A DNA stretch of 64,000 bases from Hydra vulgaris (Eukaryota; Cnidaria; Hydrozoa; Anthoathecata; Hydridae), in NCBI RefSeq assembly GCF_038396675.1, contig NC_088930.1:33732501-33796500 (forward strand), written 5' to 3'. Below, one piece after another: positions 1-64,000 of this stretch. The notes under the pieces were generated by a model, which worked only from the letters and a program-made list of their open reading frames with translations, was not told where the DNA came from and did no database searches. Made by a program: the position numbers and the translations under genes. Every line of letters begins with the position of its first letter. The stretch's first letter is position 1.

Positions 1-79
<79 letters not shown>

Positions 80-156
80 TGCAACTATAAATGCTCAATG
101 TGCATGTATATTTGTGTCTGGAGGTGTGTATGTATGTATGTATGTATGTTTGTATG

Positions 157-206
<50 letters not shown>

Positions 207-382
207 TGCAACTATAAATACTAAATGTGCATTTATAATTGTGTATGTATGTATGTATGTATGTATGTATGTATGTATGTATGTATGTATGTATGTATGT
301 ATGTATGTACGGATATATCTATATATAAATATGCAACTATAAATGCTAAATGTGCATTTATAATTGTGTATGTATGTATGTT

Positions 383-454
<72 letters not shown>

Positions 455-491
455 TGCAACTATAAATGCTAAATGTGCATTTATAATTGTG

Positions 492-587
<96 letters not shown>
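1..587. repeat. Composite minisatellite with nested (TA)n and (GTAT)n arrays
   Basis: A unit of about 50 bp (AAATATGCAACTATAAATGC and onward through TGTGCATTTATAATTGTG) recurs at about 76, 203, 327 and 451, spaced 124-127 bp apart. The space between units is filled by (TA)n or (GTAT)n of varying length. Open frames here (alternating YI, or MYVC) are translated microsatellite and not genes. The array runs off the left edge. Confidence 0.9.
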
Positions 588-589
<2 letters not shown>

Positions 590-770
590 AAGGGCGAATT
601 AAGTGATCGTGAATTGAAAATTCCATAAAAGTTTATGGTCTTAAAATTTTGTTTTTCTTGAAAACCATTTTTACACGTTTTTTTCGGATTATTCATAAAA
701 GTTTTACAAATTCAAAGACCAGAATTTTTTAACGGAATTTTCAATTCACGATCAATTAATTCGCCCCTTG
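588..770. mobile_element. Short non-autonomous inverted-repeat element (MITE-like)
   Basis: The left end (588-622) starts CAAAGGGCGAATTAA and runs on through GATCGTGAATTGAAAATTCC. The right end (736-770) is its reverse complement with about three changes. The element is about 183 bp and has no coding capacity. It sits at the edge of a TA array, so the target duplication cannot be read. Confidence 0.75.
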
Positions 771-1302
771 ATATATAACATTAAAACCAACAATCTGAAA
801 AAATACTAATTTAAATAGCTGTGAGGGCTTCAATATTATCAACTGATTTAGGGAGAACATGCAAGGGAGTTGCAGCTACATTGACTGAGGGTTTGGGTTG
901 GAACAGAAATAAGTTTTTATCATTCTTAATTGCCTGAAGAAAAAAATATAGAAAAGTCTGCGTTGATGACTATTAAACTTTTTATTATTAATCACATAGT
1001 TTGACTATAATATATGATTATGATATATATAATATATGATTATGATATATATATATCATAATCACATAGTTTGACTATAATCTTACTAAAATTGTACTTC
1101 ATCAAACTTACACTTTCATCTTACTTCTTACCACTATTTTATAGCTAACTGGGATTTCTTGTGTGATATTCTTTGTGATAGTTCTTGGACTATGATTCAA
1201 ATTCATTATCTTTAAATTACTATATCTAGTATTTTATTTTCAAAGTTAGATTTTCAGGATTTTTGAAAATCACTAACAGTGTAATTTACTTTTGGTCAAC
1301 CT
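771..1302. other. No gene seen
   Basis: AT-rich sequence. The only structure is a partly palindromic, partly direct repeat at about 1001-1085, where CATAGTTTGACTATAAT appears on both sides of a TGATTATGATATATAT tract. Confidence 0.6.
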
Positions 1303-1608
1303 CTACAATGGATCAACCTGTTTGTCGGCTATATCAGGTAGGATGTGATTAATGGAATCAAGAGATAAGATTGACGAAAAGTTCTTAGCAAACAATTCAG
1401 CTTTGTTTTTAGGTGAGGTAACAAAATCTGAACCATACAAGAGAGGTAGAATAACAGATTTGCCCTTATTATAGATACTGTTAAAGATTCTCCAGAAGTC
1501 TTTAGAGCCTAATTTTTTAGATGAAATACAAGATTTTGTAACCTGAGAAGAGCGAGCTTTGGCGTTAGACCTTTTTACAATGGTTTTTAGCAATGCAGTC
1601 TTCTCCAT
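1303..1608 (-). pseudogene. Non-LTR retrotransposon ORF2 fragment (linker between endonuclease and RT)
   Basis: A 101-residue frame contains KLGSKDFWRIFNSIYNKG, LLYGSDFVTSPKNKAELFAK and ILPDIADKQVDPL. This is the region between endonuclease and reverse transcriptase in Jockey/CR1-type LINEs. The last stretch matches LPDIANKQVDPL in the 42-44 kb element, and the DNA matches too (GGATCAACCTGTTTGT at 1311 and about 43,199), so both are one family. The fragment is cut at both ends and has no catalytic domain, so it is a dead piece. Confidence 0.75.
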
Positions 1609-3674
1609 TTACCCAGCGCATTTGCGCTCAAATTTGCGCTAGTCCACACGCCTGCAAAAACTTTGGCAAGTGCATAAAAAAGCGCTTGCCAAAAAAATAA
1701 AAGCATATTATTTTAAATTGCAACAAAAAAATTTTTTGTTCATTTGTTCAACTTTTAAGAAAAATGCTTTTTTTTACCAGTTTTTTTTAAATTATTTTTT
1801 GTAATTATTTATTCAAAGCATTCTCCTCACTATTTTTATTTTAATTAAAGTAGCAGAAAAAAATAAATTTTTTAAATCGCACAGGCTAACTTAAAAAAGA
1901 TCATCCCGCTAGCGCTATTTCGTGCACTGGCATTAAATTCCAGAAGGAGAAGACTGGCAATAGTAAACAGACATCTGTAAAATGGAAATTGGATAACATT
2001 CTAGTCATAGTTTCACAAATGTGCATTTTAATAAAGTTTAACATGCTGGTCTTCTCCAAAAACACTTTTATACGGAAATAATTTTAAAATTATTGAATCA
2101 TTCCTTTCAAACCAAAGTATTTAAGTCACCTTAAATAAATAACGCTTGACTTTGCTTCCAGTAACTTCTAGGTATCCCAGAAGTTACTGGAATCTTAGAA
2201 GTTATCTTAAGTGCTGATGACCGACTATATACTCTAGTCTTATCAATAAGTCATTCTTTTTAGATCACTTAAAACAATTTTAAATATCATCTCTCTCGTT
2301 ATCTCTTAATAATTATGATTTAATTATTGAAATGTTGTTAATACTCCTACATAATTAAATAATAACACCCTTTTTTTTTTATGCCTTAAATTAACTTTCA
2401 TGAGCAAACTCTTATGGAAACCATACACTCTATTAATTGCAGTGTCTGCATCGGCTTAGGCTGTCTTTTGTGCTTGCTTTTTTTCATACTACCATTCTCT
2501 AAAAACTTTTATTAACCTAGATTTCTTTCTGAGAACATCAGTGTTTTAAAATTCTTTTTTATTTATTTATATATAGTAATTACATTTAGTAAACAATACA
2601 TTACATATAGTAAATAATAGTAATTAAATAAACTAATGTTACTTTTAAAATATTAAGTCCATTTTAGACTGACAGTAATTTTTCACCAACTCATTGTTGC
2701 TCATGTAAAACTAACTCTTCACTCAAAAAACAATGTTTTTGAAGTGAAGATTATTAGAAAATAAATTAATAACTGAATGATAATTATAAAATGGTTATTT
2801 TATAAACTATTTAAGAGTGAAGATTCATACCATAAACAGGAAAAATTACAAAACAAGCGTTTAGAAATATATTAACTTATGCTTTTTTTATTAAACATTT
2901 CATAGTATTGTTTTATTCTCTTTTTTAAATTTGTTTGTTATGCCAAATTTGTGGTACAACTATATAATATTATTTGTATCTCTTTTTGTCAGTGTATACA
3001 ATCTACTAAAATGTATACACAGAGAAAAAGAGATAAAGTTACTTTTCTTTGCTTTTATTAGCTTTTATTTGAGTTTTCTTCATCATGAAACTTGTTCTTA
3101 CAAATATTAGAAGTAAAAAATATTTACTAAAAAACCATAAGTATACAGAAATAATTAACATAAATTATAATATTCAGTGCTTGAAGAAGAGAGAAATCGA
3201 TTAGATCTTTATTACCTTCTTCGTCCCCAATCTAAAATTGCTCTGACAGGATAGTAGCATAAAAATACTATAAATGATCCCACTATTCTTTTGCAACTTC
3301 AAGCACTGATAATAATTATGACAAAATATAGCAATAATTACAAATAGATAAATAAAAATAGTTAAACATTACTTAATTTCTAATACTTTTAATGATTATA
3401 AAATATAAGATCTAATCTAATGAACAACTATGTACAACTTTACTTATCTAAATAAACAAGCTCAGATTTTTGCGGATTATATTTGTCTGCCATTATTTAC
3501 AAAACTATCGTCAAATGTCGGTATCAAAACACTTACGAACGAAAATGTCTGGGTAATAAACCGAATTCCGGTTATGTTTCATAATATTTTGTATTGTACG
3601 GTTTAGATTATTTATTAAAAATTTTATGCAAATACATTATTTTAAAGTAATCTTTATGTTTTTAAATACAATTT
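1609..3674. other. No gene seen; small hairpins
   Basis: AT-rich sequence without a convincing reading frame. Inverted repeats lie at about 2159-2193 (CCAGTAACTTCT against AGAAGTTACTGG) and about 2979-3035 (ATCTCTTTTTGTCAGTGTAT against its near-complement). A possible short MITE is listed separately at 3175-3312. Confidence 0.55.
3172..3314. repeat. Possible short inverted-repeat element
   Basis: TCAGTGCTTGAAG at the left end is mirrored by CTTCAAGCACTGA at the right end, about 140 bp apart, with similar AATTAT-rich flanks. There is no coding capacity. It could be a MITE or a chance hairpin. Confidence 0.4.
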
Positions 3675-5040
<1,366 letters not shown>

Positions 5041-5044
5041 ACTA

Positions 5045-5332
5045 TGACTCCATATTTCAGGCAGTAGATTTAATAAAGTGCACCCTAAGTAGTGGCCGAG
5101 AAGGTTACTACAGTCGTTGAGGCAACTTGATTGTGGTTACAACCTTCTCCATTGTGGTTACAACCCTTGATTGTGGTTACAACCCTTTACCTCCGAAACA
5201 AAAACCTTGATGAAAAAGACTGCTGAGTGGAGAAACAAGTTGAACGCGGTACTACGAGGGGTGTGGTGGGAATTGAACTCGGAACTTCTCTCTTATGAAG
5301 CGAGCGCTCTACCACTACGTTACTAACACATT
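5045..5332 (-). mobile_element. tRNA-derived SINE (family 1)
   Basis: On the minus strand the head reads GTAGTGGTAGAGCGCTCGCT, like an RNA polymerase III A box, followed about 25 nt later by GAGTTCAATTCCCACC, a good B box. A CAT-like anticodon loop lies between them. The body downstream (5100-5180) contains three copies of an 18-bp motif, GGTTGTAACCACAATC or close variants. It differs from the SINE family at 30-39 kb. It lacks proper acceptor-stem pairing, so I do not call it a tRNA gene. Confidence 0.6.
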
Positions 5333-5649
5333 TAACATATATCACACACATTTTATTACTTAAAATAATTTATCAGTGGCGGATCAAATGAGTTGGTAAA
5401 TAAATCTAACAACTATTGAAAGATTAGTTATGTACAAAAAAAGATTGCCTAAACGTAATAAGATTAAACATGTGACAATACCATTTATTTTACCATTGCG
5501 TTGATAAGGTAACTGTAATGAACTGATAACTAAAATGAGCTTTGAACTTTTCAAGTCTATCAATTTCTCCTTTCCACCGAAGATTCCATACAACTACTCT
5601 AATGAACTAATTACTTGTATAATAAGTTAGTAATACTTTTACTATAGAA

Positions 5650-6795
5650 TTTAAAATGTATGTTTAATTCTTCCCATTTATTTATTTGCTTTATCAGTTG
5701 CGTATTTCATATAACGAGATCATTCAAAATAAAAATGCCAAGATCTTATTTGACTACTTTTGCTTCCTCTAGCATAACTTCGTCAATTTTGCATTTATAT
5801 TTAGAACTATCATTTCCGAAATTACTTTACATCTTTCCGTGTTGAGTTTTCCAGTCAACTGTCCGTTCTTTTAAAATATTAGAAAGTTTTGTTAACTAAT
5901 ATTATATGATTCTGATTTAATGACTGTTAAAAGTTTAGTATCTTCAGCGAATAGTATGCCTTCATTTTTGATTCTAATTGATAAACCATTTAGAAATACC
6001 ACAAAGAATACTGGATCTAAAACTGAGCCTTGAGGTGCTCCACTATCTAATTTCTCCCGTTCTGACACAAATTCTCCTACTATTACTCTTTAAAATCTTT
6101 TGCTAAGAAAACTTTTACAACACAATAATAGTTTGTTTCTAATCTCAAACCAATTGAGCTTTTCTAATAACCTTAACAAGAAAACAGTGTCAAATGCTTT
6201 TGCAAAATCTGGTAATAACTTATCTACATAGTATCTATCACCAAGTGGCTTTGTGATAAAATTAATCGTTTCTTTTTATTATTATGTATCATACCATTAT
6301 TAAGATTATTTATTATAAAATGAAAAAATACGGCTGGGCAAAGAAGAGACAAATTTAGTCTTATTCCCAAGCCATTTTAAGCGCATTTTTTAAAGTTTTA
6401 AGGGTAATTTTTTTTATTAAAGAAGCTGTTGTTGTTTTATTATTAAGTTGTGCATTACGTTTCATTATCTCATCTGGCATAATACGTTCCGTTAATTTAC
6501 ATACAACTGAAGTTAGTGAAATTGGGTGATAATTAGATGGTTCAGATTTGCTTTCTTTCTTAATTAGGGGTATGAGTTCTGCTTTGTTTCAAAGATCTGG
6601 AACAACACTTGATTTGTAAGACTTGTTAAATAATATCGATAAAAGCTTGCAGAGTGATTTAAAATACAGTTTGGAATCTTTAGGGTGAACGTTGTCCACT
6701 TCAACAGTTTTTCTTTCATCAAGTTTGTCGGTATGGATTTTAATATCTGCTTTTGCAAAGCTTGGATAAGGTCATTTAAAACTAAACTTACCAAT
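5650..6795 (-). pseudogene. Decayed non-LTR reverse transcriptase
   Basis: Read on the minus strand in shifting frames, fragments of a LINE RT appear in the correct order: VVPDLWKQSRTHTP, then SEPSNYHPISLTSVVCKL (the N-P-I-S-L finger motif), then DFAKAFDTVFLLRLLEKLNW (palm block A, with the catalytic D), then a degraded GAPQGSV-like block and LFAEDTKLLTVIKSES where F/YADD is expected. Stops and frameshifts are frequent and no long frame survives. The copy has decayed and resembles none of the other RT copies in the window closely. Confidence 0.65.
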
Positions 6796-7796
6796 AACTT
6801 TTAAGACGTTTGTCGAATTAGTAAAAATTAAAACAAAATACTTGTTTAATGTACTCGTCATTATAGCTCCCTCAACAGTTAAGTTTTCTTAGTTAAGCTT
6901 AAGCTAAGTTAAGCTAAGTATTCAATTATTGATTTTGTATTGATTTCCAAAAAGCTAAAAACTTGCATAATTTCATTATACTCTTTTATATTAAGTATAG
7001 TGAAATGCGTATTGCTTAAAAGCAATTAAATTTTTTTTTCTAACTAAAAAAAAACAAACGTCAAATGGACGAAAAAAAAAGTCAATCTTTATATTGTCCA
7101 AACAGTTCATCAGTTAAAAATACTATAAAAAAACAAAAGATTTTGACAGACGGTTCTAGAGAAACAATTTCAAGCTAAATAAGTAAAACATCTTTGGTAA
7201 TAAGTGTAATGGTGCGCATCAAATTTTTTCATAAATAGTTTTGTTTTTGATGGAAACTGGCGACATTCGAGTGGCGTTGCCATAACACAGCATAAACATA
7301 AGTGATCATAAGTTAAACTAGTTTATTAATTTTCAATGAAAAAATACAAAATAATAAAATCTATTAAAAAAATAATTCAATAAACAATAACTTTCTTTTC
7401 AGCAACATACAATGCATAAATTTTATTGAAAACTTTCAATCTTTTGTAATTTAAGTTTTAGAAAACTTTTTTTAATGTTTCTTGATGTAACTTTGTTGAG
7501 TTATTTTATACTTTGGACTGTACTCTTTAATCCATTGTTGTTCTATATTTATAATTTAATTAAAAAATCTGTTATTTTATATACTTTGATATTTGTTTAA
7601 ATATCGCATTAACCTTATGAAAGATATTTTGATCAGTTCCTTGTAACTTTTAGTATTAAAAAGCATTGCAAATTTTCATAAACGCACCATGAAATCATGC
7701 ACCATGCACCAAGATTGGTTTAAAATTGTAATACTAGTTATATTTGTTAATAGAAATGTTTATTACATTTTATATTACATAAACATTTGTTTTTAT
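6796..7796. other. No gene seen
   Basis: AT-rich sequence with runs of T and A near 7030-7080. I recognise no coding signal or repeat family. Confidence 0.5.
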
Positions 7797-8018
7797 GATG
7801 CATAATTGCATATTTCCATTTTTCATTTTTGTTACTTATTTCAGAAATTTTTTAAAAATAGTAAAAATACGGTATTGAGAGAAATCGTAATATTAAGTAA
7901 TAATATTAATTTAGTATTATTAGCTGATATTACGATTTCTCTCAACACTGTATTTTTATTATTTTTAAGAAATTTTATGAAATAAGAAATTAAAATGGAA
8001 ATGGCAATATATGATTAC
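7797..8018. repeat. Long hairpin / MITE-like inverted repeat
   Basis: Arms of about 100 bp: GAGAGAAATCGTAATAT near 7877 is mirrored by ATATTACGATTTCTCTC near 7930. The match continues outward through AGAAATTTTTTAAAAATA and CATATTTCCATTTT into their complements. A short AT spacer separates the arms. There is no coding capacity. Confidence 0.75.
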
Positions 8019-8236
8019 ACGTTTATTATACGAAAATATATAAAGGTAGTTATAAAAATGCAAGATCAAAATGTCCTTCGTCCCAATAACTAAAAGCTAA
8101 TGTAGTGTTATTACGTTTTTTATTCAAATTGCTTTGACATTGTTACTAACTCTATATAAAGTCAAATTTTTGATACGAGAATTATTAGCGCACTTTTAGA
8201 TATATTGTCTCTCAAAAATCTACATAATATAATGCT

Positions 8237-8445
8237 CAGTGGAGGTTCTAAGAATTAATAAGGGGAGGGGGTGAATCCTTAAATGCTCCTGACTGCATTT
8301 TATATAATGATAACAATAACAATAAATTTGTTGACTAAAATGTGTCAAATGCCGACTATATTTCGGTAAAATCCGACTATAAGTTGAATATCGCTTTCTT
8401 TAAGGGATTGTCACTCACCCCATACCCACCTTAAAATCGCCTCTG
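8237..8445. mobile_element. Probable non-autonomous hAT-type MITE
   Basis: The left end CAGTGGAGGTTCTAAG and the right end (reverse complement CAGAGGCGATTTTAAG) form imperfect 16-bp inverted ends of the hAT CAG-G-G type. The interior has GCCGACTATATTTCGG and CCGACTATA, resembling GCCGACT motifs inside the clearer hAT MITE at 28,991. The flanking octamers share only their last four bases (TGCT), so the duplication is eroded or absent. Confidence 0.5.
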
Positions 8446-9039
8446 AAAGTGCTGTGATAATGATCAAATAATGTAATGATGATCAATTAAAAAGAATAAT
8501 TATTAGGGTTAGCAACACAAGAAACTCATACCTACCCCAGCCGGCAAAACCTTAGCATGTATTTGTTATCCTTAAAACATTTATTTCTTTTGAGTCTAAA
8601 TGGTATGCATTTAGATGTAAAAAGGTTTGACATTGGTATTGGGAGGAAGGTTGCCAATTATTACCAACCATAGTTAAACAGACTTCAATCTGCCCAACCT
8701 AAAGTATCTCAATCATATTCAATAGTGGAATGACAAAATATATTAAAAAAAGCTAAATAACATTTCAAAATTTATTATGTTTTACTTCTCATTAATATTT
8801 TATTTCTCATTTATTCACTGCTACATAAACTACGCTACGCTACTGCTACATAAACTACGCTAATACTGAGGAAGTACTGAAAAAAGTAAATAACATCGTC
8901 TTTAGCGCTGTCAGAAACGAGCAGTTCGCATAATTAACTTTGCTGATCGTTTTTCTCATTGTAAACCTTATTTTGTTTAAATAAGATTTTTAAATATATA
9001 CCCACCCCCCGTCTTTCAAGATCTTTTCAGTTTAAAAGC
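8446..9039. other. No gene seen
   Basis: Mixed sequence with a short direct repeat near 8820-8860 (CTACATAAACTACGCTA twice). It may contain more of the retrotransposon that ends at about 9.5 kb, but I could not read coding blocks with confidence. Confidence 0.4.
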
Positions 9040-9500
9040 CAGCAACAAATACACTTTTGAAAAAAAAAACTCAACGAACCTTTTTGTCAAACAAGTTTTA
9101 ATCAACTTTGTCTTGCCTATCGTGCACCGCACCTATGGAATAAAATTGTTTTGCCAAATTTTGAATTTGATTGACTCATTTTTTTTGTCTTTTTAAAAAC
9201 AAAATAAAAAGTTTAGTTCTTTCCCTCGATAACATTTTACATTATTACTAATTATTTTATCTACTATTAAACTTTATTTTTTTTTTTTTTTTTTTTTTTT
9301 TTAAAGTTTTGTAGTTATGTTGTTTACAACCATTTATATTATTTTTATATTTATATATGTTGTTTATATTATTTACAGTTTGCTTATGTCAAAGATTCTA
9401 CTTTATTGTAACGTATACTTTTTAAGGTATTTGTAAATTTGCTTGTTTATTTATTTATTTATTTTAAGGTTCCGATGATAAGATCTTAGTGAGCTTCTTT
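9040..9500 (+). pseudogene. 3' end of a non-LTR retrotransposon
   Basis: From about 9080 the sequence translates as NEPFCQTSFNQLCLAYRAPH then LWNKIVLPNFEFD and LKSLVLSLDNIL. The Y-R-x-P-x-L-W-N block is typical of the extreme C-terminus of LINE ORF2. A stop follows, then a T-rich 3' UTR. Near 9468 the UTR has GGTTCCGATGATAAGATC, which resembles the GATGATAAG motif at the 3' end of the LINE at 47.65 kb. The upstream RT core is missing. Confidence 0.55.
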
Positions 9501-9531
9501 CAAAAACCTAGTTTACACCGTTATCGCATTT

Positions 9532-10195
<664 letters not shown>

Positions 10196-11790
10196 CAGGG
10201 GTGGCCGCAATAAGACCCGTGGGCCACATTTGGCATTCAGCGACCATTTTTCTGGCCCTTGAAGTATGTAAAACTATATAACCAATAATAAATATATAAA
10301 CGATAGAGATTATTTTGCAAAAAATGTAAAATTTAGAAATTTTTCATAAAATATTTACAGGTCTCTGTAATATTTGTAAATATTTATATCGTCTCTGTTT
10401 TAGTCATTAGAAAATCTTTTAATTTAATCAGTTTTAATTTTGAAAACATGTTTTGTCATAATATCTAATTATTTTTATTATAAAATTATTTGTGAATTTT
10501 AAACAACCAAAAGTTGACAAATTTATTTCATGTATTTAACAGCGAATGAAAAACAAAACACTTTTTTGGTAAACTTAGTTCGATGCTAATATCTTTAATA
10601 TGTAATAAATCTGCTTCGGTATGTAATGAATATAGTTTAAGAAAGAAGTTTGAGAAACTATTTCGGTAACCAATAAAAATGTTTGAAAAAGTTCACTTAA
10701 CTTACAACCGGCTAATTCCACTTACAAAAGATAGTGGTAGCTCAATTATTGGAAAAAAGAATGGTTTTGTTTCCAGACTGGAAAACGAAATTGCAGAAAA
10801 AAACTTGTCATTAATTAAGCAGAATTATATTATTCGTTAGCAAAATTTAATATCTAAGACTATGAAGACTACGGATTATTAGCAAAATTTAACAGCAAAG
10901 ACTATGAAGACTACGGATTATTAGCAAAATTTAACAGCAAAGACTTCGGGTATGGAAAATGTCTTTAGTAGTTAAATCAATAAACGTTTAACAAGTTGAA
11001 ACAATTTGAGGTATTTCTCGATAAAAATGACTTAAAGAATAATGTGGTCTGCTTTATCATACTCAGGTGATACGTTAAAAAGAAAGTTAATAAAAACTAG
11101 AGCTAATGTACTAAAAGAATTTCAGACAAAAAATAATAAATTTCTTCGAAACTATGAACAAATCTACGGGAGCTAGAAGAACAGGAGTTTATCCAAAAGT
11201 TTGCAGTTCTGGGAGACCTGACCCAACATTACAATATACTTAGCAAAGAACTCCAAGGAAAATATTAATTAACTGGATGTATAACCTTATTCTAGTTTTT
11301 CGGTTAAAATTAACTTTGTGGGAGCAGTAGTTTAGGATCGGAATTTTAGTCTTTTTTTAACCTTGGGTGAGATGAATACTGGAAACACAGCAGAATTTGT
11401 TACGTGTATAGATGAATTGAAAGGTTTTAAAAAAAGTTTGCATTTATAAGGAAATTTTATGATAAAATCAAATTTTTCACAGTGTCATTCTCTGTTGAAA
11501 TTGAAAATATACAAGAAGAAGTCCAAATAGAGTTAATTGATATTTAATGCAGTGATGTTTTGAGAGACGAATATAATCAACAAAATTTGGTGGCATTGAC
11601 CAAAATAAGTACAGCAACTTTGTTGACTTTGCGAAAACGATGAGTATCTTGTTTTGGTAGTATATTCTTGTGTAAAGACGTGTTTTATCGGTATAGATTA
11701 TAGGGATATATTGACAGATACTAACTTGCAGAATTAAAAAAAATCTTGATGACAAAGTGGTTTCCTAACTACTTTGTCATCAAGATTTGA
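10196..11790 (+). pseudogene. Decayed hAT transposase, GTF2IRD2/ZBED-like type
   Basis: The region opens with CAGGGGTGGCCGCAA and then GGGCCACATTTGGC, a typical hAT terminus. Coding remnants follow in order: IIGKKNGFVSRLENEIAEKN (the T-D-G-A-P-A-M-x-G-K block with its start lost), LTQHYNILSKELQGKY near 11,220, then FSVEIENIQEEVQIELIDIQ near 11,480 and a C-terminal dimerisation-like part with SCFGSIFLC (normally S-x-F-G-S-T-Y-x-C-E). Stops and frameshifts are common. A 42-45 bp tract (AGCAAAATTTAACAGCAAAG and onward) is present about three times at 10,830-10,945, disrupting the frame. The right terminal repeat was not found. Confidence 0.7.
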
Positions 11791-11824
11791 AAAAAACTTA
11801 TTCTAACGGATCTTTTTTTTTTAC

Positions 11825-12795
11825 ATGAAAAACCTTCATATAAGGAAATTTTCATCTGGTGTGCCTCATAATGGTTCTAAAATAAGTCGTAACCTAGAAA
11901 AATATTTAAATCTGAACATTTCTAACGAAACCAAAAGACTACTGATAGACTTTCCAGATCACAAAAAAAAAGAACCATTTCCCAAAGATCCTAGTCAACA
12001 AAAATGAGGTTTCAGAAAAACTTACAATTATTAAACGCAGGGGTGGCAGAGCCGTTTTTTGTTGTTAGAAAAAGCTAACTTCGAGACATAGAGCAAACTC
12101 CAAACATTTATATGTTTATACTTATGCCAATTAAGGATGCTTTCAAAAAGTTGCAATGATTGGAGTCTGGGAACAAAAAAGTCCAAAAATTTCAATTTAT
12201 CTTGTGGCAACAGTGTCATGAAACAAGTTTTAGAAATGCCAACTATGACAAAAATTCTAAGTTATATAATCCGACTATACAGAATGAACTAATACGTTGT
12301 TTGGAAAAAAGTTGTTAAATGAATCGATTGCAAATATTAATTCGTCGCCATTCTGTGCCCTAATTTTAGACACAGCGCAAAATATTACCAAGATAGACCA
12401 GTTATGTGTTATAATACAGCATGTACACATTGTTAGAAATGTAAATTAAGAACCAACTCATTATAAAGTTAAGGAAACATTTTTAAGATTTTATGAATTG
12501 ACGGATCATTCAGCAGAGGGAATGACTAATCAAGAATTCACGTTATTGGAAGAAGCACATATTTCAATTGAAAATTGTTATGGGAAGGATTACGAAGGCG
12601 CTAACGTTATGAGTGGAGTTTACCGTAATTTACAAACCAGGATTAAACAAATTCAACTAAATACTGAGTATGTACACTTAAACAGTCATAATTTAAACTT
12701 GGTAATTAATGACTGCGTAAATGGTTCGCTTTATATCTTACCATTTATGTTGCTCTTTATAAAATATTTACTTGCTTTTTTAGAAATAGCATAAA
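11825..12795 (+). pseudogene. Decayed hAT transposase, ZMYM1/DUF4371 type
   Basis: Fragments in order: LLIDFPDHKKKEPFPKDPSQ near 11,940 (the F-P-K-D block before the TTF-type finger), a degraded stretch, FCALILDTAQNITKIDQLCV near 12,350 (L-x-D-E-T-T-D-I-S in live copies), then YGKDYEGANVMSGVYRNLQT and YVHLNSHNLNLVINDCVNGS at 12,590-12,740. In live copies these last blocks read G-Q-G-Y-D-G-A-x-N-M-S-G and A-H-S-L-N-L-V. The catalytic D of L-x-D-E-T-T is recognisable, but the frame is broken. It directly follows another hAT relic of a different type. Confidence 0.7.
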
Positions 12796-12799
12796 TAAA

Positions 12800-13185
12800 T
12801 GGAACCTCCTCTCTATATTTACTGTGAAGTCTGGATGGTCTGGTAGACCATGAAAGTATAAAACAGATGGAAGTTTAACCGCATTGAAATGCTTCGGGAC
12901 TATGTTTGCAACCTTTTGTTTCGTAAACAAAAAGAAAACAACATTAATACTGTCCTTAAACGCCTAATCTTGACGCAAATACGTTCATAATAATTTAAAA
13001 ATATCGAACAGTGAAAATATTAAATATAATTTTTTCACTGTTCGCCAATAATAATCAAGTATACTTGAATATTATATAAGTATAATTGAATAATTAAAAA
13101 GACAGCTAAAACATTTTTTATAAAATCAAAAATTTTTTTTTCTAATTTACTAAAATTTAAAGTCTCCTTAGTTGTGTATCATAAT
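12800..13185. other. No gene seen; left flank of the 8-kb transposon
   Basis: A short hairpin at about 13,003-13,043 has CGAACAGTGAAAA against TTTTTTCACTGTTCG. The last about 45 bp before 13,186 match the reverse complement of 28,800-28,845, so they are pre-insertion target DNA. Confidence 0.6.
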
Positions 13186-13206
13186 ACACCTCTTCACAGT
13201 TTCGAT
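13186..13206 (+). repeat. Left terminal inverted repeat of the 8-kb transposon
   Basis: 21 bp matching the right end with two differences (positions 5 and 17). It is preceded by AT at 13,184-13,185. A GC-rich patch (TTTCGCGCGTATA) follows, mirrored by GCGCGCGC near the right end. These are likely transposase binding sites. Confidence 0.85.
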
Positions 13207-13348
13207 TTCGCGCGTATATATTTACGACACCGATTTTCACTAGTACCTTCTGCGCAGAATCGCATGAAAGAGTCCCATTTTTATCAATAAACTATTCTAG
13301 AAAGTCAATTATTTTAGTAAGTTTTTACCATTTTTGATTGTTTTAAAC

Positions 13349-16300
13349 ATGAAACCTCAAAGTTTAAAAAGAAAAAAATCAATGGGATGTGCTGTATTTG
13401 GTTGCAACAATAGCCAATATAATCTTGAAGTTTGGCGTAATGAATTTTGTGAAATACACAAGGTTTTAAGAAGCTCTTTGACTTGCACATGTTTGGAACC
13501 TTACAAGTATGTATACTACATATATTGTTATTTATTACAAATTTAAACAAAATATCAGTCTGGCTAATGTATAAAGCGATTCATATGTTACATATTATGT
13601 AGACATATTAATAATATATTATTTATAAATACAATGTTATGGAATAAAAAAACAATGTTGTTGAATATTATAATAATATATTAATAATATATTATTAATA
13701 ATAATAATATGTTATAATATATTATTAATATATTATTATAATATTCAATAACATTGTCATGGAATAGGGGTATATAATACTTAACTACATAATTATGTAG
13801 CCAAGTTATATTGCAAGGTATATTGAACTATAACACCTACATAATTATGTAGGCAGATGTTATATATAAATAGGCAGATATCATATCTAAATATCATGCA
13901 TGCTTAGTAAGTAGTTGTATAGTTAAATAATTATTTATGTAGGCATATATTATATACCCTTATTCCGTAATATGCCTACATTATAATATATATGTTATAT
14001 ATATTATATAGACCTATTGTAGATATATACTATATAGACATATTGTAGATGTGTAATGTATCTAAAATATGTCTATATAGTATATATCTACAATAGGACT
14101 ATATAATATCTTTCTATATACCCTTAACACCTATTATATACCCCTATTCCTTAACATATACATTAAAATTATCATTTTAAATCTGGTTAATCTGGTACCC
14201 AGGGTAAAAAAAACAACCTATATAGAAATAAGCTTTCATGGAAGTTACTGTATACATGTATAGTACATAGTACGTTTTTATGTAGGCAGATATTATATAC
14301 CTTATTCCATAATATGCCAACATATGTATATTCAATAATCTATAATGTATCTAAAATACACATAATAGTCTATGTAAGATCTTTCACCAACGAATTTATG
14401 AAAGGTATTGTATTTCTAATTATCTGTCTTTGTTTTTCTTGTATTTTGATTGTTGATACAGATGGTTGGTGAGACAAACTATGATTAACTCATAATAAAA
14501 GGGATTTAAATCAGGGAATTCACTTCAAGATCCTGTTAGACAACTTGTCTATTGTGATATGTTTTTTACAGAGTATATAATTTATTTAAAAAAACAGTGG
14601 AATCTGTGAAGTGTTCACGAGTACGGATGACCGATTGTTTAAAACTGATATTTAAATACACTAGAATTATTTGTATTTATATAGCTATACATTTTTTAAT
14701 CGAATAAGTTGTTTCTTTTTAGATTATTTGTATTTCCATCAGAAAAAAAATTGCCAGCAAAGCGTATAAAGTGGCAACAACTAATTAACCGTCAAAGCCC
14801 AACACATCAAAATAAATACTGTAAAATTGGAGCCAACCATAGAGTATGCTCTCAACATTTTGTAGATAGTGAGCCATCTATAGAAAACCCATATCCAATA
14901 ATTAATCTTGGTTACGATTCATCAAAAAAAGTCAGAACTATTTTACCTGCACCATCTCGACGATCGAAAATAAATAAAAAATTAGAGTTAAATTGTGAAC
15001 AATTACCATCTTGTACTTTACAATCAACTCCTGCAACATCACTTTTACCATTGAATTTTTCTAAGAAAAAAATTGATATGCAATATCTCTTTACTGATGA
15101 TGCTACTAAAAAGAATTCAACATTAAAATTGACTTCAGATTCTATATCTTTCTGGTCACCATCAACTTTAAAAAATACAGAAGACAAAAGTTGTGTAGAG
15201 ATAAAAAAAAAAAGTTGTGTAGAGTCAGAAGAAAAAATTTGTGTAGATTTTTCTATTGTTAATGAATCATTGCAGGACATACACAAAGAATCATTGAATG
15301 ACTCACATGATGAGATAAATTTGCTAAAATATCAAGATAATATTGAAAAACCTGTTTTGGATTGCAGCAATAATGATCTCCTTGTTAATGACTTATTGTT
15401 GGAAATTTTAAGATTAAAGAACAAAAATATTTGTTTAAAGAGCAAAAATAAAGCCTTACATAAAAAAGCAAATATGTTTAAGAAACTTTATTTAAAAAAC
15501 TCAAAAGATATTTTTACATTGCATACACAAGTTATAAAATGTGTTTGTATGCAAAGTGTTACAAGTCGCATTTTAAAAACTGATAGTGATTGTGACTTTT
15601 TTACTGGGGTTCAAACGGTAGCTGAGTTCAAATCCCTTCATACGATAATTTCACCATTTGTTCGCAGGAGATGGCGTGGTACAAAAAACACTACTACTGT
15701 TACAAGAAAGTTTAAAAAAGTACCTAAGCAATTTGGACCTCACAGGAAACTGTTAAGTGAGGACGAATTTCTTTTGTTTTTAATGAAATTGCGTCTTGGA
15801 TTGTTAAATCGAGATTTAGCAGAAAGGTTTAATGTTTCAGAAGCTTTAATTAGCTCCATAATATCTTCATGGCTTAAAGCATCTTCTGCAGTGTTATCAC
15901 CAATTGTTTATATTCCTGATAAAGTTAACATCATAAATACTCGCCCAGGTCGTTTTAAAGATTACAAAAATCTTCACTCTATTATGGATGCAACAGAATT
16001 TTTTATTGAAACTCCCAAAAATCCAGATCTACAAAAGTTAACATGGAGTGAATACAAGCACCATAACACAATGAAAGTTCTTGTTTGTATAGCTCCAAAT
16101 TCTGCAATAATGTTTTTATCTCATTGTTATGGTGGATCTGTATCTGACAAAGCAATTACTAATTTTAGTGCATATCTTGACAAAGTTCCACCACATTCTC
16201 AAATTATGGTTGACAAAGGTTTCCTTATTAAAAAAGAATGTGATGCTCGACACATTACTTTAACTATGCCACCTGGAAGAAAAGGTTCCGAGCAAATGAC

Positions 16301-16487
16301 ACCTTCTGAAATCGTTAATACACAAAAATTTGCAAATCTAAGGATTTTAGTGGAACAAGTTATTCGGAGGTTAAAGACTTTTAGAATCTTGGCTGTAGAA
16401 TATCCTGTTAATATGATAAGATGTTTTGATGATATAGTTACAGTCTGTGCTGCATTGTCAAACTTACGGAAACCTATTTACTTGTAA
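13349..16487 (+). CDS. THAP-domain DDE transposase (two exons)
   Basis: Join 13,349-13,506 and 14,723-16,487. The donor is GTATGT, the acceptor TTCTTTTTAG, and a lysine codon is split. The product is 640 aa. Residues about 12-105 form a THAP zinc finger (C14, C19, C95, H98) with W70 and the FVDSEP and NPYPIINLGYD tail usual in this class. A lysine-rich, coiled-coil-like stretch follows at about 270-315. A helix-turn-helix lies at about 397-440 (LSEDEFLLFLMKLRLGL, NRDLAERFNVSEALIS). The DDE_4-like nuclease core has all three acids: D475 (IMDATEFF), D550 (MVDKGF) and E597 (ILVEQVIRR). It should bind the terminal repeats and cut and join DNA in the nucleus. No stop or frameshift was found, so it looks recently active. 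An alternative start is the ATG at 13,382. AATAAA at 16,552 is a fitting polyadenylation signal. Family placement within ISL2EU versus Harbinger-like is inferred from the partner gene and the AT duplication. Confidence 0.9.
13507..14722 (+). other. Intron of the THAP transposase, rich in inverted repeats
   Basis: 1,216 bp with no coding blocks. It carries hairpins: CAATGTTATGGAATA and TTGAATATTATAATAATA near 13,630-13,690 mirrored at 13,720-13,770, and ATATGTCTATATAGTATATA near 14,065 mirrored at about 14,020. CTACATAATTATGTAG palindromes lie near 13,785 and 13,840. Variants of ATATATACCYTTATTCC recur several times, suggesting small hairpin elements inserted in the intron. Confidence 0.7.
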
Positions 16488-16605
16488 TGATATTATTGAG
16501 TACTTATTTGAAAGTTTGGGTTCACTTGATAAATTTAATTAAATACAAAAAAATAAAGATTGTATGTGTATTTGTATAAACATTCATACAATTTACATAT
16601 ATACA

Positions 16606-16702
<97 letters not shown>

Positions 16703-18331
16703 TATATTATATTATATTAACACAAATAAGAACTGAAATTAATTTTGAATACAATAAAAATTAAATAACAAAGAGAAGAATGAAATCCTATACACATATG
16801 GATTTTTTTTTTGTAACCGTAAATACAACTACGAAAGTCCCGTATCCGTTGCTGAAAGAATCTGTTAATAGACAGATTATTTTATTAAGTTTGGTCGCTT
16901 TTTTTGAATATTAGGCATTCATTTGACTAGATTTAAAAACATTCTCAATACATTGTAGTATGGAACGTCTGACCAAGTGCAAATTTTATAACTACTACAT
17001 AAGTTCGCAAATTTGAAAAACCAGCATGTGCGCTAAAATAATTTTGAAGATTCACTCATGAAAAATTCGTACTTATGCCAAATTTTGTAAATCCGTCGTA
17101 CATATTACATATTTTTAATTATTCGCCAAGGCCGAGGAGGCCGCTCGTTTTTTTGTATTATTTTTTATTGTTGTTACAAAACTCTCTTAATAAATTTTAA
17201 TAAGATCTTTCAATCAGGCCCCTTCCCCACTTTAAACGTGTAGACTTACTGTTTAAATCCGTTAGGAAAACTTATAAGTAATGGGGCGGTTTCAGTGGAA
17301 CCGACCCGACTTATATAAACGGGTCAGGTATTCATAGATTTAAATCTAGAATAAACTGCTTGGAAAACTGATTATAAACTGTTAGGCAAACTTAGATTAT
17401 ACGAATTTTGGTTAGACAGGTAAAAGTTTTAGTTGCGCAAATAATACGTAGCTGTCATTCAGAAGAGTTTGACTAAACAAGAGATTTTTACATTTTTAAT
17501 GTCTCTCATACACCGAACTATAGGTTTAAGTTGATGAACCTAGATATAAAGCTGTATTACAAGACTCATATTTGTCTATCCAAGAGTTTGTTTGAAATTT
17601 TAACATACATAGAGTAGCTTTAAACGTGCAGAAGAACTCTGTAGTTAATAATGAAAAAAGAGTTTAATTTAACATTAACTTTCACAGACAGCTCGAAATT
17701 ATGAAGAAGAATTTACACTATTATATACAATATTTACGTTAATATCTTACGCTAAAATATATATTTTAATGTAATGGCCATCTAAAATAAATAAATGGGC
17801 TTAGGTTCCCTCAATAGCTGTTGTTGTTTTTTTAAGCTCAAATAGTGTTTGAGATTTCAAAAAAATAATTTTTATTTCCAAACGCTCTTTGTATTTTTAT
17901 AAAACAATTACTCTTGAATAAAAAAGGTTTTATTTGAGAAAAACTTGGCGGTCTCGTCTGGTACACAGTGCCCTGTTAATTTTACCAACTTTTCTTAACT
18001 GCGTTGATAAGTGCTAATACACATGGCCACGCACATTAAGTAGCCTTTTTTGACGGAACATTTTTTTGTTAGACTTTGCCGTAAAGAAGACCCGTTCCGT
18101 TTTTTTAAATATAACCGGGTTCTATTTTTAAAAAAATACCGCCACTAATAGAATGAAAGTCTTATTACTTCACTGAATATAATGAAATTATTCAAATATG
18201 TAATACATTTTTTGATTAAGTAAAAAAAAAAATTGTTTACATTTAAATTTTATCTTTACTTTTTTAAGAATATATTTTTGCATTTTTTGCACATCCATGA
18301 ATCATCATCTGATGGTATATCGTTTGCAGTT
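16488..18331. other. Spacer between the two convergent transposon genes
   Basis: It contains the transposase 3' end with AATAAA at 16,552, a (TA)n array at about 16,609-16,697, and otherwise non-coding sequence. CCGAGGAGGCC near 17,133 and an imperfect inverted pair (GGGGCGGTTTCAGTGG near 17,282 and ACCGCCACTAAT near 18,138) are the only marked features. The pair may bound a nested element, but I could not prove it. Confidence 0.5.
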
Positions 18332-20948
<2,617 letters not shown>

Positions 20949-21164
20949 AATTAAAAATATTCTAAAATATAAACTTATATAAATTTAAACTTTGAATAAC
21001 CTTATATAAAGCTAAAAAAATATCTATATTATGAGAAAACTCATGCAAACGACTGTTTCGTTCAAGGATGCTCTCTTAATTTATCTGTGTATTTACTTTC
21101 TTTCATGCGATTCTGCGCATAACAAACAATAACATACTACTAAGAAATGCGCGCGCACGTAATT

Positions 21165-21185
21165 ATCGGAACTGTGAAGACGTGT
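21165..21185 (-). repeat. Right terminal inverted repeat of the 8-kb transposon
   Basis: Ends AACTGTGAAGACGTGT, followed by the AT duplication at 21,186-21,187. From 21,188 the sequence matches 28,745-28,802 in reverse, which is target DNA. Confidence 0.85.
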
Positions 21186-21241
21186 ATTCATGCTTGTAAT
21201 ACCCCATTCATTTAATATGAAGTTTAAGAAAAAGTTGGTAA

Positions 21242-21500
21242 TTGCCGTTTCCCAGTGAAAAAGCGCACATGGGATACGCGTGGATTTTTTCCATATGTAA
21301 CCCACGTGGGGATTATTATTTTGTCCCATGTGGGTTTCATATGGTAAATCCCACATGGATTCCATATGGCAAATCCCATATGGGATACGCGTGGGTTTTT
21401 ACCATATGTAACCCATATGGGGATTATTATTTTGTCCCATGTGGGTTTCATATGGTAAATCCCACATGGGTTTTATGTGGTAAATCCTACATGGGATATA
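21242..21500. repeat. CATATGGG/CACATGGG-type repeat, about 120-bp unit twice
   Basis: Two consecutive copies (about 21,268-21,375 and 21,380-21,495) of a unit with GGGATACGCGTGG, CCATATGTAACCCA, GGGGATTATTATTTTGTCCC and CATATGGTAAATCCCACATG. Nearly every block is itself a short palindrome around CATATG or CACGTG. Related sequence lies at 28,455-28,685. Confidence 0.85.
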
Positions 21501-21790
21501 GGTGGAAAATACTACATGTTATAGATCTTAAATGCCACATATTTTAATCCAAATGGTATAAAAGTAGTCAATACTAGACAAATGAAAGTCTTCTATGATA
21601 ATTTTTAAAATTCTTTTAATTTAAAAATTACTTAAATAGTAATTTAAAATTAATCATCGAAGCTTTCAGAGAGGCTTAACTTAATCTGGTATTTGCTACT
21701 TTATCCCATTTGGTATTCAAAATGTGTAGCATTTTTGATCTTTTACATGTGATGTTTTCCACCTATAACCTATGTGGGATTTACCATAAA
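21476..21790. repeat. Inverted repeat continuing the CATATGGG repeat
   Basis: TATGTGGTAAATCCTACATG and the following GATATAGGTGGAAAATAC at 21,476-21,570 are mirrored by 21,700-21,790 (TTTTCCACCTATAACC, ATGTGGGATTTACCATA). About 130 bp separate the arms. The repeat therefore looks like the arm of a foldback-type element. Confidence 0.65.
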
Positions 21791-22509
<719 letters not shown>

Positions 22510-22559
22510 ACGGCCTTCTATAATAACAGGCCTTGACATCGCGCAAAATGCCGTAAAAA

Positions 22560-23231
22560 CTGAAGGCCGATTAAACTTTCACTTTTACTTATATTGATAT
22601 ATTTTTATATTAGGTAGGGTGTAATGGCAGTCTATGTTTTCTAATAATAATCTCTAGTAAAGACGGAAATATAAAAAGAAAACCAAAAAGTTGTTAAAAG
22701 ATAATCATATTTTTCGTATTTCAAATTTCATTAAGAATATTTATGTAATATTAAATAGTATCAATAACAAGCAGAACCATAACAAAGTTTATATCTATAT
22801 ATTAAAAAGATAACTGTATTTTTAATTTTTTTTGCTAAAAATGGTAACAATAAAAATCACCAACAATAAAAAACACCAACAAAAGTTGATTCAAGCAAAA
22901 AAAAAGTTTTATCAATATATCTCAACAGGGTAAATATATACAAATCCAAACATATTGAAAGACATTTAGGCTAATGAGAAAATAAAAAACATAACTAGTA
23001 AATAGCATAATTAATTACAAAACTAATTTTCACATAATTTATGATAGCTTTAGTATTTTGGGAGTGGTAATTAGTGAGTAATTCTTTAGCAGAATATTAG
23101 AATATACTCTGCATTGTTTTTTTGTGATTTTAAATTAATATTTAGCAGTAATGAACTAAAACTGAGTAACACAAAATGTTCTGTGTAAAGGGTCAGTAGC
23201 ACCTTGAAAAAAAAAAGCAAAATATTGACCA
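22560..23231. other. 3' non-coding part of the P-like element
   Basis: AT-rich sequence between the left terminal repeat and the end of the transposase relic. No frame or motif recognised. Confidence 0.6.
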
Positions 23232-24801
23232 TTAGAAAAGAGCATCAGAAGGAATTTCAAGTCCGCCTCTGTTTAGGCAATACAGATAACTTCCATATTT
23301 ATAATAATAATTGGTAGAATCATTATAAATTTTTATTTCGCTTTTTTGCACATAGCCAGCTATGTAAACTATAGCCACTAATGTAGATTTATTAACTGAG
23401 CTTTCAAGATCATGTATATTATCCAGAAGTTCTTTTTCATCAGTAGAAATATCTCTAAAACATATGTCACAAGTATGACCATCGATACCATCAACAGGAA
23501 TGTCAAGTTGTAATATCAATTTAGTAAGTTGAATATTAATTTTTTCAAATACAGATTTAGCGTTTATAAAGTAAGTACCTCCAGATCCCTGTCAAAGCTT
23601 AGAAAAAGCTTTTTCAAGTGGATCTGTTGAAAACCAACCTAATAAGACAAACTTTGCTCCATTACTCATCAAAGTTTCTACAAGATCAACAAAGCCATAA
23701 CATGAATGCGCTATTGCATTGCTAGTATCTAGCGTAAGCTGTTTTACACGCTTACCTGTAGGTTTCATAAAATTTGACAGTTCAGCAATATCTCGTAGCA
23801 GTTGTAACTGTTGATCACCAACTGAGTGGATTTCTTTGCATAATTCATTTCTAAACCGAATGCCAGCACCAGGTGCTTTGACATTAACAACATTCGAAAA
23901 AAAGTTATTTTTTCAATAAATACAGCAGTACCTTCAAATGCTTTATTTTCAATCTCTGGATGCGTTTTTAATACAGCTACTGTTTTTTTGCAAAAAACAG
24001 ACAAACAAAACTTTACAGATTGTCTCTCTATTGGTTTTGGATAAACTGATTTAGCTGTAAGTTTAGAGAGTTTAAAAAGACTATTACACTCAGTTTTATA
24101 TACAGTTTCTAAATCACTCCACTTAGCCAAAGCCAGTTCTTTATTGTTCAAAAACTGAAGTTCCCCAGTCTTTTTTGTCAACCAATTGTTTCGTATAGAT
24201 TCTAGTAGATGCACATAATCATACAATAAATATATACCTGATGTTGTTAACCATGGTTTACTATCAACTGTTTTAAACATTCCAAAAAATCTTTGATTTA
24301 CACGGTTACCATCAGTAATTATTACCAGTGTCTTACTATTTTCGATATTATTTATTGTATAGACAATTTGTTGACATTGAGCAAACTGAAATTCAGAGGA
24401 AAGATTTGCAACAGGTTGAGCTCTACATATAAATTCTGGACCTCCAAAAAGACATTTAATCATACATGATAAAATTGTTTTAGCTAACTTTTCAGGGTAG
24501 TTTACTGCTTGACCAAACAAAGCACCTCTTTGGTAAAGCAATGAAGCTTTGACATAGACCTCATCAATTAGTAGTATGGAAATTCTTTATAATGAATTTA
24601 AATTCATAAAAATACTATTTATGAAACTTAGGTCCTCCATTGAGCTTATTTTTGAAGTCAATTGTGTTTAAGTCCTTATACTTGGCAACTTGTAGTCAAT
24701 ACACAAACAATCATATAAACTTCGTTGTAGTTGTAATTGATATTGTAGTTGAAGTTGAGATAGTCCGACTTGCACAGAGATACACAGCATTTCAAAGGCA
24801 T
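23232..24801 (-). pseudogene. THAP9/P-element-type transposase, broken
   Basis: The start at 24,801 reads MPLKCCVSLCKSDY, the first part of a THAP finger, and then coding sense is lost, so the rest of the THAP and the linker seem deleted. It resumes near 24,575 with ILLIDEVYVKASLLYQRGAL, where D is the first catalytic acid of the RNase H-like core. VIITDGNRVNQRFFGMFKTV supplies a second conserved D. WLTTSGIYLLYDYVHLLESI, RNNWLTKKTGELQF and PKPIERQSVKFCLSVFCKKT follow in family order. A frameshift near 23,900 and stops near 23,590 precede the C-terminal block at 23,519-23,232 (VAIVYIAGYVQKSE, YLYCLNRGGLEIPSDALF). It is non-functional as read. Live homologues are nuclear cut-and-paste transposases. 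Confidence 0.85.
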
Positions 24802-25070
24802 TTTTTAAGGTATTTAAAAAAACTAATCGTTAGTTTGACAATATTATTACCTTACAATGTTAACGCCTTGAAACTTACAACGTTATTGTCTTGAAGTTGC
24901 GCTATCTAATTTATAAACCAATTAAATTTTAAAGATTTATTAAAAAAGCGCGAACACAAACTTTCGTCTAATGTTAAAAGATGAAAATGTAAACGCAGTA
25001 TTAGGAATTGGCCTTCAGTTTAACAAATTTGTTGCGCGATGTCAAGGCCTGTTATTATAGAAAGCCGCGG

Positions 25071-25276
25071 TCACACATAATATAATATTCTGAAACTAAT
25101 AAACAAACATCTAAATTTCTATAAGTAAATTTATTCTTTGATCATTGCCTTTATATCCTATCTTATTTTCATATCATAATCTATTATGGTATTATTTATA
25201 TAACATATCACAACAATATTATTAAATTTGTGATGTTCAAATATCATATGAACATTCTCTAACATGTTCATATGAT
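25071..25276. other. Spacer with a perfect short palindrome
   Basis: About 25,233-25,281 holds TCAAATATCATATGAACAT facing ATGTTCATATGATATTTGA across an 8-base spacer. It lies at the outer edge of the large inverted repeat. Confidence 0.6.
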
Positions 25277-26117
25277 ATTTGAATATAGTTCTTGAGTATA
25301 TTATCTGCAAACAATTGACTGATGCAAGTTCAAATGTTGTCAAAAACCAAGCATGCATGCATGGGACACTGCAGTGTCCCACAAAGAAATGCTGGTTTGA
25401 AAGTCAAATTTTCTTTATTAAAAAAAAATATTAAAATAGGGGGGAGATAGGAAGGTTTCCGTAATTTTTTTTAGGCTCCAAAACTTTTAACTTTATATAT
25501 AATAAGGTTCATAAAACTAAGGGACTTACGAAGTAAATTGAGGAACAAAAACAGGATATTTACAGAAACTTTTCAATTTTTAATCTGGAGTACCAGTGTA
25601 ATTGGGAATTAAGTCGCTGGGTCCAGTATTCAAAGTAATATGATCTAAAGTAATATATAAATTAAATAAAATGCTTTAAAATGCATGCAGTTATACATAT
25701 AACTCCTGACAGTTAACTATATGTATAACTAGTTATACATAAAATTTATTATATAAACTTATTTTCTAAGGTTATGCTTGAACAAATTAGTACCAATTAA
25801 TTCAAATTCAAGATTTAGTTCAAGTTCAAGTTCTTATTTGTTCATTGTTTTTTCACTATTTTATATTTAATTGTTCAAATTTGTTAACTGGTACTAATTC
25901 TTACTTCAGTAAGAATATTTATCATTGTTGAACGTGATTTTATTAGTAACTTAATTTTACTTTCAACATATTTTGACAACACCCTTTACATTTTAAATGA
26001 TGATAGCTTTACTTTTCTATTGATATTAAATTTATTACGTTTCAATAACTCAGATTGAATTTTACTGAAATATTGTAAGCTTTGTAAGAATTTGCTGTAT
26101 ATCAAATGGCTGTATAT

Positions 26118-27285
<1,168 letters not shown>

Positions 27286-27694
27286 TATTTTTACTTTATT
27301 TAAAATGACATTTGATATACAACAAACCCCTACAAAGCTTTCAATAATTCAGTTATGATACAATCTGAGTTATTGAAATGTAATAAATTTAACATCAATA
27401 GAAAAGTAAAGCTGTCATCATTTAAAATGTAAAGGGTGTTGTCAAAATATGTTGAAAATAAAATTAACAAATAAAATCACGTTCATCAATGATAAACATT
27501 CTTACTGTAGTAAGAAATAGTACTAATTAACAAATTTGAACAAATAAATATAAAATTAACAAAAACAATGAATAAATAAGAACTTTAACTTGAACTTTAA
27601 CTAAATCTTAAACTTGAATTAATTGGTACTAATTTGTTCAAGCATAACCTTAAAAAATAAGTTTCTATAACAAATTATATGTATAACTAGTTAT

Positions 27695-27812
27695 ACATAT
27701 AGTTAACTATCAGAAGTTATATGTATAACCATATCAGGAATTATATGTATAACTATATTAGGAGTTATATGTATAACTATATCAGGAGTTATATGTATAA
27801 CTATATGCATTT
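27695..27812. repeat. About 25-bp tandem repeat inside arm 2
   Basis: Four copies of a unit like GGAGTTATATGTATAACTAT plus ATCA. Each copy is palindromic around TATAC. Arm 1 has fewer copies (25,687-25,745), so the array changed after the arms separated. Confidence 0.75.
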
Positions 27813-28235
27813 TAAAGTATACTATTTTATTTAAACATTACTTTAGATTATATTACTTTAAAAACTGGACCCAGAGGCTTTATTCCCAATAACACTGTGG
27901 TACTCCAGATTAAAAATTGAAAATTTTCTGTTAATATCCTGTTTTTGTTCCTCAATGTAGTTTGTAAGTCCCTTAAGTCATAAGGACCTTATTATATCTA
28001 AAGTTAAAAGTTTTGGAGCATAAAAAAAGTTACAGAAACTTATCTCCCCCACCACCACCACCCTATTTTTTTCTTTTTTAACAAAGAAAATTGGGAATTC
28101 TTTGACTTTCAAACCTGAATTTTTTTTGTGGGACACTGTAGTGTCTCATGCATGCATGCTTGGTTTTTGACAACATTTGAACTTTCATCAGTTAATTGTT
28201 AGCAGATAATATACTCAAGATCTATATTCAAATAA

Positions 28236-28454
28236 CTATTATATTATCCTAATGATACGTCTATTTGCACAAATCTTAATCTTATTTCTATAAAGAAAGA
28301 TAAACATTATTCGTGGTACTTATATACTTGCTTGCCATTCTCTATATTAATATAAAATATTTTCACACAATATAAATGTAACGCAATGCAATGTCGATTT
28401 AAAATTTTCTTTTTTTTAGTTTTTTTTAAAAAGTTTTTTTTTTTAGTTTCCAGC
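28236..28454. other. No gene seen
   Basis: AT-rich spacer ending in T-rich runs. Confidence 0.5.
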
Positions 28455-28685
28455 TTTCAAATTAATTCCCATGCAAATCCCACATGAAACCCACGTGGGA
28501 TTTCCCATGTGTGTAAATACCATATGGTTCCCACATGTAACCCATGTGGGATTACCCACATGGGTTTAAGGTGACAAATTTCCATACGGATACCACATGG
28601 GAAAATCCGTCCCACGTAAATCCCATCAATCCCACACGGAACCCACGCGGAACCCATGTGGGACGCGGTTTTATTTTTCACTGGG
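28455..28685. repeat. Second copy of the CATATGGG/CACATGGG-type repeat
   Basis: Dense short palindromes: AACCCACGTGGGATT, CCATGTGTGTAA, ACCCATGTGGGATTACCCAC, GAACCCATGTGGGAC. It is in the opposite orientation to the copy at 21.2-21.5 kb and shares the flank TTTTTCACTGGG. Confidence 0.8.
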
Positions 28686-28741
28686 TTCGTTGTCCCCATT
28701 TTTAATGTTTATATATAAACATTAAAAATGGGGACAACGAA
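28686..28741. repeat. Perfect 56-bp palindrome
   Basis: Runs TTCGTTGTCCCCATTTTTAA to its exact complement TTAAAAATGGGGACAACGAA across a TATATA centre, without a mismatch. The related sequence at about 21,247-21,256 (reverse strand) goes directly from CACTGGG to AAACGG, so the palindrome looks like an insertion. Confidence 0.9.
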
Positions 28742-28845
28742 ACGGCTATTAATAACTTTTTCTTAAACTTCATATTAAATGAATAGGGTATTACAAGCAT
28801 GAATTATGTATAACTACGGAGACTTTAAATTTGAGTAAATTAGAA
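28742..28845 (-). other. Relative of the empty target site of the 8-kb transposon
   Basis: Read on the minus strand, AATTTACTCAAATTTAAAG and CTCCGTAGTTATACATAAT correspond to the DNA left of 13,186. TCATGCTTGTAATACCC and TTCATTTAATATGAAG correspond to the DNA right of 21,185. The two parts are contiguous here and share one AT at the junction. Confidence 0.85.
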
Positions 28846-28990
28846 AAAAAAAATTTTAATTTTTTAAAAAATGTTTCAGCTGTTTTTTTAATTGAATGTC
28901 GTGTTATGATTCGAAGCAAGAAAAGAAGCTTAAACTTACTCGTGCTTTTAAAATAAAGTGATTCTTTTTATTACATTACCGAGTTATAGT

Positions 28991-29211
28991 CAGGGCCGGC
29001 GCGAGTAAGTGTCACGTGGAGGAGGGGGGGGGGGCATTATAACTTTAGCCGACTCCGACTGACTGTCTAAATTTACTGACAAACTTGTCTAAAGGGTCTA
29101 CATTTGCCGACTGACTTATTGAAAACGGTTAAATTTGCCGACTAAATGAACAAAAAAACCTTTGATGGGGGGAGGGACACCGCACCATATCCTCCTATCG
29201 CGCCGGCCTTG
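28991..29211. mobile_element. hAT-type MITE with perfect 8-bp target duplication
   Basis: The ends are CAGGGCCGGCGCGA and, in reverse complement, CAAGGCCGGCGCGA. GTTATAGT flanks both sides (28,983-28,990 and 29,212-29,219). The 221-bp interior has repeated GCCGACT motifs and a run of G. It is non-coding and would be moved in trans by a hAT transposase. Confidence 0.92.
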
Positions 29212-29529
29212 GTTATAGTAAACATTTTATTGAATAATTACAACAATTAATGGTTAAACTATCTAGCGTATCCTTTGAATGATTCTTTTTTTAATGCTAT
29301 AATAAAAATCATTTCAGTGAATCTTTTTTGTTTTTTGTCCTGTGAATCTCGTTTTTTTTTATATCGGTTACACGCATACTCCTGAGACGACTTGAAATTT
29401 CTTTGATGTTTGCGGCTTGATGCACTTCCATCTGTTTTTTACTTCCATCAGTTTTATACTTGTTTTACACTATAGGTAGACTACAAGGTTAATTATGTGT
29501 GCGAGGTTAATCATGCTTGAAAAACTTTA

Positions 29530-30541
29530 CAAAAAAAAACAACTGACTAGGTGGAAGCTACCGAAGTTTTGAAGCACTTTCGCGAAAAGTTTATTTGCAT
29601 TAGGAATTCATATGAAAAAATAAAACTAGTGGCAAAAGAACTTGCACGAATATGGGAAATCGAAACTAATTTTCAATCAAACGGCAACCAATAAAAAAGC
29701 GACATTTGATAAATTGGATGACTTAACGCTAAACAAGCCTATACAACAAATATGTTGAAATGAGATAATTAGACGCAAAATTTTGAAGTTTTTAACGAAA
29801 GCCACTAAACCAAAAAGTTTTAAAGTGCAGCTCAGCGCACTTAAAAATTTTAAGTATTGTATATTGGTGTTTGCAAAGAAACACAACATAAATCATTTTT
29901 TAGTACAAACTTATTTTTTCAACGTTGTTGTATTGGCTGGTTTGGCGCTTATCCATACAATTGGCTTCAGATTTCGGTTTCAGAACAGAGAGCAATTATT
30001 TAAAATGAATATTTATTATGTAATGGACAAAATCAGTGTACAAATTGAACAACGTATTTCAGGAATGTAAACAGTGAAAAATCTTTTTTGCTTTTTTGCT
30101 TTCTAGAAATTAAAAACATAATAAACTTGCCTGATACCGTTATTTTAGAAATAAGTAGAAAAATTTGAAAAAACAAACAAAAGTTCTCTTCTATTTTGAA
30201 ATCAATTTCTGTAAAAAGTTTCATTGTTTAAAACTTCAAAAATGTCAACTAAGATGTTTTCAGATTTACTTTTTACTAAGTACATTTGGTAGTGAGTAAT
30301 ATACAGAAATATATACAGCATTAATGCTGTTTTTTACCGTATCGGTTTATGTGGCTAGCGTTGAAAGATCTTTTAGCAAATTGAAAATCATAAAGGACTA
30401 TAAAAAAATTTCATTGGTCAGAGTATGTTAAAAGAACATGCAATACGAGTTATTGAAGGCAAAGAAGCAGCACAAATGGATCTTAAAGAATTATTATGCA
30501 GTTTTGCAAATGCAAAAGCTAGAATGAAAAATTTTAAATAA
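29530..30541 (+). pseudogene. Decayed hAT transposase, ZMYM1/DUF4371 type (C-terminal half)
   Basis: Pieces in shifting frames: MNIYYVMDKISVQIEQRISG near 30,005-30,066, a degraded stretch with NLPDTVILEISRKF near 30,125, and near 30,345 LTVSVASVERSFSKLKIIKD, the hAT dimerisation block (C-E/V-R-x-F-S-x-L-K). The C-terminal tail ends at a stop near 30,541. Stops and frameshifts throughout show it is dead. The N-terminal zinc finger and first catalytic acid are not visible. Confidence 0.7.
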
Positions 30542-30611
30542 TTAAAACATGTGTGATTCATTATTTCTCACGTTGAAAGTTAGTTATAAAATCTTTTCTA
30601 TTTAAAATTAT

Positions 30612-30782
30612 TTAATTGGCGCAGTGGTAGCGGACTTGCCTCAGAAACAAACGATCCGTGTTGCAAACCCCATCTCTGGGCAAGTTTTGAAATATCGGTT
30701 AGAAAGGAAGCGTGAACCTCTCAATAATTGCTCTTCCGCTGTGCTCTGTGATAAGACCGTAAGGACTAGGGTACCTAAATAA
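30612..30782 (+). mobile_element. tRNA-derived SINE, family 2
   Basis: The head TTGGCGCAGTGGTAGCGGAC is A-box-like, and GTGTTGCAAACCCC is an eroded B box. The family-specific 3' part GTGCTCTGTGATAAGACCGT plus AAGGACTAGGGTACCTAAA follows. It matches the copies at 31.8, 36.1 and 39.0 kb. Confidence 0.8.
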
Positions 30783-30904
30783 ATTGTTCATTTTTGATTT
30801 GGTCGTTTTATTCAAAGTATTATAATAATTTATCAAAATTCATCAAAAATCTTTTGCTGCCTTTTGTTTGTTTTAAGGCTTGTAATATTTACTTATTAGT
30901 GAGT

Positions 30905-31616
<712 letters not shown>

Positions 31617-31796
31617 GTGATAAATTTACCGCAAATATGTAGGTTGTATATAAATATTGGCACTCAAAAATTCAAAAATTGCATATACGTGTATTACTGT
31701 TACTTGTGTGAAATTTCACTCAAGTACAAGTAAACATTACTGGTTTTTATTATTCAAATAGCAAAATTTCGAATAACAAATTTTTTTTGTGGTTAT

Positions 31797-31955
31797 TAAG
31801 GTGCTTCCAAAAGCCCTTACGGTCTTATCACAGAGCACCGCGGAAGATTGTTTAACTTGGAAGTTCACGCCTCTTTCCATACCGATGTCGTTTATTGGGC
31901 TGGAGCCAGCGTCGAACCGAAGGACCTTTTGGTTCTAAGCAAGAACTCTAACTTA
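31797..31955 (-). mobile_element. tRNA-derived SINE, family 2, 5'-truncated
   Basis: On the minus strand it has GGTCCTTCGGTTCGACGCTG (B box GGTTCGACGC), CCAGCCCAATAAACGACATC, AGAGGCGTGAACTT, CGCGGTGCTCTGTGATAAGA and CCGTAAGGGCTTTTGGAAGC. The A box is lost, which suggests truncation of about 17 bp. Otherwise it is very close to the 39.0-kb copy. Confidence 0.82.
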
Positions 31956-33648
31956 TGTTTAATATAGTATTACTTGCATTAATAACTGCATTATTAATGC
32001 AAGTAATACTATATTAAAATAAGCCATTATTTAATACTTATTTTATAAGTTAAAGCATGTTTTTTTCTTCGTTCTTGCAAAATTTGCAGAAACATATAGC
32101 ATTGGCAAATTTATCATTATATTTTGCAAAGATATGTGCTCTATGGATATATCAAAAAAATACTTTGAATAAATATTTTTTTATTAATAACAAGAAGCAT
32201 CTAAAAGGAGCATCTTCAAAATCAAGATGTCCTTTTGTTTTTTTCAAATAAGTTTAGCTTTGCGTAATTTATGGCTGATCCCTAAGAAAATATTAGAAAA
32301 AGAAATAATTTTATAAAACCAGCGCTAATTTTTATCAACTATAAGAATTAAATCATACTTTTTGTGAAATTAAATACTCATACGCTATAAATTATATGTA
32401 TATGATTTAAAATAAGTAACGTATATGATTTAAAATGTAACGAAGTGCATTACTTTAAAGAAAGTACTCAAGTCAAAGTAAAAGTACACGTTTAAAAAAA
32501 TCACTTAGAAAGTAAAAATTCACAATAAAACTACTCAATTACAGTAACGCGAGCAAAAATAATTTGTTACTTTCCACCTCTGCAAATGATATATTTTAAA
32601 TAATAAACGAGAAAAAAGAAATAATGATAAAATAATTTCAAAATGCACTTTCGATAAATACCAAGTTTTTAACGACTGTTTCTTTTATTTAATTTTTTTT
32701 TTTTTTTTCCGCAACGCAATCAAGCTGATAAATTTTAGAAAAAATTATATTATATATAGCATATTATTTTTAAACAGTAAATTATTTGATATTTTTAAAA
32801 AGACTAAATAAATAAATGTGATTTTTAAAAACATGAATTAATAACAGTTATATTTTAATCTTTATATGTCTCATTTTGATTTCAAACATGAATTTACGTG
32901 AATTTACGTTAATAATTAAATCAAACCGTGGCTTCGACATTATTATACGAATTGAATTTATAATTTGAGTGAATGTTTTAAATATTATACTTTAGCTTGT
33001 TATCAAAATTAAATAAGCGTAAAGTAATATAAAGTAATAAAGATATATATAACTATCATAATCAAAGCTTTTCACCTTCAACTTCTTAATTACGGCGCAA
33101 ACTCAGTTAAAGCTAAAATAATGTAAGTCTAATCTAGGATGCATTGGACCTGGTGGCCTTGTTACCAAAAATCGTCAAAATATGCATAAACTTGTGAAAA
33201 ACTGAGAAAATATAAGAAAGAATACAAATTAAAGCAATTTATAATTGTTAATAATTCTAATTAAAAAATAACAATATTTCAAGTTAAAGAATGCTAGTGT
33301 GTTATTTAATGAGAATATATTTTTTTCTATTTAATTTTAAGAGTTAATAACTCTATTTTTGATGAGAATCAAACGTATTTTACAAGCTATTTTTTTCCCA
33401 AAAACCTGTTTTTGAATGAGTTTTTTTTTTTTTTGAGTTTTATAAAAAAGCAAATATCTGCAAATTTTAATAGATAAAATCATTTTTTCAATAGATAAAA
33501 TCGTACTTGTTTTGTACCGTGAATTAAAATCGAAAAAAGTATCGGGGTAAAATATATTTATATTAAAGTAAAAAACAGTAAAAACATTAAGTTGATAAAG
33601 TAATAAAAAATTATCTTTGATTTAAGAAGTTTTGTATGAATATAACAG
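31956..33648. other. No gene seen; one long palindrome
   Basis: 31,960-32,018 is a near-perfect hairpin (TTAATATAGTATTACTTGCA against its complement). The rest is AT-rich. A 64-residue frame at 32,057 and a T-run at 32,693 are not genes. Confidence 0.55.
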
Positions 33649-34544
33649 TCTTTAAAATTGATTTAAACGTGTAAGATGCTTTTTTTGCCAACCTTTTATC
33701 TTAAATTTCTGAACAGTTTCAATCAACATCTTTTTGTTAAACTTTTTTTTATTTTTTATTTTCATAGGTTTCGGTTTTCTTAAAATATCCGTCAAAAATG
33801 TCAGTGAGACGTTGGATTCAGGTGTTTTAAACAAATACTTTTAAATTTCACTTACATCAGAAAAAGTTTCTTTATTACCAGCAAAGGTGAGACTTGATCA
33901 TTCAGACTTGATCATTCAGTCAGTGACCAATCATTCAGATCAAACAGTCTGACGTCTGCTCAAAGCAGAGGTCAGACTGTTGTAATTGTAATGAAAACAA
34001 TAACAGAAACGATAGCAATTGTTATTGAATTAACTATTTTAGAAACAATAACAGTACCTATGATTTGCAAATGTTATAATACTGTAATACAATAATAGTA
34101 AATATTGTAATTGAATCGGCTCATGCTAAAAGTGGAGTAGTCCACTTTTAGCATGAGCCGTTATTTAGTGAGAAAACTAAATAAAACTTGGCATTATCTT
34201 GATTTTTATTCAAAAAGATGTAATTTTTTATATTTTAATTCTTTATTACCCCAGTTATCATGAAACACACTTGATTAATGACATTTATAAAGCTTTTATC
34301 CTATCGTGTCGGTTTAGTTCTCGCTTTATTATGCTAAAATTCCTATTACACGAAAGAAAGGAGTGCCCCTGTTATTGGGTAGAATTGCTCAATCTTTTCA
34401 AATTTCTTTAAATCATGGCTAAAAGTAGTTTAGATAATGAATGGTTTTTATTTTGACCCCAACAATTATCTGAGAGTAAGTGGAGTTTGGTAAGCTGCTT
34501 TTCTTCCTTCATTGGATAGTTAAATAGAAGGGAACACACTACAT
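33649..34544. other. Possible pogo-type C-terminal scrap and a palindrome
   Basis: A 60-residue minus-strand frame at 33,652-33,834 (FKTPESNVSLTFLTDILRKP then KPMKIKNKKKFNKKML) resembles the basic tail after the DDE core of pogo-type transposases. I give this low weight. A perfect hairpin lies at 34,117-34,160 (CGGCTCATGCTAAAAGTGGA against its complement). Nothing else was recognised. Confidence 0.3.
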
Positions 34545-35335
34545 TTAGACCCTTGCATGCTGTGCCTTTTTAATTGATTTTAAACAAAAAAGTTTGATTT
34601 TAAACAAAAAAGTGTGCTTTGTTAATTTCATTATTATGAACGCTAAAAAAACATTAACTGAAAGTTGCCTCAGATAAAAGGTTTCTTGCACAGGTATTTT
34701 TGGGATTTGTATGTTCTGCATAAAGTCAAAACACAATGACAAAATTTGACTATTGTCTTTGTCCATTGATGTCTTTTTAGATTCAGTTATAAAAACCTTT
34801 TTAATTTGCATTTATGTACATCAAGTTCCGATTGAGCGCATCTCTTTGCTACCTCATTGAGACGAGGACTTCTTAACTTTAAATTTAGTTCTTCACAAAT
34901 GTAGCATGTCAACTTGTGGCCTTCCAAAGGAAAGATTAAAGTTTTCTTTAAAGTTATTCTTGAATCAATCAAAGATCGTGGGAACAAATTCTGCTCATCT
35001 TTAGTGTTGAAGGTATGGAAATGGTTTATTATGCCCATTTGATCCTCCTTGTTATTTTTTTCAAGACAGATATTTCTCTTACAACTAAAAGAAACAAAAA
35101 ATACTTTTATACTGCGTATTATTTTATCTGTGAAAATGAAATTGTAAAACTATTAGTAAGATTGAATACAAAAAATTTACCTGCAGGGTAAGCCAGTGTA
35201 CTTTTGAGGTACAGTATTTCTTTGGTAGTTAACAAATTCTTCACCTTTTATTCTGGCAACTTTTATAATGTTTCTCTTCCAAGAACTTGGATCAGCTTTC
35301 CTTTTCTTTGCTGACTTTTTCTTAATGCACATTCG
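34545..35335 (-). pseudogene. Fragment of a repeated cnidarian-type gene of unknown function
   Basis: The minus strand encodes AKKRKADPSSWKRNIIKVAR then IKGEEFVNYQRNTVPQKYTG and LPCR, then donor GTAAAT. After acceptor TTTTTAG it continues CKRNICLEKNNKEDQMGIIN through LTCYICEELNLKLRSPRLNE and, after frameshifts, FDFMQNIQIPKIPVQETFYL and RQLSVNVF. I recall multi-copy invertebrate proteins with this order (K-x-R-x-W-K-R-N, G-P-x-C, then M-D-x-Q-x-x-x-P-x-P). They look transposon-derived but have no function I can name. A stop near 34,790 and the cut 5' end against a SINE piece show this copy is broken. Confidence 0.55.
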
Positions 35336-35398
35336 CTGTGCTCTGTGATAAGACTGTAAGGACTTCTTGAGGCACCTAAAAAATAAAAAAAATAAAAA
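35336..35398 (+). mobile_element. 3' half of a family-2 SINE
   Basis: GCTGTGCTCTGTGATAAGAC, then TGTAAGGACTTCTTGAGGCA and CCTAAAAAATAAAAAAAA match the 3' end of the family. The head is missing. It forms the junction between the unknown gene fragment and the pogo relic, and makes a chimeric 136-residue frame on the minus strand that is not a gene. Confidence 0.75.
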
Positions 35399-35895
35399 AA
35401 AAGGTTTCATACGAAAAGATAATCCAAATTTATCTGCATTATAAATTTCAACAAGTTTATACCTGCATAAAATTGTAGGGAGAGTTGTTTCCTTCCATGG
35501 CGTAGTCATTTCAGCTGTGCACATATCATCTTGAAAGAAACATGTTTTTCCAACAATCAAACCAACTATCAGACGCTTAAAATCCATTTATATTAATTTT
35601 TTCAGCAAGTTCTCTGGATTTTGTTTTATGAATTGTTGCTGATACTGCCACATTTCTACTCCTTGCATTTAAAAGCCATTTAAAAACAAGATTATCTAAA
35701 TTTGAGAATGTTCCTTCTTTAATTCTCATACATTTTGACTTAATCCCTTGCATCTTCCTACATTCGAAAATTTTTTCATATTTTGTAGCATGAGACTTTG
35801 ACAACACTTCTCCAACTTCCTATAAATCAGTGTACTTTTTTAAAATTGTTTTGCGTTCATTTTTCTCTTTACAGCGACAATAGCCATAATAAAAT
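35399..35895 (-). pseudogene. pogo/Tigger-type transposase fragment (CENP-B-like)
   Basis: On the minus strand ERKTILKKYTDL begins a basic N-terminus. Next comes the CENP-B/Tc5 helix-turn-helix: KYEKIFECRKMQGIKSKCMR, IKEGTFSNLDNLVFKWLLNA, RSRNVAVSA and ELAEKININGF. After a frameshift, SCTAEMT-like (CTAEMTTPWKETTLPTILC) and KLVEIYNADKFGLSFRMKP supply the first DDE block, where live copies read Y-N-A-D-E-F-G-L. The element is then cut by the SINE piece, so the catalytic core is missing. Confidence 0.72.
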
Positions 35896-36017
35896 GTAAA
35901 GACAACAAATTTTATTATAATACTGCAATTTGTATTAGTTTAACTTATACTATAAAATATTATTATCGTATATAATATATATATATTATAATATATATAT
36001 TATATATGCTTTTATTT

Positions 36018-36180
36018 TAGGTGCCCTAAGACGTCATAACGGTCTTATAATAGAGAACCGCAGAAATGTATTTAATAAGAAGTTCACGCCTCCTTACTAA
36101 CAGATGTTGCAAAATATGCCCAGAGATGGGTTTAAACCACAAATACCTAGTTTCTACCACTACCACTGTGCTACACTATT
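36018..36180 (-). mobile_element. tRNA-derived SINE, family 2, diverged
   Basis: On the minus strand: AGCACAGTGGTAGTGGTAGA (A box), GTGGTTTAAACCCATC (eroded B box), CTCTGGGCATATTTTG, AAGGAGGCGTGAACTT and TATAAGACCGTTATGACGTC, ending in a CACCTA tail. It is more diverged than the 39.0-kb copy. Confidence 0.75.
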
Positions 36181-36289
36181 TTATACTTTAGGTTTTATGT
36201 TTTATTTAAAACATTTGTTTATGAAAATTTTAGTTTCAAGTGGTAATAAAGTTTTTTACCTTTTTAAATGGTTTATTTCAAAGGAAATT

Positions 36290-36454
36290 TTCCGAATTTT
36301 TTATAGCTAAATCCTGGAAAGTCCTGGAATTTTTTTTTTCCGGGGAAAAAATTTTGGAAAAGTCCTGGAAATTTTTTGCAAAAATCCTGGAAAAGTAGGA
36401 AAATGGTCCTGGAAAGTCCTGGAATTTCGATTTTTTTTCTCTGTGGGAACCCTG
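36290..36454 (-). repeat. TCCAGGACTTTTCCAGGA-type repeat element
   Basis: On the minus strand it opens CAGGGTTCCCACAGAG and continues with at least four repeats of TTCCAGGACTTTCCAGGAC-like motifs separated by A/T-rich gaps. CAGGGTTCCCAC resembles a hAT-type terminus. It interrupts the P-like coding fragment beside it at FTQDHIQ. Reading frames here (FPGLS, KFQDFPG) are repeat translations. Confidence 0.7.
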
Positions 36455-36670
36455 TATATGATCTTGGGTAAATTTGAAGGAACATATATATTTCATACCA
36501 AATTGAGGTTTAACAATTAAGTGATACAGAAGTAAGATATTGTTTATGGCAGCAATAAATCCCAAAAAACCAGTCTTACGATTTGTCTCTAGTATAGGTT
36601 TACCATTTAGTGATTCCCATTTGGAAGCAAGCTTTAAAATTAGAGTCAGCTGAATCAGTATAGCACTCAA
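36455..36670 (-). pseudogene. P-element/THAP9-type transposase fragment
   Basis: About 70 residues: LILKLASKWESLNGKPILET, NRKTGFLGFIAAINNILLLY, HLIVKPQFGMKYICSFKFTQ, DHI. The K-T-G-F-x-G-F-I and Y-x-F-x-Q-D-H-I blocks are characteristic of P-type transposases after the first catalytic region. It is cut off by the repeat at 36,454 and has no other blocks nearby. Confidence 0.8.
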
Positions 36671-36696
36671 GTTACTTTGCCATAATAAAGAGCAAT

Positions 36697-36842
36697 AATA
36701 AATTATTAGAAATCACTTATTAATTTCAATTTTTTTACACATTGTTTCGTCTATAAAAATTTTTCAGAAAATCAATATTCTGAATTTTATTGACGAAACA
36801 TTGTGTAAAAAAATTGAAATTAATAAGCGATATCTAATAATT
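36697..36842. repeat. Hairpin element
   Basis: AAATCACTTATTAATTTCAA and TTTTTTTACACATTGTTTCG on the left are mirrored on the right (CGAAACATTGTGTAAAAAAA and onward). The loop is about 50 bp. Arms are about 45 bp with few mismatches. Confidence 0.75.
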
Positions 36843-37021
<179 letters not shown>

Positions 37022-37248
37022 TTTGTTTAAATACAGATAAAGACTCACAAACATTTGGTATTATTTTTTCAAGAATTGTTTATACTGTCTGAAATAAAAT
37101 ATCTTCTTGCATCATTTTGAAATAAAGCTATCTGAATGTCTATTTCAGTATTCCGAATGTCATTGGAATAAACTGAAAAAATTATCAGTTAGCAAATAAT
37201 TCATAATAAGATAGTATAAGCTGCCAAACATAAAATAACGAATAATTC

Positions 37249-37315
37249 AATTATTTGGTGCAATATTTCGACTTGGTTTTAATAAAACCAAGTCGAAATA
37301 TTGCACCAAATAATT
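37249..37315. repeat. Near-perfect 67-bp palindrome
   Basis: AATTATTTGGTGCAATATTT and CGACTTGGTTTTA on the left are mirrored exactly by the right half. There is no other content. Confidence 0.9.
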
Positions 37316-37965
37316 TTAGTAAACTTCTAATCTCCGTAAAATGTTTTTGATTAACCAAGATAGCGGCTGTTTTTCAAAACTGGCTTCAAAAAAGTCACTT
37401 GATACCGTCTCCTGTTATTAAACCTCCTTGGTACGTATAAATACTTAAGGTATTTAAATCAGGCCCGTAACCTGTTTTAAATACCATTAGTAATTATACA
37501 TACCAAATTTATTCCTTTTACGCGTCTTTATACCATTTCTAAAAAGGGGAGCACTTTTTTAGGAGGCGCCAAAAATAAAATAAAAATAAAGGCACCCAAG
37601 GGCAATTTTTTTTAGCGTCTATATTCACCTATTTTTTGATAAGATTTTGCATAATAAATTCATGAAAATATATTGAAAATTTAAAAAATAAAATTAATCA
37701 TTTTATTAAACATAAAATGATTAATTTTATTTTTTATATATGTTTTTAAGACGTTTTCGCCTTGCCCTTATTTGTGTTGTACTAACAATTTTTGAATATA
37801 TGCTTAATTTCAATTACCTAGTGACCAAACAAGATAAAGCGCAGGGGAGCAAACCTGCCTACAGTCTAGTTTAAATGGGTTTCACTAAAAACTTGTTCAC
37901 TTAATTTAAAACAGCATATGAAGTAACTAAATTATGGTGAAAAGTATTAAACAATTTTTACATTT
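37316..37965. other. No gene seen
   Basis: AT-rich, with a hairpin at about 37,683-37,738 (AAAAAATAAAATTAATCATT against its complement). Confidence 0.5.
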
Positions 37966-37970
37966 TTAAA

Positions 37971-39749
37971 TCACAAATATTTTTCATACGAATGAATTGT
38001 TTTCAGCAACATGTCATCTTTTTCAATTTTTTCTGCAAATTCTGTACAGTAATATTTTCTTAAATTAAATTTAACGAAATTTTTCGGAAACAATCGCTCT
38101 ACGGAAGCGTTTGTACCGCTTTGTAAGCGTTTGTTTGGCAAACATAAAGCGGCTTCTACCAATTTTAACAAATTAATTTTAAGGAACGTGATTATTTTCA
38201 AAATGAGAAAAAATTTCAACCCATCACTTGTCACATTCAACAGATTGTGAGTTTCAAGAAGAAAACGTTTCCTTTGTGCAATATAGTTCTCCGAATTTCG
38301 CCGAACAATTCATTGTCATCGAATGTGATTTCAATTGATCTTTTCAAATAAATTATAGTTTCAATAATTTCAATCCATTCAACTTTACAGTTAATTAAAA
38401 ACCATTTAAATACTTCAACCTGATTTAAGTGACGCGTCCACTCATCTATATACTCTAGACAGACACTGTAAAAAATGTCTAATTCTTTCAGAAATTAGAA
38501 ATGACTAAGGTAGAAATTTTTCTTCTTTTCTAGATTTTATTTGGTCTTTCAAATCATTTAATACTACGGCAACTTCAGCAGCAGAAATATTATCTTTCTC
38601 AATTTTTTTTACCGTGTTATAAAAAGCATTGACTTGACTGTGAACAAAAAACAATACTATTTAACCCATTTCGTTATTGAAAAATCAAATAAAAGTTTCG
38701 GACAATTTTCTAAGTTTAAAAAGTATGATCTTAGTGGCTGATATAACTTAAGCACTCTTTTGATAGCTGGAAGTAAGGTCAACCAACGAACTTCTGAGAA
38801 TCCTAGCAATTATTGATATTCCACACCGTCCTCTATTGTCATTACCGTTTCGTTATAAACCTCCAAAATTGGCGTTGGATTTGTCTGCAGAAATAGCCAA
38901 AACTTTTTAAGAAATGTTGTTAGCACTAATGCATTTAAAGATAACTTCTGATAAAATATCTAATATTTTTCCATTTACGCAATCCATGTTAATTTTGAGC
39001 CGCCGTGGCGCAGTGGTTAGAGTTCTGGCTCAGAACCCAGAGGTCCAGGATTCAACGCCGGCTCTAGCCCAATAAGCGACATTGGTAAGTAAGGAGGCGT
39101 GAACTTGCCGTTAAATGCTCTCCCGCGGTATTCCGTGATAAGACCGTAAGGACTTCTGGAAACACCTAAAAAAAAAATGTTAATCAGCTGAATTTGCACC
39201 CCCTCTTTAACATCAAAATGACGAGCCCAAAATTGGATACATTTTAACGTCCTTGTAGTTTGATGCATCAGAAAGAATTGATACATATGATGCTTTTAAT
39301 AAAGCATTTTCTGAGTTAGTTTCACAATATTTCTTTAACACGTTTACAATAATTGTTTCACATTTTGTACGCGCACAAGCAAATCTTGGATTATAAAATT
39401 TCTTAATTAGCTTTGATGTACAATCAGCACTTCTGAAGTTATGGTTGTGTTTGATTGTGTGGAATGCAGTTGTTCCTTCTTGAATGACTAATATTTTTTC
39501 ATTTTGACCAAAGCTCCGACTCTTCATCAACTTTGTAATTTTGTTTGACAATATAGAAACATCCAATGCCATTTTGTGTTTGATAGATTTGCAATGATCT
39601 TCAATTGCAGACCGTTTACGACTACTAATGTCAAATAGGCTTTGACAAATAGTGCATTTGAGGAGCTCATCTTTGATCTGCGTTAAGAAAGGAAACATTT
39701 TCTTTAAATTATCGTTAAATGTGTTTAACCTTCTCTTCTTACTATTCAT
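37971..39749 (-). pseudogene. hAT transposase, broken and split by a SINE
   Basis: The N-terminal 130 residues are intact from the ATG at 39,749: a BED-like finger (CTICQSLFDISSRKRSAIED then HCKSIKHK), then KKFYNPRFACARTKCETIIV, NVLKKYCE and SYVSILSDASNYKDVKMYPI. The S-D-A-S-N block is the first catalytic region (D). The SINE at 38,994-39,176 interrupts the sequence just after KEGVQIQL. Coding remnants continue beyond it with many stops to LVEAALCLPNKRLQSGTNAS and VERLFPKNF near 38,150, which resembles the C-terminal dimerisation block (N-A-x-V-E-R-x-F). It is dead as read. The 5' side abuts the 16-bp tandem array at 39.8 kb. Confidence 0.8.
38994..39176 (+). mobile_element. tRNA-derived SINE, family 2, full length with target duplication
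   Basis: A full 183-bp copy. The A box region is CCGTGGCGCAGTGGTTAGAG and the B box CAGGATTCAACGCC. The body is AGCCCAATAAGCGACATT and AAGGAGGCGTGAACTTGCCG, and the 3' part is CCGTGATAAGACCGTAAGGA plus CTTCTGGAAACACCTA and an A tail. ATGTTAAT flanks both sides (38,986-38,993 and 39,177-39,184). It sits inside a hAT transposase relic, so it is younger than that element. Confidence 0.92.
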
Positions 39750-39796
39750 TTTTTGAATTTGATGTATAAATAGTTATAAAAACCCTAAATTACTTT

Positions 39797-40145
39797 TTTA
39801 TGAACACTTATTTTTATGAACACTTATTTTTATGAACACTTATTTTTATGAACACTTATTTTTATGAACACTTATTTTTATGAACACTTATTTTTATGAA
39901 CACTTAGTTTTATGAACACTTAGTTTTATGAACACTTAGTTTTATGAACACTTAGTTTTATGAACACTTAGTTTTATGAACACTTAGTTTTATGAACACT
40001 TAGTTTTATGAACACTTAGTTTTATGAACACTTAGTTTTATGAACACTTAGTTTTATGAACACTTAGTTTTATGAACACTTAGTTTTATGAACACTTAGT
40101 TTTATGAACACTTAGTTTTATGAACACTTAGTTTTATGAACTTTT
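39797..40145. repeat. 16-bp tandem array, about 21 copies
   Basis: The unit is TGAACACTTAGTTTTA. The first six or so copies read TTATTTTTA and all later ones TTAGTTTTA, so a variant took over and spread along the array. It lies directly upstream of the hAT relic's start codon. Confidence 0.93.
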
Positions 40146-40589
40146 TATTAAAATAAATCGCAAAGCGTTATTTACAATATTTTGGGGAAAAAGACATTAC
40201 GAGGTAGACAAAATTTGGGTAAAACGAGCCCATTTTCTTTGATGCGGTTGAAAAATCTTTCGAAGTAATAATGGAAGTTTTAAAAACTTTTTTTTAATGT
40301 TTATGGGAATTTAATTCATTTAGTTTCGTGTTTTATAGTTTAAGTTTAATGGAATTTTATTCATTTTGTTTTTTAACTATATTTTAGAAAATTCATGTAT
40401 TAAAAGTCTTTCAAATAATACTTTTTAAAAGAATTTTATTTGCTTTTTTTAATATATAAACGCGTACACAAACGCGTACAAACCCCAAACAAGCAAAACT
40501 ACCGTCAAACGCTTACTGTACGCGCCAAATACGTACGTATGGTCACCTTACTTAATAAGTTTAAATAAAAATTTACTAAAAAATAAATA
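40146..40589. other. No gene seen
   Basis: AT-rich. A short direct repeat of ACGCGTACA occurs near 40,460. Confidence 0.5.
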
Positions 40590-41543
40590 ATGACATGCTG
40601 CTTTCAGCCATTGGAAACTCATCAACGCTATCTAATTATGGTTCTTTGTTTCCTTTTTTCTTATATTCTTTGTATACTGAAAGCTCCTTTTAACTGTACA
40701 TCTTTCACAAGCATTGTATCCGTTATGATTAATTGTACCTTTAATAAATGCTCTCGCAGGCGCATAACATATAAATGTCCTAATAACTACTTTATATTTT
40801 TTTTGTCTTAAAAATATCCCATCTAAATGAAGTTGTCTGTATTCATTTAAAAAATCAAAAATTAAATTATCAATATTATATGGTTTAGATTTTTTATAAT
40901 ATAATCCCACAATAAAAGAGTTAAAATTTACTATTTGATGCAGAAACAGCTTTTAGCATACCAGTCTCAAGAACAAAGTAATAGTATTGACCATCACACT
41001 TGCTTTCGAAAGTAACTGATTTTGGAGTCTAAAGCAAAGTTCTTTTATCAGACGATGCCCTTCTCAGAAGGGCATCGTCTGATAAAAGAAAGATAAAAGA
41101 ACTTTGCTTCAGACTCCAAAATCAGTTACTGTCAAAAGTAAGTATGGTGGTCAATACTATTACTTTGGTCTTGAGACTGGTATACTAAAAGCTGTTTCTG
41201 TAGATAGCAGAAGGCTTCTGCTATCAGTATAGCTAACAGCTTGTTTACACATTCACGTGAACAGCAGTGGTCTACTGCCCATTTTACTAGTTTATGATTA
41301 AGTGAAACATCATTTTCTTCAATTTCTTCTGAGAAAAACAGTATCATTGTCACTTTGAGACAAATAATCATAAAGAAATTCTTCACTTTCATAATCGCTT
41401 TCCGAATTTTTGTCTTCTACTACTTGGCTGATGTTTTGAGTAAATTTTGAATTGTCATTATTTCTCTCGAGTTTCTCTTCTTCACTACTAAAAGATGATT
41501 CTGCTAGAACATTAAAATAGAATAGGAAAGATGTAGTACACAC
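40590..41543 (-). pseudogene. CACTA/EnSpm-like transposase fragment (TNP2-related)
   Basis: In order on the minus strand: an acidic N-terminal part (SDYESEEFLYDYLSQSDND), LVKWAVDHCCSRECVNKLLA (the L-R-x-W-A block), then, in the inner arm of an inverted duplication, TPKSVTFESKCDGQYYYFVL and ETGMLKAVSAS, and finally FIVGLYYKKSKPYNIDNLIF with KVVIRTFICYAPARAFIKGT, INHNGYNACERCTVK. The last block (C-D-A-P-A-R-x-x-I-K, then H-x-G-Y-x-x-C-x-x-C) is typical of this transposase class. The middle part is deleted and stops are present, so it is not functional. Confidence 0.65.
40939..41202. repeat. Inverted duplication inside the CACTA-like relic
   Basis: 40,939-41,069 and 41,072-41,202 are near-identical in opposite orientation (CAGAAACAGCTTTTAGCATA against TATACTAAAAGCTGTTTCTG at the outer ends, CGATGCCCTTCTCAGAAGGG at the centre). 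The centre is tight, with almost no spacer. The duplicated DNA is transposase coding sequence. Confidence 0.88.
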
Positions 41544-41604
41544 TTGATGTGTGTTGAGTCTTAATTACGTAGAATTAAGACTATGACAGCCGATTACAAA
41601 ATAT

Positions 41605-44600
41605 AGTGTTCAGAAACCGAAATATTTATCAATGCTGTTAATAAAAAGGTTTAAGTTATCTTTACCTATTATCCATTGAGGAAAAGAAATCCAATCGTTT
41701 GTAACTCTGCTTGTGAAGAAGTGGTGACGAATTCTCGAATTGGTAAATTGTCTGCGTATTCTACAATTGCAACTTCTACTTGATCGTTCCAGCTCAAAGT
41801 TTAATGGAGGGTGGTAAAAATTGACAATATCTTTTCCTCTTGTGATCTTATACATTTGAATCAGATCACCTCTTCTTCTTCTATCATGCAAAGTTGGCAG
41901 TTTAAGTATCTTTAATCTTTCTTCATCTGATTTGTCAACTTCCTTCTTCCAAAATGGACTCCAAACTGCTGCTCCGTATTCCAAATTTTTTTTTTAAACA
42001 TCTTTGCTTCCAACAAGACTACAAGTAACCACTAATTAAAGTTGGAAGTTACTGGAGTTTTACTAAGAGAAAATATGAATATTGTAGAGCAAAATAACGA
42101 TTTACAGACAACTTATAGGATTGCAATTTATATGAATCAGGAAAGCAAGATAAAGGAAGCGAATTCCAAAGAACCGATGTTCGAGGAAAAAAACTAGACG
42201 AATAAGACTTTTTTGGAGCACTTAGTAACAGTCGCAAAAAAAAGGATGAGACTTAATTGAATGACGAGTAACACGAGAATGAGTTTTAGTAGATGGCTAA
42301 ATTATTGCGAAAATGATTGGCTGAAAAATTTGAGTTTTATCTGTATTGAAGTTCACCAGCCGCTGTGAGCCCCATGCTGTAGCAGAAGTGAGATCCTTTT
42401 CAAGCTCAAAAGCACCCTCCAAGCAATCAGAGAGTGTTGGCTTCTTATCATGACAAAAATAAATGGTAGTATCATCAGCAAACAATGCCACCTTAGATGT
42501 GAGAATATCTGGAAGATCGTTAATGTAAATTAAAAAGAGTATAGGGCCAAGGATAGAACCTTGAGGAACCCTTGAAGTTACAGAATAATAAGAAGAGTGC
42601 TGTTCATCGAGGACAACTTTTATACTACGATTGGAAAAGAAGGATTCAATAATTTTAAAGATGTTGCTAGATTCATCGTAAGAAGAAAGCTTATGGAGAA
42701 GACCAGCATGCCAAACTTTATCAAAAGCTTTAGAAATGTCAAGAGCAATAGCCTTAATCTCTCTGTCTCTATCTAATGCACGATAAAACCTATCGGTTAA
42801 AACTGTTAGCAAATCAGCTGTAGAACGAGAAGATCGAGATCCATATTGATGATCAGAAAGTGAGCTATTAGATTCAAGATGAGAAATTAAGTGTTTGTTA
42901 ATTAAAGATTCAAAAGTCTTGTTTATGATAGAAAGAAGACTAATGGGGCGGTAGTTGACGAGTCAGATCGCTCTCCAGAATTTTTGAAAGTAGGGATACC
43001 AGAAGCCGCTTTCCAGCAGGCTGGAAAACAACACTCTAATAAGCACTTGTTGAATAGTTATAAGAGTATGGACGACAGCTCCTGAGAACACTTCTGCAAG
43101 ACAATAACAGGTATGTTGTCCGGCCACAAGCTGTAGAAGAGTCTAGGCAGGAAATCACTTTAGATACAGATGCTGGAGTGATATGAATGTCAAGCAATGG
43201 ATCAACCTGTTTGTTGGCAATATCAGGTAGAAAAAAGAGAAAAGCCATATAGAACAAAGAGAAAGGCGATAGAGTGAAGTGATGCTAAACGAAAGCACAT
43301 GAAAGATTAGATTATGGATTAAATGTAAATGCCCAGGCCAAGTATGTGACTATTGGATTCTTTACGAATTGAAGTAAGATAACCATTAACACTAAGATTG
43401 CAAGATAAGACAGCTGAACTTAAATTAGTCTCAAAAAGAGCAAGTAGGTCTGGTAAACTTTGCAAGAGATAAGACTCAACAGAAGAAAAGTTACTTCGAA
43501 GACCACGAATATTAGTGAATGATAGGTTAAGAGAACTTGGTAATGATGATGGTTTTTTGTGCTTTATAGTTTTTGGTCCTTTTTTTCATTTTTAAATTTG
43601 TTGAAGAACTTGACTCAAAGCATAGATAGTACTCAGAACACTGTTTAATAGCCCAAGCATATGCCACATTACTATTAATAAACCCTAAGCCGTAGCAAAG
43701 GGCTCCAAATGTGGCTTCGGCAATGCACACCATAAGTACAAACAGGGACACAGCAACATAGCACTGTTAATACTTTGATATTTTTCAGCTGTTGATGGAA
43801 TCAGCCTCTCTGATAGCTACCACGGAGTTCGGGAAACCTGAATACCAGCTGGCCTCAGAACCGTAAAACTGAGTTTTAGTGCTGTACCCTCATTAGGAGA
43901 TAATTGAATGAGTTGCTTAGTCATAAAAACAGAGACACAAGCAAAACTCATGCATTAAGTCAAGAGGATCCAGCATTCAACATCCTAAACTGGAAACAAT
44001 GTATTAAAAGTACATTTGCGCCAGTCTAATAGATAAAGAAAGGGTGCGAGGCTGGTCAACACATAGAATCTGTTTACCCCTTAAGTCTTTGCCTAGGGAG
44101 GCCTTCTACAAGACAGTTGCTGGATGCATTTAAAATTTGCCCAAGATAAGTATTTTTATCGAGACACCATCTCTAGCCTTTACTCAACCAAGAGCTCCAA
44201 GGCAGGGAGATTTAAAGTCGGAGTTGGCATCTCCTAGCCTTTGCCTAAAAAGGCGTATCTTACAAGACAGCAGGACATGAAGCAGATTGCACTGGGTTAC
44301 ATGTTATCTGTTGCAGGAAAATCTGACCTGACACATGAGGACGTACTAACGATTTGTATAGTAACTTTAATGAAAATTCATGAAAATCTCAAAAGAGTTT
44401 TTGATTATGCCTAATTTGCTTTGTCTATAGCTGAATTAATATGATATTTCCACTCTAGATTTTTTGAAATGAAAATCCCAAGATCTTATTCTATTGTTGT
44501 TTCTGTTAAAACGGAGTGGTTCAGTTTATATTCATATCTAGGATTCTTTTTACCAATATACATGACTTTACATTTTGATTCATTAAATTTAATTAACCAA

Positions 44601-44995
44601 TCTTCAGACCATTTTACTAGCATGTAAATGTCCTTTTGTAACAATTTATTATCATCATAACAATGATTGATTGAAGTAACTGTGGTATCGTCTGCATATA
44701 ATTTAGTGACTTTAATAATCCCTCTATATAGGTCATTAATGAAGATAACAAATAATAGAGGTCCGAGTACTGAATTTTGCAGTACTCCACTAGTTCCATC
44801 TTCCAACTTGAAATATATTTTTCTATCACCACTCTCTGAGTTTGATCTGAAATAAATGATTTACACCAATTTAACAAAGTTGACCCTAATCCAAGTCTAA
44901 ATAATTTTTTCAGTAATTTCCTGTGAGAGACTGAATCAAATCCTTTTTGAAATCCAAAAACAAAACATCAACTGAAATGTCCTCTTCATACTCTT
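41605..44995 (-). pseudogene. CR1/L2-like LINE reverse transcriptase, split by a second LINE
   Basis: The upstream part (44,995-44,330) encodes DVLFLDF.KGFDSVSHRKLL, LNWCKSFISDQTQRVVI, VLQNSVLGPLLFVIFINDLY, the catalytic VTKLYADDTTVTS and VKWSEDWLIKFNESKCKVMY, then DLGIFISKNLEWKYHINSA and LVRPHV. The downstream part (41,984-41,605) opens EYGAAVWSPFWKKEVDKSDE and ends in ILKLPTLHDRRRRGDLIQMY and a stop. LVRPH-V-E-Y-G-A-A-V-W is one continuous motif in this family, so about 2.3 kb was inserted exactly inside it. The YADD is intact but stops and frameshifts make the copy dead. Confidence 0.82.
41995..44330 (-). mobile_element. Jockey-like LINE, internally deleted, nested in the copy above
   Basis: A 5' UTR-like part occupies 44,330-43,530. 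The start of the endonuclease follows (SFTNIRGLRSNFSSVESYLL, SLPDLLALFETNL). A jump near 43,225 then leads straight to LPDIANKQVDPLLDIHITPA, so most of the endonuclease and linker is deleted. The RT at 42,812-42,310 has ALDISKAFDKVWHAGLLHKL, RVPQGSILGPILFLIYINDL and VALFADDTTIYFC. A second jump near 42,300 deletes the thumb. The C-terminal SSFFPRTSVLWNSLPLSCFP remains. It ends at an A-rich tail at about 41,990. No clear target duplication was found. The same family occurs at 1.3, 53.7 and 58-60 kb. Confidence 0.82.
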
Positions 44996-45002
44996 AACCA
45001 GT

Positions 45003-45930
45003 GCACATTTAGAAATTGTTTATTATGGTGTCCCTTAAGTCTCAATACTTGGTCCCCTGCTATTTCTCATATATATAAATGATATCCATTTATCCTCCTA
45101 ATTTTATTTTCTTTGTGGATGAAACTAATATTTTCTTTTCTGGAAACAATTTAAAGTTCATTTTTTCTACTGTTAACACTGAACTAGTAAATTTCAACGA
45201 CTGGTTTAAAGCTAACAAACTTTCCTCAAATAATGATAAAACAAAATACATTTTGTTCACATAACCCTTAAAATCTGATATCTTACCCCAATATCCAGAC
45301 TTATTTATAAACAATATCAAAATAAAAAAAGATTATTCAATAAAAATTTTAGACACATTATTTGATATCATCATATCAAATAATATGCCTAAAATTATGT
45401 TAAATTAATAGAAAATAAAACCTCTCCAACTTTGGGTATCATGTTCAAAACGAGGCACCTTTTGAACAATAATGCCGAAAAAGTTTCTATTTTTCATTTA
45501 TCCATAGCTATTATAGCATTTATATTATAGCTATATTAGTTACTGTAATATAGCTTGAGCAAGTAATCAATCTTCATTAAAAAAAATTTATAGCAAACAG
45601 AAGCAAGCGACTCGGTTAATTTTCAATGCAAACAGAAATTCATACGCCAAGTCTTTACTAAAAGAAATTAATGCTTTAAATGTATACGAACAAAATATTT
45701 ATTAAAGTTTATTGTTAAGTATCTGCGTAATCTGCGATTACGCAGATACTTAACAAGACATTCTAGTAAGAATTTTTAAATTCCATCAACAACACTTAAA
45801 AAATCGGACTACTCAATAACTTATGGTGGTCCACGTCTGTTGAACTCGATCCTGATAATAACATAAAGCCTGTAACCACAATTAAAGCTACATCTTTATA
45901 ATACTTCTTGGTGCACCTAAAACTTTTTTT
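45003..45930 (+). pseudogene. L2/CR1-like LINE RT, decayed copy
   Basis: Fragments: LGPLLFLIYINDIHL near 45,045, FADETNIFFSGNNLKFIFST (F-A-D-D changed to F-x-D-E), LVNFNDWFKANKLSSNNDKT and KYILFT, then ISYCNIA, KQKQATRLIFNANR and LLKEINALNVYEQNIY. The same blocks occur in the better preserved copy at 46.6-47.4 kb. A perfect hairpin (GTTAAGTATCTGCGTAATC against its complement, 45,712-45,756) interrupts it. CTTCTTGGTGCACCTAAAA at about 45,906 resembles the SINE family-2 tail. Confidence 0.7.
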
Positions 45931-46560
45931 TTTTTTTTTTAAAAGGTATCCATAGCAACCATTTTTATCTACTTTAAAATATTTCCTGCCTGGCATAAGC
46001 TCAGGCTTGACAATTTCATACCATCCACTTTCTTTTTTCTATAATGTCTTGCCATCTGGAAAAGAATGATAGGAGCATAAGGCATATAAATAATTCAACC
46101 TGTTCTCACTTTTTTTTTCTTTCTATTTTCCCTTTAACTATGTAACATTTATTGTTTATATTATATTTATACAATATATAAAATATAAAAATATATATAT
46201 ACGAATGAATATACCAATAAAAATAATCAATAAAGAATAAGGAAACTCAAAGAAGACCGTGATGTCTTGTTGCAGAGAACCGTTTGGATTTGAAACTTGG
46301 ACTATATATCCATGTCCATAGCTTTTTAGATAAATGATTTTTTTTCTTTACTTTTTATTTATTTGATCCGTATTACGGAATTTTCATTTTACAGTCATAA
46401 TACAATTGTTTTTTTTTTATTGTTGGCACACTTTTTCTTCTTGCATATTACGCACTTACGTACACAGTCGTTTTATTTTGTGGGTAAACATTTTCATTAT
46501 CGCAAATTGAATCAGGGTGTGGGTAGAAAAACGATTTTTTATTAATTAAAAGCATAAAAG
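45931..46560. other. No gene seen
   Basis: Spacer between two LINE 3' parts. It includes short TA and T runs. Confidence 0.5.
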
Positions 46561-46564
46561 TATA

Positions 46565-47777
46565 TACTGATAATTATATTATCAATAGACAAAATGATTT
46601 TCTTAAGTTAGTAAGAAGCAAATAAACTTTCATTAAATATTGAAAAAACGAAATATATTTTGTTTGCTAAGTCATCTAAATCCGAGAACCTTCCACTCAA
46701 ATTACCTGAACTAACAATTAACAATATTAAAATAAAAAGAGTTTTTTCAATGAAAATACTAGGAATAATTTTCGATGAGAATTTAAATTGGAAAAGCCAA
46801 ATAAAGCTAGTCGAGAACAAAGTTTCAAAGACCCTGGGGATTATGTACAAGACAAAACATCTTTTAAATAATTTATGTTTAAAAAATTTATACTTTTCAT
46901 TTATACATAGTCATATTAACTATTGTAATATTGCCTGGGCAAACAATCATTTATCTTTCCTAAAAATTATTTATACAAAACAAAAGCAAGCAAGTAGATT
47001 AGTTTTGGGCGCAAGTAGATACGAAAGTGCCGAGCCGTTACTCAAGGAAATAAATGCTCTAAATGTATACAAACTAAATATATACCATAACTTGTTATTT
47101 ATGTTTAAACTTCAAAATGAAATGATTCCAAAATATTTTTTTAAAAGTTTCACTCGAATTAATCATAAATATGAAACAAGACATTCAATGAGTGATTACT
47201 ACATCCCACTAACATCACTCAAAAAATCTGACTTCTCGACTATATGCCGGGGACCACGCTTGTGGAATTCGGTTCTTGACGAAAATATGAAAAAAATAAA
47301 ATCTATTGCTACATTTAAAAGAACTATAAAAAAACACTTACTAAATTTAAACATTACGTACATTCTCTCATTTTTTTGAAAAAAAAATCGAAATAGTTTT
47401 GTACTTTTAATTTTTTATGTACTTTATTTAATTTTGATATTGTATTGAATATGTATATGCATATGAAGCGAATTAAATTTTATCTTAAATTTATCTTAAA
47501 TTTCTTCTTTTTTTAACTTTAAGTTCTTTTTTTAACTTTAAGTTCTTCTTTAACCTTCTAAAATTTCTAACCAATTTTTTTTTTAAACTTAATAATTTCA
47601 CTCTTTTATGTAATATTGGAAAATGTAAAATTTAATTGTATTTTTTTTTGTATTTCACAAAGGGGCTTGATGATAAGTCATTTTGACTTCTACTTGCCCC
47701 AGTCAGCTTGTAATTATATATATTTGTTTAAATTTATAGATAACATTGTAAAATGTGTAAAATGACGAAATAAATAT

Positions 47778-47805
<28 letters not shown>
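46565..47805 (+). mobile_element. L2/CR1-like LINE, 5'-truncated 3' part with poly(A)
   Basis: An open frame of 239 residues (46,660-47,379) covers the RT thumb and C-terminal part: INNIKIKRVFSMKILGIIFD, ENLNWKSQIKLVENKVSKTL, YFSFIHSHINYCNIAWANNH, ASRLVLGASRYESAEPLLKE and SDFSTICRGPRLWNSVLDEN. A 3' UTR of about 400 bp follows, with AGGGGCTTGATGATAAGTCA near 47,661 and a 25-bp A run at 47,779-47,803. Truncation lies just before the thumb, consistent with incomplete target-primed reverse transcription. It is the youngest-looking LINE copy here. Confidence 0.8.
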
Positions 47806-47808
<3 letters not shown>

Positions 47809-48883
47809 TCTTTTAAATGAGTTAAAATTCTATTCATGAGAAAAGTCAAAATTTTTCAAAACTATTTTATTCCAAAGATATATTTAATCAAAAAATAGAA
47901 TATTTCAATGAAAATAAAACATTTCTTTTTTTTTTTACAAATTATTTATTTTCTAGAATAGAAAAATAAAATTTACTCTTAAAAAATTTCTTAATGGAGC
48001 ATTAAGTTCCACTCATTTTTAAAAAACATTATTTTCTGTCTGATCTAACTCACTTTAAGGGGAAAAAAATTCCATGTTTACTAAACATAAAGTTGAGAAA
48101 AATAAATTCAATTGAACTTAACATGTCAATATAGTAGACTAATAGTCTTAATATAGTAGATAACTTAATATAGTAGATTTTTGTTTTTTCTCAATTATAA
48201 CGACCATTTTCTTCTAGCCAGCCCCCTTGTCCTCTCCTCTAAAGAAAAAAAAATTACAGCACTATTACATCTGTCTTTTAACAAAAAAATTTAAACCAAA
48301 TAATTTAAAAAAAAATTATGAGCGCTTACCTTAGTTATATTTATCACTCGCAAACAATATCCTGATGTGAAAAAATGAAGTTTTAGAATTTAGGGTAACT
48401 ATAGTCAAACACTTAAAGTTGGAATGAGACTGATAATTTGTGACGGATGCTTTCATGGAATAAACACAATGACTGAACATTTTCAATGATTGGCTGCAAG
48501 GCAACTTCCTGTACTGTAGTAAATGCAATCTGATTGGGTAATATTTGTAAGAACAAGATGGCTATTTAGATTAAATTTAATTTAGCATGTTTTCATTGTA
48601 CTTGGGGCTTATTGCCTCATGGGGCTTAATACCCTGCTTTCCCCTAAGTTTAACTTTAAAAAGAATATTAAAGTTGCTTCACTACCGGCAATCCTGTAGT
48701 GCCGACTATTACGCATATCTTATCTGGTATTAAACTACTTATTTTAAATGTAGAAATTCAAAACTAAATATAATTTATGCATATTAAACACATCAAAATG
48801 TATAATGATTAGTATTTCTGGAGTAATCCAACAAAATTTGATAACTTCTGAAATTGAATTAACGGCTGTACCAACGAAGTTTT
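47806..48883. other. Upstream region of the ANKLE2 gene; no other gene seen
   Basis: AT-rich with a short tandem of TTAATATAGTAGA near 48,140-48,178. No clear TATA/Inr pair can be assigned. Confidence 0.5.
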
Positions 48884-48895
48884 TAATTTATTTAG
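48884..48895 (+). promoter_or_regulatory. Candidate splice acceptor just before the ANKLE2 start codon
   Basis: TAATTTATTTAG ends 7 nt before the ATG at 48,903. A pyrimidine/AT-rich tract followed by AG this close to a start suggests either an upstream 5' UTR exon or, as is common in Hydra, a spliced-leader trans-splicing site. It fits the short leader but is not proof. Confidence 0.4.
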
Positions 48896-48902
48896 ATAAA
48901 AT

Positions 48903-51900
48903 ATGTTAAATAGTAAGCCATTGAGTTCTCTCAGTACTGAAGAGCTTGCGAGGGCTCTTAAGTCACTGAATTTAAATGTTGGTCCAATAACATCTTCAAC
49001 TAGAAAAATTTATGAAAATCGTTTAAAAGAACATTTGCTTAAAACTATAGAAAGTAATCCATCTAACGAAAAGCCGAATAATTGTGTTTCTAATACATTA
49101 GAAGAAGATAATTTTCAAAATAACATTAACAGCAATAATAATTTTATAAATAAAACAGATATAATAGATAGTGAAGTTTCTAATGGAGAATCAAAGCCTC
49201 AAAACTTTTATGCAGTGTGGACACCAATATCATTAAAAACTGAGAATGGTGTTAAAACACCAAATATCTATACCTCTCAAAAAAACGCTTTAGCTTTTAT
49301 GAAAGAGAACCGTGGTTCTAGATTTAAACTTTTCAAGAGCATTGAAGAGGCAGAACATTTTTCATTATCAAAATTAGACAAACCTAATGTCGAAAAAGTT
49401 GTATCATCAAATAGGGTTAATAATGTGGAAAGCAAAATAATATTTAAATCACCAACATTTCACGAACTTTTGAAATTTAAAAAATATATTGAAGAAGGAA
49501 ATTTTTTAGAAGTACAAAAATGTTTATGCAATCCAAGATATTTAATTACATCATTAGATATGCCTGTAATTCTTCAAGAAGGTTGTCGCTATAATCCTAT
49601 GCATGTTGCTGTGCATGCAAATAAACCTAACATATGTAAATACTTTATTGAACTTTTGCATTCACACAAATTTCTTAAGCTTGTATTTTCAGATGAAAGT
49701 GATGATTTAAATTTTAGAGAAAGACAATTAGTGGACATCTTTCTAAATACTCCTGATAAGGCGGTGAGGTTTTTTCATATATAGATAAATTTAAAATAAT
49801 TTAGAACAGTCTTTGAATAAAAATGTACACACGCATGATAAAAGATGGCTTTAGCCTTCATATCTAATCTTTTTGGGTTATATATTAAGGAACATTCAAA
49901 TAATATATGATTTTTGCTTTTTAAAGCCCATTTTCATTGTCACATTGCAACATTTTTTTAGGAATATATTTATATATATTTTTTTGAAAATAAAAATTCT
50001 GTTCAACAGTTTCTTATGTTACATTTTCTATTATCTTAACAACCCATTACTTTTCTAGGGTGCCACGGATTGTTATTAAAAAATATACAAAAAATACTTC
50101 AGTGAAAAACACTTCTTAGATAATCTTAGATAAGAGTTTCAAGTTTTTATAAACAGTCAAAGTTAAAGACAATAACTTTGTTAAATATCTGTAAAGTTTT
50201 AGTTAACAATGCAAGTTGTGATTTAAAAACTTTGAAGGAGGAATTTATTACCCTGTACTTAAAAACCTGATGTTGCAAGTCATGTTATAAAGTATTATTT
50301 TTCCAAAAAAGCTGTGGAAATATTTCATTATCTTTTGTTTAATATATTCTAATATATTGTTTAAACATCCTTCAATTAAAATTTATATTTTTAATGAGGT
50401 TGGTATTTTAATATTGTTTTGAAACTTTGAGTTATATTAGATCTAAGTCTGTTATAAAAATTTTAGTTAAATCTCCACTAACCACCCCCATATTTGTGCT
50501 TCATTGTAGGATACAAAAGTTTCCTATAATGAAATACTGTTTTTCTGGAAGATTTTTCTATTTGATCTCAGTTTGATACACATTTTATGTTAAAACATTT
50601 CCAAGCTATATTCAGAATTTTCAGATTGAGAAAATTTAGCTGTTTATATATAATAGTTTTCACAAATTTATTTTTATGTAATATCTGTTTTTCTAAATCT
50701 TTAACTTGGTATATGAATAAAAAAATTTAGAAATTACAAAATACTTTTAAAGTACTGAATTTTTTATTTAGTTAGTTTTATATTTTATTTATTATCTTAG
50801 TTTTAATATAATAAATGTATAAGTTGTCTCTTATAAGTCACTCTTATACTCTTGTAAGTCACAATATTTTGTTGACTATTGTTTCTCTATATTGAATGTT
50901 ATATTTTGTGCAACCAAGTTCCTAACCGGTGTTAATTGATTTTAGTGTTCTTAATTGTATTTGCTGCATTTCTTGCTTTATTTTATTGATGCTAGCACAA
51001 AGTAGTGGTGCAATATGGATCTATAAGCCTTTTTTAATTATTTTTTATTAATCGGTCAAATCATTTGAGCAAGTATTTCTCTTTGAAAGCCTTGTGTTTT
51101 TATCATCAGGTCTATTTCTAATCTTTTGATTAGACATAGGCTTAATGAGAAAGGCAATTTGAGGCAATTCCATTATTGATACAAAAAAGTGCTTTGATGC
51201 GCTTCCATTGTTAATCAGAATATAATTGATATTTAAGTCTTAAATCCTAGGTATTAACATGAGTTTGTGTGTTTAACTCTGAAGTAAATTTTAGCAATTT
51301 CAGTTTACTTGAAATGGTCATAGTTTTCATTTTTTTATTTTAAATAACATTTTGTTATTAAAACCAACATAAACATTGTTTCAAATTCTTTGTGTTAAGA
51401 ATAATTGTTGAATTCTTGTGTTAAGGTTTTGTATTGAAGTACTGTGAGCAAGTTGCATTGTCTTTGACAATGTAAGCAAGAATATTGTTGGCAAATTTGT
51501 TTTATTTAGAATTGCATTCAAAAAGTATGATTGTATAAGAAATGCTTGAGGTTGCTACTTTGTTTTTATTCAAAACTTGTTGGTGTCTAGCTCCCATGTA
51601 CATACAAATGAAAATCCATGAAAAACATGGATTACGTTGTACAACGAATTAAGCCATGTAGGAAAGTTCTTAGTTAGCTTGGTAAATAGAAGGTATTTAG
51701 AAGTAACATATTTTCTTATTTAGTATTTACTTAATTGTAAATTTTTTTTTTTTTTAAGTTTTCTACAAGAATTTTTTCAAATTTTATAACAGTTAATAGT
51801 GGTTAATACCTAACAAATATCTAAATACCTATGACAAAAAAAATTCTTAAATAACAAATACCTAAAAAAGCAACAACAACCTAACTATCTAAAACAAAAA

Positions 51901-54900
51901 TGTGTTTATATAACAATTAAAAATTGAAGTAAAAGTTTTAAAGATATATTTAAGTTGACATAAAACAATGAAATTGAAAGAATTAATGAACCATTAAAAA
52001 GTACCAAATTATTAATGTTTTTTTTTAGATTGGTTAACAGCATATTACCTTTACCTTTCTAAGGTTCACCATTTTATCTTTCAAATTAATATAACAGCAA
52101 ACTAACTTCATCTTTTTAATATTTACTATTTTACCTTTCAGATTTTTAATGCAGCATACTAGTTTCACTTTTTGTTAGGCTAGTAAACTAATATTTTATA
52201 ATAACTAAAGTTTTATGTTTTATGTATGTATATAATGTATATTAGTATGTATATAATGTATTATATTATATATAATATTAGTAATAACATAAAAATGTTA
52301 CATCTTATAATTAAATGTATAAGTTTCAATTTTCAAATAAAATGTGAATAAAATAAAAACATTTATTCACATTTTAATTAGAATTAGTTTTAATGTTTTT
52401 AATTTCTAAACCTTAGTATTTATTAAAATTAACTATAGATGAGTATTTACCATTACTAATACCAGTGTTTACTTAAAATTGAGAAAGTTTTTTAGATGTT
52501 AATAAGACTAGTTTTAACTTTAGTGTTGTGATACACCCTTATTTATTTATTTTAGTGTTGTGATACACCCTTATTTATTTATTTTAGTGTTGTGATACAC
52601 CCTTATTTATTTATTTTAGTGTTGTGATACACCCTTATTTATTTATTTTAGTGTTGTGATACACCCTTATTTATTTATTTTAGTGTTGCGATACACCCTT
52701 ATTTATTTATTTTAGTGTTGTGATACACCCTTATTTATTTATTTTAGTGTTGCGATACACCCTTATTTATTTATTTTAGTGTTGTGATACACCCTTATTT
52801 ATTTATTTTAGTGTTGTGATACACCCTTATTTATTTATTTTAGTGTTGCGATACACCCTTATTTATTTATTTTAGTGTTGTGATACACCCTTATTTATTT
52901 ATTTTAGTGTTGTGATACACCCTTATTTAATTATTTTAGTGTTGTGATACACCCTTATTTATTTATTTTAGTGTTGTGATACACCCTTATTTAATTATTT
53001 TAGTGTTGTGATACACCCTTATTTATTTATTTTAGTGTTGTGATACACCCTTGCACACTGCATGTAAGTTTTGTTTTAAAGAAATAGTAGTATTTCTATT
53101 GACATGCAAAGAAACTGATCTTAAATCAATTAACAAAGATGGTTTTACTGCATTCCAGGTAATCTATTTTTACAGTTTTTTATTTTATTTTTTATTAGTG
53201 TTATAAAGTATAAACATTTATGTTTTACTTTAGGTCATTGGTCAAAGAATAAATAATCAATCACCTCTTATACAAGATATCAGGGAATTGTTTGAAGGTA
53301 AATTTAATGTTTATGTGTAAATTTAATGTTATGTTTGAACTATTACAGTTCAATACAGTATTATGGTTAGAAGATTTAACATTCTTTTTATAAGGTGATG
53401 ATTTTTTTTTGTGATCAATAAATTTTTATTATTTTTTATATAGTTTTTTTTTTTTTTTAATTTTATTGTATTTTACTTGTTAAAAAATTATAAGTTTAGC
53501 TAAAATTATTAATCCTTTAAATTAGGTTTTATTAGTTATTGTTTATCATTAGCAGTGAGAAAATATTGAAGAAAAACAAAAATATTAAGTTTTCCTCTGT
53601 CAAAAACTCTTCTAAATAATCATTGTTTGCCAAATAATCAGTTAGTTAGACTAGAAAGCATTTCCACAAAAGCAACTCAATCGAGAACAGATTTATTTTT
53701 ATTATTGAAATCAAATAAATTAGGTTCAGTAATTTAGTTTAACATTACATCTTTTATAAATGGATCTGATCATATTACCTTTTCCAAGGATAAGGGAATA
53801 CTATTTGTAAAAAACTTTTTTTCTGATTTGTTTCTTGAGTCAAATGTTCACACATTTCCTTTTATCCCAATGAAACAGGTTTATTCATTGATGTACCCTC
53901 ATGGTTGTCCGGTGGCACAGGACAACTCGTTTTCTCAAAGGGCGACTGAAATTTAAAACAATGGCAGGACGACCAGACAGTTTATTACTTACAAAAGTAT
54001 GTTTAATAATAAAACCATATTTTGAACTATGAAGATTTTATTCCTTGTGATTATTTGAAAAAAACCTTTAAGAAGCATTCAAAGTAGTATACACTTCGTT
54101 TAATATTGATAAACTTCGGTGCATTTTACAAAATTTTAATAAACTTGTTGATAAAAAGCCAACACGCAATTTAATATTTATAAGTGCGACTTTACTTTCT
54201 TTTTTTGCATTTTGAAGCACATTTCTTCTCAATTCAAAAATAAATTTTAAAATTACATTTTTTTTCAATTCAAAAATCACACGAATGTCATTAGTAAAAT
54301 CAATTTTTAGTTTAACTTTGTCAAACAAAATTAGTAATAAAAATAATTAATGATAATAATTATATATAATAATAATAGTTAATAATATTAATAATGATAA
54401 TTATAATAATGATAATTAATAAAAAACATTATTAGAATGCATGTAAAAAAACATTATTAGAATGTACTTAATGATGCACGTGGAAATTTTTTTTTTTTAA
54501 AAAAAGAAGTCTTAGTGACGTTACAATAAAAACATTATGTTTTTATTGTAACGAATTACAATAAAAACATAATGTTTTAAACATTCAACTAAATTAAATT
54601 TGATTGAAGATTTAGAGAGATTAATAGAATATTTTTCTTTTTACAAAATGTTTCTTTGCAGTTTTGGCTTTCACCTTTTTTGCTCTGTCTGATGAAACTT
54701 ATCGTAAGATTGACAAAAAGAAACAACACGAAACCGATATTGACTACAATAACTTTTTTTTTGACTGTTCAAAAATTTTAAATAATCAAAAAAAATTATA
54801 ATGGATGAGGTTTTTCATTATTGCTGCTTTAATGTTGCTTTTTTAAAACCTTGCAAATTACAGATGTGAGTAATATTTGTTAATAATTTGAAAAAGTTAG

Positions 54901-57900
54901 TCTCTTCTTTTTGAAGACTGGCAAGGTGTTAGTTGATTTCCAAAAAATAGGAAAAAAACAACTTAAAAGAGCTTCAGAGAAACCATTGTGACAATTGTGT
55001 AGTGGATGACGGTGAATACTGTCACCACCCAGGGTATTGTATGAGTTATAATTTTTTGAGAGAAGAGTGATCAAATATACTGATGTTAAATGTTCTTGAA
55101 TTAAAAATTAGAATTGGAAAAGATAATTATAGAAAATTTTTTTAAAAACTGAATAAAAGTTAGTTAGAATTTAGTTTAGCTTTTTTGCAATTTGAGCTTG
55201 GTTGTAAACCCTAAGATAGTTCAGAAGAGAACATTTTGTTACTTAGGTTATTTTAAAAGCTTCTAGAAAATTACAATTTTGAAAGAAAACTCTAGCTCTG
55301 GTATTCTTAAATCTAATTTTGCTAAAAATATATTTTATAAAAAATTTACAAGTTAAAATATTTACCAAAATTTTACTACTTGCTACATTTAATTTGTTCA
55401 AAAATAGAATATGCAATTTATTGAGACAGTAAAAAATTGTATAATACAAAGTTTTTAAATAGCAAATTCAACTAAAATGTGCTTTTTAGTTTCAAACTCA
55501 ACGAGGATGTCATATCAGATCATGCCACAAATATTAAATAATTATTTTTTAATATTCGAAGCAATGTACTAAAAATTATTTTTCCTTCTAAATTTTTTTT
55601 TAAAACTTTTTTCAAATGCCTTATATTTATTTTTCAGTCATTGATCTTATTCTTTATTCATTGTAAGAACAGATTTGTTACAAGTAAGTTTCTCGTAAAA
55701 AGAATTAACCAAATTTCCGAAGTCCTAGGAAATTTACTTTGAAACCTTTGGATTTTTATCACTTAACTTTTAATTTCCTGTTTATGATTGCTATTTAATC
55801 AAGGATCTTAAGAGTCCTCTAATTGAAAGAATATTTGAAAGAAGGATCTTGTTAGCTTCCTAAGAATTTTTGATAATCCTCAATCTTTAAAAAGTGGTAT
55901 GGATAATAACTTATTTTGCATACCATCTTAAACTATATAAATCTATGATAAGTTTAGTTATTGAAATAATTTGTAGGCTCTTCACAATAATTGAAAATAT
56001 AATGTAGAAGACAACAATAAGCTAAACAATAGTAACATAGTAGCAACAATTTAGATTACTCATATAAAAATTCAATTTAGATTACTCATATAAAAAATCA
56101 GAAAAATTTTTAACAAAAAAATTACAACTTGGAATAAGTTGTAATAAATCAATTTAGTGTCGAGAATTCATTTTGTTTTGAAGCTACTAACAAAAGATCA
56201 CTTAATTTACATATAAGCTATTAATATATTCAATGTATAAATTTACATATAAGCTATTAATATATTCAATGTATAAATTTACATATAAGCTATTAATATA
56301 TTCAATGTATAAACTTACATATAAGCTATTAATATATTCAATGTATAAATTTACATATAAACTATTAATATATTCAGTGTTGAGGCTGAAATGGTAATTA
56401 GTTCAACCCGATTATTTTTTTGAATTTTCTAAAAAGGTTTTTTTCATTGGTTTTTCTAAAAAGGTTTTTTCCATTGGTTTTTCTAAAAAGCCAGAAAAAA
56501 AAAGGAATTAAATAGTTTGTTCAATTACTTGTATTTTTTGCTAAAAATAAATATAACTTATAATAATTACCCCTATCTTGGCTTTACCAAAAAGGTCTGA
56601 AATTCTCAATCTTTACTTGTGACTGAAAATGAGATCTCATAATAAATGTTCATCAAAACAACAGCAGTCTTGATTTCAACAATTTTCCTGCAAAATGGTC
56701 TTTCCCATAATTTCTATGTTCTTTGATGACTAATTCTTTTTAAAGTTTTTCTAGAAGCTTTTAAAGTAGACTTTTAAAGTAATTCTTTACCACAAAATAG
56801 GTCATCTTTTAGACTAATTCATTTATAGAACTATTTATCTTTTACCAAATTAAGTAAACTGTTTGAAAGAGCATTGTTCCACAGACTCTTGAATTTTTTG
56901 AGGAAATTTTCAATCTTTACAAGTATCAATATGATTTGATATCTGTAAAGATTTAAATAACCCTTTCTTCAACACTGCACTTTTTAATAAAAATATATAG
57001 AAGTCACAATCACTCAACAAATCATTCATTAATAGAAAGTTATCTTGATCAGATATAAGGGTTAAAATATAAAGTTACTTTGCAAGGTTCAAACAAGTTT
57101 CAAACAGGTTCAAAACAGAAATTATTTTGCTCTTGTACCATTTCTCCATCACTTTTTTAATAAAAGTATATAGAAGTTACAATGGTATATATTATAAGTT
57201 ATAGAAACTTCTTCTCTAATTATCTTCTTCATAATAATCCACAGTAATATCTATTTGATAATGTGTAACTGGTTTACCTGTAGCATTTCACACAAGTTTA
57301 TTGGTTTCACTTTCACAAGTTTATTTGTTTTGCTTTCACAGATTTTTTGGTTTTACTTTCACAAGTTATTTGTTTTACTTTAATATTTTTTAATAAAATT
57401 GTTATTTATCTGTTTTATTCATTAAGCATTAAATTCCAATACAAAGCGTATGTTAAAACCTTTTAATACAATGCAAGGTTGTTGCAATGTGAATATATTA
57501 GATAGAACTTATAAGAAAAAAAAAATAGTTTTTTTAATTTTGAAGAATAAATGTGTATTTAAATGTTATTTACAGTAATTTTTCATTGTATATTTATATT
57601 TTGTAACTTGAGTACATAATAAATTAAATCATTTTATACTTAGCTCTAAGAGCTAATTTAGAAAGTATTTCAATAGCATCTTCTTTTGTGATATCCAAAA
57701 TCCACTACAAGAAAGCCAAAATTATTTAAAAACTGAGTAAAGTTATTGCATTATAAAAATAAATGGTAGCAAAGGTTTGTAAATTTTGTTGTCCGGGGCC
57801 GGGTTTGTGACCGGGGCTGCATAAACAATTATACATCCTAAAGTATATTATTTTTATTCAAAATTCATCTTATATTTTGTATATATATGCATATATAAAC

Positions 57901-60666
57901 ATCATTATGATCAACATGATCATCATTACCATTATATTCATGATCATGATTATTATCATCATTATCATCATCGTCATTACCATCAGGCTTTACTCTTTTG
58001 TGCTGTTTCTCTAATATAAACAATCTAGAGAATTTTCTTTCTTTAACTAAACCTCATTCATACAATATATAAGGCACTCTCTTCAAGTTTTCTTACTTCT
58101 ACCACTACCATTTTCTCCTGAAATTTCTACCTCTCTAAATGCCTCTAAATACCTAAATCACTTTAGTCTTCTCTAACAAATGTTGTCCGATAAGACGCTT
58201 TTTTCTAATCTGCCTATGCCTCCTTTTCTTGTCGTGTTAGAGTCACACCACACATTCATCTGATCATCTTCTATTTTGGCAAGTACTACATCATATAAAT
58301 AATAAAGTTTATATAAATATGAAATGATATTGTTTGCTAGCATCTAAATAAATGGCAAAAATATATGTTTATACCCATAATATGTATGCATAAAGTGCAT
58401 CTTGGAAGCTTTTATTCCTTCTGGAATAAAAGCTTGGAAGCTTCTATTCCTTCTCTTCAATATTAAGTCAAGCCTCATTCTACTTTGCATTTTTTACCAT
58501 CTTGAGCAGTTGCTCTATTAAACAGTAATCATTTTGATCTTTTTTACAAGAACATCTCTCTTATAAACAAAAGTCCTTTTATTATTCCAAGAAGCAAAAA
58601 AAAAAAAAAAAAGGTCCTGTCTGATGTTAAGCTCTGTAAAAAGGTCCTGTCCGATGTTAAGCTCTGTAAAAAGGTCCTGTCTGATGTTAAGCTCTGTTAT
58701 TCTAAGTTTACTAAATCTTGTTTCATATCTTAGATGTTAAGATAGAGAAGCTTTTGGTAATTTTTCAACAGTGTCATTAACTAAAGTAAGTCTAACATGT
58801 AATCTCTAATTCATGGGTCTGACTTTTTACTTCTCCCCAGCAGAGTTTTTTGCAAAAAAATCTTGCTCTAATTCAACTCTTGAATCTAATGGCCACACTC
58901 TTTTTGCTAGTTAAACAGATTAACCCATTGCTAAACATTAAAATCACTATGGCTTCTAATGCTAAAGTTCTCAATTGAACACTTCTACAGTTTGTGCTTC
59001 AGAGAAGATTTCCATCATAGTCTTAAAAAAGTGATCTCCAGGATTCTTTTCAATTTTTGCTAAACTTTAAAAAGTGCTAAATAAGTGGTTCCAATTTTTC
59101 AAAACTCTAGAAAACATTTTGACCTCTCCAACTATCCTACAATTAGTCTTCACTCTGTTATTAGTTACTTTATATAAAGTTTCTGAGATTAATGAATTAT
59201 TTCTTTCTAACTGCAGTATTAAAGTTATTCTTGAAGGCCTACACTCCAATTTATTTCAAGTAACTTTAAGGGTACCAAAAAGTTCTATCTTTACTCTTTT
59301 AATGTTTCTTATCTACAATAACAATCTTCATGAAAATTTTACATCTAAAGTACCTCTATTAGCTAAGGACTCAACTTTATACTCTTGTATTGACAAAAAA
59401 CCTTCACTTTTTGATTGCTTAGAACAAGCATCCAATTTTTAATCTGATCTCTTTTCTGTAACTTTGCCTAAGGTTTGCAGTGGCTTGTGGATTTAAATTT
59501 TTAAGGTAACAAAACTCATTTATTTACTGCAAAAAATATTGCAATATTGTTGGCATTCTTATATTGATGAATAACAACCCTCTTACTCTCAGACAAAGTC
59601 TAAAAGCACATTGTAAATGTAATTAGACTTGCTTTATCTGCCAAGCTTTAGCCACTCTCCCGTTGTTGCAAGGTTGCATTTCTTTCTTTTTTCTACAAAT
59701 CCTATCATGGTCAATGTTTAAATAAGCTATCATCACTATTATGATAAACCAAAACTCATTCTTACTTGGCTTCTTATTCAACAAGTTACATCCTTTTACT
59801 GTATCTGTCCCTTCATGCTAAAACTTTTATTAATTCACTTTTTTATCCTTGCAGATCAAAAAAGCCTTTTAACTTTTCCCCATCTTCTTTTTTTGATTTT
59901 TAATACATCCTGCAACTTTTAATGTCTTTAGGTAACCATTTTCTAGTATTTTAACTTGTCCTCTATTTTAACGTAACTCATAACTTAACAATGGTTGCTT
60001 GCAATCTTGTTGAAAGTAAATTAGAGTTTAAAAATATATAAATATATGTCAGTATATAATAATAGTAAATGGAAATTTAAAATTGTAATACAAAATGTAT
60101 TATGAATTTTTTTCTAGCCTAGGCTAATCTGCTAAATCTTATAATTTGGCTGGGGTAGGTTTCCAAAAAGTCTCATTTTAGGCCAGGGCCGGCCCCCCAT
60201 CACTTACTAAATGGCTACCATCACAACTAATCTTGGTAGAAAATTGTAAATAGAAAATTGTTGTCTTTGTACACCAAAATCATTACACCAATCACATTTC
60301 TAATTCATATTCATCAAAGAACATAGCCATATGCTCATTGGAAAATTGTCATAAAAAAAATCAGAAAATGATTAAATATTTCATACAAATATTTAATCAT
60401 TTTCTGATTTTTTTTATGACAATTTTCCAATGAGCATATGGCTATGTTCTTTGATGAATATGTTTGTCAACATTTTTCTTTTCTGTTAGTTTGTGAAAGT
60501 CAAGCATAAATATTGTTTTTATATTTTAGAAAAAGCTTATATTCCTCTGTATAAAAATGATTTCAATCCTTGTGTTGGGCAACCAATTATTACCATATTA
60601 CCTATAGATGAGGATTTTTCAGCTGAAAAAATAAAAGCTTACGTTGGACCTGTTGCTCCTGCAAAG
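48903..60666 (+). CDS. ANKLE2: ANKLE2 (LEM4) homologue, first four coding exons, incomplete at the 3' side
   Basis: Join 48,903-49,763, 53,036-53,158, 53,234-53,297 and 60,530-60,666. All four exons use GT donors and AG acceptors, and the phases agree. Residues about 6-46 form a LEM domain (LSTEELARALKSLNLNVGPI then TSSTRKIY), which binds the chromatin protein BAF. Residues 102-154 (FYAVWTPI, YTSQKNALAFMKENRGSRFK, LFKSIEEAEHF) form the RNase H1 N-terminal/viroplasmin-like module of ANKLE2. Ankyrin sequence runs from about 183 across exons 1-3, with the signature NPRYLI, QEGCRYNPMHVAV, LNTPDKA then CCDTPLHTACKF. Exon 4 ends KAYVGPVAPAK, matching L-R-A-F-A-G-P-L-S-P-A-K of the animal protein. 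ANKLE2 recruits PP2A and restrains VRK1 so that BAF reassembles the nuclear envelope after mitosis. The N-terminal membrane segment of the vertebrate protein is not seen. The next exon was not found before 64,000. Confidence 0.9.
49764..52523 (+). other. ANKLE2 intron 1, unique part
   Basis: The donor GTGAGG follows codon GCG. The intron is AT-rich with no coding signal. A hairpin lies at about 52,338-52,376 (AAAATGTGAATAAA against TTTATTCACATTTT). Confidence 0.75.
52524..53052 (+). repeat. 32-bp tandem array made of splice acceptor plus start of ANKLE2 exon 2
   Basis: Seventeen copies at exact 32-bp spacing. Each unit is TGTTGTGATACACCCTT (17 nt, identical to the first 17 nt of exon 2) followed by ATTTATTTATTTTAG (15 nt, the acceptor tract). 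Three copies read TGTTGCGATAC and two have TTTAATTA. The last copy, starting at 53,036, is the true exon start. Entry at any earlier AG shifts frame (32 is not a multiple of 3) and meets TGA or TAG. The first copy is preceded by a different tract (GTTTTAACTTTAG). Confidence 0.95.
53640..53915 (+). pseudogene. Degenerate Jockey-like LINE scrap in ANKLE2 intron 3
   Basis: An open stretch reads SFINGSDHITFSKDKGILFV then KNFFSDLFLESNVHTFPFIP and MKQVYSLMY. It aligns with LLYGSDFVTSPKNKAELFAK, NFSSILSLDSINHILPDIAD and KQVDPL of the 1.3-kb copy. Only the linker before RT survives, so the assignment is moderate. Confidence 0.5.
54520..54575. repeat. Overlapping palindromes
   Basis: GTTACAATAAAAACATTATG faces its own complement twice: 54,520-54,552 and 54,531-54,575 are both hairpins sharing the middle GTTTTTATTGTAAC. 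Confidence 0.8.
56206..56388. repeat. 36-bp tandem array, five copies
   Basis: The unit is TTTACATATAAGCTATTAAT plus ATATTCAATGTATAAA, with one or two changes per copy. The fifth ends diverged (AAACTATTAA, TTCAGTG). Just downstream, at 56,434-56,490, a 30-bp unit (AAAAAGGTTTTTTTCATTGG) occurs twice. Confidence 0.9.
57970..60015 (+). pseudogene. Degenerate near-full-length Jockey-like LINE in ANKLE2 intron 3
   Basis: Same family as the 42-44 kb copy but much decayed. Blocks keep their order: SIPSLQY-VKPHSTLHF near 58,438 (end of endonuclease), GSDFLLLP near 58,820, then the longest open piece (59,074-59,442) with FLSNCSIKVILEGLHSNLFQ, VTLRVPKSSIFTLLMFLIYN and SKVPLLAKDSTLYSCIDKKP, where the catalytic F-A-D-D has become L-A-K-D. 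Past 59,640 come the C-terminal part and a 3' end (AATGGTTGCTTGCAATCTTG near 59,990). Frequent stops and the lost catalytic pair show it is inactive. It lies in sense orientation within the host gene. Confidence 0.75.
58602..58698. repeat. 30-bp tandem repeat, three copies
   Basis: AAAAAGGTCCTGTCTGATGT plus TAAGCTCTGT three times, after an A run of about 17. It lies within the LINE relic. Confidence 0.9.
60306..60462. repeat. Long hairpin, arms about 74 bp, next to ANKLE2 exon 4
   Basis: CATATTCATCAAAGAACATA and GCCATATGCTCATTGGAAAA on the left are mirrored with almost no mismatch on the right, with a loop of under 10 nt. It ends 67 bp before the exon 4 acceptor. Confidence 0.92.
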
Positions 60667-63410
60667 GTTTGTTTAATTTTGTTGATCCCTAGGTGACAAC
60701 CATATTTCAGTAATTCGATTATATGCATTAAATTTTTAACGAAAGCAGTCAATTTTTCTAAAATTAAAAAATGTAAATGCCTTCGCTTTTTTTCAAGTAT
60801 TTAATAATTTAAATATTTCTTAAATTCATAATTAAAAATAAACAGAAATTATAAACTTGGTTACAAAAGTAGAAACTTACATTTAGTATTAACAATTTAT
60901 ATGAATGAAAAAAATGAAATATTTAACATGGTTATAACATAATATACAATTGAAACCGTCATTTCGAAAAGCGCGCAAGTCACATTTTTTTCAAATTTCA
61001 CTTTTTTGAGCCATTTTATTTATTGAAGTGTGTTACATATTGTCTTAAAAAGGGACATCATCATATACCACAAGTTAACACAACTTTTAACACAAATCAA
61101 AATCAAAGTCTGATTGAAAATGGCACTAGTCCTGGACTTATGCCTCTTTCACATGAAGCGAAACAACTGTCAGATGTGACATCACTTTTTTAACTATGAA
61201 AATGCTTATAAACTTGAAAAAGAGTTTCTGGTATAACTAACACTCGCCTAAAATACTTATAAATCTAGAAAAAGAGTTTCTGGCATAACTAACAGTGAAA
61301 ATTATAAACTAACTCAAAAAAAAAAAAGCTAAAATTGCTGGAGAAGCTCATAAAAACCACAGAAGGAATGATGTGGCACCAAGAAATATGGAAGCGTCTC
61401 ACAGGTTAGTTTTTATTTTTTCATTAATTTTTTTGAATTTACATTATTTATTTTACCACCAATAATTGGTGGTAAATCATTATCTCCAGTTAATATTATA
61501 ATTAAAATATTACTTCCTCATGATTATGTTTATCATTTTCTTTATTTACATAGGTAATTTAAAAGCTATGGTGCTTATATCTGAGTGTAGAAGTTATGAA
61601 AAGTACACAGTTTGTTAACAAGTTTGATAGCAAAAATGCTCTAGATACATAATTGCAGTCATTGAAAGATAATAAAAAAATGTAGAAAAAATGGCCTAGA
61701 TCTGAAAAACCTATAAAAAGAAAAGAGATTCAGTTTATTTATCATATCAAGATAAACACTATTTAAAAAATTGTGCATAAGATAGCATTTTGCATTATAC
61801 AATTTTATAATATTTTTGGAATTTCAAAAATTTGGAAACGTAACATAATTAAATTTGGAAATTCAAAACAATTTAGATGTTAAGTTTTTTCTAGAAGGGA
61901 TTCCAAAGTGTTGAGACAATTTGTGTTCATATCTTAATTAAACCATAGAAAGTAAGTTAAGAGTTAAAATTACCAAAACTAGTTATTTATCGAGATATCA
62001 CCAAAAAACTTTTCTGCTTTTTTGTAACTTTGCCAACTTATTTCCATTTTTAAGCCTATATTTGGCTTATAATTCTGCTTAGTTTTTTTTTCTGTAAACA
62101 TATCTGGTTTGTTTAATGAATGGTGTTTTTTTAAAGAATTTAATTTGTGCATGAGCTTGAGTTTTACTTTTTTTATAATAATAATTTTTATAAATTAAAT
62201 TAAAATTTTAAATAAAAAATTTTTTCCCTGCATTTTAGTTTTTGAAGCATTTCAGTTTTCCAGCCTTCAAAATTAGTGTCGGCATTTGGCAATGCCGACC
62301 CAACAGTGTCTGAGGTTGGTATTTTTTTGTTAGCCTTAGAATTTTAAAAAATAAACTAATATAAACTTAAAATAAATAAAATAAAAACTAAATAAAGTTA
62401 AAATAAAAACTAAGAAACTAAACATTTTGTTTAAATTTTGGATAAAAAAATTAAAAAAATAAAAACAGCAACAAACGTTTCATTCAAATTTTATATAAAA
62501 TAATTAAAAAAAAAATAACAGCAATACAAACTTTTTTTTTAATTCTGAACAGTTTAATTTAAAAAGCACAACACTATAAAGATTGTTTTATTTAATTAAA
62601 TAAATGTTTTAATGTTCTATATTTAAAATACATTTAAATTTTATTTCAATTACTTTATTTAGAATTAAATTTAGTTCTAAATAAAATAATTTAAATAAAA
62701 TTTAATTAAACTTTAAATTAAATAGTTAAAGATAAAAATGATATCTAAGATGCTAACTTTTAGAAAATAAAAAAATGATGAAGCAAATGTTTTTAATAAA
62801 TGCTAAATAATAATAATAAAAATAATAATAAAGCCACAGAAAAACAAATGTTTTATTTAAATCAAAAACAAAACAATTGAAATAAAAATGGAATGTTTTT
62901 ATTAATTCTAAAAAAAATAGTTAAAAAAAACCCGGCAATATCAATGTTTTATTATTTGTCAAAATTTTAGGCAAATTATGGCCTACTTAAATACATGGCT
63001 GAACTTGTTACTTACAAGTCCGAAAAATAGTTAGTCAGTTTTTACGATTTAATTATTATATATTAAACTAAATGTTATCTAAACATTAAAGCAAACAAAT
63101 ATATTTCAACAAAATATATAACTTGAGAAAAATATGTAAGCAAAAAAAAATATAGCTGTAGAAAAACAAAACTTATCAAGAAATAAAATAGTTTTAACAA
63201 AAAATACAGAAGCAAAACTTAGTCCACCATAAATTAGCTTTAGAAAAAGATGATAATGAAGCTATAGATAAGCAAATCTAAACAAAAATTAAATATACAT
63301 AGTCCAAACCAAAGTATATCTATAGCAAAAATAAAGGTAATAAATCAAGTTTATTTTTTGTTCTGTCAATTTTTAAAGGCTTCTACTTCATCTTTTCAAA
63401 TCTTTCCATT
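60667..63410. other. Donor of ANKLE2 exon 4 and following non-coding sequence
   Basis: GTTTGT follows AAG at 60,666. No further ANKLE2 exon (expected to continue A-E-x-F-x-x-L-W) could be read in 2.7 kb of AT-rich DNA. A direct repeat AAAAAGAGTTTCTGG with ATAACTAACA occurs near 61,220 and 61,270. Nothing else was recognised. Confidence 0.55.
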
Positions 63411-64000
63411 TTAAATTGATTGTTCATTATTATAAAATATATTAATAACAGTTGTGTCAATATACTCTCTTCCTGTTTCTAAATGGTCAGAACACATAAA
63501 ACAAATGTTATTTTTGAACAGTTCAAGTGCAGCTAGAGCTGAATTTTTCAACTTGTTGGAACATTTAGTTAATAACAATTCTCTAGTGATGTCTAATATA
63601 CAAAATAAGGAGTAAACATATTCTACCATGTTTGCTTCTTATTTTGCTCCATGTTTTGCAAAATAAGAAGCAAACATATTCTACTACTTGGTTCAGTTAA
63701 CCCTCCCCTTGATAGTATTTCCATATAAAGTGAAAATATTTTGTTAGTTAGAAGAAGATGACACAAAGAACATTAAAATTTGGACTTAACTTTTTTTGTT
63801 ATATACCCAGCAACATGAATAACAACTTCCTTTCGACTCTTACATAAATCATATTCTTCTGCTTCATTTTGTAATAAAAGTAAATCTGCTTCTAGTCCTT
63901 TTGCATCATTATTTACTGGTACTTCATGATCAAACCATGTATTCAATGCTTGAGTTTCTTTAATTAGAGATTTTATACTGATTATTTTTTCAGAACTTTC
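63411..64000 (-). pseudogene. THAP9/P-like transposase, C-terminal part, running off the window
   Basis: From the right edge on the minus strand: SLIKETQALNTWFDHEVPVN near 63,960, then EEYDLCKSRKEVVIHVAGYI and TKKVKSKF with a stop (compare A-G-Y-V-x-K-K in the family). The piece at 63,629-63,411 ends the protein: MVEYVYSLFCILDITRELLL, LKNSALAALELFKNN, then YIDTTVINIFYNNEQSI. Between them (63,605-63,700) the motif with VEYV...LFC occurs twice around a small palindrome (GTTTGCTTCTTATTTTGC against its complement), so a local inverted duplication broke the frame. Confidence 0.72.

Follow-up and report, generated by a model that had tools for sequence, protein, structure and literature searches.

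Tandem repeats that span exon-intron boundaries have been described in amphioxus, where they are termed mirages and occur in the Adh, troponin C and globin genes (PMC3902484). In the globin gene BflGb6, a minisatellite-like tandem duplication comprises the 3' end of the B12.2 intron together with the start of exon 2, and its units of 150-160 bp, which share 81-100% identity, are present in six and three copies in two haplotypes (PMC3087553). Many of the amphioxus duplicates, though not all, retain splice signals, and in the available part of the same paper the Adh3 data and globin RT-PCR are taken by the authors to suggest regular splicing, while BflGb6 itself is listed with partial cDNA coverage (PMC3087553). 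The mirages of Adh3 (Canestro et al. 2002, cited in PMC3087553) are built of repeats of 10-72 bp, which are unstable in length, with somatic instability reported, and which are said to leave splicing undisturbed.

The locus considered here lies in the ANKLE2 gene of Hydra vulgaris, within a stretch of 64,000 nucleotides that is referred to below as the window. On its plus strand, positions 52519-53052 harbor 17 near-identical splice acceptors, and behind each of them stand the opening 17 nt of ANKLE2 exon 2. A script run over the window found the pattern AG/TGTTG[T/C]GATACACCC (the first slash marks the splice site) 17 times, the first exonic bases lying at 52524, 52556 and onward to 53036, with 16 of the 16 spacings being exactly 32 nt. 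The same interval was delimited by TRF with a period of 32, 16.7 copies and 98% matches, and its score of 1033 was the highest among the 97 TRF rows of the window. The repeat unit, TGTTGTGATACACCCTTATTTATTTATTTTAG, is composed of a T-rich tract, an AG and the exon start; the exonic part common to all units is the 17 nt TGTTGTGATACACCCTT, and the AG is kept in all 17 copies. These results bear out a preliminary description of this DNA, which had claimed a 17-copy array of 32-bp units and had recognized that it is the splice junction that has been multiplied.

Small differences exist between the copies. Units 6, 8 and 11 carry a single T-to-C change in the exon-like part, while units 13 and 15 carry a single T-to-A change in the tract, so that the tracts preceding acceptors 2-17 are identical except before acceptors 14 and 16; the left side of acceptor 1 differs from those of the others. 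The distribution of these variants would fit the in-place duplication of blocks of several units. When 22 bases of the unit were looked for as an exact string in the searched part of the genome (911.5 Mb, 15 contigs), 14 matches were obtained, all of them inside the array and none outside it, the remaining three of the 17 copies being missed because they carry the C variant, and the reversed control of this piece gave 0 matches. The array is not a chance occurrence. Viral contigs, from which records of the window's genome may have been left out, gave 0 matches. Older, decayed units to the left of the array were also considered, and no sign of them was seen, as 230 of 500 shuffles equalled the highest local score obtained for the left flank.

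In comparison with the amphioxus systems, 17 in-register copies of a tandem unit lie over an exon-intron boundary in Hydra, an acceptor AG is found in every duplicate, and the authentic boundary is the copy at the edge, since only the 17th acceptor (1/17) keeps the frame. The array is thus best read, on its organization, as a cnidarian example of the mirage minisatellites. Similar to BflGb6, a 3' splice site and an exon start are repeated, and in the available account of BflGb6 the authentic section is likewise named apart from the duplicates; the Hydra array differs in its 32-bp unit, its 17 copies, its 98% matches and its cnidarian rather than amphioxus host. The Adh3 mirages resemble it as short repeats over an exon-intron boundary, whereas the lancelet PGBD5 repeats, as far as they are described in the available text, are imperfect and include a 108-bp triplication, in contrast with the 17 near-identical short units of Hydra (PMC3902484). 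Variable internal tandem repeats at exon-intron boundaries are also known from human segmental-duplication genes, where the available text connects such repeats with the appearance of new introns and with alternative retention, while the intron position in Hydra looks old (PMC2812944). The preliminary description, which knew of no case in which a splice junction forms the repeat unit, had therefore overlooked the amphioxus mirages, as these duplicate exon-intron boundaries (PMC3087553, PMC3902484, in the parts available). It is the many short units that distinguish the Hydra array, the mirage class being already known from amphioxus. A search of the open-access literature found no cnidarian mirage, which is a weak negative.

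The coding context of the array was established from the joined exons (Table 1), which gave 113 matches in a protein search, the best being the Hydra vulgaris ankyrin repeat and LEM domain-containing protein 2, isoform X1. This protein was identical to the joined exons at 376 of 395 residues, including all 41 residues of exon 2, and the alignment was ungapped at the junction. Isoform X1 is another H. vulgaris sequence, differing from the present gene at 19 of 395 residues, and its contig has 56,075,473 bases compared with 56,659,762 for that of the window; its record is probably a gene-model prediction, and the label "X1" suggests that additional ANKLE2 isoforms exist. Across the window and 19.5 kb beyond it, in-frame tblastn matches covered 665 of the 665 residues of isoform X1 over a span of about 33.5 kb, with four more exons located past the window end. 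The coding part of ANKLE2 looks intact, and a pseudogene is ruled out for this part, as all 665 residues are readable. In Pfam, the LEM domain of exon 1 passed its cut-off, while ankyrin matches in both exon 1 and exon 2 stayed under the respective cut-offs. A comparison of the exon 2-4 part with solved structures gave 34 distinct matching sequences; the names listed were ankyrin-repeat or designed repeat proteins of other kinds, none of them ANKLE2.

Table 1. Positions of the array and of the ANKLE2 exons and introns in the window
Feature	Position	Strand	Basis
32-bp minisatellite, 16.7 copies	52519..53052	+	TRF, script
Exon-start copies 1-16, 17 nt each, none frame-keeping	52524..53020 (first 52524-52540, last 53004-53020)	+	script, frame table
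ANKLE2 exon 1, coding part, LEM domain, phase 0 end at donor GCG/GTGAGG	48903..49763	+	residues 1-287 of Hydra ANKLE2 isoform X1
Intron 1, last acceptor used, 3272 nt, holding acceptors 1-16	49764..53035	+	frame table
ANKLE2 exon 2, 123 nt, phase 0/0, ankyrin region, begins at 17th acceptor	53036..53158	+	
Intron 2, 75 nt	53159..53233	+	
ANKLE2 exon 3, 64 nt	53234..53297	+	
ANKLE2 exon 4, 137 nt	60530..60666	+	

Other tandem repeats are found in the introns of this gene. Intron 1 holds a 57-bp segment in 1.9 copies (77%) at 52035-52144, which ends some 375 bases before the array begins, and intron 3 contains a 36-bp unit in 4.9 copies (56204-56380, 97%) and a 30-bp unit in 3.0 copies (58608-58697, 96%).

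When exon 1 was joined to each acceptor in turn, acceptor 17 (53036) was the sole frame-keeper among the 17, remaining open through exon 4 and yielding TPDKA/CCDTPLHTACKF, which matches the junction of isoform X1; the earlier claim that only the last acceptor leads into the ankyrin frame was thereby confirmed. A premature stop followed all of the other 16 acceptors, TGA in 12 cases and TAG in four. The TGA was located at exon nt 70 for these 12, whereas acceptors 4, 6 and 9 run on to a TAG at exon nt 94, because their TGA is abolished by the C variant found two units further on, and acceptor 16 reaches a TAG at exon nt 82. The preliminary description had correctly assigned TAG to acceptor 16, although its assignment of TGA to all earlier acceptors fails for acceptors 4, 6 and 9. 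The stops lie 71-563 nt ahead of the exon 2/3 junction, so that 16 of the 16 alternative junctions place a premature stop before a later junction, a structural feature shared with regulated poison-exon (AS-NMD) switches.

The tract of each unit contains three YTNAY candidates for a branch point, located 14, 10 and 6 nt ahead of the final base of the AG, together with a looser GTGAT candidate about 24 nt before it, which is altered by the C variant before acceptors 7, 9 and 12. As the upstream 30 nt are near-identical across acceptors 2-17, the branch point would hardly set the last acceptor apart. The preliminary description had posed an alternative, that either the branch point forces the last AG or much transcript is mis-spliced; its first arm, taken alone, is unlikely, given that acceptors 2-17 share nearly the same candidate branch points. 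According to the scanning model, the first AG after the branch point is often preferred, and a branch point situated 5' of all the units would be expected to serve the first AG. The branch point of the last acceptor would therefore be expected in the preceding unit, whose copy of coding sequence would thus act as intron.

What separates the 17th acceptor from the others is its downstream side: behind the other copies, 17 nt of exon are followed by another acceptor tract, and the 17th is probably the one used in the functional mRNA, since it is the only copy with a full exon behind it and lies closest to the exon 2 donor, at a distance of 123 nt. The last acceptor would then be selected by exon context. 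Given the 3272-nt intron 1, exon definition may reasonably be supposed. Competition between duplicated 3' splice sites was reportedly investigated by Reed and Maniatis in 1986, with exon sequence and proximity being said to matter. RNA structure hiding the upstream acceptors was also considered and set aside, as the copies share their folding and the last one is not marked out by folding alone. The array folds better than shuffled sequences (z -2.28), 1 of 100 shuffles being at least as good; in the folded array many units form 4-bp hairpins, and some units pair with one another over longer stretches. Within 52523-53048, each unit contains the near-palindrome GTGT-TGYGAT-ACAC, from which a 4-bp hairpin over the exon start is possible.

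Taken together, we consider it probable that a mirage-type array is combined here with a last acceptor that makes the functional mRNA. A 32-bp segment across the intron 1/exon 2 boundary of a readable ANKLE2 gene would have been expanded in place to 17 copies. In mammals, nonsense-mediated decay follows a 50-55 nt rule; if this rule holds in Hydra, leakage to acceptors 1-16 would turn the resulting RNA into a decay target.

Frequent skipping of exon 2, in which the array would disturb acceptor choice and 41 ankyrin-region residues would be lost in frame, is regarded as unlikely. The phase 0/0 of exon 2 permits such a product, and the join of exon 1 to exon 3 is also open through exon 4; the one named Hydra protein found nevertheless includes exon 2, with the proviso that other forms may be masked by the 90% identity clustering. 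Somewhat less credence is given to dosage control, according to which a copy-number-dependent share of transcripts would use acceptors 1-16, gain a stop and be destroyed, the array length thereby setting the ANKLE2 level. The stop behind every upstream acceptor, at the distances from the next junction given above, accords with this proposal, as does the near equality of the upstream tracts of acceptors 2-16 with that of the last. An AT-rich unit of 32 nt, however, likely holds a stop in three frames anyway (an estimate rather than a computed value), and the stops are therefore no sign of selection. Moreover, amphioxus mirages reportedly leave splicing undisturbed, at least in the parts of the papers available (PMC3087553, PMC3902484). 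No truncated isoform was present among the four proteins obtained when the truncated form served as query, in a search that covered proteins of 0.55-1.75 times the query length, up to 542 aa.

A still lower probability is assigned to the idea that the array represents a natural splicing rheostat tunable by copy number, in which the number of competing acceptors would set the amount of productive ANKLE2 transcript; if it were true, somatic drift of copy number in this clonally budding animal would lead to drift of the ANKLE2 level. It is just as improbable that an upstream acceptor predominates in vivo, leaving most ANKLE2 mRNA of this strain unproductive: the first-AG preference of scanning models would favor such a choice, whereas the gene is readable over its full length and the residues of exon 2 are equal in both sequences compared. 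Inflation of a smaller array or a single acceptor by misassembly, tandem arrays being a known assembly hazard, is the least probable of all, as the internal units bear variants at separate places and the 534 bp of the array are far below the read lengths of the HiFi-based HydraT2T_AEP assembly, which this genome (911.5 Mb, 15 contigs) appears, from its size, to be. In the available description, HydraT2T_AEP comprises 912 Mb in 15 chromosomes, produced from HiFi contigs with Nanopore gap filling and Illumina polishing, and HydraT2T_105 comprises 834 Mb (PMC12220107).

The genomic background was surveyed by TRF on 20 ten-kb samples (200 kb in total, including 5,000 N), which yielded 14 rows with a unit of 15-100 and at least 5 copies, five of them with at least 8 copies; some of the rows overlap and represent the same array (L011, L018, L024). 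Two arrays of these samples are near-perfect, namely a 35-bp unit in 7.9 copies at 100% (L029, 5373-5650) and a 49-bp unit in 15.2 copies at 99% (L022, 3784-4529), which suggests that such repeats are frequent in the Hydra genome. With minisatellites so frequent, some overlap with exon boundaries would be expected. The window itself contains a second large minisatellite at 39796-40141, with the 16-bp unit TTTTATGAACACTTAG in 21.6 copies at 99% matches, which is located just upstream (minus strand) of a 186-aa frame at 39213-39773.

The boundary on which the array is situated was compared with proteins of relatives. The frame P0002 of a relative ends in TPDKTVRI, as expected of one that enters a GTGAGG donor, and in the anemone protein P0005 the residues VSFAGK are inserted where the intron 1 junction would fall. 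We infer that both represent run-through into the intron, whose position is apparently shared and old. The array therefore probably grew on an existing boundary and does not constitute evidence for intron gain. Most likely, the array is neutral or mildly costly and would have been retained as splicing tolerates such repeats.

The Hydra array suggests that mirages extend beyond amphioxus, and it bears on the origin of boundary duplications and on whether such duplications seed new introns. It also constitutes a natural competition test, in which 16 acceptors are almost alike in tract, in branch-point region and in the 17 nt of exon that come first, and differ mainly in their distance from the donor and in what comes after them; junction counts at the array would reveal whether exon context, order or distance governs the choice of acceptor.
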